Positions 1-64,000 of a stretch of 64,000 nucleotides of DNA are shown here, one piece after another (position 1 is the first letter of the stretch; every line of letters begins with the position of its first letter). The stretch comes from an uncultured Porphyromonadaceae bacterium. Its GTDB lineage: Bacteria > Bacteroidota > Bacteroidia > Bacteroidales > Muribaculaceae. The stretch lies in NCBI GenBank assembly GCA_947573485.1, contig CANPGB010000004.1, positions 62,001 through 126,000 of the forward strand, read 5' to 3'. A program made the translations under genes and the position numbers. The notes beneath the pieces are model-generated. The model did no database searches and was not told the DNA's origin. It saw only the letters and a list, made by a program, of their open reading frames with translations.

Positions 1-277
1 CGTTCTCGGTCATTATTTCATTTATCACTCCGCCTTCGCGCGACCAGCGGTTGTTGTTGCCCATGTGCGAGGTGGCACCCAGGGCCCACAGACGTACCTC
101 GCTCGAAGCGTTGCCGCCGAGCACGGGGCGGTCCTGCACAAGCACCACATGTGCCCCGTGGCGCGCTGCCGTGAGGGCGCAGCATACGCCCGTCAGGCCA
201 CCGCCGATTACAATGATGTCGCCGGTGACAGTATCGCACTTTGGGGTGCGCGATGCTACAAATCCTTGACTGTTCAT
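1..277 (-). CDS. FAD-dependent oxidoreductase (FAD_oxidored/PF12831-like), N-terminal part only; continues beyond window start
   Basis: Minus-strand reading from ATG at 277 gives MNSQGFVASRTPKCDTVTGDIIVIGGGLTGVCCALTAARHGAHVVLVQDRPVLGGNASSEVRLWALGATSHMGNN; GGGxxG dinucleotide-binding motif and VLGGNxSSEVR motif. Confidence 0.85.
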   Translation of the reverse strand, partial: MNSQGFVASRTPKCDTVTGDIIVIGGGLTGVCCALTAARHGAHVVLVQDRPVLGGNASSEVRLWALGATSHMGNNNRWSREGGVINEIMTEN

Positions 278-302
278 AGATGGTTTTATAGTGTTTTTTT
301 CT

Positions 303-1949
303 TTATTTTCGGAAACGGATAATCAGACCTGCCGCAAGCACTATGCACCCCATGGTCGCTGGCACATACTGCGAGCTGTCGGCAAGCAGGCCGAGCACTG
401 TTATCAGCACACCGGCAAGACTTATGCTCAGCCCCAACACACGGCGGGTGAAGCGGTTGGCAGCCTGACCCTCTTCGGTCACCGCGGCTGCGGCGGCATC
501 GGCACGGCTCTCTTCCTTGCTGTACTCAAGGTAGCGCGGGTCTACATAGGCGCGGCTCCACAGGTAAAGCTCGGTGATTATAAGCAGAACCACAGGCACG
601 AAGGCGCCAACGGCCATTTCGGCTCCACGGCTGAGCGTCACTCCCGCAAGAGGCAGCGCGAACTTGCACGAGAGGGTTATACCAAGGCTTATCAAGGTCA
701 CCGAGAGCACCGTGCGCGCGTTCTGACGCTTGCTGAAAAGCGACCAGATAACGGGCAGATACAGGGGAACTCCCGTGAGCGCCGCTACGCTTATCACCAC
801 GTTCACAATGCCGCCCATGCTCTTCACAAGCAGTGCCACAACAAGGGCGAGCAAGCCGAAGCCAAGGGTCGAAAGGCGTGCAACAAGCATAAGGGTGCGG
901 TCGCTCGCCGAAGGCACGAGGCGACGGAAAATATCGTTGGTAAACACGCCCGCAGAAATATTCAGAGTGGCGTTCAGAGAGCTCGCTGTGGCAAAAATCA
1001 TACCGCCGAGCATAAGGCCCAGCAGGCCACCGGGCATGGCAAGTTTGCACATCAGCAGGTAGGCGTTCTCGTTATCGAGACCCGTAAGACCGGGGTCATA
1101 CACGCGGTAGAGCATCGGGGGCAGCATCCACAGAAGGGCGCTCACAAGGTAGAGGGCCCCGAAAAGCCAACCCACCTTGCGGCTGTCGCCGGGTGTCTTC
1201 ACTGAGGTATAGCGCTGAACATATGCCCAGTTGCCGCCAAGGAAGAAGGAGTTGTACACGCAGAAAGCTATCAGGAACCACCACGAGTACTCGCCATGAA
1301 CGGGCATCCCGAAATTCTCGGGGACGGCGGCAAGGAAGGCCTCTACGCCTCCAACTTTCTCAAACGACAGCGGCACAACGATTATCACTGCCGAGAAAAG
1401 TATCACAAACTGCAGAACATCGGTAACAACCACGCCGCGCAGGCCGCCTATCGAAACATAAATCATGCTGAACACGCCCAAGGCGAGTATCGACCACGTA
1501 AGCGGTATTCCCGCAGCTACCTCAACGATTTTCGCCACAGGATAAAGAAAACTGCCCGTGGTGAATACCGATACTATAAGGAAAATATATGTATAGAATT
1601 TCTGTACACGCACGCCAAGGCGGTCGTTGATATAGCCTGCCGCCGTTAGCGCCTGCGTCCGTTGCCAGCGCGGTGCTATCCATGTGCCCACGGCGAAACC
1701 GGCTATCGACATCGTAAGCTGAATCATTACGGCAACAAATCCGTAGGAGTAAGCTATGGAGCCCCACACTACAAAGGTGCCGGCCGAGAAGAAGCCCATG
1801 AAGAGCGAGAGGCCGTTCATACCCCAGGGTACATTGCCGCCTCCGGCAAAGAAACTTTTCATGTCTTTGCCCGTGCGCGAGAAGGCGATGCCCGTGGCAA
1901 GGACGCCTATCGAAAAGAGGACGATTGTGATAAGATCGAGATTGTTCAT
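303..1949 (-). CDS. Sodium:solute symporter (SSS family)
   Basis: 548 aa polytopic membrane protein with SSS-like sequence; CAAATTTA (TAAATTTG on minus) promoter motif at 1998-2005. Confidence 0.85.
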   Translation of the reverse strand: MNNLDLITIVLFSIGVLATGIAFSRTGKDMKSFFAGGGNVPWGMNGLSLFMGFFSAGTFVVWGSIAYSYGFVAVMIQLTMSIAGFAVGTWIAPRWQRTQALTAAGYINDRLGVRVQKFYTYIFLIVSVFTTGSFLYPVAKIVEVAAGIPLTWSILALGVFSMIYVSIGGLRGVVVTDVLQFVILFSAVIIVVPLSFEKVGGVEAFLAAVPENFGMPVHGEYSWWFLIAFCVYNSFFLGGNWAYVQRYTSVKTPGDSRKVGWLFGALYLVSALLWMLPPMLYRVYDPGLTGLDNENAYLLMCKLAMPGGLLGLMLGGMIFATASSLNATLNISAGVFTNDIFRRLVPSASDRTLMLVARLSTLGFGLLALVVALLVKSMGGIVNVVISVAALTGVPLYLPVIWSLFSKRQNARTVLSVTLISLGITLSCKFALPLAGVTLSRGAEMAVGAFVPVVLLIITELYLWSRAYVDPRYLEYSKEESRADAAAAAVTEEGQAANRFTRRVLGLSISLAGVLITVLGLLADSSQYVPATMGCIVLAAGLIIRFRK

Positions 1950-1997
1950 TGCTTGGTTTTCGGTTTAAGGTGTGCGGCCTTTTTAGCTTCCGCTCTG

Positions 1998-2005
1998 CAA
2001 ATTTA
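1998..2005 (-). promoter_or_regulatory. Bacteroidetes-type -7 element (TAAATTTG) upstream of the symporter
   Basis: Match to TAnnTTTG about 50 bp upstream of the start at 1949. Confidence 0.5.
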
Positions 2006-2050
2006 TTAATTACAAAGCATAGATTTTCATAAACTTACAACAAAATTAAC

Positions 2051-2086
2051 GGGAACGTTTGCGGTAATTTTTCGCAAACGTTTCCG
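2051..2086. promoter_or_regulatory. Candidate LacI-family operator pair
   Basis: GGGAACGTTTGCG-gtaattttt-CGCAAACGTTTCC: 13-bp arms with one mismatch, each arm holding a palindromic AACGTT core, centres 23 bp apart; next to a LacI regulator gene. Confidence 0.55.
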
Positions 2087-2157
2087 TTCCGGAATCATAA
2101 TTCTTTCGGTTCCTTACTGTGCAGTAATTAAGGAAATAAGCCTTGTGCTCACCCCTT

Positions 2158-2250
2158 CCCCCGGAGGGGGTAAAGCTGGTTAACCGGGGGTGCATGTCAC
2201 CCCCGGCAGAGGGCCTGCGGAGGCCATGCCGTGCCGGAGGTACAGTACCG
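2158..2250 (+). repeat. Multi-hairpin repeat element, copy A (H1-linker-H2-H3-H4)
   Basis: CCCCC-GGA-GGGGG; TAAAGCTGGTTAA; CCGGGGGTG-CATGT-CACCCCCGG; GGCCT-GCGG-AGGCC; GTGCC-GGA-GGTAC; related in inverted orientation to copies at 56.5-57.1 kb. Confidence 0.75.
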
Positions 2251-2280
2251 GGTCTCCCCCCTTTTGGTAGCAACTCTTTG

Positions 2281-2307
2281 GTGTCGTGCGAGGGCGGAAA
2301 GCCCGAG
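2281..2307 (+). repeat. GTGCGAGGGCGGAAAGCCCGAG repeat, solitary copy
   Basis: TCGTGCGAGGGCGGAAAGCCCGAG, near-identical to copies at 6492, 6596 and 6687. Confidence 0.8.
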
Positions 2308-2312
2308 TGTGC

Positions 2313-3329
2313 TCACTCCGCCGCCACCGACGAGTCACGCACATTGAGCGTTGCGTCGAGGTACACCGTGCGTGGCTCCACATGCCGCTCGGCTTTGAGC
2401 TGCCTGATGAGCAGGCGCGCTGCCTCGCGCCCCATTTCCTTCATCGGCTGAAGCACGGTGGTGAGCTGAGGCTCCACGACGGTGGCCATCGAGCCCTCGC
2501 TGAAGCCTACGATAGCCACATCCTGCGGTATGCGCTTCCCGGCAGCTTTCAGAGCCTTCATCGCTCCTATCGCCACAGGGTCGTTGAACGCGAAAATGGC
2601 ATCGGGCAGTGGCTCGCCGCTGTCTATTATGCGCTGCATGGCTTCCCGCCCGTCTTTTATAAAGATTCCCGCAGTGCGCACCTTACCCTCGGGGTCGAGC
2701 CCGGCCTTGGTGAGCGCGCGGGCAAAGCCCTCGGCACGCATTGGCGTGATACTGAGGTTCACGGGGCCGCCAAGGTGCAGTATATTGCGCCGACCGGTGT
2801 CTATAAGGTGGTCGACGGCGAGCTCGGCCATATCGGCGTCATTGATAAGAACTTTCGATACCTTGATCGACGGGCAGCGGTTGAAGAAAACCATGGGCGT
2901 GCCGCGGTCCATAAGGTTGCGGTACTCGGCCTCGTTGCCGCCCTCGTTGGTGACCGACATTATTATGCCGTCAACAAGATACTCCTCCATAACGCGCATG
3001 TTCTCAAGCTCCTGCTCGCGGTTCTCGTTGCTCTGTGAGATAATCATGCGGTAGTTCTCGCGTGCAAGCTCCTCCTGGATACCGAGCACTACGTTCGGAA
3101 AGAAGCTGCTCACAAACTCGGGGATGATTATGCCTATTATACCCGTGTGCTTGTTCTGCAGGTTGCGGGCGTTGGGGTTGGGACGGTAATTGAGTTTCTT
3201 TGCCGTCTCGAGAACTTTGTCGCGGGTCTCTCGTTTCACGTCCCACGCATCCGACAGGGCGCGCGATACAGTCGAAGTCGAGATTCCAAGTTCTCTTGCA
3301 ATATCTTTGATCGTAACGTGGTTTTTCAT
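2313..3329 (-). CDS. LacI family transcriptional regulator
   Basis: Start at MKNHVTIKDIARELGISTSTVSRALSD (LacI HTH) followed by periplasmic-binding-like domain; TATCTTTG motif at 3354-3361. Confidence 0.92.
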   Translation of the reverse strand: MKNHVTIKDIARELGISTSTVSRALSDAWDVKRETRDKVLETAKKLNYRPNPNARNLQNKHTGIIGIIIPEFVSSFFPNVVLGIQEELARENYRMIISQSNENREQELENMRVMEEYLVDGIIMSVTNEGGNEAEYRNLMDRGTPMVFFNRCPSIKVSKVLINDADMAELAVDHLIDTGRRNILHLGGPVNLSITPMRAEGFARALTKAGLDPEGKVRTAGIFIKDGREAMQRIIDSGEPLPDAIFAFNDPVAIGAMKALKAAGKRIPQDVAIVGFSEGSMATVVEPQLTTVLQPMKEMGREAARLLIRQLKAERHVEPRTVYLDATLNVRDSSVAAE

Positions 3330-3353
3330 GCGGTGGTAAGGTATAATATTTTG

Positions 3354-3361
3354 CAAAGATA
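3354..3361 (-). promoter_or_regulatory. -7 element TATCTTTG for the LacI gene
   Basis: CAAAGATA on plus, 25 bp upstream of the start. Confidence 0.5.
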
Positions 3362-3421
3362 AGTAATTTAGCAATTGTTCCACACCTCCGCAACACCCCC
3401 GGATATGTTGTAAAACATACC

Positions 3422-3454
3422 TTTTGCTTCTCTCAAAAACTTTGATTACTTTTG
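3422..3454 (+). promoter_or_regulatory. Promoter (TTTG ... TACTTTTG) for the AAA/PD-(D/E)XK gene
   Basis: TTTG at 3422 and TACTTTTG at 3447-3454, spacer about 21 bp, ATG at 3483. Confidence 0.55.
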
Positions 3455-3482
3455 CGTTACAAATTGTGCAATTCTTCAAGCT

Positions 3483-5051
3483 ATGAACAGTCAGTTATAC
3501 CCTATCGGCATACAGTCGTTCCCGCAGATACGCGAGAACGGATATCTATATGTCGATAAAACTGAGTATATCCACAACCTGGTATCCTCTGGAAAATATT
3601 ATTTTCTGAGTCGCCCCAGGCGCTTCGGAAAGTCGCTGTTCATCAGTACTCTCGAAGAATTTTTCAAAGGCAACCGTGCACTTTTCGAGGGGCTTGCCAT
3701 AAGCCGCTATGCCTATGATATGGAGCCGCACCCGGTGTTTCACCTCGATTTCACAGGCCGGAATTACAACACTCCCGGCAGTCTTGATGCACACCTCAAC
3801 AGCATGCTCGAGCGTTGGGAAGAGATTTACGGCGCCGAAAAGGCGCAACGTGCGCCCGAAGAGCGCTTTGAATATCTTATACTTCGGGCAAGGGAAATCT
3901 CCGGGAAGCAGGTTGTGATACTTATCGACGAGTACGACAAACCTCTCCTTGAGACTGCCGACCACCCTGAGTTGCAGGAAGCATTCCGCGACCGTCTAAG
4001 AGCCGTTTACGGCAATTTGAAAAAGCTTGACGGGGATATTCGTTTCGCTTTTCTTACCGGAGTTACCAAATTCGGACATCTGAGTATTTTCAGCGACCTT
4101 AACAATCTGAGGGATATATCCATGGAGAGCGCTTTCGGCGGTATCTGCGGAATCACCGAGCACGAACTCCACTCTTATTTCGACGATGGCGTGGCCGCTT
4201 TTGCTTCGGCAAACGGCATAGGAATCGAAGAGGCTTATGGCCTGCTCAGGCAGAACTACGACGGCTATCACTTCGCGCCGGTAGCTTCTCCCGATGTTTA
4301 CAATCCATTCAGCCTGCTCATTTGCCTTACACGCAAGTGGATAGGCGACTATTGGTTTCAGACAGGCACACCTTCGTTCCTCATAAAAATGATTAAGGCA
4401 AGGCATATTTCGCTTGAATCACTCGGAAAACTTGAAGTACGCCAGTCTGAGATTGAAAATGTGTCGTTCGATATGCGCTCGAGCCTTTACCCGGTGCTCT
4501 ATCAGGCCGGATATCTGACGATAAAAGCCTATCGTCCGGAGACGAGAACCCTTACTCTCGGGTTCCCTAACAGGGAGGTCGAAGAGGGATTCTTCATGCA
4601 GCTCATGAAAGTTTATGCGGCTCATGCTGAGATTGATTCCGGATTCAGCATTGTGAAATTCTACGATGATGTCTGTGAGGGCCGCCCGCAAGATTTCATG
4701 CAGAGGTTGCAGAGTATTTTCTCCGATTTCAACCGCGAGGGTTTCAATCACGTCAATCTCGAACAACATTATCAGGATATTACCTATATCATCATGAAGC
4801 TTCTCGGCTTTATGACGCATATAGAGTACCGCACTGCTTCGGGGCGCATCGATATGCTCGTCGAAACTCCCAGCTTTATCTACCTTTTTGAATTTAAAAT
4901 GGATAAATCGGCCGAAGAGGCAATAGCGCAGATTGATTCAAAGGATTACCTGCTACCTTTCAAGGCCGACAACCGACGCCTTATAAAAATCGGAGCCAAC
5001 TTTTCAAGCAAACTGCGTAGCATAGACAGTTGGCTGATTGTTGAAGCTTGA
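3483..5051 (+). CDS. AAA-ATPase-like / PD-(D/E)XK nuclease domain protein (AAA-ATPase_like + PDDEXK_9 type)
   Basis: Walker A RPRRFGKSLF, Walker B VVILIDEYDKPL, C-terminal GRIDMLVETPSFIYLFEFKMD nuclease-like motif. Confidence 0.88.
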   Translation: MNSQLYPIGIQSFPQIRENGYLYVDKTEYIHNLVSSGKYYFLSRPRRFGKSLFISTLEEFFKGNRALFEGLAISRYAYDMEPHPVFHLDFTGRNYNTPGSLDAHLNSMLERWEEIYGAEKAQRAPEERFEYLILRAREISGKQVVILIDEYDKPLLETADHPELQEAFRDRLRAVYGNLKKLDGDIRFAFLTGVTKFGHLSIFSDLNNLRDISMESAFGGICGITEHELHSYFDDGVAAFASANGIGIEEAYGLLRQNYDGYHFAPVASPDVYNPFSLLICLTRKWIGDYWFQTGTPSFLIKMIKARHISLESLGKLEVRQSEIENVSFDMRSSLYPVLYQAGYLTIKAYRPETRTLTLGFPNREVEEGFFMQLMKVYAAHAEIDSGFSIVKFYDDVCEGRPQDFMQRLQSIFSDFNREGFNHVNLEQHYQDITYIIMKLLGFMTHIEYRTASGRIDMLVETPSFIYLFEFKMDKSAEEAIAQIDSKDYLLPFKADNRRLIKIGANFSSKLRSIDSWLIVEA

Positions 5052-5093
5052 TAGCAGGAGGTGCTCTTCTCGGCTTTTTTCCGTAACTTTGCA

Positions 5094-5101
5094 CCACTTA
5101 A
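5094..5101 (+). promoter_or_regulatory. -7 element TAACTTTG
   Basis: TAACTTTG 16 bp before ATG 5117. Confidence 0.5.
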
Positions 5102-5116
5102 TTCTTCAAGGGCACA

Positions 5117-6475
5117 ATGAAACACTATTTTACCGCATTTTTACTCCTCCTCATAGCAGGCTCTGCAATGGCTGCTGAGCGCTCGTTCACCATACGTTTC
5201 GGAGCCGCCACGGCATCTACGGCCTCGCTCACAAACGATAACTTCATCTCTGCCGTAAGCGCCGGGGCCGATTATATCGACCACGTTACAAGCGTTGTAT
5301 CGGTATTCCCCGAGAAAGATGCAATTCGCCTTTCATCGAACAACCGCAACGGTAAATTCAACATACACCTGGCCGACGACGCCTGCGTGGTGGCTACAAA
5401 AATTGTGATCGACGCACGCCGATACGACAACGACCGCGACGCCGAGGCTGCTCTCATGATTAACTCGGAGACTTTCTACATAACCTCGCCCGCCGACGAA
5501 CTCTATACCCTTTACATACCCTCGCGCCCCGAGAAAACCCTCACAAACATCATTGTAGACGCTGAGCGCCGTGTGTATCTCAACGCCATAACCGTGTACT
5601 ACGACGATTCCAAGGGCGACGTCGGCCCCGTGCTCGAGACTGTCGCTGCGCCCGTATTCACCCCCGGCGCCGGTACCGTTACCGCAGGCACGCGTGTGGA
5701 GATGAAGTCGGCAACCGTAGGAGCGCAGATTTACTATACTATCGACGGCACCGAGCCGTCGTCGGCAGCTCTGCTCTACGAGGCTCCCGTGGAGATTAGC
5801 CACGACATCACCCTGCGTGCCTTCGCCGTGGCCGACGGCATGAAGCCCTCGGCTATTGTCTCTGCCGACTTCAAGGTGCGCAACCCGCAGGCCACCCTCG
5901 AGTCGTATTTCAACTTCGCCGAGCCTGAAACTCTTAACCCCGCCGTAGCCGCTCCTGCCGTTAAAGAAGCCGTTGACCTCGACGGACGCACCTTCTCCGA
6001 CGGCGACGTTGCCGTAAGCTTCACAGCTGCCGAAGACGGCAACACCCATGTGCGCCTCTATGGCTCATACGACGCCGGAACCGACCTCCGCATCTATAAC
6101 GGCGACGTAATGACAATCCGCTCGCTCAACCCCGCTTTCGTTATCACAGGTGCCGAAGTCACCGTCTCGCTCAGCGGTGCCAACTCCGACGCCTGGTTCC
6201 TGCCCTCGGCAGGCGAGTGGGTCTGGGAACGCAACTGCTGGGAACCCGGCGACGAAGCTGTGACCGAACTCGCCCTCGCATCGTGGATGCAGAGCAGCAT
6301 AACAGAGCTCCGCGTGACCCTCGACCAGACATCAGGTGCCGCTCTCACCCCGGCCGCTACCGTCGCCCCCGTCTACTACAACCTCCAGGGTGTGCGCGTG
6401 GCCAACCCCACCACCGGCCTCTACATTAAGCTCACCCCGCAAGGAGCCTCTAAAATCCTCATACGCGCCGAGTAA
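5117..6475 (+). CDS. Secreted protein with chitobiase/beta-hexosaminidase C-terminal-like domain and C-terminal YYNLQGVRVANP...GLYI domain
   Basis: Signal peptide; VEMKSATVGAQIYYTIDGTEPSSAALLYEAPVEI typical of CHB_HEX_C_1; conserved C-terminal motif. Confidence 0.75.
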   Translation: MKHYFTAFLLLLIAGSAMAAERSFTIRFGAATASTASLTNDNFISAVSAGADYIDHVTSVVSVFPEKDAIRLSSNNRNGKFNIHLADDACVVATKIVIDARRYDNDRDAEAALMINSETFYITSPADELYTLYIPSRPEKTLTNIIVDAERRVYLNAITVYYDDSKGDVGPVLETVAAPVFTPGAGTVTAGTRVEMKSATVGAQIYYTIDGTEPSSAALLYEAPVEISHDITLRAFAVADGMKPSAIVSADFKVRNPQATLESYFNFAEPETLNPAVAAPAVKEAVDLDGRTFSDGDVAVSFTAAEDGNTHVRLYGSYDAGTDLRIYNGDVMTIRSLNPAFVITGAEVTVSLSGANSDAWFLPSAGEWVWERNCWEPGDEAVTELALASWMQSSITELRVTLDQTSGAALTPAATVAPVYYNLQGVRVANPTTGLYIKLTPQGASKILIRAE

Positions 6476-6484
6476 AGCGGCCAC

Positions 6485-6711
6485 CTTTGAAGTTGTGCGA
6501 GGGCGGAAAGCCCGAGCCCTGCGCCACATAATTTGTTCATGCAAGGTGGCTTCAGCCACCGCATCAGCACCCACGCAAGAGCAGGCTGCTTTGAAGTTGT
6601 GCGAGGGCGGAAAGCCCGAGCCCCGCGCCACATAATTTGTTTAGGCAAGGTGGCTTCAGCCACCGCATCAGCCTTACCCCTTTGGAGTTGTGCGAGGGCG
6701 GAAAGCCCGAG
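6485..6711 (+). repeat. Three direct copies of the GTTGTGCGAGGGCGGAAAGCCCGAG repeat; two carry a GGTGGC-TTCA-GCCACC hairpin module
   Basis: Copies start at 6492, 6596, 6687; hairpins at 6545-6560 and 6649-6664; shared GCGCCACATAATTTGTT spacer. Confidence 0.9.
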
Positions 6712-6749
6712 TTCGGGTTTCCCACGCATCACTGCAAAAGCCCGCACCC

Positions 6750-6757
6750 TATCTTTG
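6750..6757 (+). promoter_or_regulatory. -7 element TATCTTTG upstream of the 6812 ORF
   Basis: Consensus match 55 bp upstream of ATG 6812. Confidence 0.45.
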
Positions 6758-6763
6758 CACCAT

Positions 6764-6790
6764 CACTTTACCCTTTTGCCTTTTGCCTTA
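6764..6790 (+). repeat. Heptad repeat (CCTTTTG-type) upstream of the 6812 ORF
   Basis: actttac ccttttg ccttttg cctta in 7-nt phase. Confidence 0.6.
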
Positions 6791-6812
6791 AGGCCGAAGG
6801 CTTTCGGCCTTA
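6789..6812 (+). promoter_or_regulatory. 10-bp hairpin abutting the start codon of the 6812 ORF
   Basis: TAAGGCCGAA-GGCT-TTCGGCCTTA; last stem base is the A of ATG. Confidence 0.6.
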
Positions 6813-7534
6813 TGCTCACCCCGCTCCCACATAAGCTCCGCCGCAGGCGCCCCCGCCCCGATATCACCGCTGAATTTCAGCGGTGGTACGGTCGCGCACT
6901 CCGTTGGTGGGAGCGCAAAGCCATCTACACCCTCGAGCGTCAGCGCCGCCAAGGCCTCACCATTAGAGCCCAAATTATCGACTGGCCCGGTACCGACACC
7001 ACCCCCGTCATCACAGCCTACATAAACTGGCTACTAACCCGTGCCGAGTGGGCCGAAGTCGCCATTGTCTCAAAAACCACAAAAGAGGCAAAAGAGATAG
7101 CCAAAAGCATCGACCGCAAGCAGGTATTCACAGCCTCCCACCGCAAGGCCGACCGGCTCCGAGGCTGCAACTTCCACATCTGCCTCATACATAATCTCTC
7201 AAATAAAGACTGGCGTACAGTCAACTCAGCCCTTGCCCCCATCATCCCCGACTACGGCATGGGCTGCGCCATTATCTACCACACAGGCAGCGGCACACGC
7301 ACGCCTGAGCTCCCTCCCGCCTTCATGCCACAGCCCACAATACGCGAGTATAAACAGCTCCACCCACACATACCCTTCGACCGCCCCGAGTCAATAGAAG
7401 CAGACCCCGACCCGCCCCCAAACAACTTAAAACTTTTGCCTTTTGACTCTTGCCTTTTGCCTTTAACCTTACCCATAGTCTTCTACGGGTCTGCGGCAGC
7501 TGCCCCGCCCCAATCGCAGCGAAGCGAAACTTGA
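6812..7534 (+). CDS. Hypothetical protein, terminase large-subunit-like P-loop fold with degenerate catalytic motifs (tentative)
   Basis: WPGTDTTPVITAYINWLL where a Walker A helix would lie; LRGCNFHICLIHNLSN resembles terminase LRG...hhhhDE; IIPDYGMGCAIIYHTGSG resembles the sTP/coupling region. Confidence 0.5.
   Translation: MLTPLPHKLRRRRPRPDITAEFQRWYGRALRWWERKAIYTLERQRRQGLTIRAQIIDWPGTDTTPVITAYINWLLTRAEWAEVAIVSKTTKEAKEIAKSIDRKQVFTASHRKADRLRGCNFHICLIHNLSNKDWRTVNSALAPIIPDYGMGCAIIYHTGSGTRTPELPPAFMPQPTIREYKQLHPHIPFDRPESIEADPDPPPNNLKLLPFDSCLLPLTLPIVFYGSAAAAPPQSQRSET
7424..7472 (+). repeat. Heptad repeat (GCCTTTT/GACTCTT type) at the 3' end of the 6812 ORF
   Basis: aactttt gcctttt gactctt gcctttt gccttta in 7-nt phase. 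Confidence 0.65.
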
Positions 7535-7563
7535 AATATTGATAAATATCACATGCCTATATC

Positions 7564-7600
7564 AAAATAAATAAGGCCGCACCCGGGTGGGCGCGGCCTT
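7564..7600 (-). terminator. Rho-independent terminator of the RND efflux operon
   Basis: Minus: AAGGCCGC-GCCCACCCGGGT-GCGGCCTT followed by ATTTATTTTG. Confidence 0.7.
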
Positions 7601-7623
7601 AGTGGTAATGGGGCAAGTTAATA

Positions 7624-9012
7624 TCAACGGCCTCCGCCGAGAGCCTGGTAGAGGGTGATTACCGAACGGGCGCGGTTGAGCTCTGTGGTAATCTGGCTTA
7701 TCTGGGCGTTGAGCAGACCTTGCTGTGCGGTGAGCACTTCGAGGTAGCTTGTTGAGCCGGTTGAGTAGAGCATGAGGTCCTGGGTGTATTCCACCGACTT
7801 CTCGAGGTTTGCGATCTGGTCGATGAGGAGTGCGGATTTCTCTTTGCTCTTTGCGTATACTGTGAGTGCGTCGTTGACTTCGGCTGCTGCGTTGAGGAGC
7901 GAGTACTCGAAGTTGTTCATTGCCTGTTTCTGCTGAGCTTTTGAGGCCTGCAGGCGTGCAATGTTCTGGCCGCGTGAGAAGAGGGGTGCCACGAGGGAGC
8001 CTGCGAGCTGGTAGAACCAGTCGCCGGGGTTCTTGATAAATGAGCCGAGGAGGTTGGTGAAACCGCCGTTGACGCTTATTGTGAGGCCGGGGTAGAAGGC
8101 TGCGCGGGCGCTTGCGGTGGCGTAGTAGGCTGCTGCGAGGTCTTGCTCGGCGGCGGCTACGTCGGGACGGGCGGCGAGCTCAGCCATGGGGATTCCGGCG
8201 CGGAGCACCTCGGGTGTTACGAGGTCAACGCGGTCGGTAACGTCCCACTCCTGGGGCAGGGTGTTCTGCAGGAGCGACATGGTGTTGTTGAGCTGGTCGA
8301 GCGACATCTCAAGGTCGGTAATCGACGCGAGGATGCTGTAGTAGTTGGCCGCCGACTGCACTACGGCTGCTTCGGTCACGCCGCGGCCGCCTTCTTTAAG
8401 GTCGCGCATGGTCTGCACGGTTTCTTTCCAAAGGGCGGCGGTGTTGCGCGAGAGGTTGAGCTGCTGGCGCACTGCTGCGATAGCGTAGTAGGTGTTTGCG
8501 ACACCGGCAATAATCTGGCTGCGCACTGCCTGGCCGTAGGCCTCGCTCTTGAGGAGGGCTGCTTTGGCTCCGCGCTTGCTGTTGAGGATTTTGCCGAAGA
8601 TGTCGATTTCCCAGCTGAGCTGTGCGGGCAGGGAGTAGGTCCAGCTGAGGTCGCTGCCTGCGTAAGAGGCTCCCGCCCCGTTGGGGGCGAGGGCGAGGGA
8701 GGGCAGGTAGCTGAGTTTGGCACCGCGGAGGTTTGCCTGAGCTATCTCAACGTTGAGTTGGGCGTTGCGCAGGTTGGTGTTGTTTGCCAGTGCCGACTCG
8801 ATGAGTGCGGCGAGCTTGGGGTCGGTGAACACTTTCTGCCACGAGAGGTTGCCGAAGGCTGCCGAGTCGACGGGCTGCTCAATGGCCTCGGCGTATGCCT
8901 TTGTGAGGGGCGTCGAGGTTGGTGTCTCGTATTTTTTATAGATGCCGCAACTGCCGAGGAAGCATATTGCCGCTACAGCGACGGCGGTGCGTGCGAAATA
9001 TATTGTTTTCAT
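7624..9012 (-). CDS. Outer membrane efflux lipoprotein (OprM/TolC family)
   Basis: Lipoprotein signal FLGSCGIYKKYETP; NodT/OprM-like repeats. Confidence 0.9.
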   Translation of the reverse strand: MKTIYFARTAVAVAAICFLGSCGIYKKYETPTSTPLTKAYAEAIEQPVDSAAFGNLSWQKVFTDPKLAALIESALANNTNLRNAQLNVEIAQANLRGAKLSYLPSLALAPNGAGASYAGSDLSWTYSLPAQLSWEIDIFGKILNSKRGAKAALLKSEAYGQAVRSQIIAGVANTYYAIAAVRQQLNLSRNTAALWKETVQTMRDLKEGGRGVTEAAVVQSAANYYSILASITDLEMSLDQLNNTMSLLQNTLPQEWDVTDRVDLVTPEVLRAGIPMAELAARPDVAAAEQDLAAAYYATASARAAFYPGLTISVNGGFTNLLGSFIKNPGDWFYQLAGSLVAPLFSRGQNIARLQASKAQQKQAMNNFEYSLLNAAAEVNDALTVYAKSKEKSALLIDQIANLEKSVEYTQDLMLYSTGSTSYLEVLTAQQGLLNAQISQITTELNRARSVITLYQALGGGR

Positions 9013-9027
9013 ATATCGTTGCGTGGT

Positions 9028-12000
9028 TTATTTGGCGTATTGCTCAATTTCTTTCTCGATAGTGCCGCCGCGCTCTTCGTTCTGCCACTGTATGGGCTTG
9101 ATCTTTTCCTGGAGAATCTGGAATACGACGAAGAGTGCCGGTACGATGAATATCTGGCATATCATACCCAGGAGCATGCCGCCTACAGAGCCTGCGCCGA
9201 GGGCGCGGTTACCGTTTGCACCTACGCCGGTGGAGAACATCATAGGCAGAAGGCCGATGACCATGGCCAGCGAGGTCATAAGGATAGGACGGAGACGTGC
9301 ACCGGCGCCTGCGATTGCGGCGTTGAAGATGCTCATGCCTGTGTGTCGGCGCTCGAGGGCGAACTCTACGATAAGAATTGCGTTCTTGGCCAATAGACCG
9401 ATGAGCATGATGAGGGCAATCTGCAGGTAGATGTTATTGGAGATGCCGAGCATCTGTGCGAAGATGAATGAGCCTGCAAGGCCGAAGGGTATCGAGAGGA
9501 TAACGGCGAAGGGAAGCATGTAGCTTTCGTACTGTGCCGAGAGGAGCAGGTATACGAAGAGGAGGCAGAGGGCGAAGATAGTGGCTGTTGTGCCGCTGCT
9601 GCCGCTGCCGGCTTCCTCGCGGGTCATACCGGCGTACTCGTAGCCGTAGCCCTGGGGGAGGGTCTGGGCGGCCACGCGCTCGATGGCTGCAAGTGCCTCG
9701 CCCGATGAGAAGCCGGGCTTAGGTGTACCGGTCACGGATATCGAGGTGAACATGTTGAAGCGGTTCATGAGGTCGGGGCCGTAGACGCGGGTGAGCTTGA
9801 CGTAGTTGGAAATGGGGGCCATTTCGTTGCCGTTGCGCACCTTGATGCTGTTGAGGGTTTCCATGTCGACACGCGACTCGGGGTTGGCCTGCATCATCAC
9901 TCGGTAGATTTTACCGAAGCGGTTGAAGTTAGATACGTACATACCGCCGTAGTATCCCTGGAGGGTTGAGAGTATGGTCGAGGGGCTGATGCCGGCGGTT
10001 TTGGCCTTGGCGGCATCAATGTCGATCATGTACTGGGGGAATGTGGGGTTGAAGGTGGTGTATGCGGCCTGGATTTCGGGCTGTTGGTTGAGCTGAGCGA
10101 GGAAGCCCTGCACGACGCCGAAGAACTGGTTGATGTCGCCGCCGGTGCGGTCCTGCATCTTCATCTCGAAACCGTTGGTTGTCGAATAACCCGTAATCAT
10201 AGGGGGGGCGAAAATCATCACGCGACCGTCGCGCACGTATTGTGCGGTGAGGGCGTAAAGCTGCTGGATGATAGCTTCGGAGCTCTGGCTCTTGTCGCGC
10301 TCGCTCCAGTCTTTAAGCTTGATGATGAAGGCGCCGTATGTGGGGCCCTGGCCGGCGATGAAGCTGTAGCCGTTGATTGCCTGGCGGATGCGGATGCCGG
10401 GGATTGTGGCGCAGAGTGAGTCGACCTGGTTGATGACTTCCTGGGTGCGCTCCTGCGATGAGCCTGCGGGCATGTCGATCATTGCGAAAATCACACCTGT
10501 ATCTTCGCTGGGCACGAGTGCGCTCGGGGTAGTGCGCATGAGCCATACGAGCACGACTATCGAAACGACAACGGTGGCGAAGGAGGTGACTTTGTGGCGT
10601 GCAAACCAGCTTGCGAGCTTCTTGTAGCCCGAGAGGAGTTTGCCGAAGTTCTTCTCGAATGAACGGTGGAAGCGCTTGCCGAAGAGGCCGAGCACTGCAA
10701 TTATGGCAACGGCCCATGCCACGCAGCTGAGGGCTACGTTGTGGAAGCTGTACCAGCCGAGCACCATGAAGGTGATGGTGGCGATGAGGAGTATGAAGGT
10801 GATGAGCGGGTGGATGTCGAGAGCGAAGGCGCGTTTGTAGCGCTTGCCCATGGCTTCGCTTGCGGCTTTATAAGCTTCGCCCATGCGTTTGCCAAGGGGT
10901 TTGTCGGCTTCTCCCTCGGCTTTGTGGGGCTTGAGGAAGATTGCGCAGAGGGCAGGCGAGAGGGTGAGTGCGTTGATAGCCGAGAAGGCAATGGCGATAG
11001 CCATGGTGAGACCGAACTGGCGGTAGAACACACCTGCAGTGCCGGGCATGAACGACACGGGGATGAACACGAGCATCATGACGAGGGTAATCGACACGAG
11101 CGCTCCGGCAATCTCAGCCATGGCGTCGATAGAGGCGCGGCGTGCCGAGGTATAGCCCTGGTCGAGCTTGGCGTGCACGGCCTCGACCACCACAATGGCG
11201 TCGTCGACCACAATGGCAATGGCCAAGACGAGTGCCGAGAGGGTGATGAGGTTCACCGAGAAGCCGATGAGGTTCATCACGAAGAAGGTACCGATAAGGG
11301 CCACGGGGATTGCTATGGCGGGGATAATGGTGGAGCGCATGTCCTGAAGGAACACATACACCACGAAGAACACAAGGATGAATGCCTCGATTAGGGTGTG
11401 GATCACGTTGTTGATCGAGGCGTAGAGGAAGTCGTTGTTGTTCATAGGAATCTCGAAGTCGAGACCCTGGGGAAGGTCGGCCTTGAGGCGGTCGACGAGT
11501 GCGAGACAGTTGTTGATAATCTGTGTTGCGTTGGAGCCCGGTGTCTGGAACACCATTGCCACGCTACCTGTCTGGGCGTTGAGGAGGTTGGAGAAGCCGT
11601 AGGTTACACGGCCGAGCTCGATGTCTGCAACGTCTTTGAGGTAGAGTACCTCGCCGTTGGAACCTGTGCGCACCACGATGTCGCCGAACTCTTCGGGTGT
11701 GGTGAGGCGGCCGCGGTAGCGGAGGGTGTACTGGAACGACTGGTTGCCCTGCTCACCGAAGGAGCCGGGGGCGGCCTCGACGTTCTGCTCGGCGAGTGCC
11801 ATGCTCACGTCGGAGGGCATGAGGTGGTACTGGGCCATGATCTCGGGCTTGAGCCATATACGCATCGAGTAGTCGGCACCGAAGGCCATCACGTCACCTA
11901 CCCCCGACACACGCTGGAGTTCGGGAATGACGTTGATTTTCATGTAGTTGTCGAGGAACTCGGCGGTGTATTCCTGGTTGGCGGTGGTGTCGACGAGAGC

Positions 12001-12423
12001 CACACCGAGGAGCATCGATGTCTGGCGCTTCTTGGTCTGCACACCCACCTGGTTAACTTCAGAAGGCAGGAGGTTGGCGGCGGCAGATACACGGTTCTGC
12101 ACGTCGACGGCGGCCATGTTGGGGTCGAATCCTTGCTCGAAGTACACGTTGATAGTTGCCGAGCCGGTGTTTGTGGCGGTGGACTCCATGTAGGTCATGC
12201 CCTCGGCGCCGTTGATCGACTCCTCGAGAGGGGCAATCACCGAGTTGAGCACCGCGGCGGCGTTGGCACCGTTGTAGGTGGTCGTTACTGAGATTGTAGG
12301 AGGTGCTATATCAGGGTATTGGGTCACCGGCAGCGAGGTGAGGCCGATGATACCCAGCAGGACGATAAAAATTGAGATTACCGTCGAGAGCACAGGGCGG
12401 TTTATAAATGTATCAAGCTTCAT
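9028..12423 (-). CDS. RND efflux permease (HAE1/AcrB-MexB type)
   Basis: 1131 aa; TM4 VVDDAIVVVEAV and TM10 GLLAKNAILIVEFA motifs. Confidence 0.95.
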   Translation of the reverse strand: MKLDTFINRPVLSTVISIFIVLLGIIGLTSLPVTQYPDIAPPTISVTTTYNGANAAAVLNSVIAPLEESINGAEGMTYMESTATNTGSATINVYFEQGFDPNMAAVDVQNRVSAAANLLPSEVNQVGVQTKKRQTSMLLGVALVDTTANQEYTAEFLDNYMKINVIPELQRVSGVGDVMAFGADYSMRIWLKPEIMAQYHLMPSDVSMALAEQNVEAAPGSFGEQGNQSFQYTLRYRGRLTTPEEFGDIVVRTGSNGEVLYLKDVADIELGRVTYGFSNLLNAQTGSVAMVFQTPGSNATQIINNCLALVDRLKADLPQGLDFEIPMNNNDFLYASINNVIHTLIEAFILVFFVVYVFLQDMRSTIIPAIAIPVALIGTFFVMNLIGFSVNLITLSALVLAIAIVVDDAIVVVEAVHAKLDQGYTSARRASIDAMAEIAGALVSITLVMMLVFIPVSFMPGTAGVFYRQFGLTMAIAIAFSAINALTLSPALCAIFLKPHKAEGEADKPLGKRMGEAYKAASEAMGKRYKRAFALDIHPLITFILLIATITFMVLGWYSFHNVALSCVAWAVAIIAVLGLFGKRFHRSFEKNFGKLLSGYKKLASWFARHKVTSFATVVVSIVVLVWLMRTTPSALVPSEDTGVIFAMIDMPAGSSQERTQEVINQVDSLCATIPGIRIRQAINGYSFIAGQGPTYGAFIIKLKDWSERDKSQSSEAIIQQLYALTAQYVRDGRVMIFAPPMITGYSTTNGFEMKMQDRTGGDINQFFGVVQGFLAQLNQQPEIQAAYTTFNPTFPQYMIDIDAAKAKTAGISPSTILSTLQGYYGGMYVSNFNRFGKIYRVMMQANPESRVDMETLNSIKVRNGNEMAPISNYVKLTRVYGPDLMNRFNMFTSISVTGTPKPGFSSGEALAAIERVAAQTLPQGYGYEYAGMTREEAGSGSSGTTATIFALCLLFVYLLLSAQYESYMLPFAVILSIPFGLAGSFIFAQMLGISNNIYLQIALIMLIGLLAKNAILIVEFALERRHTGMSIFNAAIAGAGARLRPILMTSLAMVIGLLPMMFSTGVGANGNRALGAGSVGGMLLGMICQIFIVPALFVVFQILQEKIKPIQWQNEERGGTIEKEIEQYAK

Positions 12424-12466
12424 TGCTTAGTAAATGTCTGTTCTACATTGGTTATTAGCCTGGGCT

Positions 12467-13624
12467 TTATTCGGCTGCGGGAGCGGGGGCTGCCGAAGTC
12501 TTGGGGGTGATCTTCATGCCCTGACGTACGGCGGTGCCCACACCTTCTACCACGACGCGGTCGCCGGGGTTGAGGCCCGAGGTTACGACGAATACCTGGC
12601 CGTCGCTGTAGGGCTCTACGGTGATCTGTGTGGGAACGGTTACGTTGCTGTCGTTGAGGGTGTAGACGTAGCGGAGGTCCTGAAGCTCATAGGTTGCGCG
12701 CTGGGGAATGGTGATAACGTTCTCGTTTGTGCGCGGTACTATGATTTTGCCGGTGTTGCCGCTGCGGAGCACTCCCTGGGGGTTGGCGAAGAGCGCGCGT
12801 GCCGAGGCTGCGCCGGTGCTGTTGTCGATAACGCCCGACACTGTTGCTACGTGGCCCTTGAGGGGGTAGCGGGTGCCGTTGGCGAGCTCGAGCTCAACTT
12901 CGGGGAAGTTTTTGAGGGTGGCCTCTACGGAGCCGGAACCGCCTTTGGTGAAGTCGAGGAGGTCGTTCTCGTTGAAAGCGAAGTAGGCGTATACGGCGGA
13001 GTTGTCGCTAAGGGTAGTGAGGGGCTGTGCCGACGAGGGCGATGCGAGCGAGCCTTCGCGGTTGGGGATAGTGCCTACGACGCCGTCGCTGGGAGCTACG
13101 ACTGTGGTGTAGCTGAGGTTCTTGCGGGCGTTGGTGAGGGCTGCCTGAGCCTGGGCCTCGGCGGCCTTAGCCTGTGCGAGCTGGTTGGCGGCCATCTGCC
13201 ACTCGGTCTCGCTTATGATGTTTTTCTGGAGGAGCATGCGCTTGTTCTGCTCGGTGATTTCGGCGGTAGAAACGGCGCTCTTGGCGGAGTTGAGGTTTGC
13301 CTGAGCCTGGTCGACGGCAGCCTGGAACTGCACCTGGTCGATTGTGAAGAGGGTCTGGCCTTTGTGTACGCGCTGACCTTCGTCGACATGTACTTTGGTG
13401 ATGAAACCGGAAACCTGGGGACGGATGTCGATATCCGTCTTACCCTTTAAAGTTGCCGGGAAAGAAGTTTCAAAAGAAGTGGAGGTGGGCTCAACGGTTA
13501 CGACTGCGATTTGCGGGGCGGGAGCCGCGCCCTGCACGCCCTGCTGCTTGCTGCACGACATGAGCGAGCCGCTGAGGGCGGTTGCTACTGCCAATGCCGT
13601 GATTGATAAGGCTTTTGTGTTCAT
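12467..13624 (-). CDS. RND efflux periplasmic adaptor (AcrA/MexA type)
   Basis: 385 aa lipoprotein, HlyD/MFP repeats (TDIDIRPQVSGFITKVHVDEGQRVHKGQTLF). Confidence 0.93.
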   Translation of the reverse strand: MNTKALSITALAVATALSGSLMSCSKQQGVQGAAPAPQIAVVTVEPTSTSFETSFPATLKGKTDIDIRPQVSGFITKVHVDEGQRVHKGQTLFTIDQVQFQAAVDQAQANLNSAKSAVSTAEITEQNKRMLLQKNIISETEWQMAANQLAQAKAAEAQAQAALTNARKNLSYTTVVAPSDGVVGTIPNREGSLASPSSAQPLTTLSDNSAVYAYFAFNENDLLDFTKGGSGSVEATLKNFPEVELELANGTRYPLKGHVATVSGVIDNSTGAASARALFANPQGVLRSGNTGKIIVPRTNENVITIPQRATYELQDLRYVYTLNDSNVTVPTQITVEPYSDGQVFVVTSGLNPGDRVVVEGVGTAVRQGMKITPKTSAAPAPAAE

Positions 13625-13709
13625 ATTATAATATTACTGTGTTATTTCGCGAATGCACAGGATTAGAGGTGATGTTGCAAAACTATGTTGCACAGCACAA
13701 AATCCGCTG

Positions 13710-13717
13710 CAAAGGTA
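13710..13717 (-). promoter_or_regulatory. -7 element TACCTTTG for the RND operon
   Basis: CAAAGGTA on plus, 86 bp upstream of the start. Confidence 0.45.
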
Positions 13718-13910
13718 CGAAATTTTAACGTTCTAAAAATAGCTCGAACCACCAAAGAATTGGTCGATTTGGCTACTCCTCGCCTAATGATTGTTAATTT
13801 GTCGCCGAAAAATCCAATTTTACCGACGTGTGTCTGATGTGGTTGCAATATTTTTTATTGTCGGCGGTGAAATATTTGCAATATATAGTTGTTTGATACA
13901 AGAAAATGAC

Positions 13911-13918
13911 TATCTTTG
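13911..13918 (+). promoter_or_regulatory. -7 element TATCTTTG
   Basis: 25 bp upstream of ATG 13943. Confidence 0.5.
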
Positions 13919-13942
13919 CGCACTTTTTAAAAACGATAAACT

Positions 13943-14164
13943 ATGTACTGGACACTCGAACTGGCCTCGAAGCTTGAGGATGCTCCCTGGCCTGCAACAA
14001 AAGACGAACTCATAGACTATGCCACCCGCAGCGGCGCTCCCCTCGAAGTGATTGAAAATCTGCAGGAAATAGAGGACGAGGGCGAAACCTACGAATCAAT
14101 AGAGGATATCTGGCCCGACTACCCCTCGAAGGAGGATTTCTTCTTCAACGAGGAGGAGTATTAA
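13943..14164 (+). CDS. Small acidic DUF2795-like protein
   Basis: 73 aa MYWTLELASKLEDAPWPATKDELIDYATRSGAPLEVIENLQEIEDEGETYESIEDIWPDYPSKEDFFFNEEEY. Confidence 0.8.
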   Translation: MYWTLELASKLEDAPWPATKDELIDYATRSGAPLEVIENLQEIEDEGETYESIEDIWPDYPSKEDFFFNEEEY

Positions 14165-14193
14165 GCCACTAAATTCTTGTAAATGAAAATTAG

Positions 14194-14237
14194 CAATCGG
14201 ATAGACGACGAGGGGTTGTTTATCCGATTGATTTTTT
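14194..14237 (+). terminator. Rho-independent terminator
   Basis: CAATCGGATAGACGAC-GAGGG-GTTGTTTATCCGATTG (16-bp stem with two G-U) then ATTTTTT. Confidence 0.9.
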
Positions 14238-14291
14238 GTATTTTGGCAAAAGAAAAACATCGCATTCCGAATTATTCTGAATTAAAATAGT

Positions 14292-14299
14292 TATATTTG
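14292..14299 (+). promoter_or_regulatory. -7 element TATATTTG
   Basis: Upstream of ATG 14322. Confidence 0.5.
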
Positions 14300-14321
14300 C
14301 ATTTTATTCAACGATAGTACT

Positions 14322-16016
14322 ATGACAAATCAAGAATACATCGATTTATTCCGTTCTCTTATTGAGCATGCTGAAAATGAGGTGGTGGAGTTCAAGAAGG
14401 CGGAACGCAATTTTGACACAGATGACCTCGGAAAGTATTTCTCTGCGTTGAGCAATGAGGCTAACTTGCGCGGCGTTGACTTCGCATGGTTGGTTATGGG
14501 GTATCACGAACCGACTCATACGATTGTCGGCACGTCTTTCAAGAATAGCGAGGACGGCATCAATAAATTGAAACATGATATTGCTCTCAATTCTACTTAT
14601 AAATTGACATTTAGAGAGGTTACGCCCATAAGCATTGAGGGAAAGCGAGTCTTGATGTTCAAGATTCCCGCTGCTCCCAGAAATATTGTTATAAAGTGGA
14701 AGGGGATTGCTTATGGTCGTGATGGTGAAAGTTTAGTGCCTTTGAACCAGGCAAAAAGCGATGAAATAAGACATCAGACCCCAATTCCCGACTGGTCGGC
14801 AGAACTTGTTGAATCTGCGACTATAGAGGACCTTGATGAACTGGCAGTTGCCACAGCTCGGGTCATGTATAAGAAGGTACATGGATCTACGATTCCGGCA
14901 AATGAGGTTGATGAATGGTCGACCGAAGAATTCTTGTGTCATAGTGAGATGATGCGTGAGGGTAAACTTACGAGAGCTGCAATACTGCTATTAGGCAAGC
15001 CGTTGGCACTCCAAAAGATTCACCCGGCCAATGCTCAGATTACTTGGGTCTGGAAGGATAAGGATGGAGAAGTGGTCGATTATGAGCATTTCTCGATACC
15101 ATATATCTTGACAGTGGACAAGATTTTTGGAAAGATTCGCAACAGGACGATGCGCGAGTTGCCGGGAGGAACCCTATTCCCCGACACAATGAGACAGTAT
15201 GAGGATTATTCCATCCGCGAAGCATTACATAATTGTATAGCGCATCAGGATTATTCTCTTGGTGGAAGAATTACTTTGGTCGAGAACGAAGGTTTTTTGT
15301 TCTACAGTAACAAGGGTACGTTCATCCCAAAGTCTATAGAGCAGGTACTGAAAGAGAAGGGGCCACAATCGGAATATCGCAACACATGTCTTGCGCATGG
15401 TATGGTTCATTTCAATATGATTGATACCGTTGGGCGTGGCATCCCGAAAATGTTCAAGGAGCAACGTCGTCGCTTCTTTCCCATGCCGGAATATGACATT
15501 GATGAAAAGGAACGCACTGTAAGTGTCACGATATATGGCATATCAAGTGATGATGCCTATACAGATCTATTGAAAAGTGATTCTTCGTTGAGCCTTATGG
15601 AATGCCTGTGGCTTGATTCTGTAAGAAGACACAAGCCGATAACAAAAGAAGCTGCAAAGCATTTGAGGGAGAGGAATCTCATTGAAGGCAAGGCTCCGAG
15701 ATATAATATCGCATTGGCGGTAGCACAAAAGGCTCAACAAGTAGGCCATTATACAAAAGAAACCGGCTTAAAGAAGGATGCTATGATTAAGTTTGTCCTT
15801 CAGTTAGCTTGTAATGCTGAACAAGGCGGCTTTAGACGTTCTGACGTATTTGAGCTTCTGGAGCAGAGTCTTCCTGTAACTATGACCAAAACTCAAAAAC
15901 TCAATTATATCACCAACATGCTGAAAGCTATGCATTCATCCGGATGGATTACTAAGAACGAAAGTGGTAAGAGGTGGCTTATAACTGTTAAAGGTATGGA
16001 TGAATTCCGGTCGTAA
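14322..16016 (+). CDS. AlbA_2 / divergent HATPase_c_4 domain protein (RecG-like ATP-binding family)
   Basis: N-term ENEVVEFKKAERNF (AlbA_2), central YSIREALHNCIAHQDYSLGGRITL (HATPase_c_4). Confidence 0.85.
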   Translation: MTNQEYIDLFRSLIEHAENEVVEFKKAERNFDTDDLGKYFSALSNEANLRGVDFAWLVMGYHEPTHTIVGTSFKNSEDGINKLKHDIALNSTYKLTFREVTPISIEGKRVLMFKIPAAPRNIVIKWKGIAYGRDGESLVPLNQAKSDEIRHQTPIPDWSAELVESATIEDLDELAVATARVMYKKVHGSTIPANEVDEWSTEEFLCHSEMMREGKLTRAAILLLGKPLALQKIHPANAQITWVWKDKDGEVVDYEHFSIPYILTVDKIFGKIRNRTMRELPGGTLFPDTMRQYEDYSIREALHNCIAHQDYSLGGRITLVENEGFLFYSNKGTFIPKSIEQVLKEKGPQSEYRNTCLAHGMVHFNMIDTVGRGIPKMFKEQRRRFFPMPEYDIDEKERTVSVTIYGISSDDAYTDLLKSDSSLSLMECLWLDSVRRHKPITKEAAKHLRERNLIEGKAPRYNIALAVAQKAQQVGHYTKETGLKKDAMIKFVLQLACNAEQGGFRRSDVFELLEQSLPVTMTKTQKLNYITNMLKAMHSSGWITKNESGKRWLITVKGMDEFRS

Positions 16017-16095
16017 AAACGGGTAATTACTCCTTTTTACCCGTTTCTACTCCTTTTTACCCGTTTCTACTCCTTTTTACCCGTTTTTTACTCGT
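16016..16095 (+). repeat. 3x 20-bp tandem repeat (TACTCCTTTTTACCCGTTTC) forming alternative 3' arms for one AAACGGGTAA 5' arm
   Basis: Right arms TTACCCGTTT at 16037, 16057 and 16077; left arm AAACGGGTAA at the stop codon. Confidence 0.85.
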
Positions 16096-16127
16096 TTTAT
16101 ACGAGTATTCCCTTAAAACATCGATAT

Positions 16128-17477
16128 ATGGAATATTCCGAGAAAGATTTGATTGAGGTTGACCCAACGACCCGGGTCGATGCGCTAATGCATGTGTTTG
16201 CCGAATATAAGCCTGTGCTAAAGCGAAAGAATGATGATGGCTATGATTGGCTTGAGGATGACGAGTGCGTTTGTATCATTATCCCTAATCCGTTGTCCGA
16301 GGCACTTGACATTAAAATAGAGTTGGCCGCTGAGTTTACACTCTATTTCGGTGGGTCGCATTGCCATTATTGGTCGTATGAAAGCGGATATGAGGATTTG
16401 ATTGAGGGTGTCCATAGTATAGTCAGAGGTGAACTGTGTAGTTTCGGTATTACCTACGGTGGCTGGGACTGGTGTAGTGGATTCTGGAATGGGAAACAGA
16501 TTGATAAAAATGAATGTGCTAAGTATCTTCGCGATAATGCTGCAGAATACATCTACTTAATGAAGACAAATTATGATAAGGAACTCAAACCGGATGTAAT
16601 TTTTAATGTTTGGCTACGTTCATTCAAAACGACTTTGGAGATCAGGCATGAATGGCGGCTTAAGGAATTGATTGATGTTAGCCTTTCAGACGAGGCAATT
16701 CTGCGTCTTAAAATCACCGAAAAATTACGCCGGATTGAACACGAATATGACGTGAAGATCTTGCTGGCGGTCGAATCGGGGAGCCGGGCCTGGGGCTTTG
16801 CATCCCCCGACAGCGATTATGATGTGCGGTTTATCTACGTGCATAAGCCGGAATGGTATTTTAGGGTTGCAAGGCAGCCGGATACAATTGAATACATGTC
16901 GGGTGACCGCCTGCTGGATTTCTCCGGCTGGGAACTCCGTAAGACTCTTCAACTTCTTTCCAAGACCAATCCGAATCTATCAGATTGGCTGCTGACTGAT
17001 AAGATATATCTGTTTGAGGATGAGTTCTTACATGTAATTCGGGAAGTGCAGTCTAAATTCTACAACCCCATACATGCGATGTATCATTTCTTCAACATTG
17101 CAAAGCGTCACGATGAAGCTTACCTCCGGAGGAATGGTTGCATGCTCAAGAAGTTTCTATATTTTCTCCGTGGATTGCTGGCATGTGAATATATCGAGCA
17201 ATATCAACAGCATCCTCCTGTCGACTTCCGCGAACTTGTGGATTTAACCATATCGGATGGGAATCTGAAAGGTGCTGTTAATTCACTTTTGGAGTTGAAG
17301 ACAAAGAGCAAGGAGCATGATTCGGTCATTGTTGATGAAGCTCTGCAAAATTACGCATACGGTCTATACAATGAGCGGGAAAAGAAACTCGCAGATTTTC
17401 GTCCCGCATTAAACGATAGGTCATTATCAGATTTGGATGCTATCCTTTACCGATATGCTTCCTGCAGTAATGGTTGA
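16128..17477 (+). CDS. YcgL-type nucleotidyltransferase fused to an N-terminal domain of unknown function
   Basis: C-terminal part LLAVESGSRAWGFASPDSDYDVRFIYVHKPEWYFRV (GSRAxG...DxD); N-terminal ~180 aa unassigned. Confidence 0.85.
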   Translation: MEYSEKDLIEVDPTTRVDALMHVFAEYKPVLKRKNDDGYDWLEDDECVCIIIPNPLSEALDIKIELAAEFTLYFGGSHCHYWSYESGYEDLIEGVHSIVRGELCSFGITYGGWDWCSGFWNGKQIDKNECAKYLRDNAAEYIYLMKTNYDKELKPDVIFNVWLRSFKTTLEIRHEWRLKELIDVSLSDEAILRLKITEKLRRIEHEYDVKILLAVESGSRAWGFASPDSDYDVRFIYVHKPEWYFRVARQPDTIEYMSGDRLLDFSGWELRKTLQLLSKTNPNLSDWLLTDKIYLFEDEFLHVIREVQSKFYNPIHAMYHFFNIAKRHDEAYLRRNGCMLKKFLYFLRGLLACEYIEQYQQHPPVDFRELVDLTISDGNLKGAVNSLLELKTKSKEHDSVIVDEALQNYAYGLYNEREKKLADFRPALNDRSLSDLDAILYRYASCSNG

Positions 17478-17548
17478 TAGACTTTTAGAGTCAAATTCAC
17501 TTGACTATTAAGAATTGATTAATCACAAACAGGCTGGTGCTTGGAGTG

Positions 17549-19393
17549 TCAGTCGGTAAGGTGGTGGCCTTCGTTGTAGCGTTGGTTATCGGGGAGGTCG
17601 GGCTGCGCTGTGCCGCGGGTCATGAGTGTTTTGAGTTCGGGCAGGTGGGAGTGGTATACTTCGCGTGGCCGGACTCCGTGGCGGCGGCAAATGTCGGCTG
17701 CCATGCCTACTACTTCGCCCATCATTGCTGTGGTGCGCATTACGCGGACGGTGCCGAGGGCTACGTGTGTGCAGCTGATGTCGCGGCCTGCCATGAAGAG
17801 GTTGGGCACGTTGCGCGAGTACAGGCAACGGTAGGGCACGGGGTAGGGGTAGATGAATACGTGGTGGTTTGACGCTATGAAGGGCCCGTCGGGGAACTGA
17901 CGACTGTTTTCGGGGTCGGGGAAGTGGAGGTCGATGCTCCATGTTGCGGTAAAGGAAGCGTCTTCGTGGTTTACGCGCTTTACCAGGTCGTCTTCTTTGA
18001 GGATGTAGTCGCCGAGCAGGCGGCGGGTCTCGCGCTTTCCGCCGACGTAGGCTACCCAGTCGAGGGTGCGGTCGGGGTAGAGGGCAAGTTTATTTTGCAG
18101 GTAGCTCCAGTTGGAGTACGCGACGAGCATGCCGTAGTCGCGTACGCGCTCGAAGCCTGACAGCTGGTCGGCGTGCATGCCTGTTTCCCAGGTCCATTCG
18201 CCCACGGGTGTGCGGTGGCAGGTGGAATCGTTGAACGCCACGCCGTAGAGGAAGAGGGGAAATCGGGGGGTGTCGCCTTGACTGAGTTCGCGTGAGCGCC
18301 ATTGCACGGAGGCTCCCATTGTCATCTTGTCGGCCTCGTCGGGTGCCGAGGGTTCGCCGTATTCCGCTTTGCTTTCGCGGCCTATGAGGTAATCGGCACC
18401 GCTCAGAAATCCGAGTGTTCCGTCGCCTGTGGCGTCGCAAAAGAGGGGAGCCTCGAAGCGCACCCGCTTTCCGGTGAGTGTCTCGACGCCGCTGACGGCA
18501 GCAATAGAGCCGTCGGGCGCTGTCTCGGCGCTGTTGACATGAAGATTGAGGAAGAGCGATATCCCGGGCTCTCCCTTGACCCACTGCAGTTTGTTGTCAT
18601 CACCATAATTTGCGGCGGGAGCGGCGTTGCCTTCGATTGTCGGGGCATATTCCTTGAGCATTGTGCCGAGTGCGGGATAAGGCCCGAGGTCGAGGGCGCC
18701 ACCGAGGTGGACGCGTACTTCGGAGCTGTTGTTGCCACCGAGAACGGGTCGGTTCTGCAGGAGTGCCACTTTGCAACCGAGGCGGGCAGCTGCGACTGCT
18801 GCGTGCATGCCTGCGATGCCGCCTCCGACTACCACGAGGTCGTAGCGGCCACCGTCGGCTACGCTTTTATGAAGCGAGTGCTGCAGGCGCAGGGCGTCGA
18901 GGTCGTCTTTCTCCGACGGGGGCAGATCGTCTTTGCTGTCGGTGATATATATGGCGTCGCAGCGGCCGTCGAAGCCGGTCATGTCGCGCAGGGCGAGTTT
19001 CACCTGCTTGCCGTTGGCTTCGAAGGCTCCGGCATACTGCCACTGCCAGGTGCTCCCGCTGCACCCGAGGTCGGTGGGCAACTCGCGACCGTCGACGGCG
19101 AGGCGGAAGGCGCCTGCTCCTGTGCCGGAGTGCCACGGTGCGGTCCAGTTGTAGGTGCGCACGTAGGCGTGGTAGGTGCCGGCGGCAGGGAGCGAGACCG
19201 ATGTCTCGGCGTTCTGAACGGGGCGGCCGAGACCATGGGCAAGGAGGTAGGTAGAGCCCATTTCGTCGATGAACTGCGCGTCGGCTGTCCAGCCACCGTG
19301 GTTGTCGAAAGATTCGGCTTCGACCAAGAGTGATGAGGCTTGTGCCGTCAGTGCCAGCGCGGCGAGAAGCGCGGAAACGAGTCGCCTGTACAT
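17549..19393 (-). CDS. Secreted FAD-dependent oxidoreductase (FAD_oxidored-like) with N-terminal ~150 aa beta-rich domain
   Basis: Signal peptide; YDLVVVGGGIAGMHAAVAAARLG; QNRPVLGGNNSSEVR. Confidence 0.85.
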   Translation of the reverse strand: MYRRLVSALLAALALTAQASSLLVEAESFDNHGGWTADAQFIDEMGSTYLLAHGLGRPVQNAETSVSLPAAGTYHAYVRTYNWTAPWHSGTGAGAFRLAVDGRELPTDLGCSGSTWQWQYAGAFEANGKQVKLALRDMTGFDGRCDAIYITDSKDDLPPSEKDDLDALRLQHSLHKSVADGGRYDLVVVGGGIAGMHAAVAAARLGCKVALLQNRPVLGGNNSSEVRVHLGGALDLGPYPALGTMLKEYAPTIEGNAAPAANYGDDNKLQWVKGEPGISLFLNLHVNSAETAPDGSIAAVSGVETLTGKRVRFEAPLFCDATGDGTLGFLSGADYLIGRESKAEYGEPSAPDEADKMTMGASVQWRSRELSQGDTPRFPLFLYGVAFNDSTCHRTPVGEWTWETGMHADQLSGFERVRDYGMLVAYSNWSYLQNKLALYPDRTLDWVAYVGGKRETRRLLGDYILKEDDLVKRVNHEDASFTATWSIDLHFPDPENSRQFPDGPFIASNHHVFIYPYPVPYRCLYSRNVPNLFMAGRDISCTHVALGTVRVMRTTAMMGEVVGMAADICRRHGVRPREVYHSHLPELKTLMTRGTAQPDLPDNQRYNEGHHLTD

Positions 19394-19405
19394 TATCCTG
19401 TGAAT

Positions 19406-21187
19406 TTAACGGGCAAATTTGATTACGGAATTGTTCCCGCGTACGATGTAGAGCCCCGGCGCGAGGGCTGAGAGGTCGATATCTGTGGCAGATGATACCA
19501 CTACCGCGCGGCCGTCGGGAGCATAAATCATGACAGGCTGCCCGGCAGGGTTGGAGAGTGTTTTGCCGCTGACAGAAATTGAGGGCTCTGAGGCTGCAAC
19601 TGTTGAAACAGATGTGGTCTCGCGGGGCAGGGCAATGAGCATCTGCGGCCCTTTGTCGGGATTGGCGGTTGACTCCGAAGAGGTGAAGCGGCTGAGCGAC
19701 CTCCACTGATATGGGGTAGAGATTCGGAAAGTTACGTTCGATGCGCCTTCCTGTTTCTTGGCTTTGACAAAGTCGGTCACGTCCCAACCCACATATGAGT
19801 TGAGCATGTTCTGTGTGAGTTGAGCCGTGGTAACGGGTTCGAACACGTGGCTGTGATGATTGTCCCAGGTGAGGTTGGCGGTATAAGTAGAGGTATTACC
19901 GGCGAGTTCAAGAGTCTCTATGCCGTCGTGGGGTCGGTTTTCATTGTTTAGTTTGCCGGGCACTACGCTCTCGTAATAGAGCCGTATGCCGATTCGGTCG
20001 GCATTTTCGGGCAGGTCTGCCAGCGGGAAAGTGATGTAGATGCGGCGAGTCCAGCCGTCGCCGTTTTTGAGGTCGAGAGTCTCAGCGTCGGCGTGACCTT
20101 TGCTTTGCTCAGCCTGGTGAACGAAGCTGTCGTATGACGGTGCTATTACCTTGTCGGCCACCATAATAGAGGCCTGCGAAGAGCCCGATGCGGCTTCGGT
20201 GCCTTTGGCGTCGCTCACGGCTTCGGCTTTGAAAGTCACGTTTTCCTGCACGTTTTCCACCTCCCAGAAATGGGGGCATGCGTTCACGGCGGTGCCGTCG
20301 ATGTCAAAGGGGTAGTGGCCTGCGGTGAAATTCACGAGCATGCGTGCCGTTTCGCCCTTCACTACCAACGGAGAAGCCGGAGTGAGGGCATAGTCAAAAG
20401 GGACTTCCAGACCGAGATACTTGCAAGCCTCCTCAACGAAAATCTGAGCCATGCGGCGCTGTATGAAGCTGTTGCTGCCGCGCAGGGGGTGCCAACCGTA
20501 TACGGTCTCGCCTATTTTCTCGGTATCGTGGGCGAATTTGCGGCTGGGCTGGTCTTCGCCGTCGGCGGCGTCTAAACGCGAGAACCCGATATTATCGTCG
20601 AACTTCACAAGGGGGAAGCCCCACTTTTCGGCGAGCTTGCGTATTGCAGGGTTGTAGGTTGTGCGGGCGTCGTGCCAGTGTGTGCAGAACATGATCTTCA
20701 CGGGCTTGCCTGCCTCAGTGCCATAGTACTTTGAGTCGGGGTTGTCTTTCAGAGCCTCGCAGTCGGCGATGTATCGTTTTATCACGTAGTCGTAGGCCAC
20801 CGAGTAGTCGGTGGTTGTTGCGATGCTTGTGTAATCTTCCCACTTTTCTTTGAGCCACTGCTCGTTAGCGACGTTCTGGTTATGTACGTGGCCGATAACA
20901 AATACGTCGGTGCGGTCGAGCTCCTCGGTAGTGTAGAAAGTGCCGAGGTTCATGCGTCGGGCGGTGTGGTAGATTGCTTCGCCGCTCACGGCCTTGTTGA
21001 TAGCTTCGGCTCCGAGGTCTTCGCAGCCTATTTCGAACCAGCCGTTTTCAGGTACCGAAAAAGAAGCGCCTGTAAGAAGGAAAGTGAGTTTGCCGTTGTC
21101 GTCGGCGGGAGTTTCGGCAGCGGAGACTGCCGGAGCGGAGGCGGCCAAGAGAGCCGCGCTGACTATGTATTTTGCAATTGTGTTCAT
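19406..21187 (-). CDS. SGNH-hydrolase-like (DUF5040-like) secreted protein with C-terminal sorting-like domain
   Basis: Signal peptide; GASFSVPENGWFE; CTD VMIYAPDGRAVVVSSATDIDLSALAPGLYIVRGNNSVIKFAR. Confidence 0.6.
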   Translation of the reverse strand: MNTIAKYIVSAALLAASAPAVSAAETPADDNGKLTFLLTGASFSVPENGWFEIGCEDLGAEAINKAVSGEAIYHTARRMNLGTFYTTEELDRTDVFVIGHVHNQNVANEQWLKEKWEDYTSIATTTDYSVAYDYVIKRYIADCEALKDNPDSKYYGTEAGKPVKIMFCTHWHDARTTYNPAIRKLAEKWGFPLVKFDDNIGFSRLDAADGEDQPSRKFAHDTEKIGETVYGWHPLRGSNSFIQRRMAQIFVEEACKYLGLEVPFDYALTPASPLVVKGETARMLVNFTAGHYPFDIDGTAVNACPHFWEVENVQENVTFKAEAVSDAKGTEAASGSSQASIMVADKVIAPSYDSFVHQAEQSKGHADAETLDLKNGDGWTRRIYITFPLADLPENADRIGIRLYYESVVPGKLNNENRPHDGIETLELAGNTSTYTANLTWDNHHSHVFEPVTTAQLTQNMLNSYVGWDVTDFVKAKKQEGASNVTFRISTPYQWRSLSRFTSSESTANPDKGPQMLIALPRETTSVSTVAASEPSISVSGKTLSNPAGQPVMIYAPDGRAVVVSSATDIDLSALAPGLYIVRGNNSVIKFAR

Positions 21188-21194
21188 GTCGGGA

Positions 21195-23423
21195 TTATTT
21201 GATAGCTAAAGAATTGGGACTTTTGATGCGGAACGAGGCCTTTCCGCGGAGGTCGGTGCTTGAAGAGCCTGCGTGGATTGTGAACTCGTCGGGGTCGAGC
21301 ACCCAGCGGTGCTGCGAGTCGTCGAAGTAGGCGAGCTCAGCGGCGGGTATGCGCACCTCCACCTCAGTATTTTCGCCGGGGCGGAGAGAAGTCTTGGCGA
21401 AGGCCTTGAGCTCACGGGCCGGCCGGCTCAGGCGCGGCGATTTCTGCGAGGCGTAGAACTGCACGCTCTCGGCGCCTGCGACGCTGCCGGTGTTCTCCAA
21501 TCTCATTGTGACAGTTATGGTATCGGCGGGGCTATACTCCTTGCGGTCGGTTTTGAGTCCGGAATATTTGAAGTCGGTGTAGCTCAGGCCGTGGCCGAAG
21601 GGGAAGCGGGCGGGTATCCGCTTGGTATCGTGCCAGCGGTAGCCTACGAGGAGGCCTTCGTCGTAGTATACGTTGCCATCGACTCCGGGGTAGCCTCTTT
21701 CGCCGAAAGCGTGAGCTGCGCAGTCATCGAGCTTGTAAGGGATTGAGAACGGCAACTTTCCGCTCGGATTGGCGTCGCCCGAGATTATGTCGGCGAGTGC
21801 CGCTCCGCCCATGCTGCCGAGATACCAGCTCTGGACGATAGCCGGGACTTTGTCGGCCCAGGGCATAGCCACAGCGTTGCCGCTGACGATTATCACGGCG
21901 ATGTTCGGATTCACTTTAGCGAGGTCGGCGATAAGTTCGTTCTGCCCGAAAGGCAGGTCGTAGGTGAGGCGATCGTCGCCCTCGCAGTCCTGACGGTAAT
22001 TCTTGTTCAGACCACCGATGAAGAGCACGATATCGGCCTGGCGGGCAGCCTCGAGAGCCGCGCGACGCAGAGAGTCGGCATCGTATGGCGAGGGGAGCTC
22101 GCGCGAATAGTCGGGGTCGCCCGAGGCATAGCCGAGCGAAAAGACGACATTGTCGGCACCGAAACGCTCTGTAAGTCCTGCCAAGGGCGAAATCTCAGTG
22201 CGCGGTTTCAGCTCAGAGCTTCCGCCGCCCATGGTCAGCGACTTCACGGCGTTCTCGCCGATAACCGCAATGCGTCGGGCTGAGGCAGCTTTCAGGGGGA
22301 GAGTGCGCTTCTCATTTTTCAGCAGCACTATTCCCTGGCGCGATACCTCGCGGGCGAGAGCAAGGTGCTCGTCGGTGTGCATTGAGCCCCAGGGGCGAGC
22401 GCGGTTCATATTCGTGCGCAGACACAGGCGCAGCACGCGTCGCACCTTTTCGTCGACATACTTTTCGTCGATCTCGCCCGCGCGCACCATGGCTTTCAGG
22501 GGTTCTGCCATGTAGTAGTTGTTGTAGGCGTTGCTCTTGCCCCAAGTGAGGCCGTTTGTCCACGAGCCCATTTCGATGTCGAGGCCGTAGAGAGCAGCCT
22601 CACGGGTGTCGTGAGCCGAGCCCCAGTCGGTGATAAATGCGCCGTCGAAGCCCCATTGCCCTTTGAGGATAGAGTTTACGAGAGTGTCGTTGTGAGTGCA
22701 GTGCGTACCCTTGTAGCGGTTGTAAGAGCCCATTACCGACCATACGCCACCGTCGACGACGCCTGCACGGAAGGCCGGCAGGTAGAGCTCGTTGAGAGCG
22801 CGCTCGTCGACAACCACGTTCACGAGGTCGCGGTCATGCTCCTGATTGTTGAGAGCGAAATGCTTGAGACATGCGCTCACCCCCTGGCTCTGCACCCCTT
22901 GGATATAAGGCACCACCATACGTGAGGCGAGCACGGGGTCCTCGCCCATGTATTCAAAATTTCGTCCGCTCAGCGGCGTGCGATATATATTCACGCCCGG
23001 GCCGAGGATAATGTCTTTCTTGCGGAAGCGAGCCTCCTCGCCTATAACCTTGCCGTAGCGGCCGGCAAGCTCAGGGTTGAAAGTCGCGGCCAGGCAAGTC
23101 AGGGCAGGCATGGCCGTGCAAGAATCATTTGTCCAGCCGGCCCACTTCCACTCGTCCCAGTCGAACTCCACACGCACACCGTGGGGACCGTCGCTCATCC
23201 ATATTTCAGGTATACCGAGGCGGGGACAGCCCGGGGTACTGAATTTCGACTGGGCGTGGATGAGAGCTATTTTCTCGTCGAGAGTCATGCGGGAGAGTGC
23301 GTCTTCAATGCGCAGCTCCGCCGGGAGAGAGTCGTCGAGATATGGCGGAATCTCCGCGGCCTTGGCAGAGAAGACCGCGGCGATTGATAAAAAGATGGCA
23401 AAAGTTTTTTGCTTGAAAGTCAT
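21195..23423 (-). CDS. Glycoside hydrolase family 3 (beta-glucosidase-like)
   Basis: SRMTLDEKIALIHAQSKF; FITDWGSAHDT nucleophile region; Fn3-like C-terminus. Confidence 0.93.
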   Translation of the reverse strand: MTFKQKTFAIFLSIAAVFSAKAAEIPPYLDDSLPAELRIEDALSRMTLDEKIALIHAQSKFSTPGCPRLGIPEIWMSDGPHGVRVEFDWDEWKWAGWTNDSCTAMPALTCLAATFNPELAGRYGKVIGEEARFRKKDIILGPGVNIYRTPLSGRNFEYMGEDPVLASRMVVPYIQGVQSQGVSACLKHFALNNQEHDRDLVNVVVDERALNELYLPAFRAGVVDGGVWSVMGSYNRYKGTHCTHNDTLVNSILKGQWGFDGAFITDWGSAHDTREAALYGLDIEMGSWTNGLTWGKSNAYNNYYMAEPLKAMVRAGEIDEKYVDEKVRRVLRLCLRTNMNRARPWGSMHTDEHLALAREVSRQGIVLLKNEKRTLPLKAASARRIAVIGENAVKSLTMGGGSSELKPRTEISPLAGLTERFGADNVVFSLGYASGDPDYSRELPSPYDADSLRRAALEAARQADIVLFIGGLNKNYRQDCEGDDRLTYDLPFGQNELIADLAKVNPNIAVIIVSGNAVAMPWADKVPAIVQSWYLGSMGGAALADIISGDANPSGKLPFSIPYKLDDCAAHAFGERGYPGVDGNVYYDEGLLVGYRWHDTKRIPARFPFGHGLSYTDFKYSGLKTDRKEYSPADTITVTMRLENTGSVAGAESVQFYASQKSPRLSRPARELKAFAKTSLRPGENTEVEVRIPAAELAYFDDSQHRWVLDPDEFTIHAGSSSTDLRGKASFRIKSPNSLAIK

Positions 23424-23435
23424 GGCAAAGTCATT

Positions 23436-24833
23436 TTAGAGGAAATACTGGCCGCGGCTACGGAGTATGCGGCGCAGATCGTCGGTATCGACGGCGTGAA
23501 CGTCGTGTGCTGCCGAGAGTGCTGTCAGGCTCGCCGCCACACCGGCAGCCTCGCCTGTGACAAGGCAGGGCGGCATGACGCGCAGCGAGCCATAGGCTTC
23601 GTCGTCGGTAGAGATGCAGCGGCCTGCGGTGAGCACGTTGCGCAAGCCCTTGGGAGTGAGGCAACGGTAGGGTATACCGTGGCTCTCACCGCGACCGTAA
23701 TGCACGTGCGGCACGCCTTCTTTGTGGATGTCGATGAAGTAACAGTTGCGTCCGATTTCATCGTCAAAAGTCTTTCGGGCACGCCAGTCGTCGCCCGTAA
23801 ATATGTAGTCGCCCACAATCCGGCGGCTGTCGCGGATGCCGGGGATGATAGCCGTCTTTACTATGAAAGCGTCTTTGAACGCGTCGGGACGGAACTCCTT
23901 CAGCATCTCAAGGTGCTGCTCGGCTGTGCGGCGCCCGCGGTGCATGGCTTGTGAGAGCTGCAAGGGGTCGGTGGTGTCGGCAATGGCAATGTGATTAGCA
24001 TTGAACTGCACCACTCCGGGGCCAACGAGATTGTGGCAGCAGTGGGTGTCGAGGAGGGGGTAGCGGCCTGAGGCGTGAGCACGGGCCGAGGCGCTGTCGG
24101 GGTTGTGGCCTGTGTGGAGTTCGGGCCCGTTGAGATATGCCTCGGTGTTGACGTTTGCCACCGAAAAGCAGAGGGTGCTTTTCTGCAGCATGCCCTCGGC
24201 GTCACCCTTGAGGAATCGGGCACCGGCCCAGGCGGCTATGTCGCCGTCGCCGGTTGCGTCGATGTATACCTTGGCGCGGTAAGCCGTGAGACCGTCCTTG
24301 TTGGCTACGATAATGGCATCTACGGTATCGTCGGCAGCCATTTCGACAGCGGCCACCCGTGAAAAGTAGAGCACCTCGGCGCCCGATTCGGCCACCATGC
24401 GGTCGTATACCCCTATGAGGTATTCGGGGTTGATAGTCACCCAGTCGAATTTATCGGCAGGCTCGTGGGGCACACCTTTCTTGGCCTCGCGGAACACCTT
24501 CTCGGCGAGTCCGCGATAAATAATCTTCTCGCCGTCGGTGAAGGGGCACCAGGCCGGTACCATACCCGAGGTGCCGAGGCCGCCGAGATTGCCTTCGGCC
24601 TGGATTAGCAGCGTGCGCTCGCCTCTTGAGGCCGCGGCGATGGCTGCCGTGCATCCTGCGGGGCCGCCTCCGGCAACGATGACGTCGTAGTCGGTGTTTA
24701 GCTTGAGCTTGCGGTCATTGAGCTTTACGGCCTTGCTCTGCGGGCTCCCGGCCGCCGCAAGCCCGTGGGGCATGACGGCGGCGGCAGCCAAGAGTGCGGC
24801 TGTTTTCAGAAAGTCTCTGCGGTTGCTTGACAT
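23436..24833 (-). CDS. FAD-dependent oxidoreductase with Tat-like signal
   Basis: MSSNRRDFLKTAALLAAAAVMPHG; YDVIVAGGGPAGCTAAIAAASRG. Confidence 0.87.
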   Translation of the reverse strand: MSSNRRDFLKTAALLAAAAVMPHGLAAAGSPQSKAVKLNDRKLKLNTDYDVIVAGGGPAGCTAAIAAASRGERTLLIQAEGNLGGLGTSGMVPAWCPFTDGEKIIYRGLAEKVFREAKKGVPHEPADKFDWVTINPEYLIGVYDRMVAESGAEVLYFSRVAAVEMAADDTVDAIIVANKDGLTAYRAKVYIDATGDGDIAAWAGARFLKGDAEGMLQKSTLCFSVANVNTEAYLNGPELHTGHNPDSASARAHASGRYPLLDTHCCHNLVGPGVVQFNANHIAIADTTDPLQLSQAMHRGRRTAEQHLEMLKEFRPDAFKDAFIVKTAIIPGIRDSRRIVGDYIFTGDDWRARKTFDDEIGRNCYFIDIHKEGVPHVHYGRGESHGIPYRCLTPKGLRNVLTAGRCISTDDEAYGSLRVMPPCLVTGEAAGVAASLTALSAAHDVHAVDTDDLRRILRSRGQYFL

Positions 24834-24844
24834 ATCCGGCGGTA

Positions 24845-26518
24845 TTATTCGAGGTAACAATCAGAGCCTTCCCAACCTGCGTTCTGTGTGAGCACGCCTT
24901 CAGAAAGTTGAATTTCAGTGAGCGGTATGGGCAGGAATCCACCTGTCTCCGGGCGGAAGGTTACGCTTTTCTTGCGGGGCACCTTGCGGTCGTAAATCTG
25001 AATATCGGTCTGATTCTCAGTGATGAGGTGCTCGTCGTGCCAGCGGAGGAGGTCGTAGTAGCGTTCACCCTCGAAAGCCAGTTCGAAGCGGCGCTCAGCC
25101 TTGATGTTTTCGAGCGTGGCGGGGATGTCGGCAAGCCCTGCGCGACCGCGTACAGCGTTGAAATACTGCTGAGCGAGCGGGCACTCGAGCTCTGCACCCA
25201 TGAGGAGTACGTCGGCGAAACGGATGAGGATGATATCCTGCGTGTTGTTGAGCTGGAAGTTTGTCTCCGTCATATTGTAGAGAGGCACGCTGTAGTTGAC
25301 GACGCTCTGGCGGGTTTCGTCGGCGTAGACATTTATGGGGCAGTGCTTTTTGTTGATGTAGTAAGTTTCTTCAGAGGCATTGCCGCCGCCTTTCATGTAC
25401 ATGCGCATTTCCGAGCGGTCGTTGCAGTCTATTACAGAGCCTTTCTTGCGGAGGTCGGCGTCGTCCCATTCTTCCCAGAGTTTGGGATTTACGGGACCGA
25501 ATCCCCAGCCCTGGCCGAAGGGGAAAGTGAACACGTAGTTGCTCTGGCCGCGTACACCGTAGTAAAGACATACCTGGTTGCATTTCTGCTGGATTACGTC
25601 CCAAGTGCCTATTGTGGAGTATTTGATTGCCATTACTTCTTCCACGTTGCCGTCGCCTGCCCAGCTGAGGCCGTTGTCGGCAGTGTATTTATAGTCCTGC
25701 ACGTGACTGTAGGGCCAGAGGTTGCGGAAGTCGGAAAGGAGTTCGTGGCCGCTGTTAGCGATGCAGTCGGCAATAAGCTCCTGCACCTTGGCTTTGCTTA
25801 CCTCGCCGCCTTCAGCGGTAGGGAGGGTTGCCTGACGGTAATAGCCCGTGTAGAAGAGCCATACGCGGGCGAGGAGAGCCTCGGCGGCCCAGCGGGTCAT
25901 GCGGCCGTTGTCGTCGCGCGGCATGTCGGTGAATTTGGTGCCGGGCATTTTCTCGACGGCAGCCAGCAGGTCGGAGGCGATGAAAGCGTATGTCTCGGCT
26001 GCGGGGTTCTTGGGGATATTTACGGCGTCGGGGCTTGTAACGAGAGGCACTTCGCCGAACATGCGGGAGAGGTCGAAGTAGAAGAATGCGCGGAGCATGC
26101 GTGTCTCACCCTCTACGGCGTTGCGGTGGGCTTCCGAGTCCCACTCGATGTCATCTATTTTGCTGAGGAGGAAGTTGGCGCGGTAGATGCCCATGTAGCG
26201 TGCGCGCCAGCACCAGCGGAACATGTCTTCGCTCGATTTCTTGAACTGGTCCATGGCCTTGCACGACTTGTCGGCGTTGTCGCCGCCGCCGAAGCAGTTG
26301 TCGCTCATGAGCTCAGAGACGAAGTACGAGAATCCGAGGGGCTCGCAGCGGCCGAGCATAGAGTAGGCGCCGACGAGCAGCTGGTCCATATCTTCGGGCG
26401 ACTGGGGGTGGTTCGAGGTATCTTTCTTGGTATAGTTCTCGGTGTCGAGGAAATCCTCGCAACCGCAGACCGCTGCCATACAGAATAGTATCGCGATTAT
26501 TGAAAATATCTTTTTCAT
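24845..26518 (-). CDS. SusD/RagB family nutrient-binding outer membrane lipoprotein
   Basis: Lipobox VCGCEDFLDT; RagB/SusD features; follows SusC. Confidence 0.93.
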   Translation of the reverse strand: MKKIFSIIAILFCMAAVCGCEDFLDTENYTKKDTSNHPQSPEDMDQLLVGAYSMLGRCEPLGFSYFVSELMSDNCFGGGDNADKSCKAMDQFKKSSEDMFRWCWRARYMGIYRANFLLSKIDDIEWDSEAHRNAVEGETRMLRAFFYFDLSRMFGEVPLVTSPDAVNIPKNPAAETYAFIASDLLAAVEKMPGTKFTDMPRDDNGRMTRWAAEALLARVWLFYTGYYRQATLPTAEGGEVSKAKVQELIADCIANSGHELLSDFRNLWPYSHVQDYKYTADNGLSWAGDGNVEEVMAIKYSTIGTWDVIQQKCNQVCLYYGVRGQSNYVFTFPFGQGWGFGPVNPKLWEEWDDADLRKKGSVIDCNDRSEMRMYMKGGGNASEETYYINKKHCPINVYADETRQSVVNYSVPLYNMTETNFQLNNTQDIILIRFADVLLMGAELECPLAQQYFNAVRGRAGLADIPATLENIKAERRFELAFEGERYYDLLRWHDEHLITENQTDIQIYDRKVPRKKSVTFRPETGGFLPIPLTEIQLSEGVLTQNAGWEGSDCYLE

Positions 26519-26555
26519 TGTATTCGGGTTGTTTAGCTAAGGTATGGTATGCGGA

Positions 26556-29500
26556 TTAGTATTCGATGTTGAGGCCTATCATGTAGCTGCGCGAGCCGGG
26601 ATAGTATCCGAGGTCGATGCCCGAGGCCCAGTTGTCGCCGCCGCCGTATCCGATTTCGGGGTCCATGCCTGAGTATTTTGTGAAGGTGAAGGGGTTCTGC
26701 ACAGCTCCGTAGAGGCGGAGTTTGGAGAGAGGCAGACGGTTGAAGAGACGCTTGAAGTCGTAGCCAAGAGTGATGTTGGTGATACGGAAGTAGTCGCCGT
26801 CTTCGATATAGATGTCGCTCACATACTGCCAGTTGATAGCCGAGCCACCGACTGCGGGGAGGCGGTTGGAGGTGCCTTCGCCGTGCCAGCGTCCGAGCAT
26901 CTCGGTAGTGTAGTTGTCGTAAGGCTTATCAGTGCCTGAGCGGTAAGAGCGGGCAATCTGGTTGCCTGCCACGCCGTAGCCCGTGAGCGAGAAGTCGAAG
27001 CCTCTCCAGCCCAGGAGGATGTTGACGCCGTAGGTTATGTCGGGGTATGGGTTGCCTATGCTTGTGCGGTCTTCGGGAGTAATGGTGCCGTCGTTGTCAC
27101 GGTCCACGAAAATCACGTCGCCGGGTTTTGCCGAGGGCATGATAGGCAGGCCTGTCGTGGGGGAGATGTAGTTGTCTATTTCCTCCTGATTCTGGAAGAT
27201 GCCTGCCGTCTTGTAGCCGTAGAAGTAGCCCAGGGGGTGACCTTCTTCGGCGCGGTAGAACGAGGTGGTGTTCTGAGCCAGGACGGCTGCGGTGCCTTCG
27301 ATGAGGCCGTTGCCGTTGGCGATGCGGAGCACCTTGTTGCGGTTGTGGGTGAGGTTCGCCGAGACGCTGTAGGTGAAGTCGCCCACGCGGTCGTTCCACG
27401 ATACGGCAAATTCCACACCTGTGTTCTTGATGTCGCCGCCGTTCACGTAGGGCGCTCCCGTTCCCCAAATGCCGAGGGCAGTGGGCTGTACGAGCCAGTC
27501 GAGGGTTTTCTTCTCATACCAGTCGAAGGTGAAGCCGAGGCGATTGCCGAGGAAGCGTGCGTCGAGGCCGATGTCGGTCTGGCGCGAGGTTTCCCATTTG
27601 AGGTCGGGGTTGCTCATGATGTCGGGGTAAGCACCGATTACGGGGTGAGCCTTGTCGTCGCCGAAATAATACCATGCGGCGTTAGTGGCATTGCCGAAAG
27701 CTATAGTAGAGAGATAGCGGAAAGTGGGGATGTTGCAGTTACCGTTCTCACCCCATGAAGCACGTATTTTCAGCTGGTTGAGCCAAGAGGCCTGGCTCTC
27801 CATGAATTTCTCGGCGGCGATATCCCAGCCTGCCGATACCGAGGGGAAATAGCCCCAGCGGTGGCCGCGTGCGAAGTTCGACGAGCCGTCGGCACGCATA
27901 GTGACCGTTGCCATATAGCGGCTGTCGTAGTCGTAGTTGATACGGCCGAACCAGCTCACGAGCTGACCGCGGCTCCAGGGAGCGCCCGAGAGAGTCGTCG
28001 AGCCCGAGGCGATGGTCTTGACGTTGCTCAGCCAGGCGTAGTCGAAACTGTCGAACTCGCTGTCGCGGTTCGAGCCGTTCATATCCTGACCAAGACCCCA
28101 TTTCTCGACCGAGTTACCGCCGAGGATGTTGAAGTGGTGGCCTTTGAGGGTGAAGTCGTAGCTGAGGGTGTTATCCCAGCTCCATTGCATGCCGTTGCCC
28201 GAGCCTTGGCCCACGCGGTCGGTCTTGGAGTAAGTTTTCTCGTTAATCTGGTAAGCGGGCACATATTCGCGCGAGTTCCAGCCATTGTAGGCGAAACCGA
28301 AGGCGCTCTTGAAAGTGAGGCCCTTTATAGGTTCGAGAACAAGATAGAGGTTGCCGCGCGCATTGAAGTTCTTGCTCTGCGAGAAAGAGCGCAGGTAGTA
28401 CATCTCGGCGAGCGGGTTTGTCTCGTCGGTGTCGAGGAGCACCGGCCACGCATATTTCTCGCCCGGAATCTCCCAAACGGGGAAGAGTGGTGAGGCGCAG
28501 AGGGCATTGCGGACGTCGTTCCAGTACATGTTGCCCGTGCCCTGGGTCATGCCCTTTGAGTTGACATGAGCCATGGTGAGAGTCTCGCCGAACTTGAGTA
28601 TGCTGCGATCCGAAGCCTTTGCTACGATATGCTCAGAGTTGACACGCAGGGTGTATCGCTCGTAGCGCTGTTTTACGTCGGGCGCTTTGATACCGATAGT
28701 CGGGGTCTCCGACGAGTAGCTGAAGCCAAGAGAGTAGGTAGAGCGTTCGCTTCCGCCGTCGAGGCCGAAGTTGTAGCCCTGCTTGAAGCCGTTTTTCTTC
28801 TGAATCTCGTTGAGCCAGTTTGTGCCTGTGAACTCACCGCTCTGAATTTCCTGCCACATGGGCACGTTGGCGGCGAAATCTTCGTCGGTGAGGCCAGTCT
28901 CCTTCATGAGCATCACATACTCCTGAGCGTTGAGCGGCGTCACAGTCTTTGGAATCTCCTGCCAACCTACATAAGAGTTGAAGCGTGCGTTCACGCGCGA
29001 TTTGCCACCCTTCTTTGTGGTGACGAGGATAACACCGTTGGCCGCACGGGCACCGTAGATGGCAGCCGAGGCCGCATCCTTGAGCACGTCGATGCTCTCG
29101 ATGTCATTGGGGTCGAGCAGATTGAGGTCGCCGCCGCTCATACCGTCGATTACAACCAGCGGCGATGAATTGTAGATAGTGCCGAGGCCGCGGATATTCA
29201 CCTTGAAGCCGTCGCCTGCCTTACCCGTGTTCTTCACGATGTTGACGCCCGGCGCCTGGCTCTGGAGAGCGCCGTAGGCACTCATGGTGTTCTGCTTTGC
29301 TATTTCGTCGCCTTTCACCTGCAGCGTGGCGCCAGTGATGAGTTTCTTCTGCTGTACGCCGTAGCCTACGACCACCACCTCGTCGAGCACGTTCTCGTTG
29401 GCGATGAGAACGATGTCGATATTCGAGCGGCCGTCGACATTGACTGTCGTCATTTTGTAGCCTACGAAGCTCGCCGAGATTTTGCCTTTGTCGGAGATTG

Positions 29501-29732
29501 TGAGCGAGTAGTTGCCGTCGAGGTCAGTAGTTGTGGCGTTGCGGGGGTTGCCTGCTTCGGCAACCAGAGCTCCCGGCAGAGGTTCGCCGTCGCCGCTGAC
29601 AATGCCTCGGACTAAGATATCGGCCGCCGACATCGCGAACGGGCAAGCGCCCGTGAGCACGACAGCTGTCATCAGGCGCCTCAACCCGCGGGTAAGGCTG
29701 CCAATGGAGATGAATTTAAAGCTTGGATTCAT
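26556..29732 (-). CDS. SusC/RagA family TonB-linked outer membrane protein
   Basis: Carboxypeptidase-D-like domain, DEVVVVGYGVQQKK, plug and barrel sequence, 1058 aa. Confidence 0.96.
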   Translation of the reverse strand: MNPSFKFISIGSLTRGLRRLMTAVVLTGACPFAMSAADILVRGIVSGDGEPLPGALVAEAGNPRNATTTDLDGNYSLTISDKGKISASFVGYKMTTVNVDGRSNIDIVLIANENVLDEVVVVGYGVQQKKLITGATLQVKGDEIAKQNTMSAYGALQSQAPGVNIVKNTGKAGDGFKVNIRGLGTIYNSSPLVVIDGMSGGDLNLLDPNDIESIDVLKDAASAAIYGARAANGVILVTTKKGGKSRVNARFNSYVGWQEIPKTVTPLNAQEYVMLMKETGLTDEDFAANVPMWQEIQSGEFTGTNWLNEIQKKNGFKQGYNFGLDGGSERSTYSLGFSYSSETPTIGIKAPDVKQRYERYTLRVNSEHIVAKASDRSILKFGETLTMAHVNSKGMTQGTGNMYWNDVRNALCASPLFPVWEIPGEKYAWPVLLDTDETNPLAEMYYLRSFSQSKNFNARGNLYLVLEPIKGLTFKSAFGFAYNGWNSREYVPAYQINEKTYSKTDRVGQGSGNGMQWSWDNTLSYDFTLKGHHFNILGGNSVEKWGLGQDMNGSNRDSEFDSFDYAWLSNVKTIASGSTTLSGAPWSRGQLVSWFGRINYDYDSRYMATVTMRADGSSNFARGHRWGYFPSVSAGWDIAAEKFMESQASWLNQLKIRASWGENGNCNIPTFRYLSTIAFGNATNAAWYYFGDDKAHPVIGAYPDIMSNPDLKWETSRQTDIGLDARFLGNRLGFTFDWYEKKTLDWLVQPTALGIWGTGAPYVNGGDIKNTGVEFAVSWNDRVGDFTYSVSANLTHNRNKVLRIANGNGLIEGTAAVLAQNTTSFYRAEEGHPLGYFYGYKTAGIFQNQEEIDNYISPTTGLPIMPSAKPGDVIFVDRDNDGTITPEDRTSIGNPYPDITYGVNILLGWRGFDFSLTGYGVAGNQIARSYRSGTDKPYDNYTTEMLGRWHGEGTSNRLPAVGGSAINWQYVSDIYIEDGDYFRITNITLGYDFKRLFNRLPLSKLRLYGAVQNPFTFTKYSGMDPEIGYGGGDNWASGIDLGYYPGSRSYMIGLNIEY

Positions 29733-29796
29733 GGTGCTATGATTGGTTTTTTAATTTCAGGGTTTGCACGAGCCGGACACTGCCGAATCTCTGCGG

Positions 29797-29804
29797 CAAA
29801 GTTA
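29797..29804 (-). promoter_or_regulatory. -7 element TAACTTTG for the SusC operon
   Basis: CAAAGTTA on plus, 65 bp upstream of ATG. Confidence 0.5.
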
Positions 29805-29953
29805 GTAATATAATGTGTCAGAGGCTCCACGGATATGTGCGCGAATCTTCGCGCATTGTCGGAGGGCTTGCGGTTTTGGGGAGAATTGTTGCGAAAATGT
29901 AGCCAAATCAATTTTTCTATATGTAGCATCGCGTCTTTTTCACAAATATGTCG

Positions 29954-29961
29954 TAGTTTTG
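29954..29961 (+). promoter_or_regulatory. -7 element TAGTTTTG for HTCS
   Basis: Upstream of ATG 30012; divergent from the SusC promoter. Confidence 0.45.
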
Positions 29962-30011
29962 AAGCCAAATTCAGACCTTAAAAACCACCCCTATACACTA
30001 CCGGACCTTAA

Positions 30012-33000
30012 ATGAAGACCATAGAGAACTTGGCCACCCGGCTGTTGGTGATACTTGCCCTGCTTCTTTGCCGCAATTTTGCATACGCGGAGCCTGCGGG
30101 ATTGCAGACCGACCCCACGGGCCGACTGTTTACCGTATCGAGCACTCATATCAACAAAATTTGCCAGGACCACCTCGGCTACATATGGATTGCCACCGAC
30201 TACGGCCTTACGCGCTTCGACGGCTCGGAGGCCATGACCTACACCCGCACCTCTGATGCCGGTTCGCTTCTGAGCAACACCGTCCTCACCGTAATGGAAG
30301 ACAGCGAGAGGAACCTCTGGGTGGGCACCACCGACGGCATACAGCTCTTCGACCCCAGGACCCAGACCTTTATCACGCCGCGCCTGAGCTACCCCAACGT
30401 GCCCGAATTCAGTTACGTGAACTCCATTATAGAGGACCGCAAGGGCAACATATGGTTCACCACCTCGCGCTCGGGCGCCGTGTGCATCCGCAAAGGCGAC
30501 ACCGAGCCCGTGTGCTACATGACCACCAACTCGCGCATCTGCTCCAACAAGACCACCATACTCTATGAAGACAGTTTCGGGAACATATGGATAGGGTCGA
30601 TGGACGCCGGAATCACCATCTTCAACAGCAGCACAAACTCGATGACAACCCTGCGGCACGACCCCGACGACCCCGCGTCGCTGTCGAGCAATATGATTTT
30701 CACCATAGAGCAGACCAATGACGGACGCCTTTTCATAGGGTCGCTCGACGGCGGTATCGACGCATATGACTACCGCTCGAACCGTGTGACGCGCGATGTG
30801 GTGAAAGTCGACGGCAATGTGTATATACTGCGCAACTCCCCAGAGACCAACACAATGTATATAGGCACAGACGGCAACGGACTCAAGAAATACGACGTGG
30901 CTACCGGGCGCTTGAGCGACGTTGGTATCGCCGTCAAGGAGTTCAACCCCCTGAAGGCCAAGATACACGACATACTCACCGACCGTCAGGGCAACCTTTG
31001 GCTCGGTGTTTTCCAGAAAGGTGCGTTAATGGTGCCGAAACACGACGATTCACTCATAAACTACAGCTATTCGCCCTTCTCACCGGCGCTCAACATAGGC
31101 ACAGAACCCGTGCTCTGTGCCCTGCAGAGCTCCGACGGCGCGCTCTGGGTGGGGACCGACGGCGACGGCATATACCGCTCCGCAGGGCCCGAGGCGCCCA
31201 TGCGGCATATTGCCGACTCCGGCACAATCCTGACAATATTCCAGGACAGCCGAGGCACCATATGGACAGGCAACTATCTCAACGGCCTCTCGCGCTATAA
31301 TCCCGCCACCGACACTTTCGTGCCCGTTGCCCTGCCGCTGCCCGATACGCCCGGCGGTCGCGTGAAAGAGGTGAACGTTATCTCCGAAGCTCCTGACGGC
31401 AGCTTGTGGATAGGCACCAACAACGACGGCATATGTATTTACAACCCCGCCACGGGTGCGACCCGCTTCATTACACACGACCCCACGCATCCCGATGCCG
31501 CCCAGCTGCCCGGCAACGCCATTCACGACATACTCTTCACCGCCGACGGCAAAGTGTGGATCGGTACCAGCGACTCCGGTCTTACCTGCCTCGACCTCAC
31601 GACAAAGCGCTTCGAGTACTTCGGCGCCAAGAATATGCGCCTGAGCAACAACTGTGTATTCTCGCTCCGCCAGGACCCCACGGGAGCAGTATGGGCTGCC
31701 ACGCGCATGGGTCTCAACCGCATACTCAACGGGCGCACCCAGGTGTTCAACGAGACCCACGGTCTCCTCAACAATCTCATCTACGGCATAAACATCGACG
31801 CCCGCGGCAAACTGTGGCTCAGTACGGGCGGCGGTATAAGCAGACTTGATCCCGGCACACTCACCTTCGACTGCCCCGTGCCAGCCGACCGTATGTGCTG
31901 CGGGGAGTTCAAACGTAATTCCGGCTGCATAGGGCTTGACGGCCGGATATACTTCGGCGGCGTCGGCGGCCTGATTTCCTTCATGCCCGACCGCAAGCGA
32001 GAATCGCACGAGCTCCTTTTGGTGGCCTTCAACGAGCTCACCATTATTAAAGATAACAGCGACAACGCTGCTGCCGACAATACCGAAGAGACAATCTCCC
32101 TTACAGAGCGCAGGAGCATAGTCCTTGACCACCGCAACAGCAGCTTCACCGTATCGTTCGGCGCCGTGGAGTTCTCCCAGCCCGAAAACGTAAGCTATTC
32201 CGTTATGCTCGAAGGGCATGACAACGGCTGGATACTACTCCCTGCGGGTGTTCGCACGGCCACTTATTCCAGTCTACCTCCCGGCGACTACCGCCTTCGC
32301 CTCAAGGCCTCGATAGCCGACTACAAGCCCCAGGAGTGTGCCATGCTGCTATCGATACCGCCGCCACCTTACCTCAGTCCGTGGGCAAAGGCAGCATATG
32401 CAGTTGTTTTTCTCATACTTCTTTATCTCCTTTACCGCGCCGTGCGCTACCGCATCCGCAAAGAAGAAGAGCGCAGCCGGCAGCTCATGCAGGCCGAGGC
32501 AGCAGAACAGAAACTGCAGTTTTTCACCGATATATCGCATGAAATACGCACGCCTCTGACCATGGTGCTGTCGCCCCTCGACACCCTCCGCGACAAAATA
32601 CGCGACAAGCAGGCGCTGCATACCCTCGACGTGATGCACCATAACGGCGAGCGCATACTGCGGCTCATCGATCAGATTATGGACCTGCGGCGCCTCGACA
32701 ACAATCAGATGCGCCTCTGCGTGCGCAAAGTCAATGCCCGCAGCTTCATCACCGACCTCGGGCTCTCCTTTGAAAACTATGCCTTGCAACGACACATCGA
32801 CTTCAGTATAGAAATCGACGGCGAAGTGCCCGAGTTCGTGTGGCTCGACAGCGATAAGGTCGACAAGGTGGTGTTCAACGTCCTCTCCAATGCCTTCAAG
32901 TTCACCCCCGAAGGCGGCAAGATACACCTTACAGTAAAAATCGAAGGCGAGAACCTCGCAATCCGAATCTCCGACACCGGTCCCGGCATATCGCAGGAGA

Positions 33001-34079
33001 ACCACGACGACGTGTTCCGCCGTTTCTACCGCGGCAACGCCCCCGCCACGGCATCAGGCACCGGCATAGGTCTGCACCTCGCCCGCAAAATGGTGGTGCT
33101 CCACCACGGCTCCATAGACATTGAGAGCAGTTCGGCCGATGGCACCGTAATGCGCATACTCATACCCTTCAGCTCCGCGGCCTACGCCGACGGCGAGCAC
33201 AGCGCTGCCGACAATGCCGCCCCAATCACCCACGCCGCCGTTGAGCTTCACGATGCAACATTGGGCAAGCCGCTCGCCGACGACGGCCCCCTGCGGCATG
33301 CGACCGTGCTTGTTGTGGAGGACGACCCCTCGATTCTCGACTATGTGGCCAGGGCGCTCGGCGAGCACTACAACGTACTTGTCGCCACCGACGGCTCCAT
33401 GGGCCTCGAATTAACTCTCAGTCGCCACCCCGACCTGATAATCACCGATATAATGATGGACGGTATCGACGGCCTCGAACTCTGCCGCAAGATACGCGCC
33501 AACGACGATACCTCCGACATCCCCGTGGTCATGCTCACGGCCAAAGTATCGCAGGCGCAGCGCGACGAAGGCATACGCGCCGGTGCCGACGCCTATATCA
33601 CCAAGCCCTTCAGTATAGCCCACCTCCTCAACCGTGTGAACATGCTCATAATGCAGCGCCGTATGCTCAAAGAAAAGTATTCGGGCGAAGTGGCCGTGAA
33701 CGAAGACATCGCTAAAATCAAATCAAACGACGAACGCCTCTTCGAGCGCGTGCGCAAGGTGGTGCTCGACAACCTTGCCAGCCCCGACCTCTCGGTTGAG
33801 TTCATCGCTCAGGAAGTTGGTGTGAGCCGTTCGCACCTCCAGCGCCGCCTTAAAGTCGCTGCCAACATGAATCCCAGCGAATATATCAAGCGCGAGCGCA
33901 TGCGTCATGCCGCCATGATGCTCACCAAAAAGAATGTCGCCGTATCAGAAGTGGCCTACGCAACCGGATTTTCCACCCTCTCGCACTTCTCGACCTGCTT
34001 CAAAGAGTTCTATGGCATGTCGCCCACACGCTATGTGGCCTTAAATCAGACAGCTGCACAAGACGAGGAAAAAGAGTAG
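30012..34079 (+). CDS. Hybrid two-component system regulator (HTCS)
   Basis: Reg_prop propeller repeats, Y_Y_Y, HisKA (FTDISHEIRTPLTM), HATPase, receiver (VLVVEDDPSILDYV), AraC HTH; 1355 aa. Confidence 0.96.
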   Translation: MKTIENLATRLLVILALLLCRNFAYAEPAGLQTDPTGRLFTVSSTHINKICQDHLGYIWIATDYGLTRFDGSEAMTYTRTSDAGSLLSNTVLTVMEDSERNLWVGTTDGIQLFDPRTQTFITPRLSYPNVPEFSYVNSIIEDRKGNIWFTTSRSGAVCIRKGDTEPVCYMTTNSRICSNKTTILYEDSFGNIWIGSMDAGITIFNSSTNSMTTLRHDPDDPASLSSNMIFTIEQTNDGRLFIGSLDGGIDAYDYRSNRVTRDVVKVDGNVYILRNSPETNTMYIGTDGNGLKKYDVATGRLSDVGIAVKEFNPLKAKIHDILTDRQGNLWLGVFQKGALMVPKHDDSLINYSYSPFSPALNIGTEPVLCALQSSDGALWVGTDGDGIYRSAGPEAPMRHIADSGTILTIFQDSRGTIWTGNYLNGLSRYNPATDTFVPVALPLPDTPGGRVKEVNVISEAPDGSLWIGTNNDGICIYNPATGATRFITHDPTHPDAAQLPGNAIHDILFTADGKVWIGTSDSGLTCLDLTTKRFEYFGAKNMRLSNNCVFSLRQDPTGAVWAATRMGLNRILNGRTQVFNETHGLLNNLIYGINIDARGKLWLSTGGGISRLDPGTLTFDCPVPADRMCCGEFKRNSGCIGLDGRIYFGGVGGLISFMPDRKRESHELLLVAFNELTIIKDNSDNAAADNTEETISLTERRSIVLDHRNSSFTVSFGAVEFSQPENVSYSVMLEGHDNGWILLPAGVRTATYSSLPPGDYRLRLKASIADYKPQECAMLLSIPPPPYLSPWAKAAYAVVFLILLYLLYRAVRYRIRKEEERSRQLMQAEAAEQKLQFFTDISHEIRTPLTMVLSPLDTLRDKIRDKQALHTLDVMHHNGERILRLIDQIMDLRRLDNNQMRLCVRKVNARSFITDLGLSFENYALQRHIDFSIEIDGEVPEFVWLDSDKVDKVVFNVLSNAFKFTPEGGKIHLTVKIEGENLAIRISDTGPGISQENHDDVFRRFYRGNAPATASGTGIGLHLARKMVVLHHGSIDIESSSADGTVMRILIPFSSAAYADGEHSAADNAAPITHAAVELHDATLGKPLADDGPLRHATVLVVEDDPSILDYVARALGEHYNVLVATDGSMGLELTLSRHPDLIITDIMMDGIDGLELCRKIRANDDTSDIPVVMLTAKVSQAQRDEGIRAGADAYITKPFSIAHLLNRVNMLIMQRRMLKEKYSGEVAVNEDIAKIKSNDERLFERVRKVVLDNLASPDLSVEFIAQEVGVSRSHLQRRLKVAANMNPSEYIKRERMRHAAMMLTKKNVAVSEVAYATGFSTLSHFSTCFKEFYGMSPTRYVALNQTAAQDEEKE

Positions 34080-34100
34080 AAAAAGCCTGTTTCTACATAC

Positions 34101-34146
34101 ACGCAAGGGGTTTCGCCACATTTACGAAACTCCTTGCGTCATTTTT
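34101..34146 (+). terminator. Rho-independent terminator after HTCS
   Basis: ACGCAAGGGGTTTCG-ccacattta-CGAAACTCCTTGCGT then CATTTTTG. Confidence 0.8.
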
Positions 34147-34212
34147 GCTATTTGCGGCGCAAACGAAAGAGTATCGGAGCCATATTTCAAACGCCCTCGG
34201 CGCCCCTTTCCT

Positions 34213-34220
34213 TAATTTTG
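34213..34220 (+). promoter_or_regulatory. -7 element TAATTTTG for the GH16 operon
   Basis: 61 bp upstream of ATG 34281. Confidence 0.5.
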
Positions 34221-34280
34221 CATCGTCGGCGACGCCCCACTTCCGGCGCTCGCCTGTCAACCGAAAAAATCTATTGACCG

Positions 34281-35120
34281 ATGAATAAATCAAGCAAACG
34301 AAACACCTACCTTGCCGCCCTCGCCATAGTGGCCGTAGCCGCTACGGCGCTTACCGTGGTATCGCCCGCGAGAGAAGACGGCGTGCCGATGCCCGACGGG
34401 TATTCGCGGCTCGTTTTCGCTGATGAATTTGATACCGACGGCGCTCCCGACCCCGGGAAATGGAACTTCGAGACCGGCTACATACGCAACGGCGAGCTCC
34501 AATACTACACCCCCGGGCAGAATGCTTTCTGCAAAGACGGCGTCCTTGTGATAGAAGCCCGCAACGACAGTATCACCGTTGGCGACGAAATCTGTCCTAT
34601 CACCTCATCAAGCCTCACCACCAAAGGCCGCAATTCGTGGAAATACGGCTACATTGAAGTACGCGCTAAAGTTCCCGCCTCTCTCGGCACCTGGCCTGCC
34701 ATATGGATGATGCCCCAGGAAAACAACTACGGCGACTGGCCCCGCTCCGGCGAAATCGACATTATGGAGCACGTAGGGTATAACCCCGAGAAGATCCATT
34801 TCTCGGCACACACCGAGCGCTTCAACCACATGCGCGGCACCCAGCGCACGCACCAGATACACGCCCCCGAAGCCGTTGGTCAGTTCCACGTCTACGGCCT
34901 CAAGTGGACTCCCGACCGCCTGAGCTGGTACTACGACGGCAAAGAGCAATATGCCATAGACCGCGAGGCCGACAGCGACTGGACAACCTGGCCTTTCGAC
35001 ATCGAATACTACCTCATGCTTAACCTTGCCTTCGGAGGCGGGTGGGGCGGAGCCGAGGGCGTCGACATCTCGACCCTCCCCCAGCGCTATGAGATAGACT
35101 ATGTGCGAATTTTCCAATAG
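34281..35120 (+). CDS. Glycoside hydrolase family 16 (laminarinase/lichenase-like)
   Basis: GEIDIMEHVG catalytic motif. Confidence 0.92.
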   Translation: MNKSSKRNTYLAALAIVAVAATALTVVSPAREDGVPMPDGYSRLVFADEFDTDGAPDPGKWNFETGYIRNGELQYYTPGQNAFCKDGVLVIEARNDSITVGDEICPITSSSLTTKGRNSWKYGYIEVRAKVPASLGTWPAIWMMPQENNYGDWPRSGEIDIMEHVGYNPEKIHFSAHTERFNHMRGTQRTHQIHAPEAVGQFHVYGLKWTPDRLSWYYDGKEQYAIDREADSDWTTWPFDIEYYLMLNLAFGGGWGGAEGVDISTLPQRYEIDYVRIFQ

Positions 35121-35149
35121 ACTAAAATAAAAAAATCCACCGACACCAT

Positions 35150-35623
35150 ATGAAAAAGATATTTACCCTTGCTGCGCTCGCCTTCACCATGCTCTGCGCA
35201 TCGGCGGCCCCCGTTATGAACTTCGCGCGTACCGTGCAGACCTCCGACGGGCTGCCTAAGGCCAACCTCCCCGTTAAAGTCAAGGTTGTAATCCGCTCCG
35301 GCGCCCCCGACGGTCCCGTTGTCTTCGGCGAGGAACACCGGGTGACCACCTCACCCGCAGGAGTGGCATATGTTGCCATAGGTTCGCAGAACACCCAGCT
35401 TGGTCTTGACGAGCTCGACTGGGGCAACACCGAATATTATATGGAAACCGCCGTTGACGCCGGCGAAGGCTTCGCCGAAGCGGTAAACCAGCAGATTCTC
35501 GAAGTTCCCCGCGCTATCCACGCCGCCACCGCCTCCTCGCTTACCCTTGTATCGCCCTCCGGTAAACTGTTCAAGGTCGTTATCTCCGACACCGGCGAAA
35601 TCACCGCAAGCCCCATTGAGTAA
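35150..35623 (+). CDS. Secreted protein, Bacteroidetes tail-fibre/structural-like N-terminal module as a standalone protein
   Basis: FARTVQTSDGLPKANLPVKVKVVIRSG...ELDWGNTEYYMETAVDAG...QQILEVPRAIHAATAS pattern. Confidence 0.6.
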   Translation: MKKIFTLAALAFTMLCASAAPVMNFARTVQTSDGLPKANLPVKVKVVIRSGAPDGPVVFGEEHRVTTSPAGVAYVAIGSQNTQLGLDELDWGNTEYYMETAVDAGEGFAEAVNQQILEVPRAIHAATASSLTLVSPSGKLFKVVISDTGEITASPIE

Positions 35624-35627
35624 GACC

Positions 35628-36080
35628 ATGCGCAACTTTCTGAAATCCCTTATTATAATCGGCGCCGCAATGCCCGCAGGAGCTGCCGCACAGGGCTTCC
35701 TGCCCTATGCCGGAGCAATAGGCAACGCCCACTACGCCGTAGAGCCCCTTGCAGCGGGCTTCACCGCCACCGATAAGGCCGTAGTCTCGCACGGCACGCT
35801 GCCTGCAATATCTACTTACAACAGCGGTGTAGCAGCCGTAGCCGCCAGAGGCTCTGAAATCACCATATCCTATGCCGCTGACGGACGCTCGCTGAGAGTT
35901 GCAGGTGCAAAAGGCGCAGCCCGCTATACCGTGCTCGCCATTGACGGCCGCGTGCTCGCCACCGGCAATCTTGCCGAGCCTGCTGTCGACATCAGCGCCC
36001 TCGCCTCCGGCCATTACCTGCTGTGCGTCGCCGATACCGACGCCGCCCCCTGCGTTTTCAAATTCAACGTTAGAAACTGA
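35628..36080 (+). CDS. Small secreted protein dominated by a C-terminal sorting-like domain
   Basis: Signal peptide plus YTVLAIDGRVLATGNLAEPAVDISALASGHYLLCVADTDAAPCVFKFNV. Confidence 0.6.
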   Translation: MRNFLKSLIIIGAAMPAGAAAQGFLPYAGAIGNAHYAVEPLAAGFTATDKAVVSHGTLPAISTYNSGVAAVAARGSEITISYAADGRSLRVAGAKGAARYTVLAIDGRVLATGNLAEPAVDISALASGHYLLCVADTDAAPCVFKFNVRN

Positions 36081-36083
36081 CCG

Positions 36084-37310
36084 ATGAAAAAACTCCTTGC
36101 CCTCATACTCTGCGCCGCCGCCTACGCAGGCCTATGGGCCGAGCCCGTGCTCTACCAGGCCTCGCTCACCGATATATACGGCACCCCTGTGGCCGGCGAG
36201 ACCGTGACCATGCGCCTCACCCTCCTCGACAGCGACGGCAATGCGCTGTACTCCGAGAGCCACACCACCACCTCCGACGGTGCCGGTCAGCTCAATGCCT
36301 ACCTCGGCTCAGGCACCGCCCTCGACGGCGAATATTCCGACGAACGCTGGCTCAGCGCCTCCAAACTCGAAGTGAACATCACCCGCGCCGACGGCTCCGA
36401 AATCAACAGCGAGGCCAATCTCGGCTACACCCCCTCGGCTATCTACGCCAAAGAAGCCTCGGCGCTCGTGAGCCCCGCCACTGCCGAAGGCCGCTACCGC
36501 CTTGCCGTGGGTGACGACGGCAAACTCTTCACCGCCTTCGACCGTAACACGACCATTCCTATCCCCGAGGGATATACCCGCCTCCTGTTCCATGACGAGT
36601 TCGACGGCACCGGTCTGCCTAATCCCGAAATCTGGAGCAATGAGGTAGGATACGTTCGCAACGGCGAGCTCCAGTACTATACCCCCTCGCGCATCGAGAA
36701 CTGCGAGCAGGTCGACGGCACGCTCCATATCCGCCTCCTCAACGACAAGAACTATCCCGACCCCGACAAAGGCGGCATGTGTGAATATACCTCCGCTGCC
36801 ATCACCACGCAGAACACCGTGAAATTCACCTACGGCCGTGTTGATGTACGCGCAAAACTCCCCACCATAAAAGGCACCTGGCCTGCAATATGGCTCATGC
36901 CCAACGACAGCAAATACGGTGCATGGCCACGGTCGGGCGAAATCGACATCATGGAGCTCGTGGGCTACGACCCCAACGTTGTGCATTTCACCGCCCACAC
37001 CTACCTGCAGCACGGCGGCGACAACAACAAGCACCACATGTCGATGAGAGTGATGAACCCCAATCCTGCCGAAGACTTCCACATCTACTCCCTGGAGTGG
37101 TCGGAGAACAAGCTCACATGGCTCGTCGACGGCAAGCGCGGCTTCACAGTAGTGAAGAACGCGCCCCTCTGGACAGGGTGGCCTTTCGACCAGGACTTCT
37201 ACCTCATACTCAACCTCGCATGGGGTGGCAGCTGGGGCGGCCAGCAGGGACTCGAAATCGACAAACTGCCCGTGACCTACGAAATCGACTACGTGCGAAT
37301 CTTCCAATAA
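36084..37310 (+). CDS. GH16 glucanase with N-terminal module related to the 35150 protein
   Basis: VLYQASLTDIYGTPVAGETVTMRLTLLDSDGNALYSESHTTTSDGAG...LGYTPSAIYAKEASAL then GH16 GEIDIMELVG. Confidence 0.9.
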   Translation: MKKLLALILCAAAYAGLWAEPVLYQASLTDIYGTPVAGETVTMRLTLLDSDGNALYSESHTTTSDGAGQLNAYLGSGTALDGEYSDERWLSASKLEVNITRADGSEINSEANLGYTPSAIYAKEASALVSPATAEGRYRLAVGDDGKLFTAFDRNTTIPIPEGYTRLLFHDEFDGTGLPNPEIWSNEVGYVRNGELQYYTPSRIENCEQVDGTLHIRLLNDKNYPDPDKGGMCEYTSAAITTQNTVKFTYGRVDVRAKLPTIKGTWPAIWLMPNDSKYGAWPRSGEIDIMELVGYDPNVVHFTAHTYLQHGGDNNKHHMSMRVMNPNPAEDFHIYSLEWSENKLTWLVDGKRGFTVVKNAPLWTGWPFDQDFYLILNLAWGGSWGGQQGLEIDKLPVTYEIDYVRIFQ

Positions 37311-37355
37311 CAACATAAAGCCTATAAACCAATTAAAAAACTTAGAATAAACACC

Positions 37356-38822
37356 ATGAACAAAAAACAGTTACTCTCCTTTGCGTTAGCAGCAATCCTC
37401 GGCGTATCGCAATCCTTCGCCGCCGTAGAATATTGGGTTGCCACCAACGGTTCCGACGAAAATCCCGGCACTCAGGAAAAGCCCTTCGCAACACCTGAAA
37501 TGGCCATACTCATGGTCAAGGACAACACCGAGACCACTATCCACCTGCAGAAAGACGCCACCTTCATGATGGCCGGTCAGCTCGACCTGGGCACCAACAA
37601 GCTCTGCACAATCGAGGGTGACAACACAACACTCAAGGGTGCCGAGAAGCCCGGTTACGAGGGCGGAGAGGCAGTGCGCATCTTCCGTGCCGCCGACAAT
37701 TCCAAGGTTACCCTCCGCGGCATCAACTTCGTGAATGGCCGTCAGGTAGAATACGTTCTCGGCGGTGCGATTTACTTCGCCGGTGAAGAACTGATCGTTG
37801 ACCAGTGCCGCTTCATCGACAACGAAGCCGGTTCGGCAGGCGCAGCTATCGGTTCGCGCGGCCATATCGTACGCGTGAGCAACTCCTACTTCGAGCACAA
37901 CTACACCATTGGCGGCGGCTCGCGCGGTCCTGCCATCATGCAGCGCGGTCCCGTTTCGCTCGACGGCGAGCTCTATGTAGACAACTGCACCTTCTACAAG
38001 AACTCAGAGAACCAGGGCGGCCAGGGTACCTGCATCGGTATCTACGACCCCTCGAACCAGCCCGGCGTAAACTTCTCAGGCTGCAAGAAAGTTGTAGTAA
38101 CCAACTCGACATTCGTTGAAAACACCTCGAAAGACGCCTATCAGGCATGTATCGACGTATCTGACAGCAGCGACTGCGAGACCATCCTTGCCAACAACAC
38201 CTTCTACAACAACGACGGTATGCTCCGCATCTACTTCCAGCTCGAGCCTATCTACCTCTTCAACAACTTCGCATACTGCAACCGCGCCACCGTTCTCTCG
38301 GAGTGCTCTATCGCCGACACCGACCGCACCGCCATTATCGCCCGCAACAATATCCTCTACGGAGCAGAACGCGCTGTGAACGAGAACATGGACGACGCCG
38401 ACTTCACCACCAACGCCGCTTCGGCCAACAACACCCTCGGCCTCTGCAAAGACGCTACCATGACCGCCCTCGGTGTGACCACAACCCTCGGCACCCGCGA
38501 CGAAGGCTTCGTTCCCTTCCTGCCTATCCTCCGCGACAACTCTCCCCTTGTCAACGCCGGTATCGAAAGCTCGGCAGAGTGGACTACAGAGAACTACATC
38601 CCCGCTACCGACTGCCGCGGCTATGAGGCTCAGGGCGGCAAGGACGTAGGCGCTTACGAATACGGTGCAGTTCCCGCCACCGGCGCCGTTGCCGATGTAT
38701 ATGTTGACGACAGCAACGCTCCCGTAGAATACTACAACCTGCAGGGCATACGCGTGGCTAACCCCGAAAAGGGCATCTTCATCCGCCGTCAGGGCAACAA
38801 GGCTACCAAAGTCCGCTTCTAA
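37356..38822 (+). CDS. Secreted right-handed beta-helix protein with C-terminal YYNLQGIRVANP domain
   Basis: Repeated GGAIYFAG/CRFIDNEAG beta-helix pattern; EYYNLQGIRVANPEKGIFIRRQGNKATKVRF. Confidence 0.8.
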   Translation: MNKKQLLSFALAAILGVSQSFAAVEYWVATNGSDENPGTQEKPFATPEMAILMVKDNTETTIHLQKDATFMMAGQLDLGTNKLCTIEGDNTTLKGAEKPGYEGGEAVRIFRAADNSKVTLRGINFVNGRQVEYVLGGAIYFAGEELIVDQCRFIDNEAGSAGAAIGSRGHIVRVSNSYFEHNYTIGGGSRGPAIMQRGPVSLDGELYVDNCTFYKNSENQGGQGTCIGIYDPSNQPGVNFSGCKKVVVTNSTFVENTSKDAYQACIDVSDSSDCETILANNTFYNNDGMLRIYFQLEPIYLFNNFAYCNRATVLSECSIADTDRTAIIARNNILYGAERAVNENMDDADFTTNAASANNTLGLCKDATMTALGVTTTLGTRDEGFVPFLPILRDNSPLVNAGIESSAEWTTENYIPATDCRGYEAQGGKDVGAYEYGAVPATGAVADVYVDDSNAPVEYYNLQGIRVANPEKGIFIRRQGNKATKVRF

Positions 38823-38856
38823 TCCACCTCCTTTATAATCCTACGCAGAACCGATT

Positions 38857-40578
38857 ATGAAAAAATCCACCATAGTTGTGGGCGCACTCGTGTTGGCAGC
38901 TTCGGCTGCCAACGCCGAGAGCGTTACCATACAGCACATGAGCGCCGGCGCCCTCGAAAGCGAGCTCCTGGCAGCTATAGAGGCCGCTGAGAACCTCACA
39001 TCTCTCGCCGACATCACCGAGCTCAAAATCACGGGCGAAGCCGACGTCAACGAGGCCGACCTCACGTTTATCCGCGCCAACATGAAAACCACGCTGACCT
39101 ACATAGACCTCTCCGAGGCCACACTCGCCGGAAACAAGCTTCCCGGCGGCCAATGGGACGGCAACGGCAAGGCCTTCAACGGCATGACTGAACTCGTTGA
39201 GGTAGTGCTTCCTGCGAGCATTACTACTCTTGGCGGCGGCTCGTTCTTCGGATGCACAAAGCTCGAGCGCGTGAATCTCAACGACAATATCCGCGTGATT
39301 CCCTCCAAGTGTTTCATGAACTGCTCGAAGCTTGTGCTCGACAGACTTCCTGCCAATCTCACTACCATTGAAGCAGAAGCTTTCCGCGGATGCTCTTCGC
39401 TGACTATAGGCGGAGAAATGCCCGAAACATTGACAAGCATACGCAACTTCGCCTTCTGTGAGTCCAAGGTTGCCTTTACCAAGCTTCCGTCGAAACTCGA
39501 CAACCTTGAGCAGAACGCTTTCCAGAAATCAAACGTAAGCTTTACCGAACTTCCTGCCGGAGTTAAGGCGCTCCGTCAGAGCGTATTCGCAGGCACAAAG
39601 GTAAATTTCACAACTCTCCCCGCGACCGTCACAACAGTGGACTCTTACGTATTCCAGAGCGTGAAGACCATGCCTGAATTCACTATCCCCAATCAGGCCA
39701 ACCTCTGGACAAAGATTCCTATCGCCTTCTTCTTCGTTGCCACCGACGACGTAGAGCGCACCTTTATCTGCCGCGCTCCCTCGGCTCCGTCGGCTACCGT
39801 AAACGTGGGCAAGGATAAGTGGACAGGTTCTTTCAGCCAGGTTGCCGAGAACCCCAATACCACCTTCAAGGTGCTTGCCTCGGCTGCGCAGAGCTTCAAG
39901 ACCACCGCGCCCTACAACACTATGAACATCGAGATTCTCACCACCGAAGTTGAGGCTCCCCTTGTCAACTACGAAGGCGCTCCCGAGCATATCGTTGTGA
40001 AGTTCGTTATGGATAAACCCGCCGATTACGCTGAGTTTGACGAACACTTCCCCGGTTACATCGTAGAGCACACATCTTTCGAGGCCGTTCCCGAAGGCGA
40101 AGGCCACTTAGAGATTTCGTTCAACGACGCAGCTTTCAACGGCGCATACGTCAAGGAAATACGTTGGGCAAATCCCTCTGAGCCCGAGGCTTATGCCGAC
40201 GAAGCCGAGACAGAAACTCCCGGCGAGGAAGACGGCGAAGAAGTCGACCCCGACCTGCTGTATGCGTGCAGCACACCCGACGGCAATATGAAAAAGACAG
40301 TGTCGGTGCCTGTTACCGTCACTCCCGGCATGCGTCCTCTCTCCGTTGAGATTGGCCGCGTACTTCTGCCCACCGGCATTGAGAGCGTAGAGGCACCCGC
40401 AGCTACTGTAAGCCGTCGCGGCGACATCCTCACCCTCAGTGTAGCCGGCGGCCGCCTCTACGACGTTACCGGTCGCCTCGTGGCCTCTACCGACACCAAT
40501 ACTCTCGACCTCAACGGTCTCCCCGCCGGTGTGTATATTCTCAACGCACACAAGGCTTCCGTAAAGATACTGAAATAA
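38857..40578 (+). CDS. BspA-like leucine-rich repeat (LRR_5) protein with T9SS-like C-terminal domain
   Basis: CTKLERVNLNDNIRVIPSKCFMNCSKL repeats; CTD GRLYDVTGRLVASTDTNTLDLNGLPAGVYILNAHKASVKILK. Confidence 0.85.
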   Translation: MKKSTIVVGALVLAASAANAESVTIQHMSAGALESELLAAIEAAENLTSLADITELKITGEADVNEADLTFIRANMKTTLTYIDLSEATLAGNKLPGGQWDGNGKAFNGMTELVEVVLPASITTLGGGSFFGCTKLERVNLNDNIRVIPSKCFMNCSKLVLDRLPANLTTIEAEAFRGCSSLTIGGEMPETLTSIRNFAFCESKVAFTKLPSKLDNLEQNAFQKSNVSFTELPAGVKALRQSVFAGTKVNFTTLPATVTTVDSYVFQSVKTMPEFTIPNQANLWTKIPIAFFFVATDDVERTFICRAPSAPSATVNVGKDKWTGSFSQVAENPNTTFKVLASAAQSFKTTAPYNTMNIEILTTEVEAPLVNYEGAPEHIVVKFVMDKPADYAEFDEHFPGYIVEHTSFEAVPEGEGHLEISFNDAAFNGAYVKEIRWANPSEPEAYADEAETETPGEEDGEEVDPDLLYACSTPDGNMKKTVSVPVTVTPGMRPLSVEIGRVLLPTGIESVEAPAATVSRRGDILTLSVAGGRLYDVTGRLVASTDTNTLDLNGLPAGVYILNAHKASVKILK

Positions 40579-40600
40579 GATTTTTACCACACTCAACCCT

Positions 40601-43600
40601 GTGGCATTAATGAAAAAGATTGTTATAAGGTTTGTATTCGCTATTGCGGCGGCGCTCATCCCCTGCGGGGGCGGCGCTGCCGCATTAGCTTCCGATGCAG
40701 CTGTTGAACCGCGCATAGAGGCGCTTCTTGCCAAGATGACCCTCCGCGAGAAAATAGGGCAGCTGCATCAGCTCAACACCGCAAGTTTCGACACACTCTC
40801 TGTGGCAGTGGCCGAGGGGCGCGTGGGTTCAATACTCAACGAGGTAAACCCCGAAGTGGTGAACGCCCTGCAGCGCAAGGCCGTAGAGGAATCGCGCCTC
40901 GGTATCCCCCTGATATTCGCCCGCGACGTAATCCACGGCTTCAACACCGTTTTCCCCATACCCTTGGGGCAGGCCGCTACCTGGAATCCCGAACTCGTGG
41001 AACTCGGCGCCCGCATAGCCGCCGTGGAGGCTTCGGCCTGCGGCATACGCTGGACATTCTCGCCGATGATGGACGTGTCGCGCGACGCCCGTTGGGGGCG
41101 CATCGCCGAATCGGCGGGTGAGGACCCGCTGCTCAACGAGCGCATGGGTCTGGCCATGATCCGCGGCTACCAGACCGATGACCTCAGCGACCCTACAGCA
41201 ATGGCCGCCTGCGCCAAGCATTTCGCAGGATATGGATTTGCCGAATCGGGCAAGGACTACAACACCACCTGGCTGCCTCTGCCCCTGCTCAACGATGTTG
41301 TGCTGCCGCCTTTCAAGGCTGCCGCCGAGGCCGGGGTGGCTACCTTCATGACCTCTTTCAACGACATCAACGGAGTGCCGTCGTCGGGCAACCGCGAGCT
41401 TATGCGCGATGTGCTCCGCGAGCGCTGGGGCTTCGACGGCGTGCTCGTGAGCGACTGGAACGCCATTTCGGAGATGATAGCCCACGGTGTAGCCGCCGAC
41501 AAAAGCGGCGCTGCCGCTCTTGCCGCCAATGCCGGTGTTGACATCGACATGGAGGGCCACGCCTACGCCACAGCTCTTGAATCGCTGGTGAAATCGGGAA
41601 AAGTTGACGAGGCAGTGATTGACGATCTCGTGAGAAACGTGCTTCGCCTCAAGATGCGCTTAGGTCTTTTCGAGCAGCCTTACCTCGACCTCTCGAAGCC
41701 CTCGCCCGCCTATCGCGCCGAGCACCTCGATGCCGCCCGCCGCGCAGTAGAGGAGGGCACCGTGCTCCTCAAAAACTCGGGCGTACTCCCCCTCGGAGAT
41801 AAGGTGCGCAAGCTCGCAGTTGTCGGCCCCATGGCCGATGCTGCCTATGACCAGTGCGGCACCTGGGCTCCCGACCTCGACAAGACACACTCCGTGACGC
41901 CACTTGCCGCCCTGCGCGAGATGTACGGCACGAAGAACATTATCTACGCGCCCGGTCTTAAATATACCCGCGAGAAAAAGCACGACGGTTTTGCCGAGGC
42001 CGTTGCCGCCGCACGCGAGACCGATGCAGTTGTATGCTTCATAGGCGAAGAGGCTGTGATGTCGGGCGAGGCACACAGTATGGCCGACCTCAACCTCAAA
42101 GGCGCGCAGACCGCTCTTGTAGAAGCCCTCGAAGCTACGGGCAAACCCCTGGTGCTCGTGTTCATGGCCGGACGCCCCCTTACCGTTGAAAAAGAAATCG
42201 CCATGGCCGATGCCGTTCTCTACTCTTTCCACGGCGGCACTATGGCCGGCCCCGGCATCGCCAATCTGCTCTCAGGCCGCGCCAATCCCTCGGGCAAACT
42301 CCCTGCCACTATGGCGCGCATGACCGGCCAATATCCCATATATTACGCCCACAAGCAGACCGGACGCCCGCCGGAGTGGACAATTGACCTTGATGATATA
42401 GCTATCGAGGCACCGCAGACCTCCACCGGCTGTACCTCCTACTACCTCGATGCCGGTAAGAATCCTCTCTACCCCTTCGGCTACGGCCTGAGTTACACCA
42501 CCTTTGAGGTGAGCCAAGCGTGGCTGCCCGTCAATGCCCTGTCGGTTCACTCAACCGAACCTTTGACCGTAAAATGCTACGTAAAGAACACCGGTACGCG
42601 CGCCGGAGCTGAGGTTGTGCAGCTGTACGTCGGCGACCCCGTGGCCTCTCTTGCCCGACCCGTGAAAGAGCTCAAAGACTTCCAAAAAATCAGTCTTAAA
42701 CCCGGGGAGAGCCGCGAAGTGACATTTACAATCTACCCCTCGCAGCTCGCTTTCAGCGGCCTCAACGGCGAGACGCTCCTCGAATCCGGCGAGTTCCGCG
42801 TATGGACAGCGTCAAGCTCGGCCTCCGGCAAGCCCGTGAGCTTCCGGCTTGTTGACGAGAGGGTTACGGCCTCTGTTGACGACAGCTGGCTACGCTGCTG
42901 GGAACGCGGCGAAGAGCCTGCCATAGCCGTTGACCTGCATAACTTTACGCCCGAGGACGCCGAGGCCACCGTGAGCCTCAAACTTATGGAGGACGACTGG
43001 ACCTTTGTAAGCAATCCGAGTCAGCAAGCCCGCGTGGCAGCCGGCGACTCGGCGGTCGTGCGCTTTGACCTCCCCGGACTCAAACCGGGCTTTTACAGAG
43101 CTGAAGTCCGTGTAGGCTCTCACCTCGCGCGCAGTTTCAATATAGGCTACGCTCCCACAGAAATAGTATCGGAGCCCGACCGGCAGCCTGACTTCGACGA
43201 CTTCTGGCATACGGCTCTCGCCGAGCTCGCCGCTACGGCACCCGAATACAAACTTACCCTCGACAAAGAGAAATCGGGCGAGGCGCGCGATGTTTATCTC
43301 GTTGAGATGAAGTCAATTCCCGACAGCGTGGGCTCGCAGCCCGTGACTATCCGCGGCTACTACTCCGTGCCCAAGAAAAAAGGCAAATATCCCGCTCTGC
43401 TTTGCTTTGAAGGCTATGACGGCGGCCAAGGTCCTTACTGGGGCCCGGGCGACATCAACCCCGACTGGGCTGAGTTCCACCTCTCAAGCCGCGGGCAGAT
43501 GCTCAATAACCGTGGCGAGAACAAGAACCCCTATGGCGACTGGTTTGCCTATAACTTCGGCGACAAAGACCACTACTACTACCGCGGCGCCTTTATGGAC

Positions 43601-44086
43601 GTTGTGCGCGCCGTTGACTTCATATGCTCCCGCGAGGCCACCGACACCACCCGTGTGTTCGCTTGCGGACAGAGCCAGGGCGGCGCTTTCACCGTTGCTT
43701 CGGCAGCCCTCGGTGGCGGCAGAGTGAAGGGCATAGCTCCGGCCGTGACCTTCCTCGGCGACTATCCCGACTACTTCCGCATTGAATATTGGCCGGGAAA
43801 TGTTGCAAAGCGGTGCCGCGACGAGAAAGCGATGACTGACGACGAGATGTATAAGTTCCTCTCCTATTTCGATACCAAGAACCTCGCACCGTGGGTCACC
43901 TGCCCTGTGTACGGATCTTACAGCCTGCAGGACTCCACCTGCCCGCCGCACACCAACTTTGCCTCGTACAACCTCTTCAACACCGGTAACAAACATTACG
44001 AAATCAACAACGTAAACGGGCACTGGGTGAAACCTTCGTGGTACGGAGCCTATTACGACTTCTTCTACTCCCTCTTTCCCCGCTGA
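40601..44086 (+). CDS. GH3 beta-glucosidase fused to a CE7/acetyl xylan esterase-like alpha/beta hydrolase
   Basis: GH3 (LVSDWNAISEM), Fn3-like; C-term LSSRGQMLNNRGE ... VFACGQSQGGAFTVASA ... VNGHW. Confidence 0.88.
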   Translation: MALMKKIVIRFVFAIAAALIPCGGGAAALASDAAVEPRIEALLAKMTLREKIGQLHQLNTASFDTLSVAVAEGRVGSILNEVNPEVVNALQRKAVEESRLGIPLIFARDVIHGFNTVFPIPLGQAATWNPELVELGARIAAVEASACGIRWTFSPMMDVSRDARWGRIAESAGEDPLLNERMGLAMIRGYQTDDLSDPTAMAACAKHFAGYGFAESGKDYNTTWLPLPLLNDVVLPPFKAAAEAGVATFMTSFNDINGVPSSGNRELMRDVLRERWGFDGVLVSDWNAISEMIAHGVAADKSGAAALAANAGVDIDMEGHAYATALESLVKSGKVDEAVIDDLVRNVLRLKMRLGLFEQPYLDLSKPSPAYRAEHLDAARRAVEEGTVLLKNSGVLPLGDKVRKLAVVGPMADAAYDQCGTWAPDLDKTHSVTPLAALREMYGTKNIIYAPGLKYTREKKHDGFAEAVAAARETDAVVCFIGEEAVMSGEAHSMADLNLKGAQTALVEALEATGKPLVLVFMAGRPLTVEKEIAMADAVLYSFHGGTMAGPGIANLLSGRANPSGKLPATMARMTGQYPIYYAHKQTGRPPEWTIDLDDIAIEAPQTSTGCTSYYLDAGKNPLYPFGYGLSYTTFEVSQAWLPVNALSVHSTEPLTVKCYVKNTGTRAGAEVVQLYVGDPVASLARPVKELKDFQKISLKPGESREVTFTIYPSQLAFSGLNGETLLESGEFRVWTASSSASGKPVSFRLVDERVTASVDDSWLRCWERGEEPAIAVDLHNFTPEDAEATVSLKLMEDDWTFVSNPSQQARVAAGDSAVVRFDLPGLKPGFYRAEVRVGSHLARSFNIGYAPTEIVSEPDRQPDFDDFWHTALAELAATAPEYKLTLDKEKSGEARDVYLVEMKSIPDSVGSQPVTIRGYYSVPKKKGKYPALLCFEGYDGGQGPYWGPGDINPDWAEFHLSSRGQMLNNRGENKNPYGDWFAYNFGDKDHYYYRGAFMDVVRAVDFICSREATDTTRVFACGQSQGGAFTVASAALGGGRVKGIAPAVTFLGDYPDYFRIEYWPGNVAKRCRDEKAMTDDEMYKFLSYFDTKNLAPWVTCPVYGSYSLQDSTCPPHTNFASYNLFNTGNKHYEINNVNGHWVKPSWYGAYYDFFYSLFPR

Positions 44087-44122
44087 CGCATTACTTCAGG
44101 CTGAATATCAGTTGAAAAAGTC

Positions 44123-44158
44123 AGGGGCGGCCTCCGAGAAGGATGGCCGCCCCTTTTC
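44123..44158. terminator. Bidirectional-type terminator between converging genes
   Basis: AGGGGCGGCC...GGCCGCCCCTTTTC, 10-bp stem. Confidence 0.75.
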
Positions 44159-44186
44159 GATTTATAGGGTGAGAAGTGTTGGAGAT

Positions 44187-44834
44187 TTACTGCGGGAGTT
44201 TTTGGTCGGGCGAAACAAGCATGCCTGAGGCTACGGCTTGGGCGGCAGCGTCGCCTTTGGTAGCGCGTATTATCTCAATTGCGAAAGGCAGAGTAGTGCC
44301 GGGGCCTTCTGATGTGATTAGGCCCGGTTCTACCACAACGGTCTGCTCAACATACTGTCCGCCGTTGGAGTTTATTGCATCGCCGAGACCCGGATAGCAC
44401 GTTGCTTTCTTGCCTTTGAGTATGCCCAGAGGCGCGAGCACTACTGCGGGGCCTGCGCATATCGAGGCTATTCGGCCGTTGCCGGCTACATGTGCCAGTA
44501 ACATTTCTCTGAGTTCGGGACTTGCGGCGAGATTCTGTGCTCCCGGGTCGCCGCCGGGGATTATGAGCCAGTCGGCACCGGCTGCGTCGATTGATGAGAT
44601 GAGGGAATCTGCGACGAGGGTCTGCCCAGTGGCTCCTTTTACCTGCAGGTTGTCGCCGACGGCAACTGTCACTACGTCGATCGATGCTCTGCGGAGGGCG
44701 TCGACTGTTGCTGTTGCCTCTACTTCCTCAACGCCGGGGGCGAGGAATAAATATGAAGTTTTTGCTGCCATAGTCATTGTTCCGGAAATTATTGCGAGTG
44801 CCGAAAGGGCACCCTTAAAAAATGAATTACGCAT
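44187..44834 (-). CDS. DJ-1/PfpI family protein
   Basis: ADWLIIPGGDPGAQNL...RIASICAGPAVVLAPLG. Confidence 0.9.
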   Translation of the reverse strand: MRNSFFKGALSALAIISGTMTMAAKTSYLFLAPGVEEVEATATVDALRRASIDVVTVAVGDNLQVKGATGQTLVADSLISSIDAAGADWLIIPGGDPGAQNLAASPELREMLLAHVAGNGRIASICAGPAVVLAPLGILKGKKATCYPGLGDAINSNGGQYVEQTVVVEPGLITSEGPGTTLPFAIEIIRATKGDAAAQAVASGMLVSPDQKLPQ

Positions 44835-44932
44835 ATTTAAAGAGATTACGTATTTTGTGGAAATACATCTGCCGGCTGAATAATATCAACCGGCGCTTGC
44901 ATATTATGCTAACGTTATCTGCTTTAAATGGT

Positions 44933-47857
44933 TCATTTCTTTTTCACGAGAATCGAGGGCAGGAGAATGAATACGGCGGGGAGTGAGAGCAGGAGGCCTC
45001 CCATGGTGCCGGTGGCCATGGTGTACCAGAAGGTTTCGTGGCGACCGATGAGGAAGGGTATGAAGCCGAGGACCGTGGAGAGCACGGTTAGGAATATGGC
45101 GCGCAGCTTCGACATTGCGGCTTGGGCAAAGAGGTGTGAGTCGGGGGTGTGGGGCTGACGCGCACGGAGGTTGTTGAACTCGCACACTATGTAGAGTGCG
45201 GCGTTGACGGCAATGCCGCTGAGGAGGACGAGTGCGGCGACGCCTCCGCGGTCAAACTGCAGGTTGAGTATGCTGTAGGTGAAGAACACGCCTGAAACGG
45301 CCACGGGAATCACTGCGATAATTGCGGGAGGCTGGCGCAGGGAGTTGAAGAGTATGGCCGCGATGAAGAAAATTGCTATCACCACAATGATGAGTATTGC
45401 CCAGCTGCCAATGGATTCGGGCTGCAGGGTGTAGGGCGTTTCGTCTTTGGCCTTGTAACCTGCGGGGAGCGAGTTGTTGAAGGCTTTTAACTTGCGCTCG
45501 AGCATTCTCTTTGCCGCCATAATATCGCCGACAAATTCAAACCGTAGGTAGATGATGTATTCCTGGTTTGCTTTGACGATGTCGGAGGGTGTGGGGCGGC
45601 GCTCCATTGTCACGTAGTCGGCGGGTTTGATGTATCGGCCGGCATACAGCAGGGGCGTGTTCATAAGGTGCCAGAGGTCGTCGTCGGCACGGTTTGAGCT
45701 CAGGGCGAGCCGCATGGTGCCCGAGGTGGTGAGCGCCATGCCTGCTATTGAGCCACGATCCACGCTCCGCCTCATGAGATCGAAGAGCGCTGTGGCCGAG
45801 ATTGAGTCGGCGCTGAGCTTTGGGTGGTTGAAGTCGAGGTAAAATTCCGAGTGGTCGTCTTTCCAATATGATTCGTCGGCGCTTATTGTTACCTCGCGGA
45901 TGCGGGGGTGTGCCACGAGGGTGTCGGAGAGTTGTGCTGCGAGGGCGCAGAGCTCGTCGTAGTTGTAGCCGGTGAGTTTTACCGATGAAGCGCCTGCGCT
46001 CTCGCGAAATTCGTTGTTGAAGTCTTCGCGTCCCGGCCCTGAAATCTGCATTGCTGCGCCGCCTGTGGCAAGGGCTTTCTCGACGAGCTTTTCTCTCAGA
46101 GAAAAGGGCTGCGATGAGTGCTGCGCATCGGTTGTGAAGTAGATGTTAATGGTGCCTTTGCGGGGACCGCTCACCGATGTGTGGCAGAGACTTACGCCCG
46201 GGGAAGCGCAGATTGTGCTCTCGAGGTCTTTGAGCACGGCGTCGAGCCGGGCGACGGTGCTGCCGTCGGGCATCGAGACGTTGACTCTGATATTGTTGTT
46301 GGACTCAGCTCCGAAAATATTGGTGCCGTTGTTGAGCGAGTGGTAGAAGATGTGGAAAGCCCAAAGTGTGAGGGCTGCGAAGGCTATCCACACTATTATT
46401 CTGAAGCGAACGACGACGGCAACCATGGCGGTGTAGATGCGTCGGGCCGCGAGTGAGCGGGGCGTGGGCGCATCGCCGGACTCGGGTGTGTCGGTTGTCA
46501 TGCCGAGGGTCTGCGCCAGTGCAGGCACGAAGAAGAGTGCCGTTACGAGCGATACAGCGAGCGTTATGATTACGGTGAGGGCAAAGTCGCGGAGTGTGAG
46601 CATGAGCTCGCGGTCGAGGAAGAAAATGGCGGCGAGGGCGGCTACGGTGGTGAGCGTGGCCGAGAGGATTGCGGGGAAGGCTCCTCGGTTGCGGTGCCTG
46701 CGCAGGTGTTCGGTCATTACCACGAGGTTGTCTATCACCAGGTTGAGCGAGATAGTGATGCCTGCGAGTGAGAACATCTGAATCTCCACCCCGAAGAAGT
46801 AGAAGGCTCCGAAAGATATTGCGAGGGTGACCGCCAGACTTATAGTGATTAGCAGCAGATAGCGGAAGCTCAGGGTAATAAGACCAACGAAAATGAGGAG
46901 AATGAGCACGGTGAGGCCGCTGCGGAAATACACTTTCGAGAGCTCGGTGAGCATACTTTCCGAGGCGTCGTAGTTGAGCAATATGCTGTAGCCCTGCGGG
47001 AGGGTCATGGCGTCGGTGGCCTCTCTTATGCGTCGGCTGAGTTCAATCTGATTTACTCCGCGCTCGGGCACAATGGCAATGAGCACAGCGGGGTGGCCGT
47101 TTACCCTTGAGTAAGAGCGGGCTTCGGGCTGCTCAATGGCTGCTGTGGTGACGTCGGCCAGGGTGATGATGCGGCCGCCTGCCGAGGTTGCTGAACCCAA
47201 GGGGATGTCGGTCTTGCCCGTGCGGCCATATTCGGCCACTGCGCGTGCGACGTCGGCTGCCGAGAGGCCGTAGCGGTCGAGTGCGCTGCAGTCGTAGGTG
47301 AAGAGCATGCGAGCGGGCTCGGCTCCCGAGAGGCGTATCTCGTTGATTCCGGCGATACCTGTGAGCTTGGGCCTTATGACGCGTGCGGCGAAATCCATGA
47401 TGTCGGCGGGCTCGTCGGGAGCGTTTACCGAGAAAAGCATGAAAGGGGTATCCTCGCTGTCGGCGAGGCTCTCCACGGCCACTTCCGGGTATGAAACCTC
47501 GGGCGGGAAAGAGCTCCACAGCTGCCTTACGAGCACCGAGGCCTCGAAGCGGGCGTCGGCGGGGTCGGTGGTGCCGTCGAGCTCGAGGCGCACATATCCT
47601 CCGCCGTTGCGTGAGCGCGATTCTATGCCGCTCACGCCTGCCATACGCGCCAGGGTGCCTTCGATAGCCGATGTAACCTGCTTCTCGACCACTTGTGCGG
47701 GGCTGCCGGGCATGCCGAAGCTCACCGTCACCGCCGGCAGGGTGGCCGAGGGTGCCACCTTCACGGGCAGGAAGGGTATGGCTGCCATGCCAAGGAGCGA
47801 AATCGCCACGAAGGTGACGATTACCGAAAACGCGGGTATGGAGCTTCGTTGCTTCAT
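44933..47857 (-). CDS. RND efflux permease, second of operon
   Basis: 974 aa, VIDNLVVMTEHL TM4; MKQRSSIPAFSVIVTFVAISLLGMAAIPFLPV. Confidence 0.88.
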   Translation of the reverse strand: MKQRSSIPAFSVIVTFVAISLLGMAAIPFLPVKVAPSATLPAVTVSFGMPGSPAQVVEKQVTSAIEGTLARMAGVSGIESRSRNGGGYVRLELDGTTDPADARFEASVLVRQLWSSFPPEVSYPEVAVESLADSEDTPFMLFSVNAPDEPADIMDFAARVIRPKLTGIAGINEIRLSGAEPARMLFTYDCSALDRYGLSAADVARAVAEYGRTGKTDIPLGSATSAGGRIITLADVTTAAIEQPEARSYSRVNGHPAVLIAIVPERGVNQIELSRRIREATDAMTLPQGYSILLNYDASESMLTELSKVYFRSGLTVLILLIFVGLITLSFRYLLLITISLAVTLAISFGAFYFFGVEIQMFSLAGITISLNLVIDNLVVMTEHLRRHRNRGAFPAILSATLTTVAALAAIFFLDRELMLTLRDFALTVIITLAVSLVTALFFVPALAQTLGMTTDTPESGDAPTPRSLAARRIYTAMVAVVVRFRIIVWIAFAALTLWAFHIFYHSLNNGTNIFGAESNNNIRVNVSMPDGSTVARLDAVLKDLESTICASPGVSLCHTSVSGPRKGTINIYFTTDAQHSSQPFSLREKLVEKALATGGAAMQISGPGREDFNNEFRESAGASSVKLTGYNYDELCALAAQLSDTLVAHPRIREVTISADESYWKDDHSEFYLDFNHPKLSADSISATALFDLMRRSVDRGSIAGMALTTSGTMRLALSSNRADDDLWHLMNTPLLYAGRYIKPADYVTMERRPTPSDIVKANQEYIIYLRFEFVGDIMAAKRMLERKLKAFNNSLPAGYKAKDETPYTLQPESIGSWAILIIVVIAIFFIAAILFNSLRQPPAIIAVIPVAVSGVFFTYSILNLQFDRGGVAALVLLSGIAVNAALYIVCEFNNLRARQPHTPDSHLFAQAAMSKLRAIFLTVLSTVLGFIPFLIGRHETFWYTMATGTMGGLLLSLPAVFILLPSILVKKK

Positions 47858-49345
47858 CTATCGCACACCGAGGGCTTTGTCGAACGACTGTGTTATGGGC
47901 TCGTCGCGCTCGAAGTCGTAGAGGGTGAGGCGGCGTATCTTGTAATAGCTCTGCCAGTAATTCTGGAGGGTGGTCACGTAGTTTATGGTCGCCTCCTGCT
48001 GGCGGTTCTGCGAGAGGGTGAGGCTGTTGATGTCGGCTTTGCCGATTATGAACCTTTGCTTTGTCTGCTCATAAGCCATGCGAGCGAGGTCGAGAGCCTC
48101 TACAGCGCTTTCCACGAGGCTCCGGCGCGACTCATATTCGCCTACGGTGACGGTGACATCCTGCTCGACGGACAGTTCCTGCTGGCGTGCGTCGATTTTT
48201 GCAACGTCGAGCACATTGCGGGCCATATTGTATTTGCCCTTGCGTACACCCCAGTCTACCAGGGGTATAGACACCGACAGCGATACGATATCCTGGCGCA
48301 TGAGGTCGCGGTAGGCGTCATTAAGGTTGGGCGCCACCTGGTTGAAGCCGACGCTGGCGTTGATGCTTGCGTTGAAGCGGCTTTCGGCGCGGGTCTTGCT
48401 CACGTCGCGCTCGGCTTCTATGATAGTCTGACGGCGAGCTATAAGCTCGGGGTTGTTCTCGCGGGCGCATGCGAGGGCGAGGTCGAGAGGCACCACCGAG
48501 AGTGAGGGGCTGTCGGGCAGCACGACCTCAATCTCGGTGCCGGTGTCGAGGCCGAGGTATGATGCGAGGGCGAACTGCGCCTTTGTAATGCCTATGCGTG
48601 CGTTTTCAAGCGAGTTACGGGCGTTCACCTTGTCGAGGCGGAGGGTGATGAGGTCGGCCTGCGATATGGCGGCAATCTTGAAACGGCGCTCCCCGACGGC
48701 GTAGAGGGTGTCGGCGGCGGCGAGATTGTCGGCGGCGAGGCGGTACTGCGTCTGTGCGAGTGCGAGGGTGAAGAAGTACATCACCACGTTCTCGGCCACC
48801 TCTTCGGTGCGGCTGAGGTATTCCCGTTTAACTTTCTCATATTTCAGTGGTTCGATGCGCTTCTCCCATTTGAAGGGGTTGTAGCCTATAAGGTCCTGGC
48901 TGTAGCCTATTCGCACCGGCACGCTCGAGAACTGGTTGTTGGTGACGTCGCCGAAGTTGCGCATGTACTGGAGGTCGCTCTCGAGATAGAGGGCGCCGCC
49001 GAGGAAGTCGACGTTCTGCGTGGCTTTGAGGCCTGCCGAGGCCGAGTAGAGCTGCTGGCCGCGGAATACGTCGATATTATTCTCATAATCATATCGTTGG
49101 GCTATATAGCGGAAATAGCTCGCGGGAGTGACGTCGAGCGAGAGCGAGGGCAGACGGTTGGCCTTGAAGGTGCGCCACTCCCAATAGCCCGAGGCGTAGA
49201 GGTTGCGGTTTTTGAAAGTGGTGAGCGAGGAGTCGTTGGCCACCGCTATGGCGTCGGCGAGGCTGAGCCTGAGAGGCTCGGCGGCGCGCAAGGCGGGGGC
49301 TATGGCGAGGCATATGATGATGAGCTTAAAGAGTCGGTGCAGCAT
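47858..49345 (-). CDS. TolC family outer membrane protein
   Basis: Start at MLHRLFKLIIICLAIAPALRAAEPLRLSLADAIAVA; OEP repeats. Confidence 0.88.
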   Translation of the reverse strand: MLHRLFKLIIICLAIAPALRAAEPLRLSLADAIAVANDSSLTTFKNRNLYASGYWEWRTFKANRLPSLSLDVTPASYFRYIAQRYDYENNIDVFRGQQLYSASAGLKATQNVDFLGGALYLESDLQYMRNFGDVTNNQFSSVPVRIGYSQDLIGYNPFKWEKRIEPLKYEKVKREYLSRTEEVAENVVMYFFTLALAQTQYRLAADNLAAADTLYAVGERRFKIAAISQADLITLRLDKVNARNSLENARIGITKAQFALASYLGLDTGTEIEVVLPDSPSLSVVPLDLALACARENNPELIARRQTIIEAERDVSKTRAESRFNASINASVGFNQVAPNLNDAYRDLMRQDIVSLSVSIPLVDWGVRKGKYNMARNVLDVAKIDARQQELSVEQDVTVTVGEYESRRSLVESAVEALDLARMAYEQTKQRFIIGKADINSLTLSQNRQQEATINYVTTLQNYWQSYYKIRRLTLYDFERDEPITQSFDKALGVR

Positions 49346-52300
49346 GGGCTTTCTTCCGCGATAAGAGGTAATATACAAGGGGAATGACAGTTACGCTCAC
49401 CAGCGTGCCAACTATCATAGAGCCTATCATGGCAATGGCGAGGGGGCGCTGCAGCTCGCTTCCGAGGTCGGAGGTGAAGAGCACGGGCACCATTGCGAGT
49501 ATTGTGGTGAGCGATGTCATGAGAATAGGCTTGAGGCGGCGGCGCCCGGCGGTGTGGACGGCTTCGAGGAGGGGCATGCCGTCGCGCCGCAATTCGTTGA
49601 TAGCATCGAGTTTGAGGATAGAGTCGTTGACCACTATACCGCAGGTTACGATTATGCCTATAGCCGACATCAGGTTGAGAGTCTGGCCGAAAAGGAGCAA
49701 CGAGAGCAGGGCGAAAGAGATGTCGATAGGAATCTCGAGCAAGACGATGAGTGGCTGCATGAAGCTGCCGAACTGGGCGGAGAGTATGAAGTACATCATC
49801 AGCAGCGAGACCCCGAGCACGAGCATGAGCTCGCGCATCATGGCGTTGCCCGAGAAGATAGAACCGGTGAAAGTGAGGTCGATGCCTGCATCGCCGGCGG
49901 TGGCGGCGCGCACCTGCTGCATGAGCTCGTCGGCCTCGGAGGCGGAGATGTCGAAGGCGAAGGGTGTGAACACACCGGCACCGTCGGCGGTAATGCCCTT
50001 GAAGTCGGACGACTGCCGTTTGTGCACCAACTCTCTGAGCGGAACCTGGGAGGGGGCGGCACTGCCACCGGTGAGGCGTGAGCTTTTTACGAAGCCTGCA
50101 GCGAGGAGCTCGTCGAGCGACCGCGTGGTGTTGTTTATCTGCACCGGGATATAATCCTGTGCCGAGCGGAGCACGCCAATCTCCGAGCCGTGGAGTGCTG
50201 CCGCTATGGTGCGCTGCACCTCGCTGCCGGGCACGCCGTAGAGTGCGAGTCGGTAGGGGTCGGGGACGAGGTCAACCTTGTCGCTGAGGGGTATGCCCTG
50301 AATTTTGCGGCCGGTGGCGCTCTCCACTTTCTCACGTATGGCGTCGATGCGGCTGACATCGGCCGAGGCGCCCCCGGGGGTGCGAATCTGAGCCACGAGC
50401 GGGGGCTCAGACGAGGAGAATACTTTCTCGAAAATATTGTCGGGGGCGGAGAAAGAGAACACTGCACCGGGGTGCGAGCGCAGGAGCTCGGCAGAGAGGG
50501 CGCTGCAGAGCGCGTCGAGATTCTCGGTAGAAGAGGTGCGGAGGTATATCTCCGTTTCGGCTGACGTCTGTGCGCGCGAGTCGTCGAGCACATAGTCCTG
50601 CGCGCCTGTGGCGGTGGCATATTCCTCTACGAGGTCGCCGACCGTGGCTATGAGGGCCTCGGTGCGGCGGTTGTTCTCGGCGACGGTTACGCCGCTGTTC
50701 CAGTCGATGTGGAGCAGGGTCTCGGTGGCGTCGGTCTCGGGGAGGCGCGCCGTCTCGAGCATTTTCGACAGCGGCCATAGCGCCAGCACCGTAAGGACCA
50801 CGAGGCCGAGTGAGAGCACTTTATGACTGAATACGAAGTCGATAGCGCGGTCGTAGCAGCGCTGCAGGGCGCTGTCTTGCCCAAGGGCGGGATTATAGAG
50901 GGCTGTGCGGCGGCGGAAAAAGAGGTAGTAGAGCACCGGCATGAGGGTGATGCCCACGGCATAAGAGGCTGCCAGACCTGCCGTTATGGCAAAAGCCTGG
51001 TCGGCGAATACGGCGCCCGCAATGCCGCTCATGTATACCAGCGGCACGAATACGGCCACAGTTGTCAGCGAGGAGCTGAGCATGGGCGTGATCATCTCGT
51101 TTGTGCCGCGCTCGCAGCTGAGGGCGAGGGTGAGACCGCGCTGCCTGAACTGGGTTATGTTCTCGGCGACAATCACAGAGTTGTCTATCATCATGCCCAC
51201 GGCGAGGATGAGTCCGGCCATTGAAATGATATTGATAGAGACTCCGAAGATGAAGAAGAGCAGGAAAGTGACGATAACGGCCACTATAACAGTGATTCCC
51301 ACCACAAAAGGAAGGCGTATGCTGCGCATGAAGAGAGCGCAGACGAGGAACACGAGTATGAGGCCGAGTATGAGGTTCTGCTTGAGGTTGCTGATAGTGA
51401 AGTCGAGGAGCTGCGTCTGGCTGCGTGTTGAGGCTATACGCACGCCCGGTGTGCTCTCGTCGAGAGAGGCTATGGCGTCGGCGATAGCCTGCTCCATATC
51501 GTCCATGGTGCTTGCGGGGTGCTTTACCACGGCCATGCCCACGGCTCGCTCGCCACCGTAAGTTATTATGCCTGAGGGCTCTTTCTCTTTCAGCTCAACG
51601 GTGCATATGTCGCCGAGGGCAAAGAGGCGTCCGTTGCTGCTGATGTGGAGCTTGCGAATGTCGTCGGCGGTGCGGAGGGTGTTGGCGAGCGACACGTTGT
51701 ATTCAAAGACGCCGTCGCGCACCGTCATGCTCTGCTGCGCGGTGTTTGCCGCCGCGAGGGCTGCCTCTATATCGTTGATACCTATGCCCGAAACGGCGAG
51801 GACGTCGGCGTCGGGGCGTATCTCCATGATTTTCCCGGAGGTTCCCGACATGTCGACCATTGCCACCTGTGGGAGCTGCTCGAGGCGCCGGCGAACGACG
51901 TTTGTCACCACTTCGGCCACGTCGGCGAAGCTGTAGCCGGGGGCGGGCGTGGCGTAGAGATATACGGCAGGGATTTCGGTGGCGGTGGCTTTTATGACCC
52001 TCGGGCGGGGGATGTCGCGCGGGAGCGACGACATGGCGCCGTCGATTTTCTCGTTTACCTCGATGAATGCCTTGTCGGTATCTATGCCGTAGTCCATTGT
52101 TATGCGGATTACGGCAGAGGCATCGCGGGTCTCGCTCACAATATCTTCAATACCACCTACTTGCAGCAGGCTTCGCCGCAGGGGCTCTGTGACCGAGGCC
52201 TCGAGCTCGCGCGCAGAGCGGCCCTCGCCTTCGATTAGCACGGTGATGTGTGGGATGTCGACGTCGGGCAGCAGCGACACGGGGAGCGTACGGTAGGTTA

Positions 52301-52373
52301 CGCACCCGAGGATAACGAGCGCCAGGAAGCTCATTATTACGGCTATAGGACGGCGAAGAAGAAAGCGTACCAA
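49326..52373 (-). CDS. RND efflux permease, first of operon
   Basis: 1015 aa; MIDNSVIVAENI TM4; GIVVNDSILKLDAI TM10. Confidence 0.93.
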   Translation of the reverse strand: MVRFLLRRPIAVIMSFLALVILGCVTYRTLPVSLLPDVDIPHITVLIEGEGRSARELEASVTEPLRRSLLQVGGIEDIVSETRDASAVIRITMDYGIDTDKAFIEVNEKIDGAMSSLPRDIPRPRVIKATATEIPAVYLYATPAPGYSFADVAEVVTNVVRRRLEQLPQVAMVDMSGTSGKIMEIRPDADVLAVSGIGINDIEAALAAANTAQQSMTVRDGVFEYNVSLANTLRTADDIRKLHISSNGRLFALGDICTVELKEKEPSGIITYGGERAVGMAVVKHPASTMDDMEQAIADAIASLDESTPGVRIASTRSQTQLLDFTISNLKQNLILGLILVFLVCALFMRSIRLPFVVGITVIVAVIVTFLLFFIFGVSINIISMAGLILAVGMMIDNSVIVAENITQFRQRGLTLALSCERGTNEMITPMLSSSLTTVAVFVPLVYMSGIAGAVFADQAFAITAGLAASYAVGITLMPVLYYLFFRRRTALYNPALGQDSALQRCYDRAIDFVFSHKVLSLGLVVLTVLALWPLSKMLETARLPETDATETLLHIDWNSGVTVAENNRRTEALIATVGDLVEEYATATGAQDYVLDDSRAQTSAETEIYLRTSSTENLDALCSALSAELLRSHPGAVFSFSAPDNIFEKVFSSSEPPLVAQIRTPGGASADVSRIDAIREKVESATGRKIQGIPLSDKVDLVPDPYRLALYGVPGSEVQRTIAAALHGSEIGVLRSAQDYIPVQINNTTRSLDELLAAGFVKSSRLTGGSAAPSQVPLRELVHKRQSSDFKGITADGAGVFTPFAFDISASEADELMQQVRAATAGDAGIDLTFTGSIFSGNAMMRELMLVLGVSLLMMYFILSAQFGSFMQPLIVLLEIPIDISFALLSLLLFGQTLNLMSAIGIIVTCGIVVNDSILKLDAINELRRDGMPLLEAVHTAGRRRLKPILMTSLTTILAMVPVLFTSDLGSELQRPLAIAMIGSMIVGTLVSVTVIPLVYYLLSRKKAHAAPTL

Positions 52374-52384
52374 AGGGCTTGCGG

Positions 52385-53461
52385 CTATTTGTTGTTGTTG
52401 ATAGTGACGGGAGAGAGGTGCGCGAGGTTTGCGGCGCCGCCGACAATTACTATATCACCCTCGGCGAGGCCTGATGTTATCTCGTGGCTAAGGTCGTTTT
52501 CCTGCCCGAGAGTCACGTCGTGCCACTCGGCGTGGCCGTTGTTCCAGGTGAAAACCACTGTGCGCCCCGAGCGGACAGCAACGGCCTGCTTGGGCACCGA
52601 TAGGGCTTTGACGGGTGCCGGGGCTATGGTTACGCGAGCGCTCATGCCGTCGAGGAGCCCGCGGCCATTGCCTACGGTAGCCTTGACTTTCACATTGCCG
52701 TTATCCTCGACGAGCGGGTTTATTTCGGTGATGCGCCCGCTGCACGCCTCTTGCCCCGACACGGGAATTACCGTTACGGCGTCGCCGATTGCGATGCGTG
52801 GCAGCTCGGTTTCGAGCACGGAGAACTCGATGTCGAGCTCCCTGTCGGCAATCACGCGGCAGAAAGGCTCGGCGGTATTGGCAGTAGAGCCTGCCACGGC
52901 CTTAACGTTGGCCACCACGCCTGCGAAGGGCGCCCTTACGGTGGCTTCAGCAATCTGCCGCTCGATAAGGTCGGCCGAGGCCTCGGCCTGGCGGAGGCCG
53001 CTACGTACGCGTGCGAGCTCGAGCACAGCCTCGGGAACATCGGCGAGGCGCGCGGGGTCGTAGCCCTGGCCTATGAGCACGTCGGCCATTTCGAGGCGTG
53101 CCTGCTCAAGGACAGCCTCCTGGCGGCGACGTTCGGCGTCGAGCTTGTAGCTGTCGAGCGCGGCGAGGGGCTGCCCTGCCTGCACGCGGCTGCCGTTGCG
53201 CACGTTTACTGCGGCCACGGTGCCGGGGGAGCCGAAGTATACATCGGCCATTTTAGAGGCTTTGAGTTTGCCGTTGCTCACTATGGTGCGGGCAAAGGGA
53301 GCAGCGCGGAGCACCATGGTGTCGACGGCTACAAGCTCCTCGGCCTCGGCAGCCTGCGGGATAGCGGCGGCAGACTCCTTGGAGGTGTCGGCGGAGCCTG
53401 AGCATGAGGCCGCCGAGATGAGGGCGAGCGAGAGCAGAGAAACGGTAAAAAGTCGTGGCAT
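52385..53461 (-). CDS. RND efflux periplasmic adaptor (HlyD/MFP), lipoprotein
   Basis: ISAASCSGSADTSKES lipobox; GTVAAVNVRNGSRVQAGQPLAALD. Confidence 0.9.
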   Translation of the reverse strand: MPRLFTVSLLSLALISAASCSGSADTSKESAAAIPQAAEAEELVAVDTMVLRAAPFARTIVSNGKLKASKMADVYFGSPGTVAAVNVRNGSRVQAGQPLAALDSYKLDAERRRQEAVLEQARLEMADVLIGQGYDPARLADVPEAVLELARVRSGLRQAEASADLIERQIAEATVRAPFAGVVANVKAVAGSTANTAEPFCRVIADRELDIEFSVLETELPRIAIGDAVTVIPVSGQEACSGRITEINPLVEDNGNVKVKATVGNGRGLLDGMSARVTIAPAPVKALSVPKQAVAVRSGRTVVFTWNNGHAEWHDVTLGQENDLSHEITSGLAEGDIVIVGGAANLAHLSPVTINNNK

Positions 53462-53499
53462 AGGATAGGTTCAGATAAGAGTGGGGGGAGTAGGCGGCG

Positions 53500-54057
53500 T
53501 CAGTCGTTAGTGAGGATAGTATGCTCTGAAATCACGCCCTTGTCATCGACAAAGAAAGAGTAGGGCGAGATAGCTTCGCCGAAGTCGAGGGGAAATTCCT
53601 CGGCGCCGAAGAATCGCATCTTGCGGCTATACTGAGCCTCGAAAACGTTGAGGTCGCGGGCATAGACCGAGGCGGCCACCACTATCACCGTTGTGTCGCT
53701 GTCGGGGTGGCTGTTGCAGAAGTCCTCGAGCCCGGCCATGAGGCGCTCCACGCAGGGGCGGCAGCCGGTGGCCGAGAAGCGCGCTATGAGGGCGCTCTTG
53801 CCCGCACCTATGGCATCGCTCAGGGAGAGCGGGTTGCCTCGGAAATCGGTGATTGTTATGGCAGAGGTGTTGAGAGGCACTCCTTCGAGAGCCTCGCTTA
53901 TGGCATCGTGCTCCATTGCTATGATGTCGAGCGCTGTAATGCTCTCTTCTTCCGCAACTTCGGGCTTGCTCTCTTTATTGGAGCAGAGCATTGAAAGCTG
54001 CCAGACGGCAATGGCAATCAGGGCTATCACCGCTACTATAAATAATGTCTTTTTCAT
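53500..54057 (-). CDS. Thioredoxin-like (TlpA/redoxin-type) membrane-anchored protein
   Basis: LIARFSATGCRPCVERLM (CxxC); N-terminal TM. Confidence 0.8.
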   Translation of the reverse strand: MKKTLFIVAVIALIAIAVWQLSMLCSNKESKPEVAEEESITALDIIAMEHDAISEALEGVPLNTSAITITDFRGNPLSLSDAIGAGKSALIARFSATGCRPCVERLMAGLEDFCNSHPDSDTTVIVVAASVYARDLNVFEAQYSRKMRFFGAEEFPLDFGEAISPYSFFVDDKGVISEHTILTND

Positions 54058-55160
54058 TCAAATGCCGATAAGGGGAAGGTGTAGAGAGCAGGGTTGGCGC
54101 CGTCGTCGTCCTTGTCGTTGATAGCTACTAAGGCAGAGTCGCCTATGATTTTGATGAAGCCTGCGGGTCTATAGCGACCGTTCTCGCCATTGAGGGTTAT
54201 TAGGCTTGTTTTGCCTGTCTTTTCGTCGAACATGCCGAAGCCTATTTCAGGAGACGCGCTTGCAAAAGAGAAATAAATGCGGTCGCCTACGCTCTGGAAG
54301 TAGCGGAGCATTGAGAGGTAAGGAATATCTTTTCCTTCTGCGAAAGCTGTAGCTCGTTCATCAAGATGTAGGAGATTTTGCTTGTCGGCGGGGAGGGAGT
54401 GTGAGCCGAAATCAAAAGCATAGAGGGGACGGACTTCGTGCGAGTCATCGATCACGAAAAGGGTATCGCGGACGCCCTCCCAGAGAAGCAGACGGTTGTG
54501 CTCGCGGTCGGTAAAACCACGGTCCATAAGGAAAGATCCTGAACGCAAACCTCTTCCGGGCACGATAGTTGCTTCTGCATCGGTTGGGTAGCGTGTATAG
54601 GAGGGTGAGGGAGTCGGGCGACCGCCTACGTAGCCGTTTGCAATATAGTATCCGTTGCCGTCGGGGGATTCAAAAAATGTTTGTGCGCGAAGTTGTGTCG
54701 CTCCCGATTTAGGCATATCCGGGAAGGGGTTAAATTGGTCGCAAAAAGTGCCGTCAGGGAGGTAGGAGTATTGCAATTTGGTGTTGCCATCGAAAACCCT
54801 GAAAGTGTCGGCATCGAGCCAAAAACGGTTTATCATGCTGAACTCGCCCGGGCCTTCGCCACGTTTGGCAAGAGTGCCTTTGAATTTACCGGTTTGTGCG
54901 TCGAAGCGTTTGAGAAGATCTCTTGACCAAACGTAATATTCGTTGTTGTAGGGTATTGCCTCAACTATGTCGTAGATAAGTGAACTGTCGCTTGCCTCGA
55001 GAGCAACAAGAGCCGAGGGGTCGAGTTGCAAAGTTTTCATCTCGTCGTAGTCGAACTTGACGGTCTTAACGCCGCCCTCTTCAGCATGATTGCCGCAGGA
55101 GAAGAGCGCTAAAGATAGTGCCGTGGTAAGGAGGGTGAGGTTTATGTTTTTGAGTTTCAT
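54054..55160 (-). CDS. 6-bladed beta-propeller lipoprotein (paralog 1)
   Basis: LALFSCGNHAEEGGVKTVKFDYDEMKT; GEGPGEFSMI motif. Confidence 0.82.
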   Translation of the reverse strand: MKLKNINLTLLTTALSLALFSCGNHAEEGGVKTVKFDYDEMKTLQLDPSALVALEASDSSLIYDIVEAIPYNNEYYVWSRDLLKRFDAQTGKFKGTLAKRGEGPGEFSMINRFWLDADTFRVFDGNTKLQYSYLPDGTFCDQFNPFPDMPKSGATQLRAQTFFESPDGNGYYIANGYVGGRPTPSPSYTRYPTDAEATIVPGRGLRSGSFLMDRGFTDREHNRLLLWEGVRDTLFVIDDSHEVRPLYAFDFGSHSLPADKQNLLHLDERATAFAEGKDIPYLSMLRYFQSVGDRIYFSFASASPEIGFGMFDEKTGKTSLITLNGENGRYRPAGFIKIIGDSALVAINDKDDDGANPALYTFPLSAFE

Positions 55161-55198
55161 AGGGGTAGAATATTATTTCGATGTCAGGGAGGTCGTTT

Positions 55199-56305
55199 TC
55201 ATTCAAACGCCGTTAAGGGGAAGGTGTAGAGGGCGGGGTTGGCGCCGTCGTCTTCATCGTCGTGGATAGCTACTAAGGCGGAGTCGCCTATGATTTTGAT
55301 AAAGCCTGCGGGCTTATAACGACCATTCTCGCCGTTGAGGGTTATAAGGCTCGTTTTGCCCGTTTTTTCGTCGAACATGCCGAAGCCTGCACCTCTTTCG
55401 CCGATGAGGAAAGAGAAATAGATGCGGTCGCCCACGCTTTGGAAGTAGCGGAGAAAGGCGAGATAGGGTATATCTTTACCGGCTTTGACTGCTTCAGCTC
55501 GTTCGTAAAGCTCGGCGAGATTCTGCTTGTCGGCGGGTAAGGAGTGTTCGCCGAAATCAAAGGCATAGAGGGGGCGGACTTCGTGAGAGTCGTCAATCAC
55601 GAAGAGTGTGTCGCGCGCTGCTTCCCAAAGAAGCAGTCGATTGTGTTCGCGGTCGGTAAAGCCTCTATCCAAAGTATGACTGCCCGAACGCAAGCCCCTG
55701 CCCGAGACTATAGATGCTTTCGTATCGGTTGGGTAGCGGGTGTAGGCGGGGGATGGGGTAGAACGGCTTCCTATATAGCCATTTAGAATATAATAACCAT
55801 TGCCGTCGGGAGCTTCAAAAAATGTCTGAGCTGAAAGTTTCAAGCCCTCTGATTCCGGCATGTCAGGAAAAGGGGTGGATTGACCGCAGAAAGTGCCGTC
55901 GGGCAGGTAGTTATTCAGCTGTTTGGTATCGCTGTCGAAGAGCCTTAAAGTGTCGGAGTCGACCCAAATGCGGCCTATTCTGCTGAATTCGCCCGGGCCT
56001 TCGCCACGTTTGGCAAGCTCGCCTTTGTATTTACCGCTTTGCGCGTCGAAGCGTTTTAGAAAATCTCTTGACCAAACGTAATATTCGTTGTTATATGGTA
56101 TTGCCTCAATTACATCGTAGATAAGGGAACTGTCGCTTGCCTCGAGTGCAACAAGTGCTGAGGGATCGAATGGCACGGTCTTCAGCTCGTCGTAGTCGAA
56201 CTTGACGGTCTTAACGCCGCCTTCTTCGGCATGATTGCCACAGGAGAAGAGCGCTAAGGATAGTGCTGCAGAAAGGAGGGTTAGGTTTATGTTTTTTAGT
56301 TTCAT
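55199..56305 (-). CDS. 6-bladed beta-propeller lipoprotein (paralog 2)
   Basis: Start at MKLKNINLTLLSAALSLALFSCGN; highly similar to the 54054 gene. Confidence 0.82.
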   Translation of the reverse strand: MKLKNINLTLLSAALSLALFSCGNHAEEGGVKTVKFDYDELKTVPFDPSALVALEASDSSLIYDVIEAIPYNNEYYVWSRDFLKRFDAQSGKYKGELAKRGEGPGEFSRIGRIWVDSDTLRLFDSDTKQLNNYLPDGTFCGQSTPFPDMPESEGLKLSAQTFFEAPDGNGYYILNGYIGSRSTPSPAYTRYPTDTKASIVSGRGLRSGSHTLDRGFTDREHNRLLLWEAARDTLFVIDDSHEVRPLYAFDFGEHSLPADKQNLAELYERAEAVKAGKDIPYLAFLRYFQSVGDRIYFSFLIGERGAGFGMFDEKTGKTSLITLNGENGRYKPAGFIKIIGDSALVAIHDDEDDGANPALYTFPLTAFE

Positions 56306-56344
56306 AGGAGGTAGTAGTTTTTTTGTGGGAGGGACAGATAGTTC

Positions 56345-56708
56345 GAGACTCGTTTTAATCGGCGTCCATGCGGACGCCATGCACTGAGCTTTGACTATCC
56401 CCGCACGCCTACGCCTGCGGCTGCGGCGTACGGGGTTACTGGATTAATCAGCGTCCTGGCGGACGCGACTTCGCCGGTTTCCTCCGCGCGCCTATGCCTG
56501 CGGCTGCGTCCTGGCAGAGGCGCTCGGGAGGTTCGGTGGAAAGTCTTGTACCGTACCTCCGGCACGGCACACTCTATATCTGCAGTCTGCCACGGGCGGC
56601 AAGCGCCCGCGGTTAACGGGCTTCAGGCCCTCCGGGCCAGGGTGTGCGGGGGAGTCCTATCAACCGTAATGGCTTCCGCCGGGACGCGCGCCAAAATCGT
56701 AAGGTGTT
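56345..56708 (-). repeat. 364-bp hairpin-rich repeat unit 1
   Basis: GAGACTCGTTTTAATCGGCGTCCATGCGGACGCC...; H4 56553-56565, H2 56590-56612, H1 56626-56638. Confidence 0.9.
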
Positions 56709-57010
56709 GAGACTCATCTTAATCGGCGTCCATGCGGACGCCACGCACTGAGTTTGGGCTATCCCCGCACGCCTACGCCTGCGGCTTCGGCGTACGGGGT
56801 TACTGGATTAATTGGCGTCCTGGCGGACGCGACTTCGCCGATTTCCTCCGCATGCCTACGCCTGCGGCTGTGTTCTGACGGACGCGCTCAGGTGGTTCGG
56901 GCGAAGGCCTTGTACCGTACCTCCGGCACGGCACGCTTCGTATCTGCATCCAGCCACGGGCGGCAAGCGCCCGCGGTTAACGAGCTTTAGGCCCTCCGGG
57001 CCACGGTGTG
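56709..57010 (-). repeat. Hairpin-rich repeat unit 2 (direct duplicate of unit 1)
   Basis: GAGACTCATCTTAATCGGCGTCCATGCGGACGCC...; H4 56917-56929, H2 56954-56976, H1 56990-57002. Confidence 0.9.
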
Positions 57011-57042
57011 GGGCTCGGCAAGGTTTCGGTTTGGGGTATGGC

Positions 57043-57094
57043 AGCCACGGGCGGCAAGCGCCCGCGGTTAACGAGCTTCAGGCCCTCCGGGCCA
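57043..57094 (-). repeat. Third, partial copy (H1+H2 only)
   Basis: GCCACGGGCGGCAAGCGCCCGCGGTTAACGAGCTTCAGGCCCTCCGGGCC. Confidence 0.9.
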
Positions 57095-57138
57095 GGGCAT
57101 GGGGTATGTTCCTGTTTCTCTCTATGACAGATTTTTTG

Positions 57139-57146
57139 TAATTTTG
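57139..57146 (+). promoter_or_regulatory. -7 element TAATTTTG
   Basis: Upstream of GTG start 57178. Confidence 0.5.
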
Positions 57147-57177
57147 CGGCTCGAATCAGAAATTTATTGTGAGATAG

Positions 57178-58227
57178 GTGCGACTCGAGATTAGTAAGGA
57201 GCTTAATTATGTGCTGCGCGGTATGGCTATATTGGCTATCGCGATGCACAATTTCTGCCATTACAACGGTGTGGGGGAAAACGAGTTTGCTTTTTCGACC
57301 GATAATATCAATTTGCTTTTTGAGAACCTCGGAGGTAATTTGCCGGATGCTCTTTGGGCGCTGCTGTCGTTTTTCGGGCATTACGGCGTGGAGGTTTTTG
57401 TGTTTCTGAGCGGCTACGGGCTTGCCCGCAAGCATGCGTGCGGACTGCCGTCGTTCGGGACTTATATGCGTCATAACCTGCTCAAGATATGGCGGTTGAT
57501 GATTCCGGGGCTCGTGTGCTTCGCTCTTATCGACATTGCTTTTTGGGGGCATCCCCTGCATGTGGCGCGGCTGTGTGCGCAGAGTCTGTTTTTTCTGCCG
57601 CATATCAACCATGTTTATCTCGATGAGATTGATATGGGGCCCTATTGGTTTTTTGGACTGATACTTGAGTTATATATCTTCTATTATCTTGTGGCGCATC
57701 GGTCGGGAAACGGCAAGCTGTTGCTGTGGTCGCTGATTTGTCTTGCCGCGGAGGGTGTGGCCATTGCTTTTGCGGGGGCGGACTCGGATTTATTGATACA
57801 GTTGCGGCTCAATCTTTTTACTGCTATCCCTGTGTTTTGCTTGGGTATATGTCTGGGCAGGAGCGAAATAGATCTGCGTGGGCGCACGGTGCATGCCTTG
57901 GGCGCCAGCATGCTTTTGCTTGCGGTGACGCTGAGTGTGGTGCCACACCCTGCGGCATGGCTGCTGAGCTCGCTGCCGTGGCCTCTTGCAATGCTGTGGG
58001 CGGCGTTGCTGCTGCCCGCCTCGGCGGTGCGGGTGCTCGGTGGCATAGGGCGCTTGTCGGCATTTATTTTTGTTATCCACCCTTTGGTGCGCTATGCCAT
58101 ACTCTGCACAACGGTCACTCCAAAAGGGTGGGGCTGGGCTACCTTGGGCTTGTTCTTGCTGGCCTCACTGTTGCTTGCTGCGGGGCTGCGCCCGGTGGCT
58201 ATGCGCCTGCGCGGGAGGAGGGTATAA
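57178..58227 (+). CDS. Acyltransferase 3-like multi-pass membrane protein (GTG start)
   Basis: LRGMAILAIAMHNFCHY...GVEVFVFLSGYGLA. Confidence 0.82.
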   Translation: MRLEISKELNYVLRGMAILAIAMHNFCHYNGVGENEFAFSTDNINLLFENLGGNLPDALWALLSFFGHYGVEVFVFLSGYGLARKHACGLPSFGTYMRHNLLKIWRLMIPGLVCFALIDIAFWGHPLHVARLCAQSLFFLPHINHVYLDEIDMGPYWFFGLILELYIFYYLVAHRSGNGKLLLWSLICLAAEGVAIAFAGADSDLLIQLRLNLFTAIPVFCLGICLGRSEIDLRGRTVHALGASMLLLAVTLSVVPHPAAWLLSSLPWPLAMLWAALLLPASAVRVLGGIGRLSAFIFVIHPLVRYAILCTTVTPKGWGWATLGLFLLASLLLAAGLRPVAMRLRGRRV

Positions 58228-58259
58228 AAAAACGGAACTGCCGCAGAGGCAATTCCGTT
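58224..58259 (-). terminator. Terminator of tRNA-Gln
   Basis: Minus: AACGGAATTGCC-TCTGC-GGCAGTTCCGTT followed by TTTTTTAT. Confidence 0.85.
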
Positions 58260-58263
58260 GAGG

Positions 58264-58336
58264 GTAGTCTTACCAGGATTCGAACCTGGACAAACAGAAC
58301 CAAAACCTGTTGTGCTACCATTACACCATAAGACTA
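58264..58336 (-). tRNA. tRNA-Gln (anticodon TTG)
   Basis: TAGTCTTATGGTGTAATGGTAGCACAACAGGTTTTGGTTCTGTTTGTCCAGGTTCGAATCCTGGTAAGACTA; 7-bp acceptor stem, GGTTCGAATCC T-arm. Confidence 0.95.
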
Positions 58337-58371
58337 TCGTGCGCCCAACCCCGGGTGGGGCTAAAGCGGTG

Positions 58372-58379
58372 CAAAGTTA
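58372..58379 (-). promoter_or_regulatory. -7 element TAACTTTG for tRNA-Gln
   Basis: CAAAGTTA on plus, 36 bp upstream of the tRNA 5' end; contains the MATE stop codon. Confidence 0.55.
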
Positions 58380-59765
58380 CGCATAATTTTCGGCTCCGCA
58401 AAATTTTTCATTTTCTTTTTCGCCGAGGGTCTCCACTGCGGGTGCCACGCGCTTCTGTATGCGTTTATATGCAAGATACATAATGGCGTCGGTGAGGAGC
58501 CACGACACGGGGTAGACGGCGAGGAGCTGGCCGAAGGTGCCGTCGGCGGGGAAGAAACCAATCCATATGAGTCGCAGCACGCAGGTGCCGAAGATTGTGA
58601 TCAGGGCCGGAGTCATTGAGTAGCCTGTGCCTCGCATCACCGAGCCTGTCATCTCGTAGTAGCATGCCACAAACTGGAAGAGGAGGGCTGTGGTGAGGCG
58701 TATGGTGCCGTAGTAGGCTACCTCGGGGTCGTCGGTGAAGGGCCACAGGAAGGCACCGTGCTGCCATGCTATGAGCACGTTGAGCACCACCGAGGTTGCC
58801 ACGCTGTAGATGAGGCTGAGGGTGTGTATGCGTCGGCAGCGTTCGAGGTCGCCGGCGCCGTAGTTCTGGCTTGTGAAGGCTACGGCTGTCTGTGCGAAGG
58901 CTGCTATCACAAAGTAGCAGTACATCTCGTAGTTTATGGCTGCCGCTGAGCCTGCCGCGGCTTTGGCGCCGAAGCTGTTGATTGCCGATAGGATGAATAT
59001 GTTGGAGATTGAGAATACGGTGCTCTGGAGTCCTGCGGGCAAGCCTACGCCGCAAATCTTGCCTATCTGACTGCGTGAGGGCCGCATTGCCTTGAGGTTG
59101 AGTCTTATATCGCTTTTCTCGCGCAGGAGAATTATGGTGACAATGGCGGCGTTGACGATGCCTGAAATTACGGTAGCCCATGCCACGCCTTTGACGCCCA
59201 TGCCGAAGCGGATTACGAAGATGAGGTTGAGCACGAGGTTTACCATGCCCGAGGCCACGAGGCTATAGAAGGGGCGGCGGGTGTCGCCAACGCTGCGGAG
59301 TATGGCCGATGCGAAGTTGAAGATTATCATGAAGGGCATGCCCAGGGCGAAGATGCGGAGGTAGTCGACGGCCTGGTCGAGGGCGCTGTCGGGTGTGCCG
59401 AGGGCTTCGAGTATGGGGCGTGCTACCGAGAGGGTTACGGTGAGCATTATCAGGCCGCTCAGTAGGGCAAGCCATGCCGCCGATGCTACGGCTGCACGTA
59501 CGCCGGCGGAGTTACGCTGGCCTATGTAGTTGGCTATGACAACGTTGGCGCCTACCGAGAGGCCTACGAACATGTTGATGAGGAGGCCAATCACAGGGCC
59601 GTTGCTGCCTACGGCGGCGAGGGCGTCGCTTCCGGCGAAGCGGCCTACGATAGCCACGTCGACGGAGTTGAAGGATTGTTGGAGCACTCCGCTGGCTATC
59701 AGCGGAAGTGCGAACATAAGCATAGGGCGGGCCAGCGACCCGCGTGTCATATTTATTGTACCCAT
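58377..59765 (-). CDS. MATE family efflux transporter
   Basis: MTRGSLARPMLMFALPLIASGVLQQSFNSVDVAIVGRFAG. Confidence 0.93.
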   Translation of the reverse strand: MGTINMTRGSLARPMLMFALPLIASGVLQQSFNSVDVAIVGRFAGSDALAAVGSNGPVIGLLINMFVGLSVGANVVIANYIGQRNSAGVRAAVASAAWLALLSGLIMLTVTLSVARPILEALGTPDSALDQAVDYLRIFALGMPFMIIFNFASAILRSVGDTRRPFYSLVASGMVNLVLNLIFVIRFGMGVKGVAWATVISGIVNAAIVTIILLREKSDIRLNLKAMRPSRSQIGKICGVGLPAGLQSTVFSISNIFILSAINSFGAKAAAGSAAAINYEMYCYFVIAAFAQTAVAFTSQNYGAGDLERCRRIHTLSLIYSVATSVVLNVLIAWQHGAFLWPFTDDPEVAYYGTIRLTTALLFQFVACYYEMTGSVMRGTGYSMTPALITIFGTCVLRLIWIGFFPADGTFGQLLAVYPVSWLLTDAIMYLAYKRIQKRVAPAVETLGEKENEKFCGAENYA

Positions 59766-59797
59766 TGGGGAGTTAGGGGTGAGGAGTTAGGAGGTAT

Positions 59798-59885
59798 TTC
59801 TAAAGTCAAAAGTCAGAAGTCAGAAGTCAAAAGTCTGAAGTCTGAACTATTAAGGCGAGAGTCACAAGGCTAAAGTATAAAGTTA
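59798..59885 (-). repeat. Heptad repeat (GACTTYT on minus)
   Basis: aaagtca aaagtca gaagtca gaagtca aaagtct gaagtct ... on plus, 7-nt phase. Confidence 0.8.
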
Positions 59886-59889
59886 GGGC

Positions 59890-60315
59890 TTAGCCTCGGC
59901 GTGCCTTGAAGGCTGCGGCGTAGGCGCGCATCTGGCGGAGCATGGCCACGAGGCCGTTGCTGCGGGTGGGTGAGAGGTGTTCGGCGAGGCCTATATCCTT
60001 TATGAAGTGGAGGTCGGCGTCGAGAATCTCGTCGGGTGTGTGGCCTGAGAGGACTTCGACGAGCATGGAGATAATGCCCTTTACGATAATGGCGTCGCTG
60101 TCGGCGCGGAAGGTGAGGGTGCCGTCGGGTGCTTCTTCGGCGTCGAGCCATACGCGGCTCTGGCAGCCTTCGATGAGGCGGTCGGGGGTCTTGAGCTCTT
60201 CGGGTAGGGGAGCGAGGGTGTTACCTAAGTCTATGATATATGCGTAGCGGTCCATCCAGTCGTCGATGTCGGCAAACTGGTCGGTAATCTCGCGTTGGCT
60301 TTCTTCGATTGTCAT
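59890..60315 (-). CDS. sufE: SufE family Fe-S cluster assembly protein
   Basis: YAYIIDLGNTLAPLPEELKTPDRLIEGCQSRVWLDAE. Confidence 0.92.
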   Translation of the reverse strand: MTIEESQREITDQFADIDDWMDRYAYIIDLGNTLAPLPEELKTPDRLIEGCQSRVWLDAEEAPDGTLTFRADSDAIIVKGIISMLVEVLSGHTPDEILDADLHFIKDIGLAEHLSPTRSNGLVAMLRQMRAYAAAFKARRG

Positions 60316-61322
60316 CAGAACGGTTTTTCTTTATAAACAACATTAAGCACGACATCACCCACAACCTTGAGCGTTTCTTTGTCGATGTTGGCGAGGTTGT
60401 CGTCGAGGGTGTGCCATGTTGGCGGGAACGACATTGTCTCGGGGTTGTTGAGTTCTATGATGTCGGTAGTGGGAATTCCTGCACGTGTGAGCACCACGTG
60501 GTCGTCGGTGACGGCGCCGCCCACCTTGCGTATGAATCGTGAGGCATGGCCGAGCTGCTCGGCCTCGCTCCACACCTTGCGGGTTGGTGTGGGGGCGTTC
60601 TGGAGGGCGAAGGCTTCGTAGTTGAAGTGAGCGTCGCGCCCTCCGACCATGTCGAGGAGTATGCCGTAGACGGGCATGTTGTCGGCGCGGTAAGGCACGA
60701 TGTTATCGGCCCAGTACTGAGCTCCGAGGCACCATGTGTCGGGGTTCTCGCCGAATCCGCTGTTGTCGCCGTAGTCTTCGGCGTCGAGGAAGAGGAGATC
60801 GACACCGACGGAGGGGGCTTTGAGGGCGAGGTTGCGGGCTATCTCGAGGAGGACTGCCACGCCGCTGCCGCCGTCGTTGGCGCCGTCGATAGGCCGGTGG
60901 CGTTTCTCGATGGTGATGTCGTTATCTGCCCAGGGGCGTGTATCCCAATGTGCGGCCAGGAGTATGCGTTTGGAGTTGGCGGTGTTGAATCCGGCAATGA
61001 TGTTGCTGATCGGGAGTACGTCGCCGTTGAAAGCTGTCACGGTGGCGTTCTGCGTGATAACAGAGTCGGCACCGAAGTCTTTGAGCTTGGCCACGATGTA
61101 GTCGCGGCATGCCGTGTGGGCTGCTGTGCCGGGTACACGCGGGCCGAAGTTAACCTGGTCGGCGATGTACCGGTATGCGGAATCAGCCGAAAACGCACCG
61201 AGGACGGTGGCTTTTGGAGTGGTGGTTGTCGAGGAGCTGTCGGCTTGAGTCTTTGACTTACAGGCAGTGAATACGGCAACGATTATGAAGAGACTTGCAA
61301 TAGTCCGTAGCATGTGAGTCAT
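60315..61322 (-). CDS. M28 family metallopeptidase (glutaminyl cyclase-like)
   Basis: AAHWDTRPWADND...GANDGGSGVAVLLEIAR...DLLFLDAEDYG. Confidence 0.92.
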   Translation of the reverse strand: MTHMLRTIASLFIIVAVFTACKSKTQADSSSTTTTPKATVLGAFSADSAYRYIADQVNFGPRVPGTAAHTACRDYIVAKLKDFGADSVITQNATVTAFNGDVLPISNIIAGFNTANSKRILLAAHWDTRPWADNDITIEKRHRPIDGANDGGSGVAVLLEIARNLALKAPSVGVDLLFLDAEDYGDNSGFGENPDTWCLGAQYWADNIVPYRADNMPVYGILLDMVGGRDAHFNYEAFALQNAPTPTRKVWSEAEQLGHASRFIRKVGGAVTDDHVVLTRAGIPTTDIIELNNPETMSFPPTWHTLDDNLANIDKETLKVVGDVVLNVVYKEKPF

Positions 61323-61346
61323 AACGTTGATTTAAAAGTAGCACCG

Positions 61347-61354
61347 CAAAGTTA
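61347..61354 (-). promoter_or_regulatory. -7 element TAACTTTG for the M28-sufE pair
   Basis: CAAAGTTA on plus, 25 bp upstream of ATG. Confidence 0.5.
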
Positions 61355-61424
61355 CAAAAAAGCTACAAACCCGCAAAATTTTTACAACAAAACTTCGCGG
61401 GACGGTAGATTAATTTTTTGAAAA

Positions 61425-62951
61425 TCAGAAACGGACGGCCTGAGCGCCCGAATTATCCATGCCTGGCATGGTGTAACCGGCGGGGCGGTAGTAGGTGGGG
61501 TCGCAAATTGTCATGCGGTGTCCGTTGAGCATAATGTAGTCGCCGGGGACAGCCGTGCTGAACTCGACGGCGGCGGCGAGGTGGCCGGGGTAGTAGACGA
61601 GGGCGCATGGCAGGCCGAGCACGTCTTTCACCAGGCGGGTGAAGAGTATGGCGTGGTCCTCACAGTCGGAGAGCGGGTAGTGGAGGGTTTCCTGGGCGAA
61701 GAAGGGGCGGTCGCCTCCCCATATCTTGTCGTCGTAGCCGTAGGGGAAGGAATCTTGCACGGTGCTGAGTATGAGGTTTACGGCGTCGAGTTCGCTCTTG
61801 CCGCGCGTGAGTTGCCTGAGCGGCTCTACAAGGGCTGAGCGCACGGCGGGTTGCAGTGGCGTGAGGGCGTAGTTTACCCATTGTGCGGGCACGCCTCCGT
61901 TGTCGTAGCTGAACCGCGGGTAGCGGCTGAAGAAATCGAGGAGTCCTGCGTCGGCGGCGGGGGTGTCGATGTTGACCTCGGGGTAGTCTTCGGTGGCGAG
62001 AGAGCGGCGGCTTGACGTTCCTGCGGTTGCGGGGAGGCTTGTGCAGAAGAGGTCGACGGGTTTGAGCGAGGCGCCGAGGCTGTCGTGCATGAAGAATGAG
62101 CCTGCGGGTGCCGAGGGGCTGTAGAACACGTAGCGGCGGCCATCTTTCACTGTGTAGGCGAATTTGCGCTCAGGGTTGCACATAGGCATCTGGCTGGTGC
62201 CGAACATGGTGTAGAGGGTGTTGCCTGCGTTTGCCAGACGGGCGTCGTAGCCGAGCTGCACGAGTAGCCATGTCTGCAGGAAGGCCTGCGACGAGGGGTT
62301 GCTCATCATGCTGCGCGCCACGACGTCGGTGAACTCGAGGGCTGCCCAGCCGGTGAGGTTGTTTTGCCTTGTGGCGGCGAGGACGTCGGCTGCGAGGGCG
62401 TTCCACTCGGCCGATGCGCTCGATTTATTCCACTGGTTTGCAATTGTGGCGGGGCTGTAGTCGATAAGTTGCCAGTCGCCGACTACGGCCACGGGGTATT
62501 TGCGGCCATAAAGCGTGACGTCGGTGCGTATTACGGGCACCTCTTCCTCTATTACTTCATCTTCCTCGACCAGGGGCGAGGGCTGTGGCTTGGGGTCGAC
62601 CACGGGCGGCGTCACGGGAGCGACATCGAGCTCACGGTCGATAGGGTCGGGGAGCGGGTCGGGCGTCACGGGTCGCACCGGGGGCACGGGATTGATGCGC
62701 ACGGGGTTGGGCACCTCGGCGGGTATGTTTTTGCCCCATGCGCGCTCCATGATTTTGGCAATGCGTTTGTTGGCGGTGGCGCGTACTTTCTCGAGGCGTT
62801 TGTTGGCCTTTTTCTGCACGGCCTCTATTTTCTTGCGGTTCTTTTCCTGCATTTTTTCGAGCTTGCCTTTGTCGGCAGCCCCGGCGCTGAAAGCGAGGGT
62901 CGCGGCCATGAAGAGTGCAGTGCCGAGACGCAGGAGGGAGGAGTTTCTCAT
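61425..62951 (-). CDS. Transglutaminase-like secreted protein with Lys-rich coiled coil and Pro-rich linker
   Basis: YPLSDCEDHAILFTRLVKDVLGLPCALVYYPGHLAAAV; KGKLEKMQEKNRKKIEAVQKKANKRLEKV. Confidence 0.65.
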   Translation of the reverse strand: MRNSSLLRLGTALFMAATLAFSAGAADKGKLEKMQEKNRKKIEAVQKKANKRLEKVRATANKRIAKIMERAWGKNIPAEVPNPVRINPVPPVRPVTPDPLPDPIDRELDVAPVTPPVVDPKPQPSPLVEEDEVIEEEVPVIRTDVTLYGRKYPVAVVGDWQLIDYSPATIANQWNKSSASAEWNALAADVLAATRQNNLTGWAALEFTDVVARSMMSNPSSQAFLQTWLLVQLGYDARLANAGNTLYTMFGTSQMPMCNPERKFAYTVKDGRRYVFYSPSAPAGSFFMHDSLGASLKPVDLFCTSLPATAGTSSRRSLATEDYPEVNIDTPAADAGLLDFFSRYPRFSYDNGGVPAQWVNYALTPLQPAVRSALVEPLRQLTRGKSELDAVNLILSTVQDSFPYGYDDKIWGGDRPFFAQETLHYPLSDCEDHAILFTRLVKDVLGLPCALVYYPGHLAAAVEFSTAVPGDYIMLNGHRMTICDPTYYRPAGYTMPGMDNSGAQAVRF

Positions 62952-64000
62952 CGGAAAATCTTAAAGTCGGTGTGGTTGAAAAGCTCGCGTATATCCACAG
63001 AACCGGGCTGCCATGTGCGCACGTGAATCACGGGGTTTGCCGGGTCTTTGATCTGGAACTGGAGGTAGAGGTAGCCGTGGTCGCAGTACGAGGGCGAGAA
63101 GTAGTCCTGCTCGAGCTGTATGCCGTAGACTTCGGCATCCTCGTCGATGCGTACCACCGAGATATTGTCGAAACGCAGATTCACGTATTCGCGGCTGTCG
63201 AAAGTGGCTTTCAGACGGGTGAGATACTGGTCTTTGGTGAGGCGGTTGTATATGATTTTCTCGTTGTTGCGGTACCAGTAGTCTTCGGTCGGCATGCCTT
63301 GGCGGAGCACTGTGCCGGTGATGATAATGGCGTTGTCGTCGAAAATCGTGCGCATGTAGTCGATGTCTTTCAGGGCGAAAGCCGTCTGGTAGTTCTCTAT
63401 AAACTCTACAATTGCGTGGCGTATCATCTCTGGAATCGACGTTTCGCCGAGGATATTGTTGCGCGGCGCCTCGCCGAGGCCGAGCGAGATGTTGTCGATA
63501 AGTCCGTCGCTGTCGAACGAGAATACGAGGTCTTTGGTGAAGGTACGGTATTTGCCTGAGTTATAGCGAAAAGCCATGACGGCACCGCGGCACACGGGGT
63601 TGCCCTGCGAGCTCTGCCAGAAGTGGAGGTTGTCGGCGTCGACCACGCGGGCGTTGCCGCTGCGGATAATTGCGGCGTACTTGCGCGCGCCTTCGTCGGT
63701 GAAGAAGCTGCTCACGGCCGAGGGGCGGGCTTTCTGCGCAATGGCTCCGAGGAGCTCTTTGACGGTGCCCTGATAGCGGGTGGGGTTTATCATCTCGCGT
63801 GGGAGTACCTGTGCCTCGGTTGAGGCTTCGGGAACGCTTGCCTGCTGAGCCTTAGGGGCTTGCGATGAGGACTTGGACGACTCGGCCACAATGGGTGCGG
63901 TGCCGCTGCCGTCGGCGTTGACGAAGCGTGTGGCGCGCTTGGTGCGGTAGTCGGAGACTCCTTGCAGCACGGCCATCATCTGTGCGTCGGAGGCCTGGTC
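62948..64000 (-). CDS. Hypothetical protein with possible NTF2-like segment; partial at window end
   Basis: Frame open to window end (DQASDAQMMAVLQGVSDYRTKR...); VEFIENYQTAFALKDIDYMRTIFDDNAIIITG. Confidence 0.6.
   Translation of the reverse strand, partial: DQASDAQMMAVLQGVSDYRTKRATRFVNADGSGTAPIVAESSKSSSQAPKAQQASVPEASTEAQVLPREMINPTRYQGTVKELLGAIAQKARPSAVSSFFTDEGARKYAAIIRSGNARVVDADNLHFWQSSQGNPVCRGAVMAFRYNSGKYRTFTKDLVFSFDSDGLIDNISLGLGEAPRNNILGETSIPEMIRHAIVEFIENYQTAFALKDIDYMRTIFDDNAIIITGTVLRQGMPTEDYWYRNNEKIIYNRLTKDQYLTRLKATFDSREYVNLRFDNISVVRIDEDAEVYGIQLEQDYFSPSYCDHGYLYLQFQIKDPANPVIHVRTWQPGSVDIRELFNHTDFKIFR

Follow-up and report, generated by a model that had tools for sequence, protein, structure and literature searches.

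Why would an intergenic element in a Bacteroidales genome keep several hairpins paired while the sequence of their stems changes? The question is raised by copy A, which lies near the start of the window (the whole 64,000-nucleotide stretch of DNA that was analyzed, G000:C4:62001-126000). The window comes from a 2.88-Mb, 49-contig genome (G000, here called the own genome). A sequence-only reading had described four hairpins (H1 to H4) at copy A, with further copies on the minus strand at 56.5-57.1 kb, and had implied a new family of structured RNA. It suggested covariance-model and Rfam searches and named a match to a mobile element as a result that would refute it. The analysis described here makes it very probable that copy A instead represents one end of an IS200-like (HUH/Y1) mobile element, in a non-autonomous form that has dispersed through the genome.

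A covarying three-hairpin unit is dispersed in the own genome

BLAST searches of the own genome with either copy returned 20 and 31 matches. A covariance model built from 22 full own-genome copies (R1) returned 38 matches to this repeat, termed family A, and family A-like units were found with it in 11 of 50 genus genomes. The multi-hairpin element is real at both places in the window, with one full copy on the plus strand and, on the minus strand, two that are full and one that is partial; the minus-strand copies interleave at 56.35-56.83 kb with two units of a sister family, family B. The features are as follows.

2155-2253, plus strand: family A unit, copy A (H1, linker, H2, spacer, H3); R1 match of 92.8 bits, and alignment
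2158-2170, plus strand: H1, CCCCC-GGA-GGGGG; two-sided changes across copies at 4 of 5 pairs
2180-2185, plus strand: TTAACC at the foot of H2, a candidate guide sequence; GTTAACC is invariant in the 22 own-genome copies and TAACC is present at most tnpA-flanking units
2184-2206, plus strand: H2, 9-bp stem; two-sided changes at 4 of 9 pairs
2212-2225, plus strand: GGCC-TGCGGA-GGCC hairpin in the variable spacer (formerly H3); private to copy A and absent in the other 21 copies
2227-2247, plus strand: third conserved hairpin (formerly H4, here H3), with a C.A mismatch in copy A; two-sided changes at 2 of 9 pairs and one-sided changes at 2
~2095-2320, no strand: segment of ~200 bp absent in relatives G019 and G007; empty-site alignment, edges uncertain by tens of bases
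56543-56641, minus strand: family A unit, full copy; R1 match of 100.6 bits
56907-57005, minus strand: family A unit, full copy; R1 match of 100.8 bits
57029-57096, minus strand: family A unit, partial, without the third hairpin; R1 match of 60.6 bits
56716-56830, minus strand: family B unit; 83% identity to the unit on contig C49
56355-56466, minus strand: family B unit; 82% identity to the C49 unit

All of the compensatory swaps listed in the sequence-only reading are present in the copies. Of its four hairpins, H1, H2, and H4 are conserved, the last with a stem of ~9 bp that is longer than had been stated, whereas its H3 is found only in copy A, and the spacer between H2 and the third conserved hairpin is unstructured in the other copies. 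In the alignment of the 22 full copies, pairing holds in 96.0% of cells and 10 of 23 pairs show two-sided changes with pairing kept. Double-sided changes occupy 61 cells versus 21.7 +/- 4.3 in shuffles (0 of 500 shuffles as high), and controls with slid partners have 1-5 pairs with a double-sided change. The MAFFT alignment places H1 one column off in L007 and L013, both of which were retained, and the pair counts are thereby slightly lowered. RNAalifold, unprompted, recovers the same three hairpins. Selection on the structure, as had been argued, is strongly supported, and the fold persists across Bacteroidales as the sequence diverges. The G-U pairs, from which a functional strand had been assigned, are indeed consistently oriented; this orientation (G.T in DNA) fits recognition of one strand of single-stranded DNA as well as it fits RNA.

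A simple transposon with two ends does not account for the fact that most family A units in the own genome are solo. The open reading frames that the copies overlap resemble shadow calls, with the exception of a 346-codon frame at L003. An exact-pattern genome-wide scan also gave matches in Rossellomorea and Planctomycetota, which lack covariance-model support and are evidently due to chance.

Copy A occupies a site that is empty in relatives

The orthologous symporter-LacI spacer of G019 and G007 is shorter by ~200 bp, the missing segment corresponding to the unit plus the adjacent hairpin repeat of the window. Compared with two losses, an insertion in the lineage of the window is the more parsimonious account. 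The junctions of the element are too diffuse for a target site to be defined, and comparison of the 56 kb locus with relatives for a second empty site gave only short or weak matches. A dispersed hairpin with many genome copies (family D, GGGC-GGAAA-GCCC, window 2292-2304) adjoins copy A, and another copy of it is found on contig C17 (L033 near 4765), where a class 2-like Y1 gene follows ~20 nt downstream. An AAA-ATPase_like and PDDEXK_9 gene (window 3483-5051) is also located near copy A.

Units bracket Y1 transposase genes in related genomes

A match to a mobile element, the refuting result named in the sequence-only reading, is found in related genomes. In G026, G028, and the metagenome-assembled genome G050, family A-like units in inverted orientation bracket a gene for an HUH/Y1 (IS200-like) transposase of ~147 aa. 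In the G026 element on contig C28, a unit at 154-251 (plus strand) is followed by tnpA at 265-705 and a unit at 705-802 (minus strand). Inverted unit pairs with no gene between them occur at L040 and L035. Among the 39 testable genus-set loci that encode a protein with the motif Y---Q--HH, two of them from G050, 27 have inverted flanks whose similarity exceeds the 99th percentile for mismatched loci. Many Y---Q--HH loci, including the other 12 of this set, have no clear inverted ends.

Across Bacteroidales, the unit plan reads H1, 10-14 nt, TAACC, H2, ~20 nt, H3, tnpA. The hairpin sequences are almost wholly different between loci, and what remains constant is TAACC and the three-to-four-base loops. 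A sequence-free descriptor was also applied, which requires an H1 stem of at least 5 bp, a short linker, A[AG]C with a C-initial H2 stem of at least 6 bp, a spacer, and an H3 stem of at least 5 bp, all in the right orientation. At 29 loci across the order, it is matched by 12 of 27 upstream and 11 of 28 downstream flanks, versus at most 1 upstream and 2 downstream in dinucleotide shuffles and 8 of 830 control windows (1%) from the same loci. The descriptor imposes pairing, so these matches show placement, and the covariation rests on the 22-copy own-genome alignment. Unit similarity tracks TnpA similarity (Spearman 0.22 versus a permutation maximum of 0.124). The life cycle of the element is seen most clearly in G154, where one 641-bp tnpA element is accompanied by five gene-less inverted pairs of 185-187 bp at other sites.

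These arrangements bear on the RNA family that had been implied. A structured regulatory or non-coding RNA acting after transcription, such as a riboswitch-like leader, an attenuator, or an mRNA stabilizer, would account for the strong covariation, the oriented G-U pairs, and the intergenic location, which in many cases has codirectional genes on both sides (16 of 26 own-genome copies, with 4 between divergent genes, 4 between convergent genes, and 2 at contig edges). It would not explain units in inverted pairs, either around tnpA or without a gene, a site that is empty in relatives, or neighbor genes that are unrelated and in all orientations. In addition, the window has no Rfam match at the gathering threshold except a tRNA at 58 kb, and the earlier statement that no named family has this architecture holds as far as Rfam and the literature were searched. 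An RNA family is thus an unlikely explanation, and the version in which such an RNA serves one fixed target gene is rejected on the gene context and the empty site. The units may have a secondary effect on transcripts. The family A units are best read as REP/BIME-like non-autonomous ends that would be recognized, cleaved, and mobilized as single-stranded DNA.

The bracketed transposases belong to the Y---Q--HH group

The full-length transposases are 141-154 aa, and H53, H55, Y113, Q117, H120, and H121 are invariant in 26 proteins, giving H-x-H and Y---Q--HH. Five of six tested proteins score above the cut-off of the IS200 model NF033573, and the sixth reaches 51.8 versus 55 bits. Relatives in the PDB include ISHp608 TnpA, and the group profile has matches in 152 of the 248 Bacteroidales genomes searched. 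As judged by motif and length, the transposases carry the signature of TnpA_Y1 subclass 1.2, which is described as having Y---Q--HH, ~148 aa, a core with a short C-terminal extension, a distribution in Bacteroidetes, and a low copy number (PMC6006769). That 2018 classification lists REP as "no" for subclass 1.2, and describes its members as generally without terminal IS200 structures and as not sharing IS properties (PMC6006769). The inverted flanks at 27 of the 39 genus-set loci and the order-wide descriptor matches differ from this published absence, which is a property reported for the subclass and does not form part of its definition by sequence.

Four Y1_Tnp (PF01797) genes are present in the own genome, on contigs C14, C16, C17, and C49, and none of the four is flanked by family A. 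The C16 and C49 genes are flanked by family B units in inverted orientation, and other repeats lie near the C14 and C17 genes, so none of the four serves as a family A carrier. Family B has 76 own-genome matches and follows the plan GCGTCC-gcca-GGACGC, a linker ending in GTAACC, a long hairpin, a spacer, and GGCGTCC-gcat-GGACGCC. The C49 family B transposase gene (L031, 3130-3567) appears to be inactive, with an in-frame TAG at its Y---Q motif, whereas the C16 copy is intact. Either the TnpA of family A has been lost from the own genome and the units are its relics, or the C16 family B TnpA mobilizes them in trans. Around another Y1 gene, at L032 (G000:C14), GCAAGCCGGAGGCTTGC palindromes are repeated at 4900-6300; they appear to make up another REP-like family, served by a transposase of its own.

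The REP-like dispersal and dimers of family A, together with the existence of class 2 genes on C14 and C17, could also be taken to indicate canonical REP/BIME repeats served by one of these RAYT-like genes. This explanation is very unlikely: the repeats beside the two genes are different, the units elsewhere flank Y---Q--HH proteins that score 20.7-33.1 bits or not at all with the RAYT model (NF047646, cut-off 80), and the GTAG/GTGG foot is absent. Ordinary DDE-type MITEs with terminal inverted repeats would fit the 185-187-bp pairs and are hardly credible, as the gene between the inverted ends encodes an HUH/Y1 transposase, the ends are internally hairpin-structured and drift in sequence where a terminal inverted repeat would be conserved, and solo ends are common.

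Comparison with known single-stranded DNA elements

The elements would work like both REP/BIME and IS200 systems and are canonical members of neither. With the REP/BIME/REPIN repeats and RAYT (TnpA_REP) of E. coli and Pseudomonas, they share intergenic hairpin repeats that are short, numerous, and also found as inverted dimers, and a Y1 transposase gene with these repeats on either side. They differ in having three hairpins per unit (~95 nt) rather than one, TAACC at the foot of H2 (GTTAACC in 22 of 22 copies) rather than GTAG/GTGG, and an enzyme with Y---Q--HH rather than Y---NP. With IS200/IS605 (IS608, ISDra2), the NCBIfam name of the transposases, they share a Y1 HUH TnpA of ~150 aa and hairpins near both ends. 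Unlike in IS200/IS605, solo units are common and no tnpB was noted between the ends. The ends of IS608 are single, non-inverted hairpins, in contrast to the inverted copies of a three-hairpin unit seen here.

Agreement with TnpA_Y1 subclass 1.2 extends to motif, size, host group, and low copy number, and most of the loci described here differ from it in having inverted hairpin flanks (PMC6006769). The nearest analogues of these ends are the TIRtrons (TIRYT), in which a Y1 gene is flanked by long inverted repeats (PMC3733652), and TnpA_REP subclass 2.6, in which "atypical secondary structures" flank the Y1 gene and have copies elsewhere in the genome (PMC6006769). Both have class 2 transposases (Y---NP), and the ends described here lack the TIR consensus GGGGWSAS. 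A literature search, mostly outside the subscription journals, found no later paper linking subclass 1.2 to such ends, and this link is provisionally regarded as new.

A proposed mechanism

Y1 HUH enzymes such as those of IS608 and ISDra2, and TnpA_REP, recognize hairpins on one strand of single-stranded DNA together with a short guide sequence at the foot, and cut by means of a tyrosine. By analogy, a TnpA of the Y---Q--HH group would act on the units described here with TAACC as its guide. A complete element consists of a tnpA of ~147 codons between two inverted units, in each of which H1 is outermost and is followed by the linker to TAACC, H2, ~20 nt, and H3 beside tnpA. When exposed as single-stranded DNA, for example on the lagging-strand template, each unit could fold into its three hairpins. 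TnpA would then bind the hairpins and the TAACC guide, nick with its tyrosine, and join the ends, such that the unit is excised or copied and re-inserted in intergenic DNA; the units may still be mobile in this way. Selection for recognition by the cognate TnpA would keep the pairs while the sequence drifts.

More broadly, subclass 1.2 Y1 proteins are probably the transposases of order-wide single-stranded DNA mobile elements whose symmetrical ends have three hairpins each (H1-TAACC-H2-H3) and which in Bacteroidales give rise to REP-like solo units, to miniature pairs, and perhaps to carriers of cargo. If true, this reading provides a concrete DNA substrate for a common group of orphan HUH enzymes and accounts for GC-rich hairpin repeats that form a conspicuous class in genomes of Bacteroidales. 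It would also mean that strong base-pair covariation can arise from single-stranded DNA transposition rather than RNA function, and that loci of this kind can be mistaken for new structured RNAs.

Finally, at L010 (G000:C21), two inverted family A units (146-235, plus strand; 1157-1232, minus strand) have the same geometry as those around the transposase. A check of this pair for a hidden tnpA found an Abi_2 gene (PF07751, Abi-like) between the units instead, which is possibly cargo.

Follow-up and report, generated by a model that had tools for sequence, protein, structure and literature searches.

The hairpin array is a mosaic of two REP-type families

The window analysed here, a 64,000-nt stretch of DNA from an uncultured Muribaculaceae bacterium, contains a dense array of hairpins that fills the gap between a minus-strand gene for a lipoprotein with a six-bladed beta-propeller (55199..56305; an open reading frame matching DUF5128, Pfam PF17170, E 1e-13) and a divergent plus-strand acyltransferase gene (57178..58227; Acyl_transf_3, Pfam PF01757, E 1e-15). 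What is this array: a leader RNA that serves the propeller operon, or a cluster of REP/BIME-like repeats? A sequence-only reading of the locus had placed it in the probable 5′ region of that operon, and it ends ∼40 bp upstream of the likely propeller start codon. That start (56305) agrees with the signal peptide of a tandem paralogue; the propeller gene is tandemly duplicated within 54054-56305 of the window, at a spacing of 1145 bp and with blocks that are 75-90% identical. On the other side, a promoter-like motif (TAATTTTG) lies at 57139, before the acyltransferase gene. The only open reading frames that overlap the array are frames of 109, 211 and 393 aa, none of them convincing within it, as the same reading had noted, and the 393 aa frame corresponds to the propeller gene with its start called at an ATG too far upstream.

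The internal structure of the array was as first described. Positions 56345-56644 and 56709-57008 form a gapless direct repeat with a spacing of 364 bp and 89% identity over 300 nt, and a 63-nt piece occurs three times, at 56587, 56951 and 57042 (57042-57104), consistent with one duplication plus a partial third copy. The array is not listed by Tandem Repeats Finder. The hairpins GGCGTCC-ATGC-GGACGCC and GCGTCC-TGGC-GGACGC are present as written, as is the 11-bp stem with a single mismatch, which reads T.G on the minus and A.C on the plus strand. Minus-strand folding of 56345-57104 beats all shuffles, with z = -5.1 as DNA and -8.4 as RNA. Rfam covariance models at the gathering score gave a tRNA only in the window, and no match in the array.

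Each repeat unit consists of REP-A (unit positions 11-122), a degenerate REP-A-like stretch and REP-B (unit positions 204-305), and REP-A and REP-B each match the bacterium's own genome separately and many times. The array is a mosaic cluster of these two dispersed REP-type families, with all parts on the minus strand, and REP-type clusters are a known kind of structure. REP-A copy 1 (56355..56466; model R1, 124.1 bits, E 4e-28; aligned with 31 other genomic copies) comprises a foot (GCGTCC-GCCA-GGACGC), a GATTAATCCAGTAACC tag, the 11-bp main stem, a second foot (GGCGTCC-GCAT-GGACGCC) and GATTAA, and copy 2 lies at 56719..56830 (121.0 bits, E 2.2e-27). REP-B copy 1 (56548..56639; model R2, 104.5 bits, E 1e-23; part of the REP-B alignment) has a foot (GGCCC-GGA-GGGCC), a CGTTAACC tag, a main hairpin and a second foot (GTGCCGTGCC-GGA-GGTACGGTAC), and copy 2 lies at 56912..57003 (106.1 bits, E 4.3e-24). 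The foot, main hairpin and second foot had been described as separate members (H1, H2 and H4) of a covarying family; they do covary, but together they make up one REP-B element. Likewise, H2 and H1 had been proposed as a minimal module on the basis of the third copy, a partial REP-B (57020..57094; 60.2 bits, E 6e-13) that keeps the foot, tag and main hairpin and has lost most of the second foot. Foot, TTAACC tag and main hairpin do make up the core of REP-B, but the complete element has a second foot too. The E-values of the array copies (4e-28 to 6e-13) come from models built partly from window copies.

The remaining segments of the array appear to be degraded forms of the same elements. Between REP-B and REP-A of unit 1, 56467..56547 probably holds a degenerate REP-A-like main hairpin (GCCGCAGGCATAGGCGCGCGGAGG ...), a call that draws on the sequence and on similar flanks at C16:62.6 kb, with R1 at E ≤ 1 reporting nothing there, and comparison with unit 1 suggests a counterpart in unit 2 at 56831..56911. 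Positions 56680..56718 likely contain a foot remnant of an inverted partner REP-A (GGGACGCGCGCC) and a 24-bp REPIN spacer remnant (56695-56718), which resembles the spacer of intact inverted REP-A pairs. Outside the array, a lone REP-B is present on the plus strand (2157..2248; R2, 84.1 bits, E 9e-19). A further short repeat (GTGCGAGGGCGGAAAGCCCGAG..., which includes a GGTGGCTTCAGCCACC hairpin) occurs at 2275-2307 and 6484-6711 of the window, as three near-tandem copies ∼91-104 bp apart and one more beside the lone REP-B; it is possibly another REP-like family.

REP-A and REP-B are dispersed, structured and mostly intergenic

The two models, R1 from 32 aligned REP-A copies and R2 from 14 REP-B copies, were searched against the bacterium's own genome (2.88 Mb, 49 contigs). 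At E ≤ 1e-8 we found 82 REP-A and 31 REP-B copies, which rules out a single-locus feature and bears out the REP/BIME-like option of the sequence-only reading. Both families share one design, which reads 5′ to 3′ on one strand as foot hairpin, spacer, TAACC, GC-rich main hairpin, ∼20 nt and second foot hairpin. The tag was GTAACC in 31 of 32 REP-A copies and GTTAAC in 14 of 14 REP-B copies. The stems covary, with 99.2% (REP-A) and 93.5% (REP-B) of cells paired; the covariation score was reached by 0 of 500 shuffles in either family, and slid structures scored far lower. Mean overlap with open reading frames was 8.5% for REP-A and 16.7% for REP-B compared with 83.6% for the background, i.e. the elements are mostly intergenic, these values describing selected stretches of the genome. 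GC-rich chance palindromes combined with one local duplication could be imagined from the element GC content (∼62-67%), but the genome-wide copies, the covariation against shuffles, the folding z-scores and the exact 24-bp spacing of 13 REP-A pairs (see below) refute this and leave it practically no probability.

Both families occur in both orientations across the genome, which bears on the proposal of a structured leader RNA, i.e. a cis-regulatory element of the propeller/RND operon whose RNA fold is under selection. Such a leader would suit the 5′ location close to the likely start, the strong RNA folding and the G-U wobble kept on the minus strand, but it sits poorly with the >110 further copies, which lie in either orientation and for the most part separate unrelated genes, with the lack of an Rfam match, and with our finding no TAnnTTTG promoter on the minus strand of 56280-57220. 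The G-U polarity from which transcription in the minus direction had been argued is real (the T.G pair of the 11-bp REP-A stem recurs in 30 of 32 aligned copies from the genome); however, the wobble is not confined to one strand: it is kept in the oppositely oriented member of each inverted pair as well. Because every such pair has one member pointing the opposite way, the polarity follows the element and not a transcript. Since the families are dispersed in both orientations, we rejected a purpose-built leader RNA as the main explanation and regard it as very unlikely. A side effect of the array on the propeller operon is possible.

The mosaic in the window is not unique, as REP-A lies next to REP-B, with both in one orientation, at several other genome sites. 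REP-A copies that follow each other in direct orientation often share 22-23 bp, i.e. one foot is common to both. The assembly breaks at these arrays, given that 25 of the 82 REP-A copies are found within 400 bp of contig ends, and the real number of copies is therefore probably higher. In one REP-A (L055:1368-1478; C17:21634-21744), the main hairpin is flipped compared with every other copy, with A.C, not T.G, on the usual strand. The outer borders of the elements showed a weak trend only and no cleavage-site consensus.

Inverted REP-A copies flank IS200-like transposase genes

The own genome has four Y1_Tnp matches. Two tnpA genes of the subclass-1.2 type (at C16 and C49) each lie between inverted REP-A copies, with gaps of 487 and 488 bp. 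The C16 copy is open, and the C49 copy (L062:3130-3570) has an in-frame stop just past the catalytic tyrosine. Two C9 loci carry an internally deleted tnpA framed by inverted REP-A, with gaps of 144 and 189 bp; these deleted copies lie at L071:1660-2030 and 8450-9180, and a chain of foot-sharing REP-A follows the second. A further 14 inward REP-A pairs have a gap of 24 bp (13 pairs) or 25 bp (one pair), and no outward pairs were found among neighbouring REP-A copies in this genome. For REP-B, we saw no inward short-spacer doublets, and three outward pairs with gaps of 70-77 bp. Two other Y1 proteins (247 and 314 aa; C14:30228 and C17:47571; L064 and L065) belong to another type that comes closer to the REP transposase model, and the flanks of their genes gave no REP-A or REP-B match.

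The C16 transposase matches Y1_Tnp with E 1e-22, and scores 67 bits with the NCBIfam IS200 model (cut-off 55) and 28 bits with REP_Tyr_transpos (cut-off 80). Its motif is YIMNQKQHH, and the class 2 Y...NP motif is absent. Across an alignment of 34 relatives, D52, H53, H55, W93, Y113, H120 and H121 are invariant and Q117 is conserved in at least 90%. The predicted structure (mean pLDDT 89.8) matches TnpA of ISDra2 and IS608 (best E 5e-9). It also matches E. coli TnpA_REP in complex with a REP hairpin (4er8; E 6e-5). By signature, length and taxonomy, we assign the transposase to TnpA_Y1 subclass 1.2. The sequence-only reading had named an explanation by a known insertion element as something that would refute it; an association of this sort was found, between REP-A and tnpA, although no catalogued IS is involved.

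The link between REP-A and this transposase is strong, and the elements are presumably mobile by a single-stranded DNA route. Ordinary MITEs of an unrelated DDE-type insertion sequence also show inverted ends, internal deletions and non-autonomous copies, but the gene between the inverted ends encodes an HUH/Y1 transposase, which strongly disfavours that origin. Moreover, hairpins with a tag 5′ of the stem belong to the single-stranded DNA transposase type, and no target-site duplication was noticed at the borders in an informal look. We consider DDE-type MITEs highly improbable and retain the subclass-1.2 TnpA as the candidate mobilising enzyme. Excision, insertion and empty sites were not seen with one genome compared per species, and no acyltransferase orthologue for an empty-site comparison was found in 40 genus genomes.

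No cognate tnpA for REP-B was found in the own genome, and REP-B flanked the gene at 0 of 80 relative loci. REP-B occurs in the own genome and, more weakly, in a congener (G016), in which a subclass-1.2 gene sits between inverted R2 matches. We rejected this gene as the REP-B transposase, since its element matches REP-B over 46 nt at 76% only and has a different second foot, making it a cousin only. The best interpretation is that the own genome lacks the transposase that belongs to REP-B.

Tagged hairpin elements accompany subclass 1.2 genes in other species

TnpA_Y1 subclass 1.2 was reported mainly from Cyanobacteria and Bacteroidetes, and was listed without REPs and generally without IS200-type ends (Quentin 2018, PMC6006769). 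The hairpin search in that survey required a GT[AG]G tag at most 2 nt from the stem. Most elements here are tagged GTAA, ATAG, ATAA or TTAA and would escape such a search, so their REPs would have been missed.

A protein scan of species-level genomes yielded 519 relatives, of which 80 were kept; together with the two own loci this gave 82 loci, mostly in Bacteroidota. At 72 of the 82, the inverted similarity between upstream and downstream flanks exceeded the maximum of 60 shuffles. We also applied a strict pattern (foot hairpin, 3-17 nt, TA[AG]CC, main hairpin), which was framed after the flanks had been seen. It was present in both flanks, in inverted orientation, at 45 of 82 loci compared with 0.00 expected from shuffles, in a set where one G016 locus replaced a locus with too short a flank; the other 37 did not pass on both sides. 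These results contradict the reported lack of REPs and terminal structures in subclass 1.2. Tags at the other loci included ATAG, ATAA and GTAG, among others. The design was constant and the sequences differed by species, in Muribaculaceae, other Bacteroidales, Chryseobacterium and a planctomycete; one Chryseobacterium genome has 12 matches of its cognate element, including an inverted pair around tnpA.

The presence of REP-A also followed that of the gene within the genus. Among 37 genus genomes, REP-A was found in 6 of 6 with a close tnpA (59-100% identity) versus 3 of 31 without one (Fisher p 3.6e-5, an optimistic value as the genomes are related). One congener (G007) has 26 REP-A copies and no Y1_Tnp match, explicable by loss or incomplete assembly. 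In open-licence papers, we found no report of a Bacteroidetes or Flavobacteriia REP of this type beyond two surveys, and an earlier report is possible. On balance, we think it likely that subclass 1.2 forms REPINs and is widespread in Bacteroidota, with some examples from Planctomycetes and other groups; its REP would be a multi-hairpin element with a TA[AG] guide tag that replaces GT[AG]G. Its autonomous element would be a REPIN with the transposase gene in the spacer, and gene loss would give rise to dispersed REPINs, solo REPs and mosaic arrays.

A proposed origin of the array

We are confident that the array is a non-autonomous cluster of REP-A and REP-B between divergent genes, in which a 364-bp unit has been duplicated once and REP-A is probably recognised and mobilised by a subclass-1.2 TnpA encoded elsewhere. 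During replication, the minus-strand form of the element would fold as single-stranded DNA, its GC-rich main hairpin carrying at the base a guide-like tag, which is GTAA for REP-A and TTAA for REP-B. TnpA would bind the tagged main hairpin and cut near the feet, and the element would re-insert at other intergenic sites. Experiments on class 2 TnpA_REP showed that the tag is important for activity and that it contributes, in one system, to the choice of cleavage site (PMC8266576); by analogy, the TA[AG] tag may play this role in the elements described here.

The inward gaps fall into discrete sizes (487/488, 144/189 and 24-25 bp), and the simplest reading is that REPINs are deletion products of the tnpA-bearing pair. 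The autonomous element would then consist of two inverted REP-A copies on either side of tnpA, and gene loss would lead through internally deleted tnpA copies to REPINs with a 24-bp spacer and on to solo REPs like those in the array. Repeated insertion at one site would have built the REP-B/REP-A mosaic, which a later 364-bp duplication, by recombination or slippage, would have doubled. Any effect on the propeller operon would be secondary.

It is also conceivable that the transposase only seeded REP/BIME sites that the host now maintains, either as binding sites of nucleoid proteins or gyrase or to stabilise transcript ends. The intergenic placement and the known roles of REPs in other bacteria (PMC6006769) fit host maintenance, but 31 of 41 congeners have no R1 match at E ≤ 1e-8, which argues against an essential genus-wide role, and mobility is indicated by the internal deletions in tnpA copies and by REPIN spacers of a fixed 24 bp. 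We judge host-maintained sites to be rather improbable, and favour a mobile, non-autonomous cluster that probably has no dedicated host function. This origin would provide a transposase and a mobility route for hairpin repeats that are common in gut Bacteroidota genomes, and REP-A arrays would explain breaks in the present assembly. With the gene, deleted gene, 24-bp REPIN, solo REP and array all in one genome, the origin of REPINs from IS200-like elements is directly testable.

Comparison with known systems

The closest parallel is the REPIN/RAYT (TnpA_REP) system of Gammaproteobacteria (PMC3116915, PMC6006769), in which a small Y1 gene is likewise flanked by inverted tagged hairpins; intergenic copies are numerous there too, and there are tandem clusters as well as inverted doublets whose short spacer is fixed. 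The 24-bp REP-A pairs have the REPIN form (Bertels and Rainey 2011, PMC3116915). However, the transposase here is class 1 (IS200-like, Y...Q..HH) whereas RAYTs are class 2 (Y...NP), the tag is TA[AG] with a variable first base instead of GT[AG]G, and the REP is ∼111 nt with three hairpins instead of 20-40 nt with one. In addition, the gene here occupies the position of the REPIN spacer. The enzyme resembles TnpA_Y1 subclass 1.2 (PMC6006769) in its size (∼145-148 aa), DH[IV]H motif (DHIH here), W, Y-x-x-x-Q-x-x-H-H, C-terminal tail, low copy number and occurrence in Bacteroidota, but in contrast to the subclass as published its genes are REP-flanked.

As in IS200/IS605 elements, which supply the nearest solved transposase structures (ISDra2, IS608), hairpin ends on single-stranded DNA are involved; unlike in those elements, the ends are inverted multi-hairpin elements that reach high copy number without the gene. 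E. coli BIMEs are similar mosaic clusters of REP motifs between genes, but their sequences, tag and transposase class differ, and here two REP families share one cluster. The GTAG/CGTC-tagged REPs (Di Nocera 2013, PMC3733652) are also short tagged palindromic repeats, found in many phyla, and the CGTC type includes Bacteroidetes. The CGTC REPs are 20-40 bp long with an unpaired end tag and no transposase, whereas CGTC here lies within the foot stem and a transposase is attached; we rejected membership of the CGTC family on the pairing of the tag. Compared with these systems, the novelty here lies in the class of the transposase, in the tag and in an element made of three hairpins.
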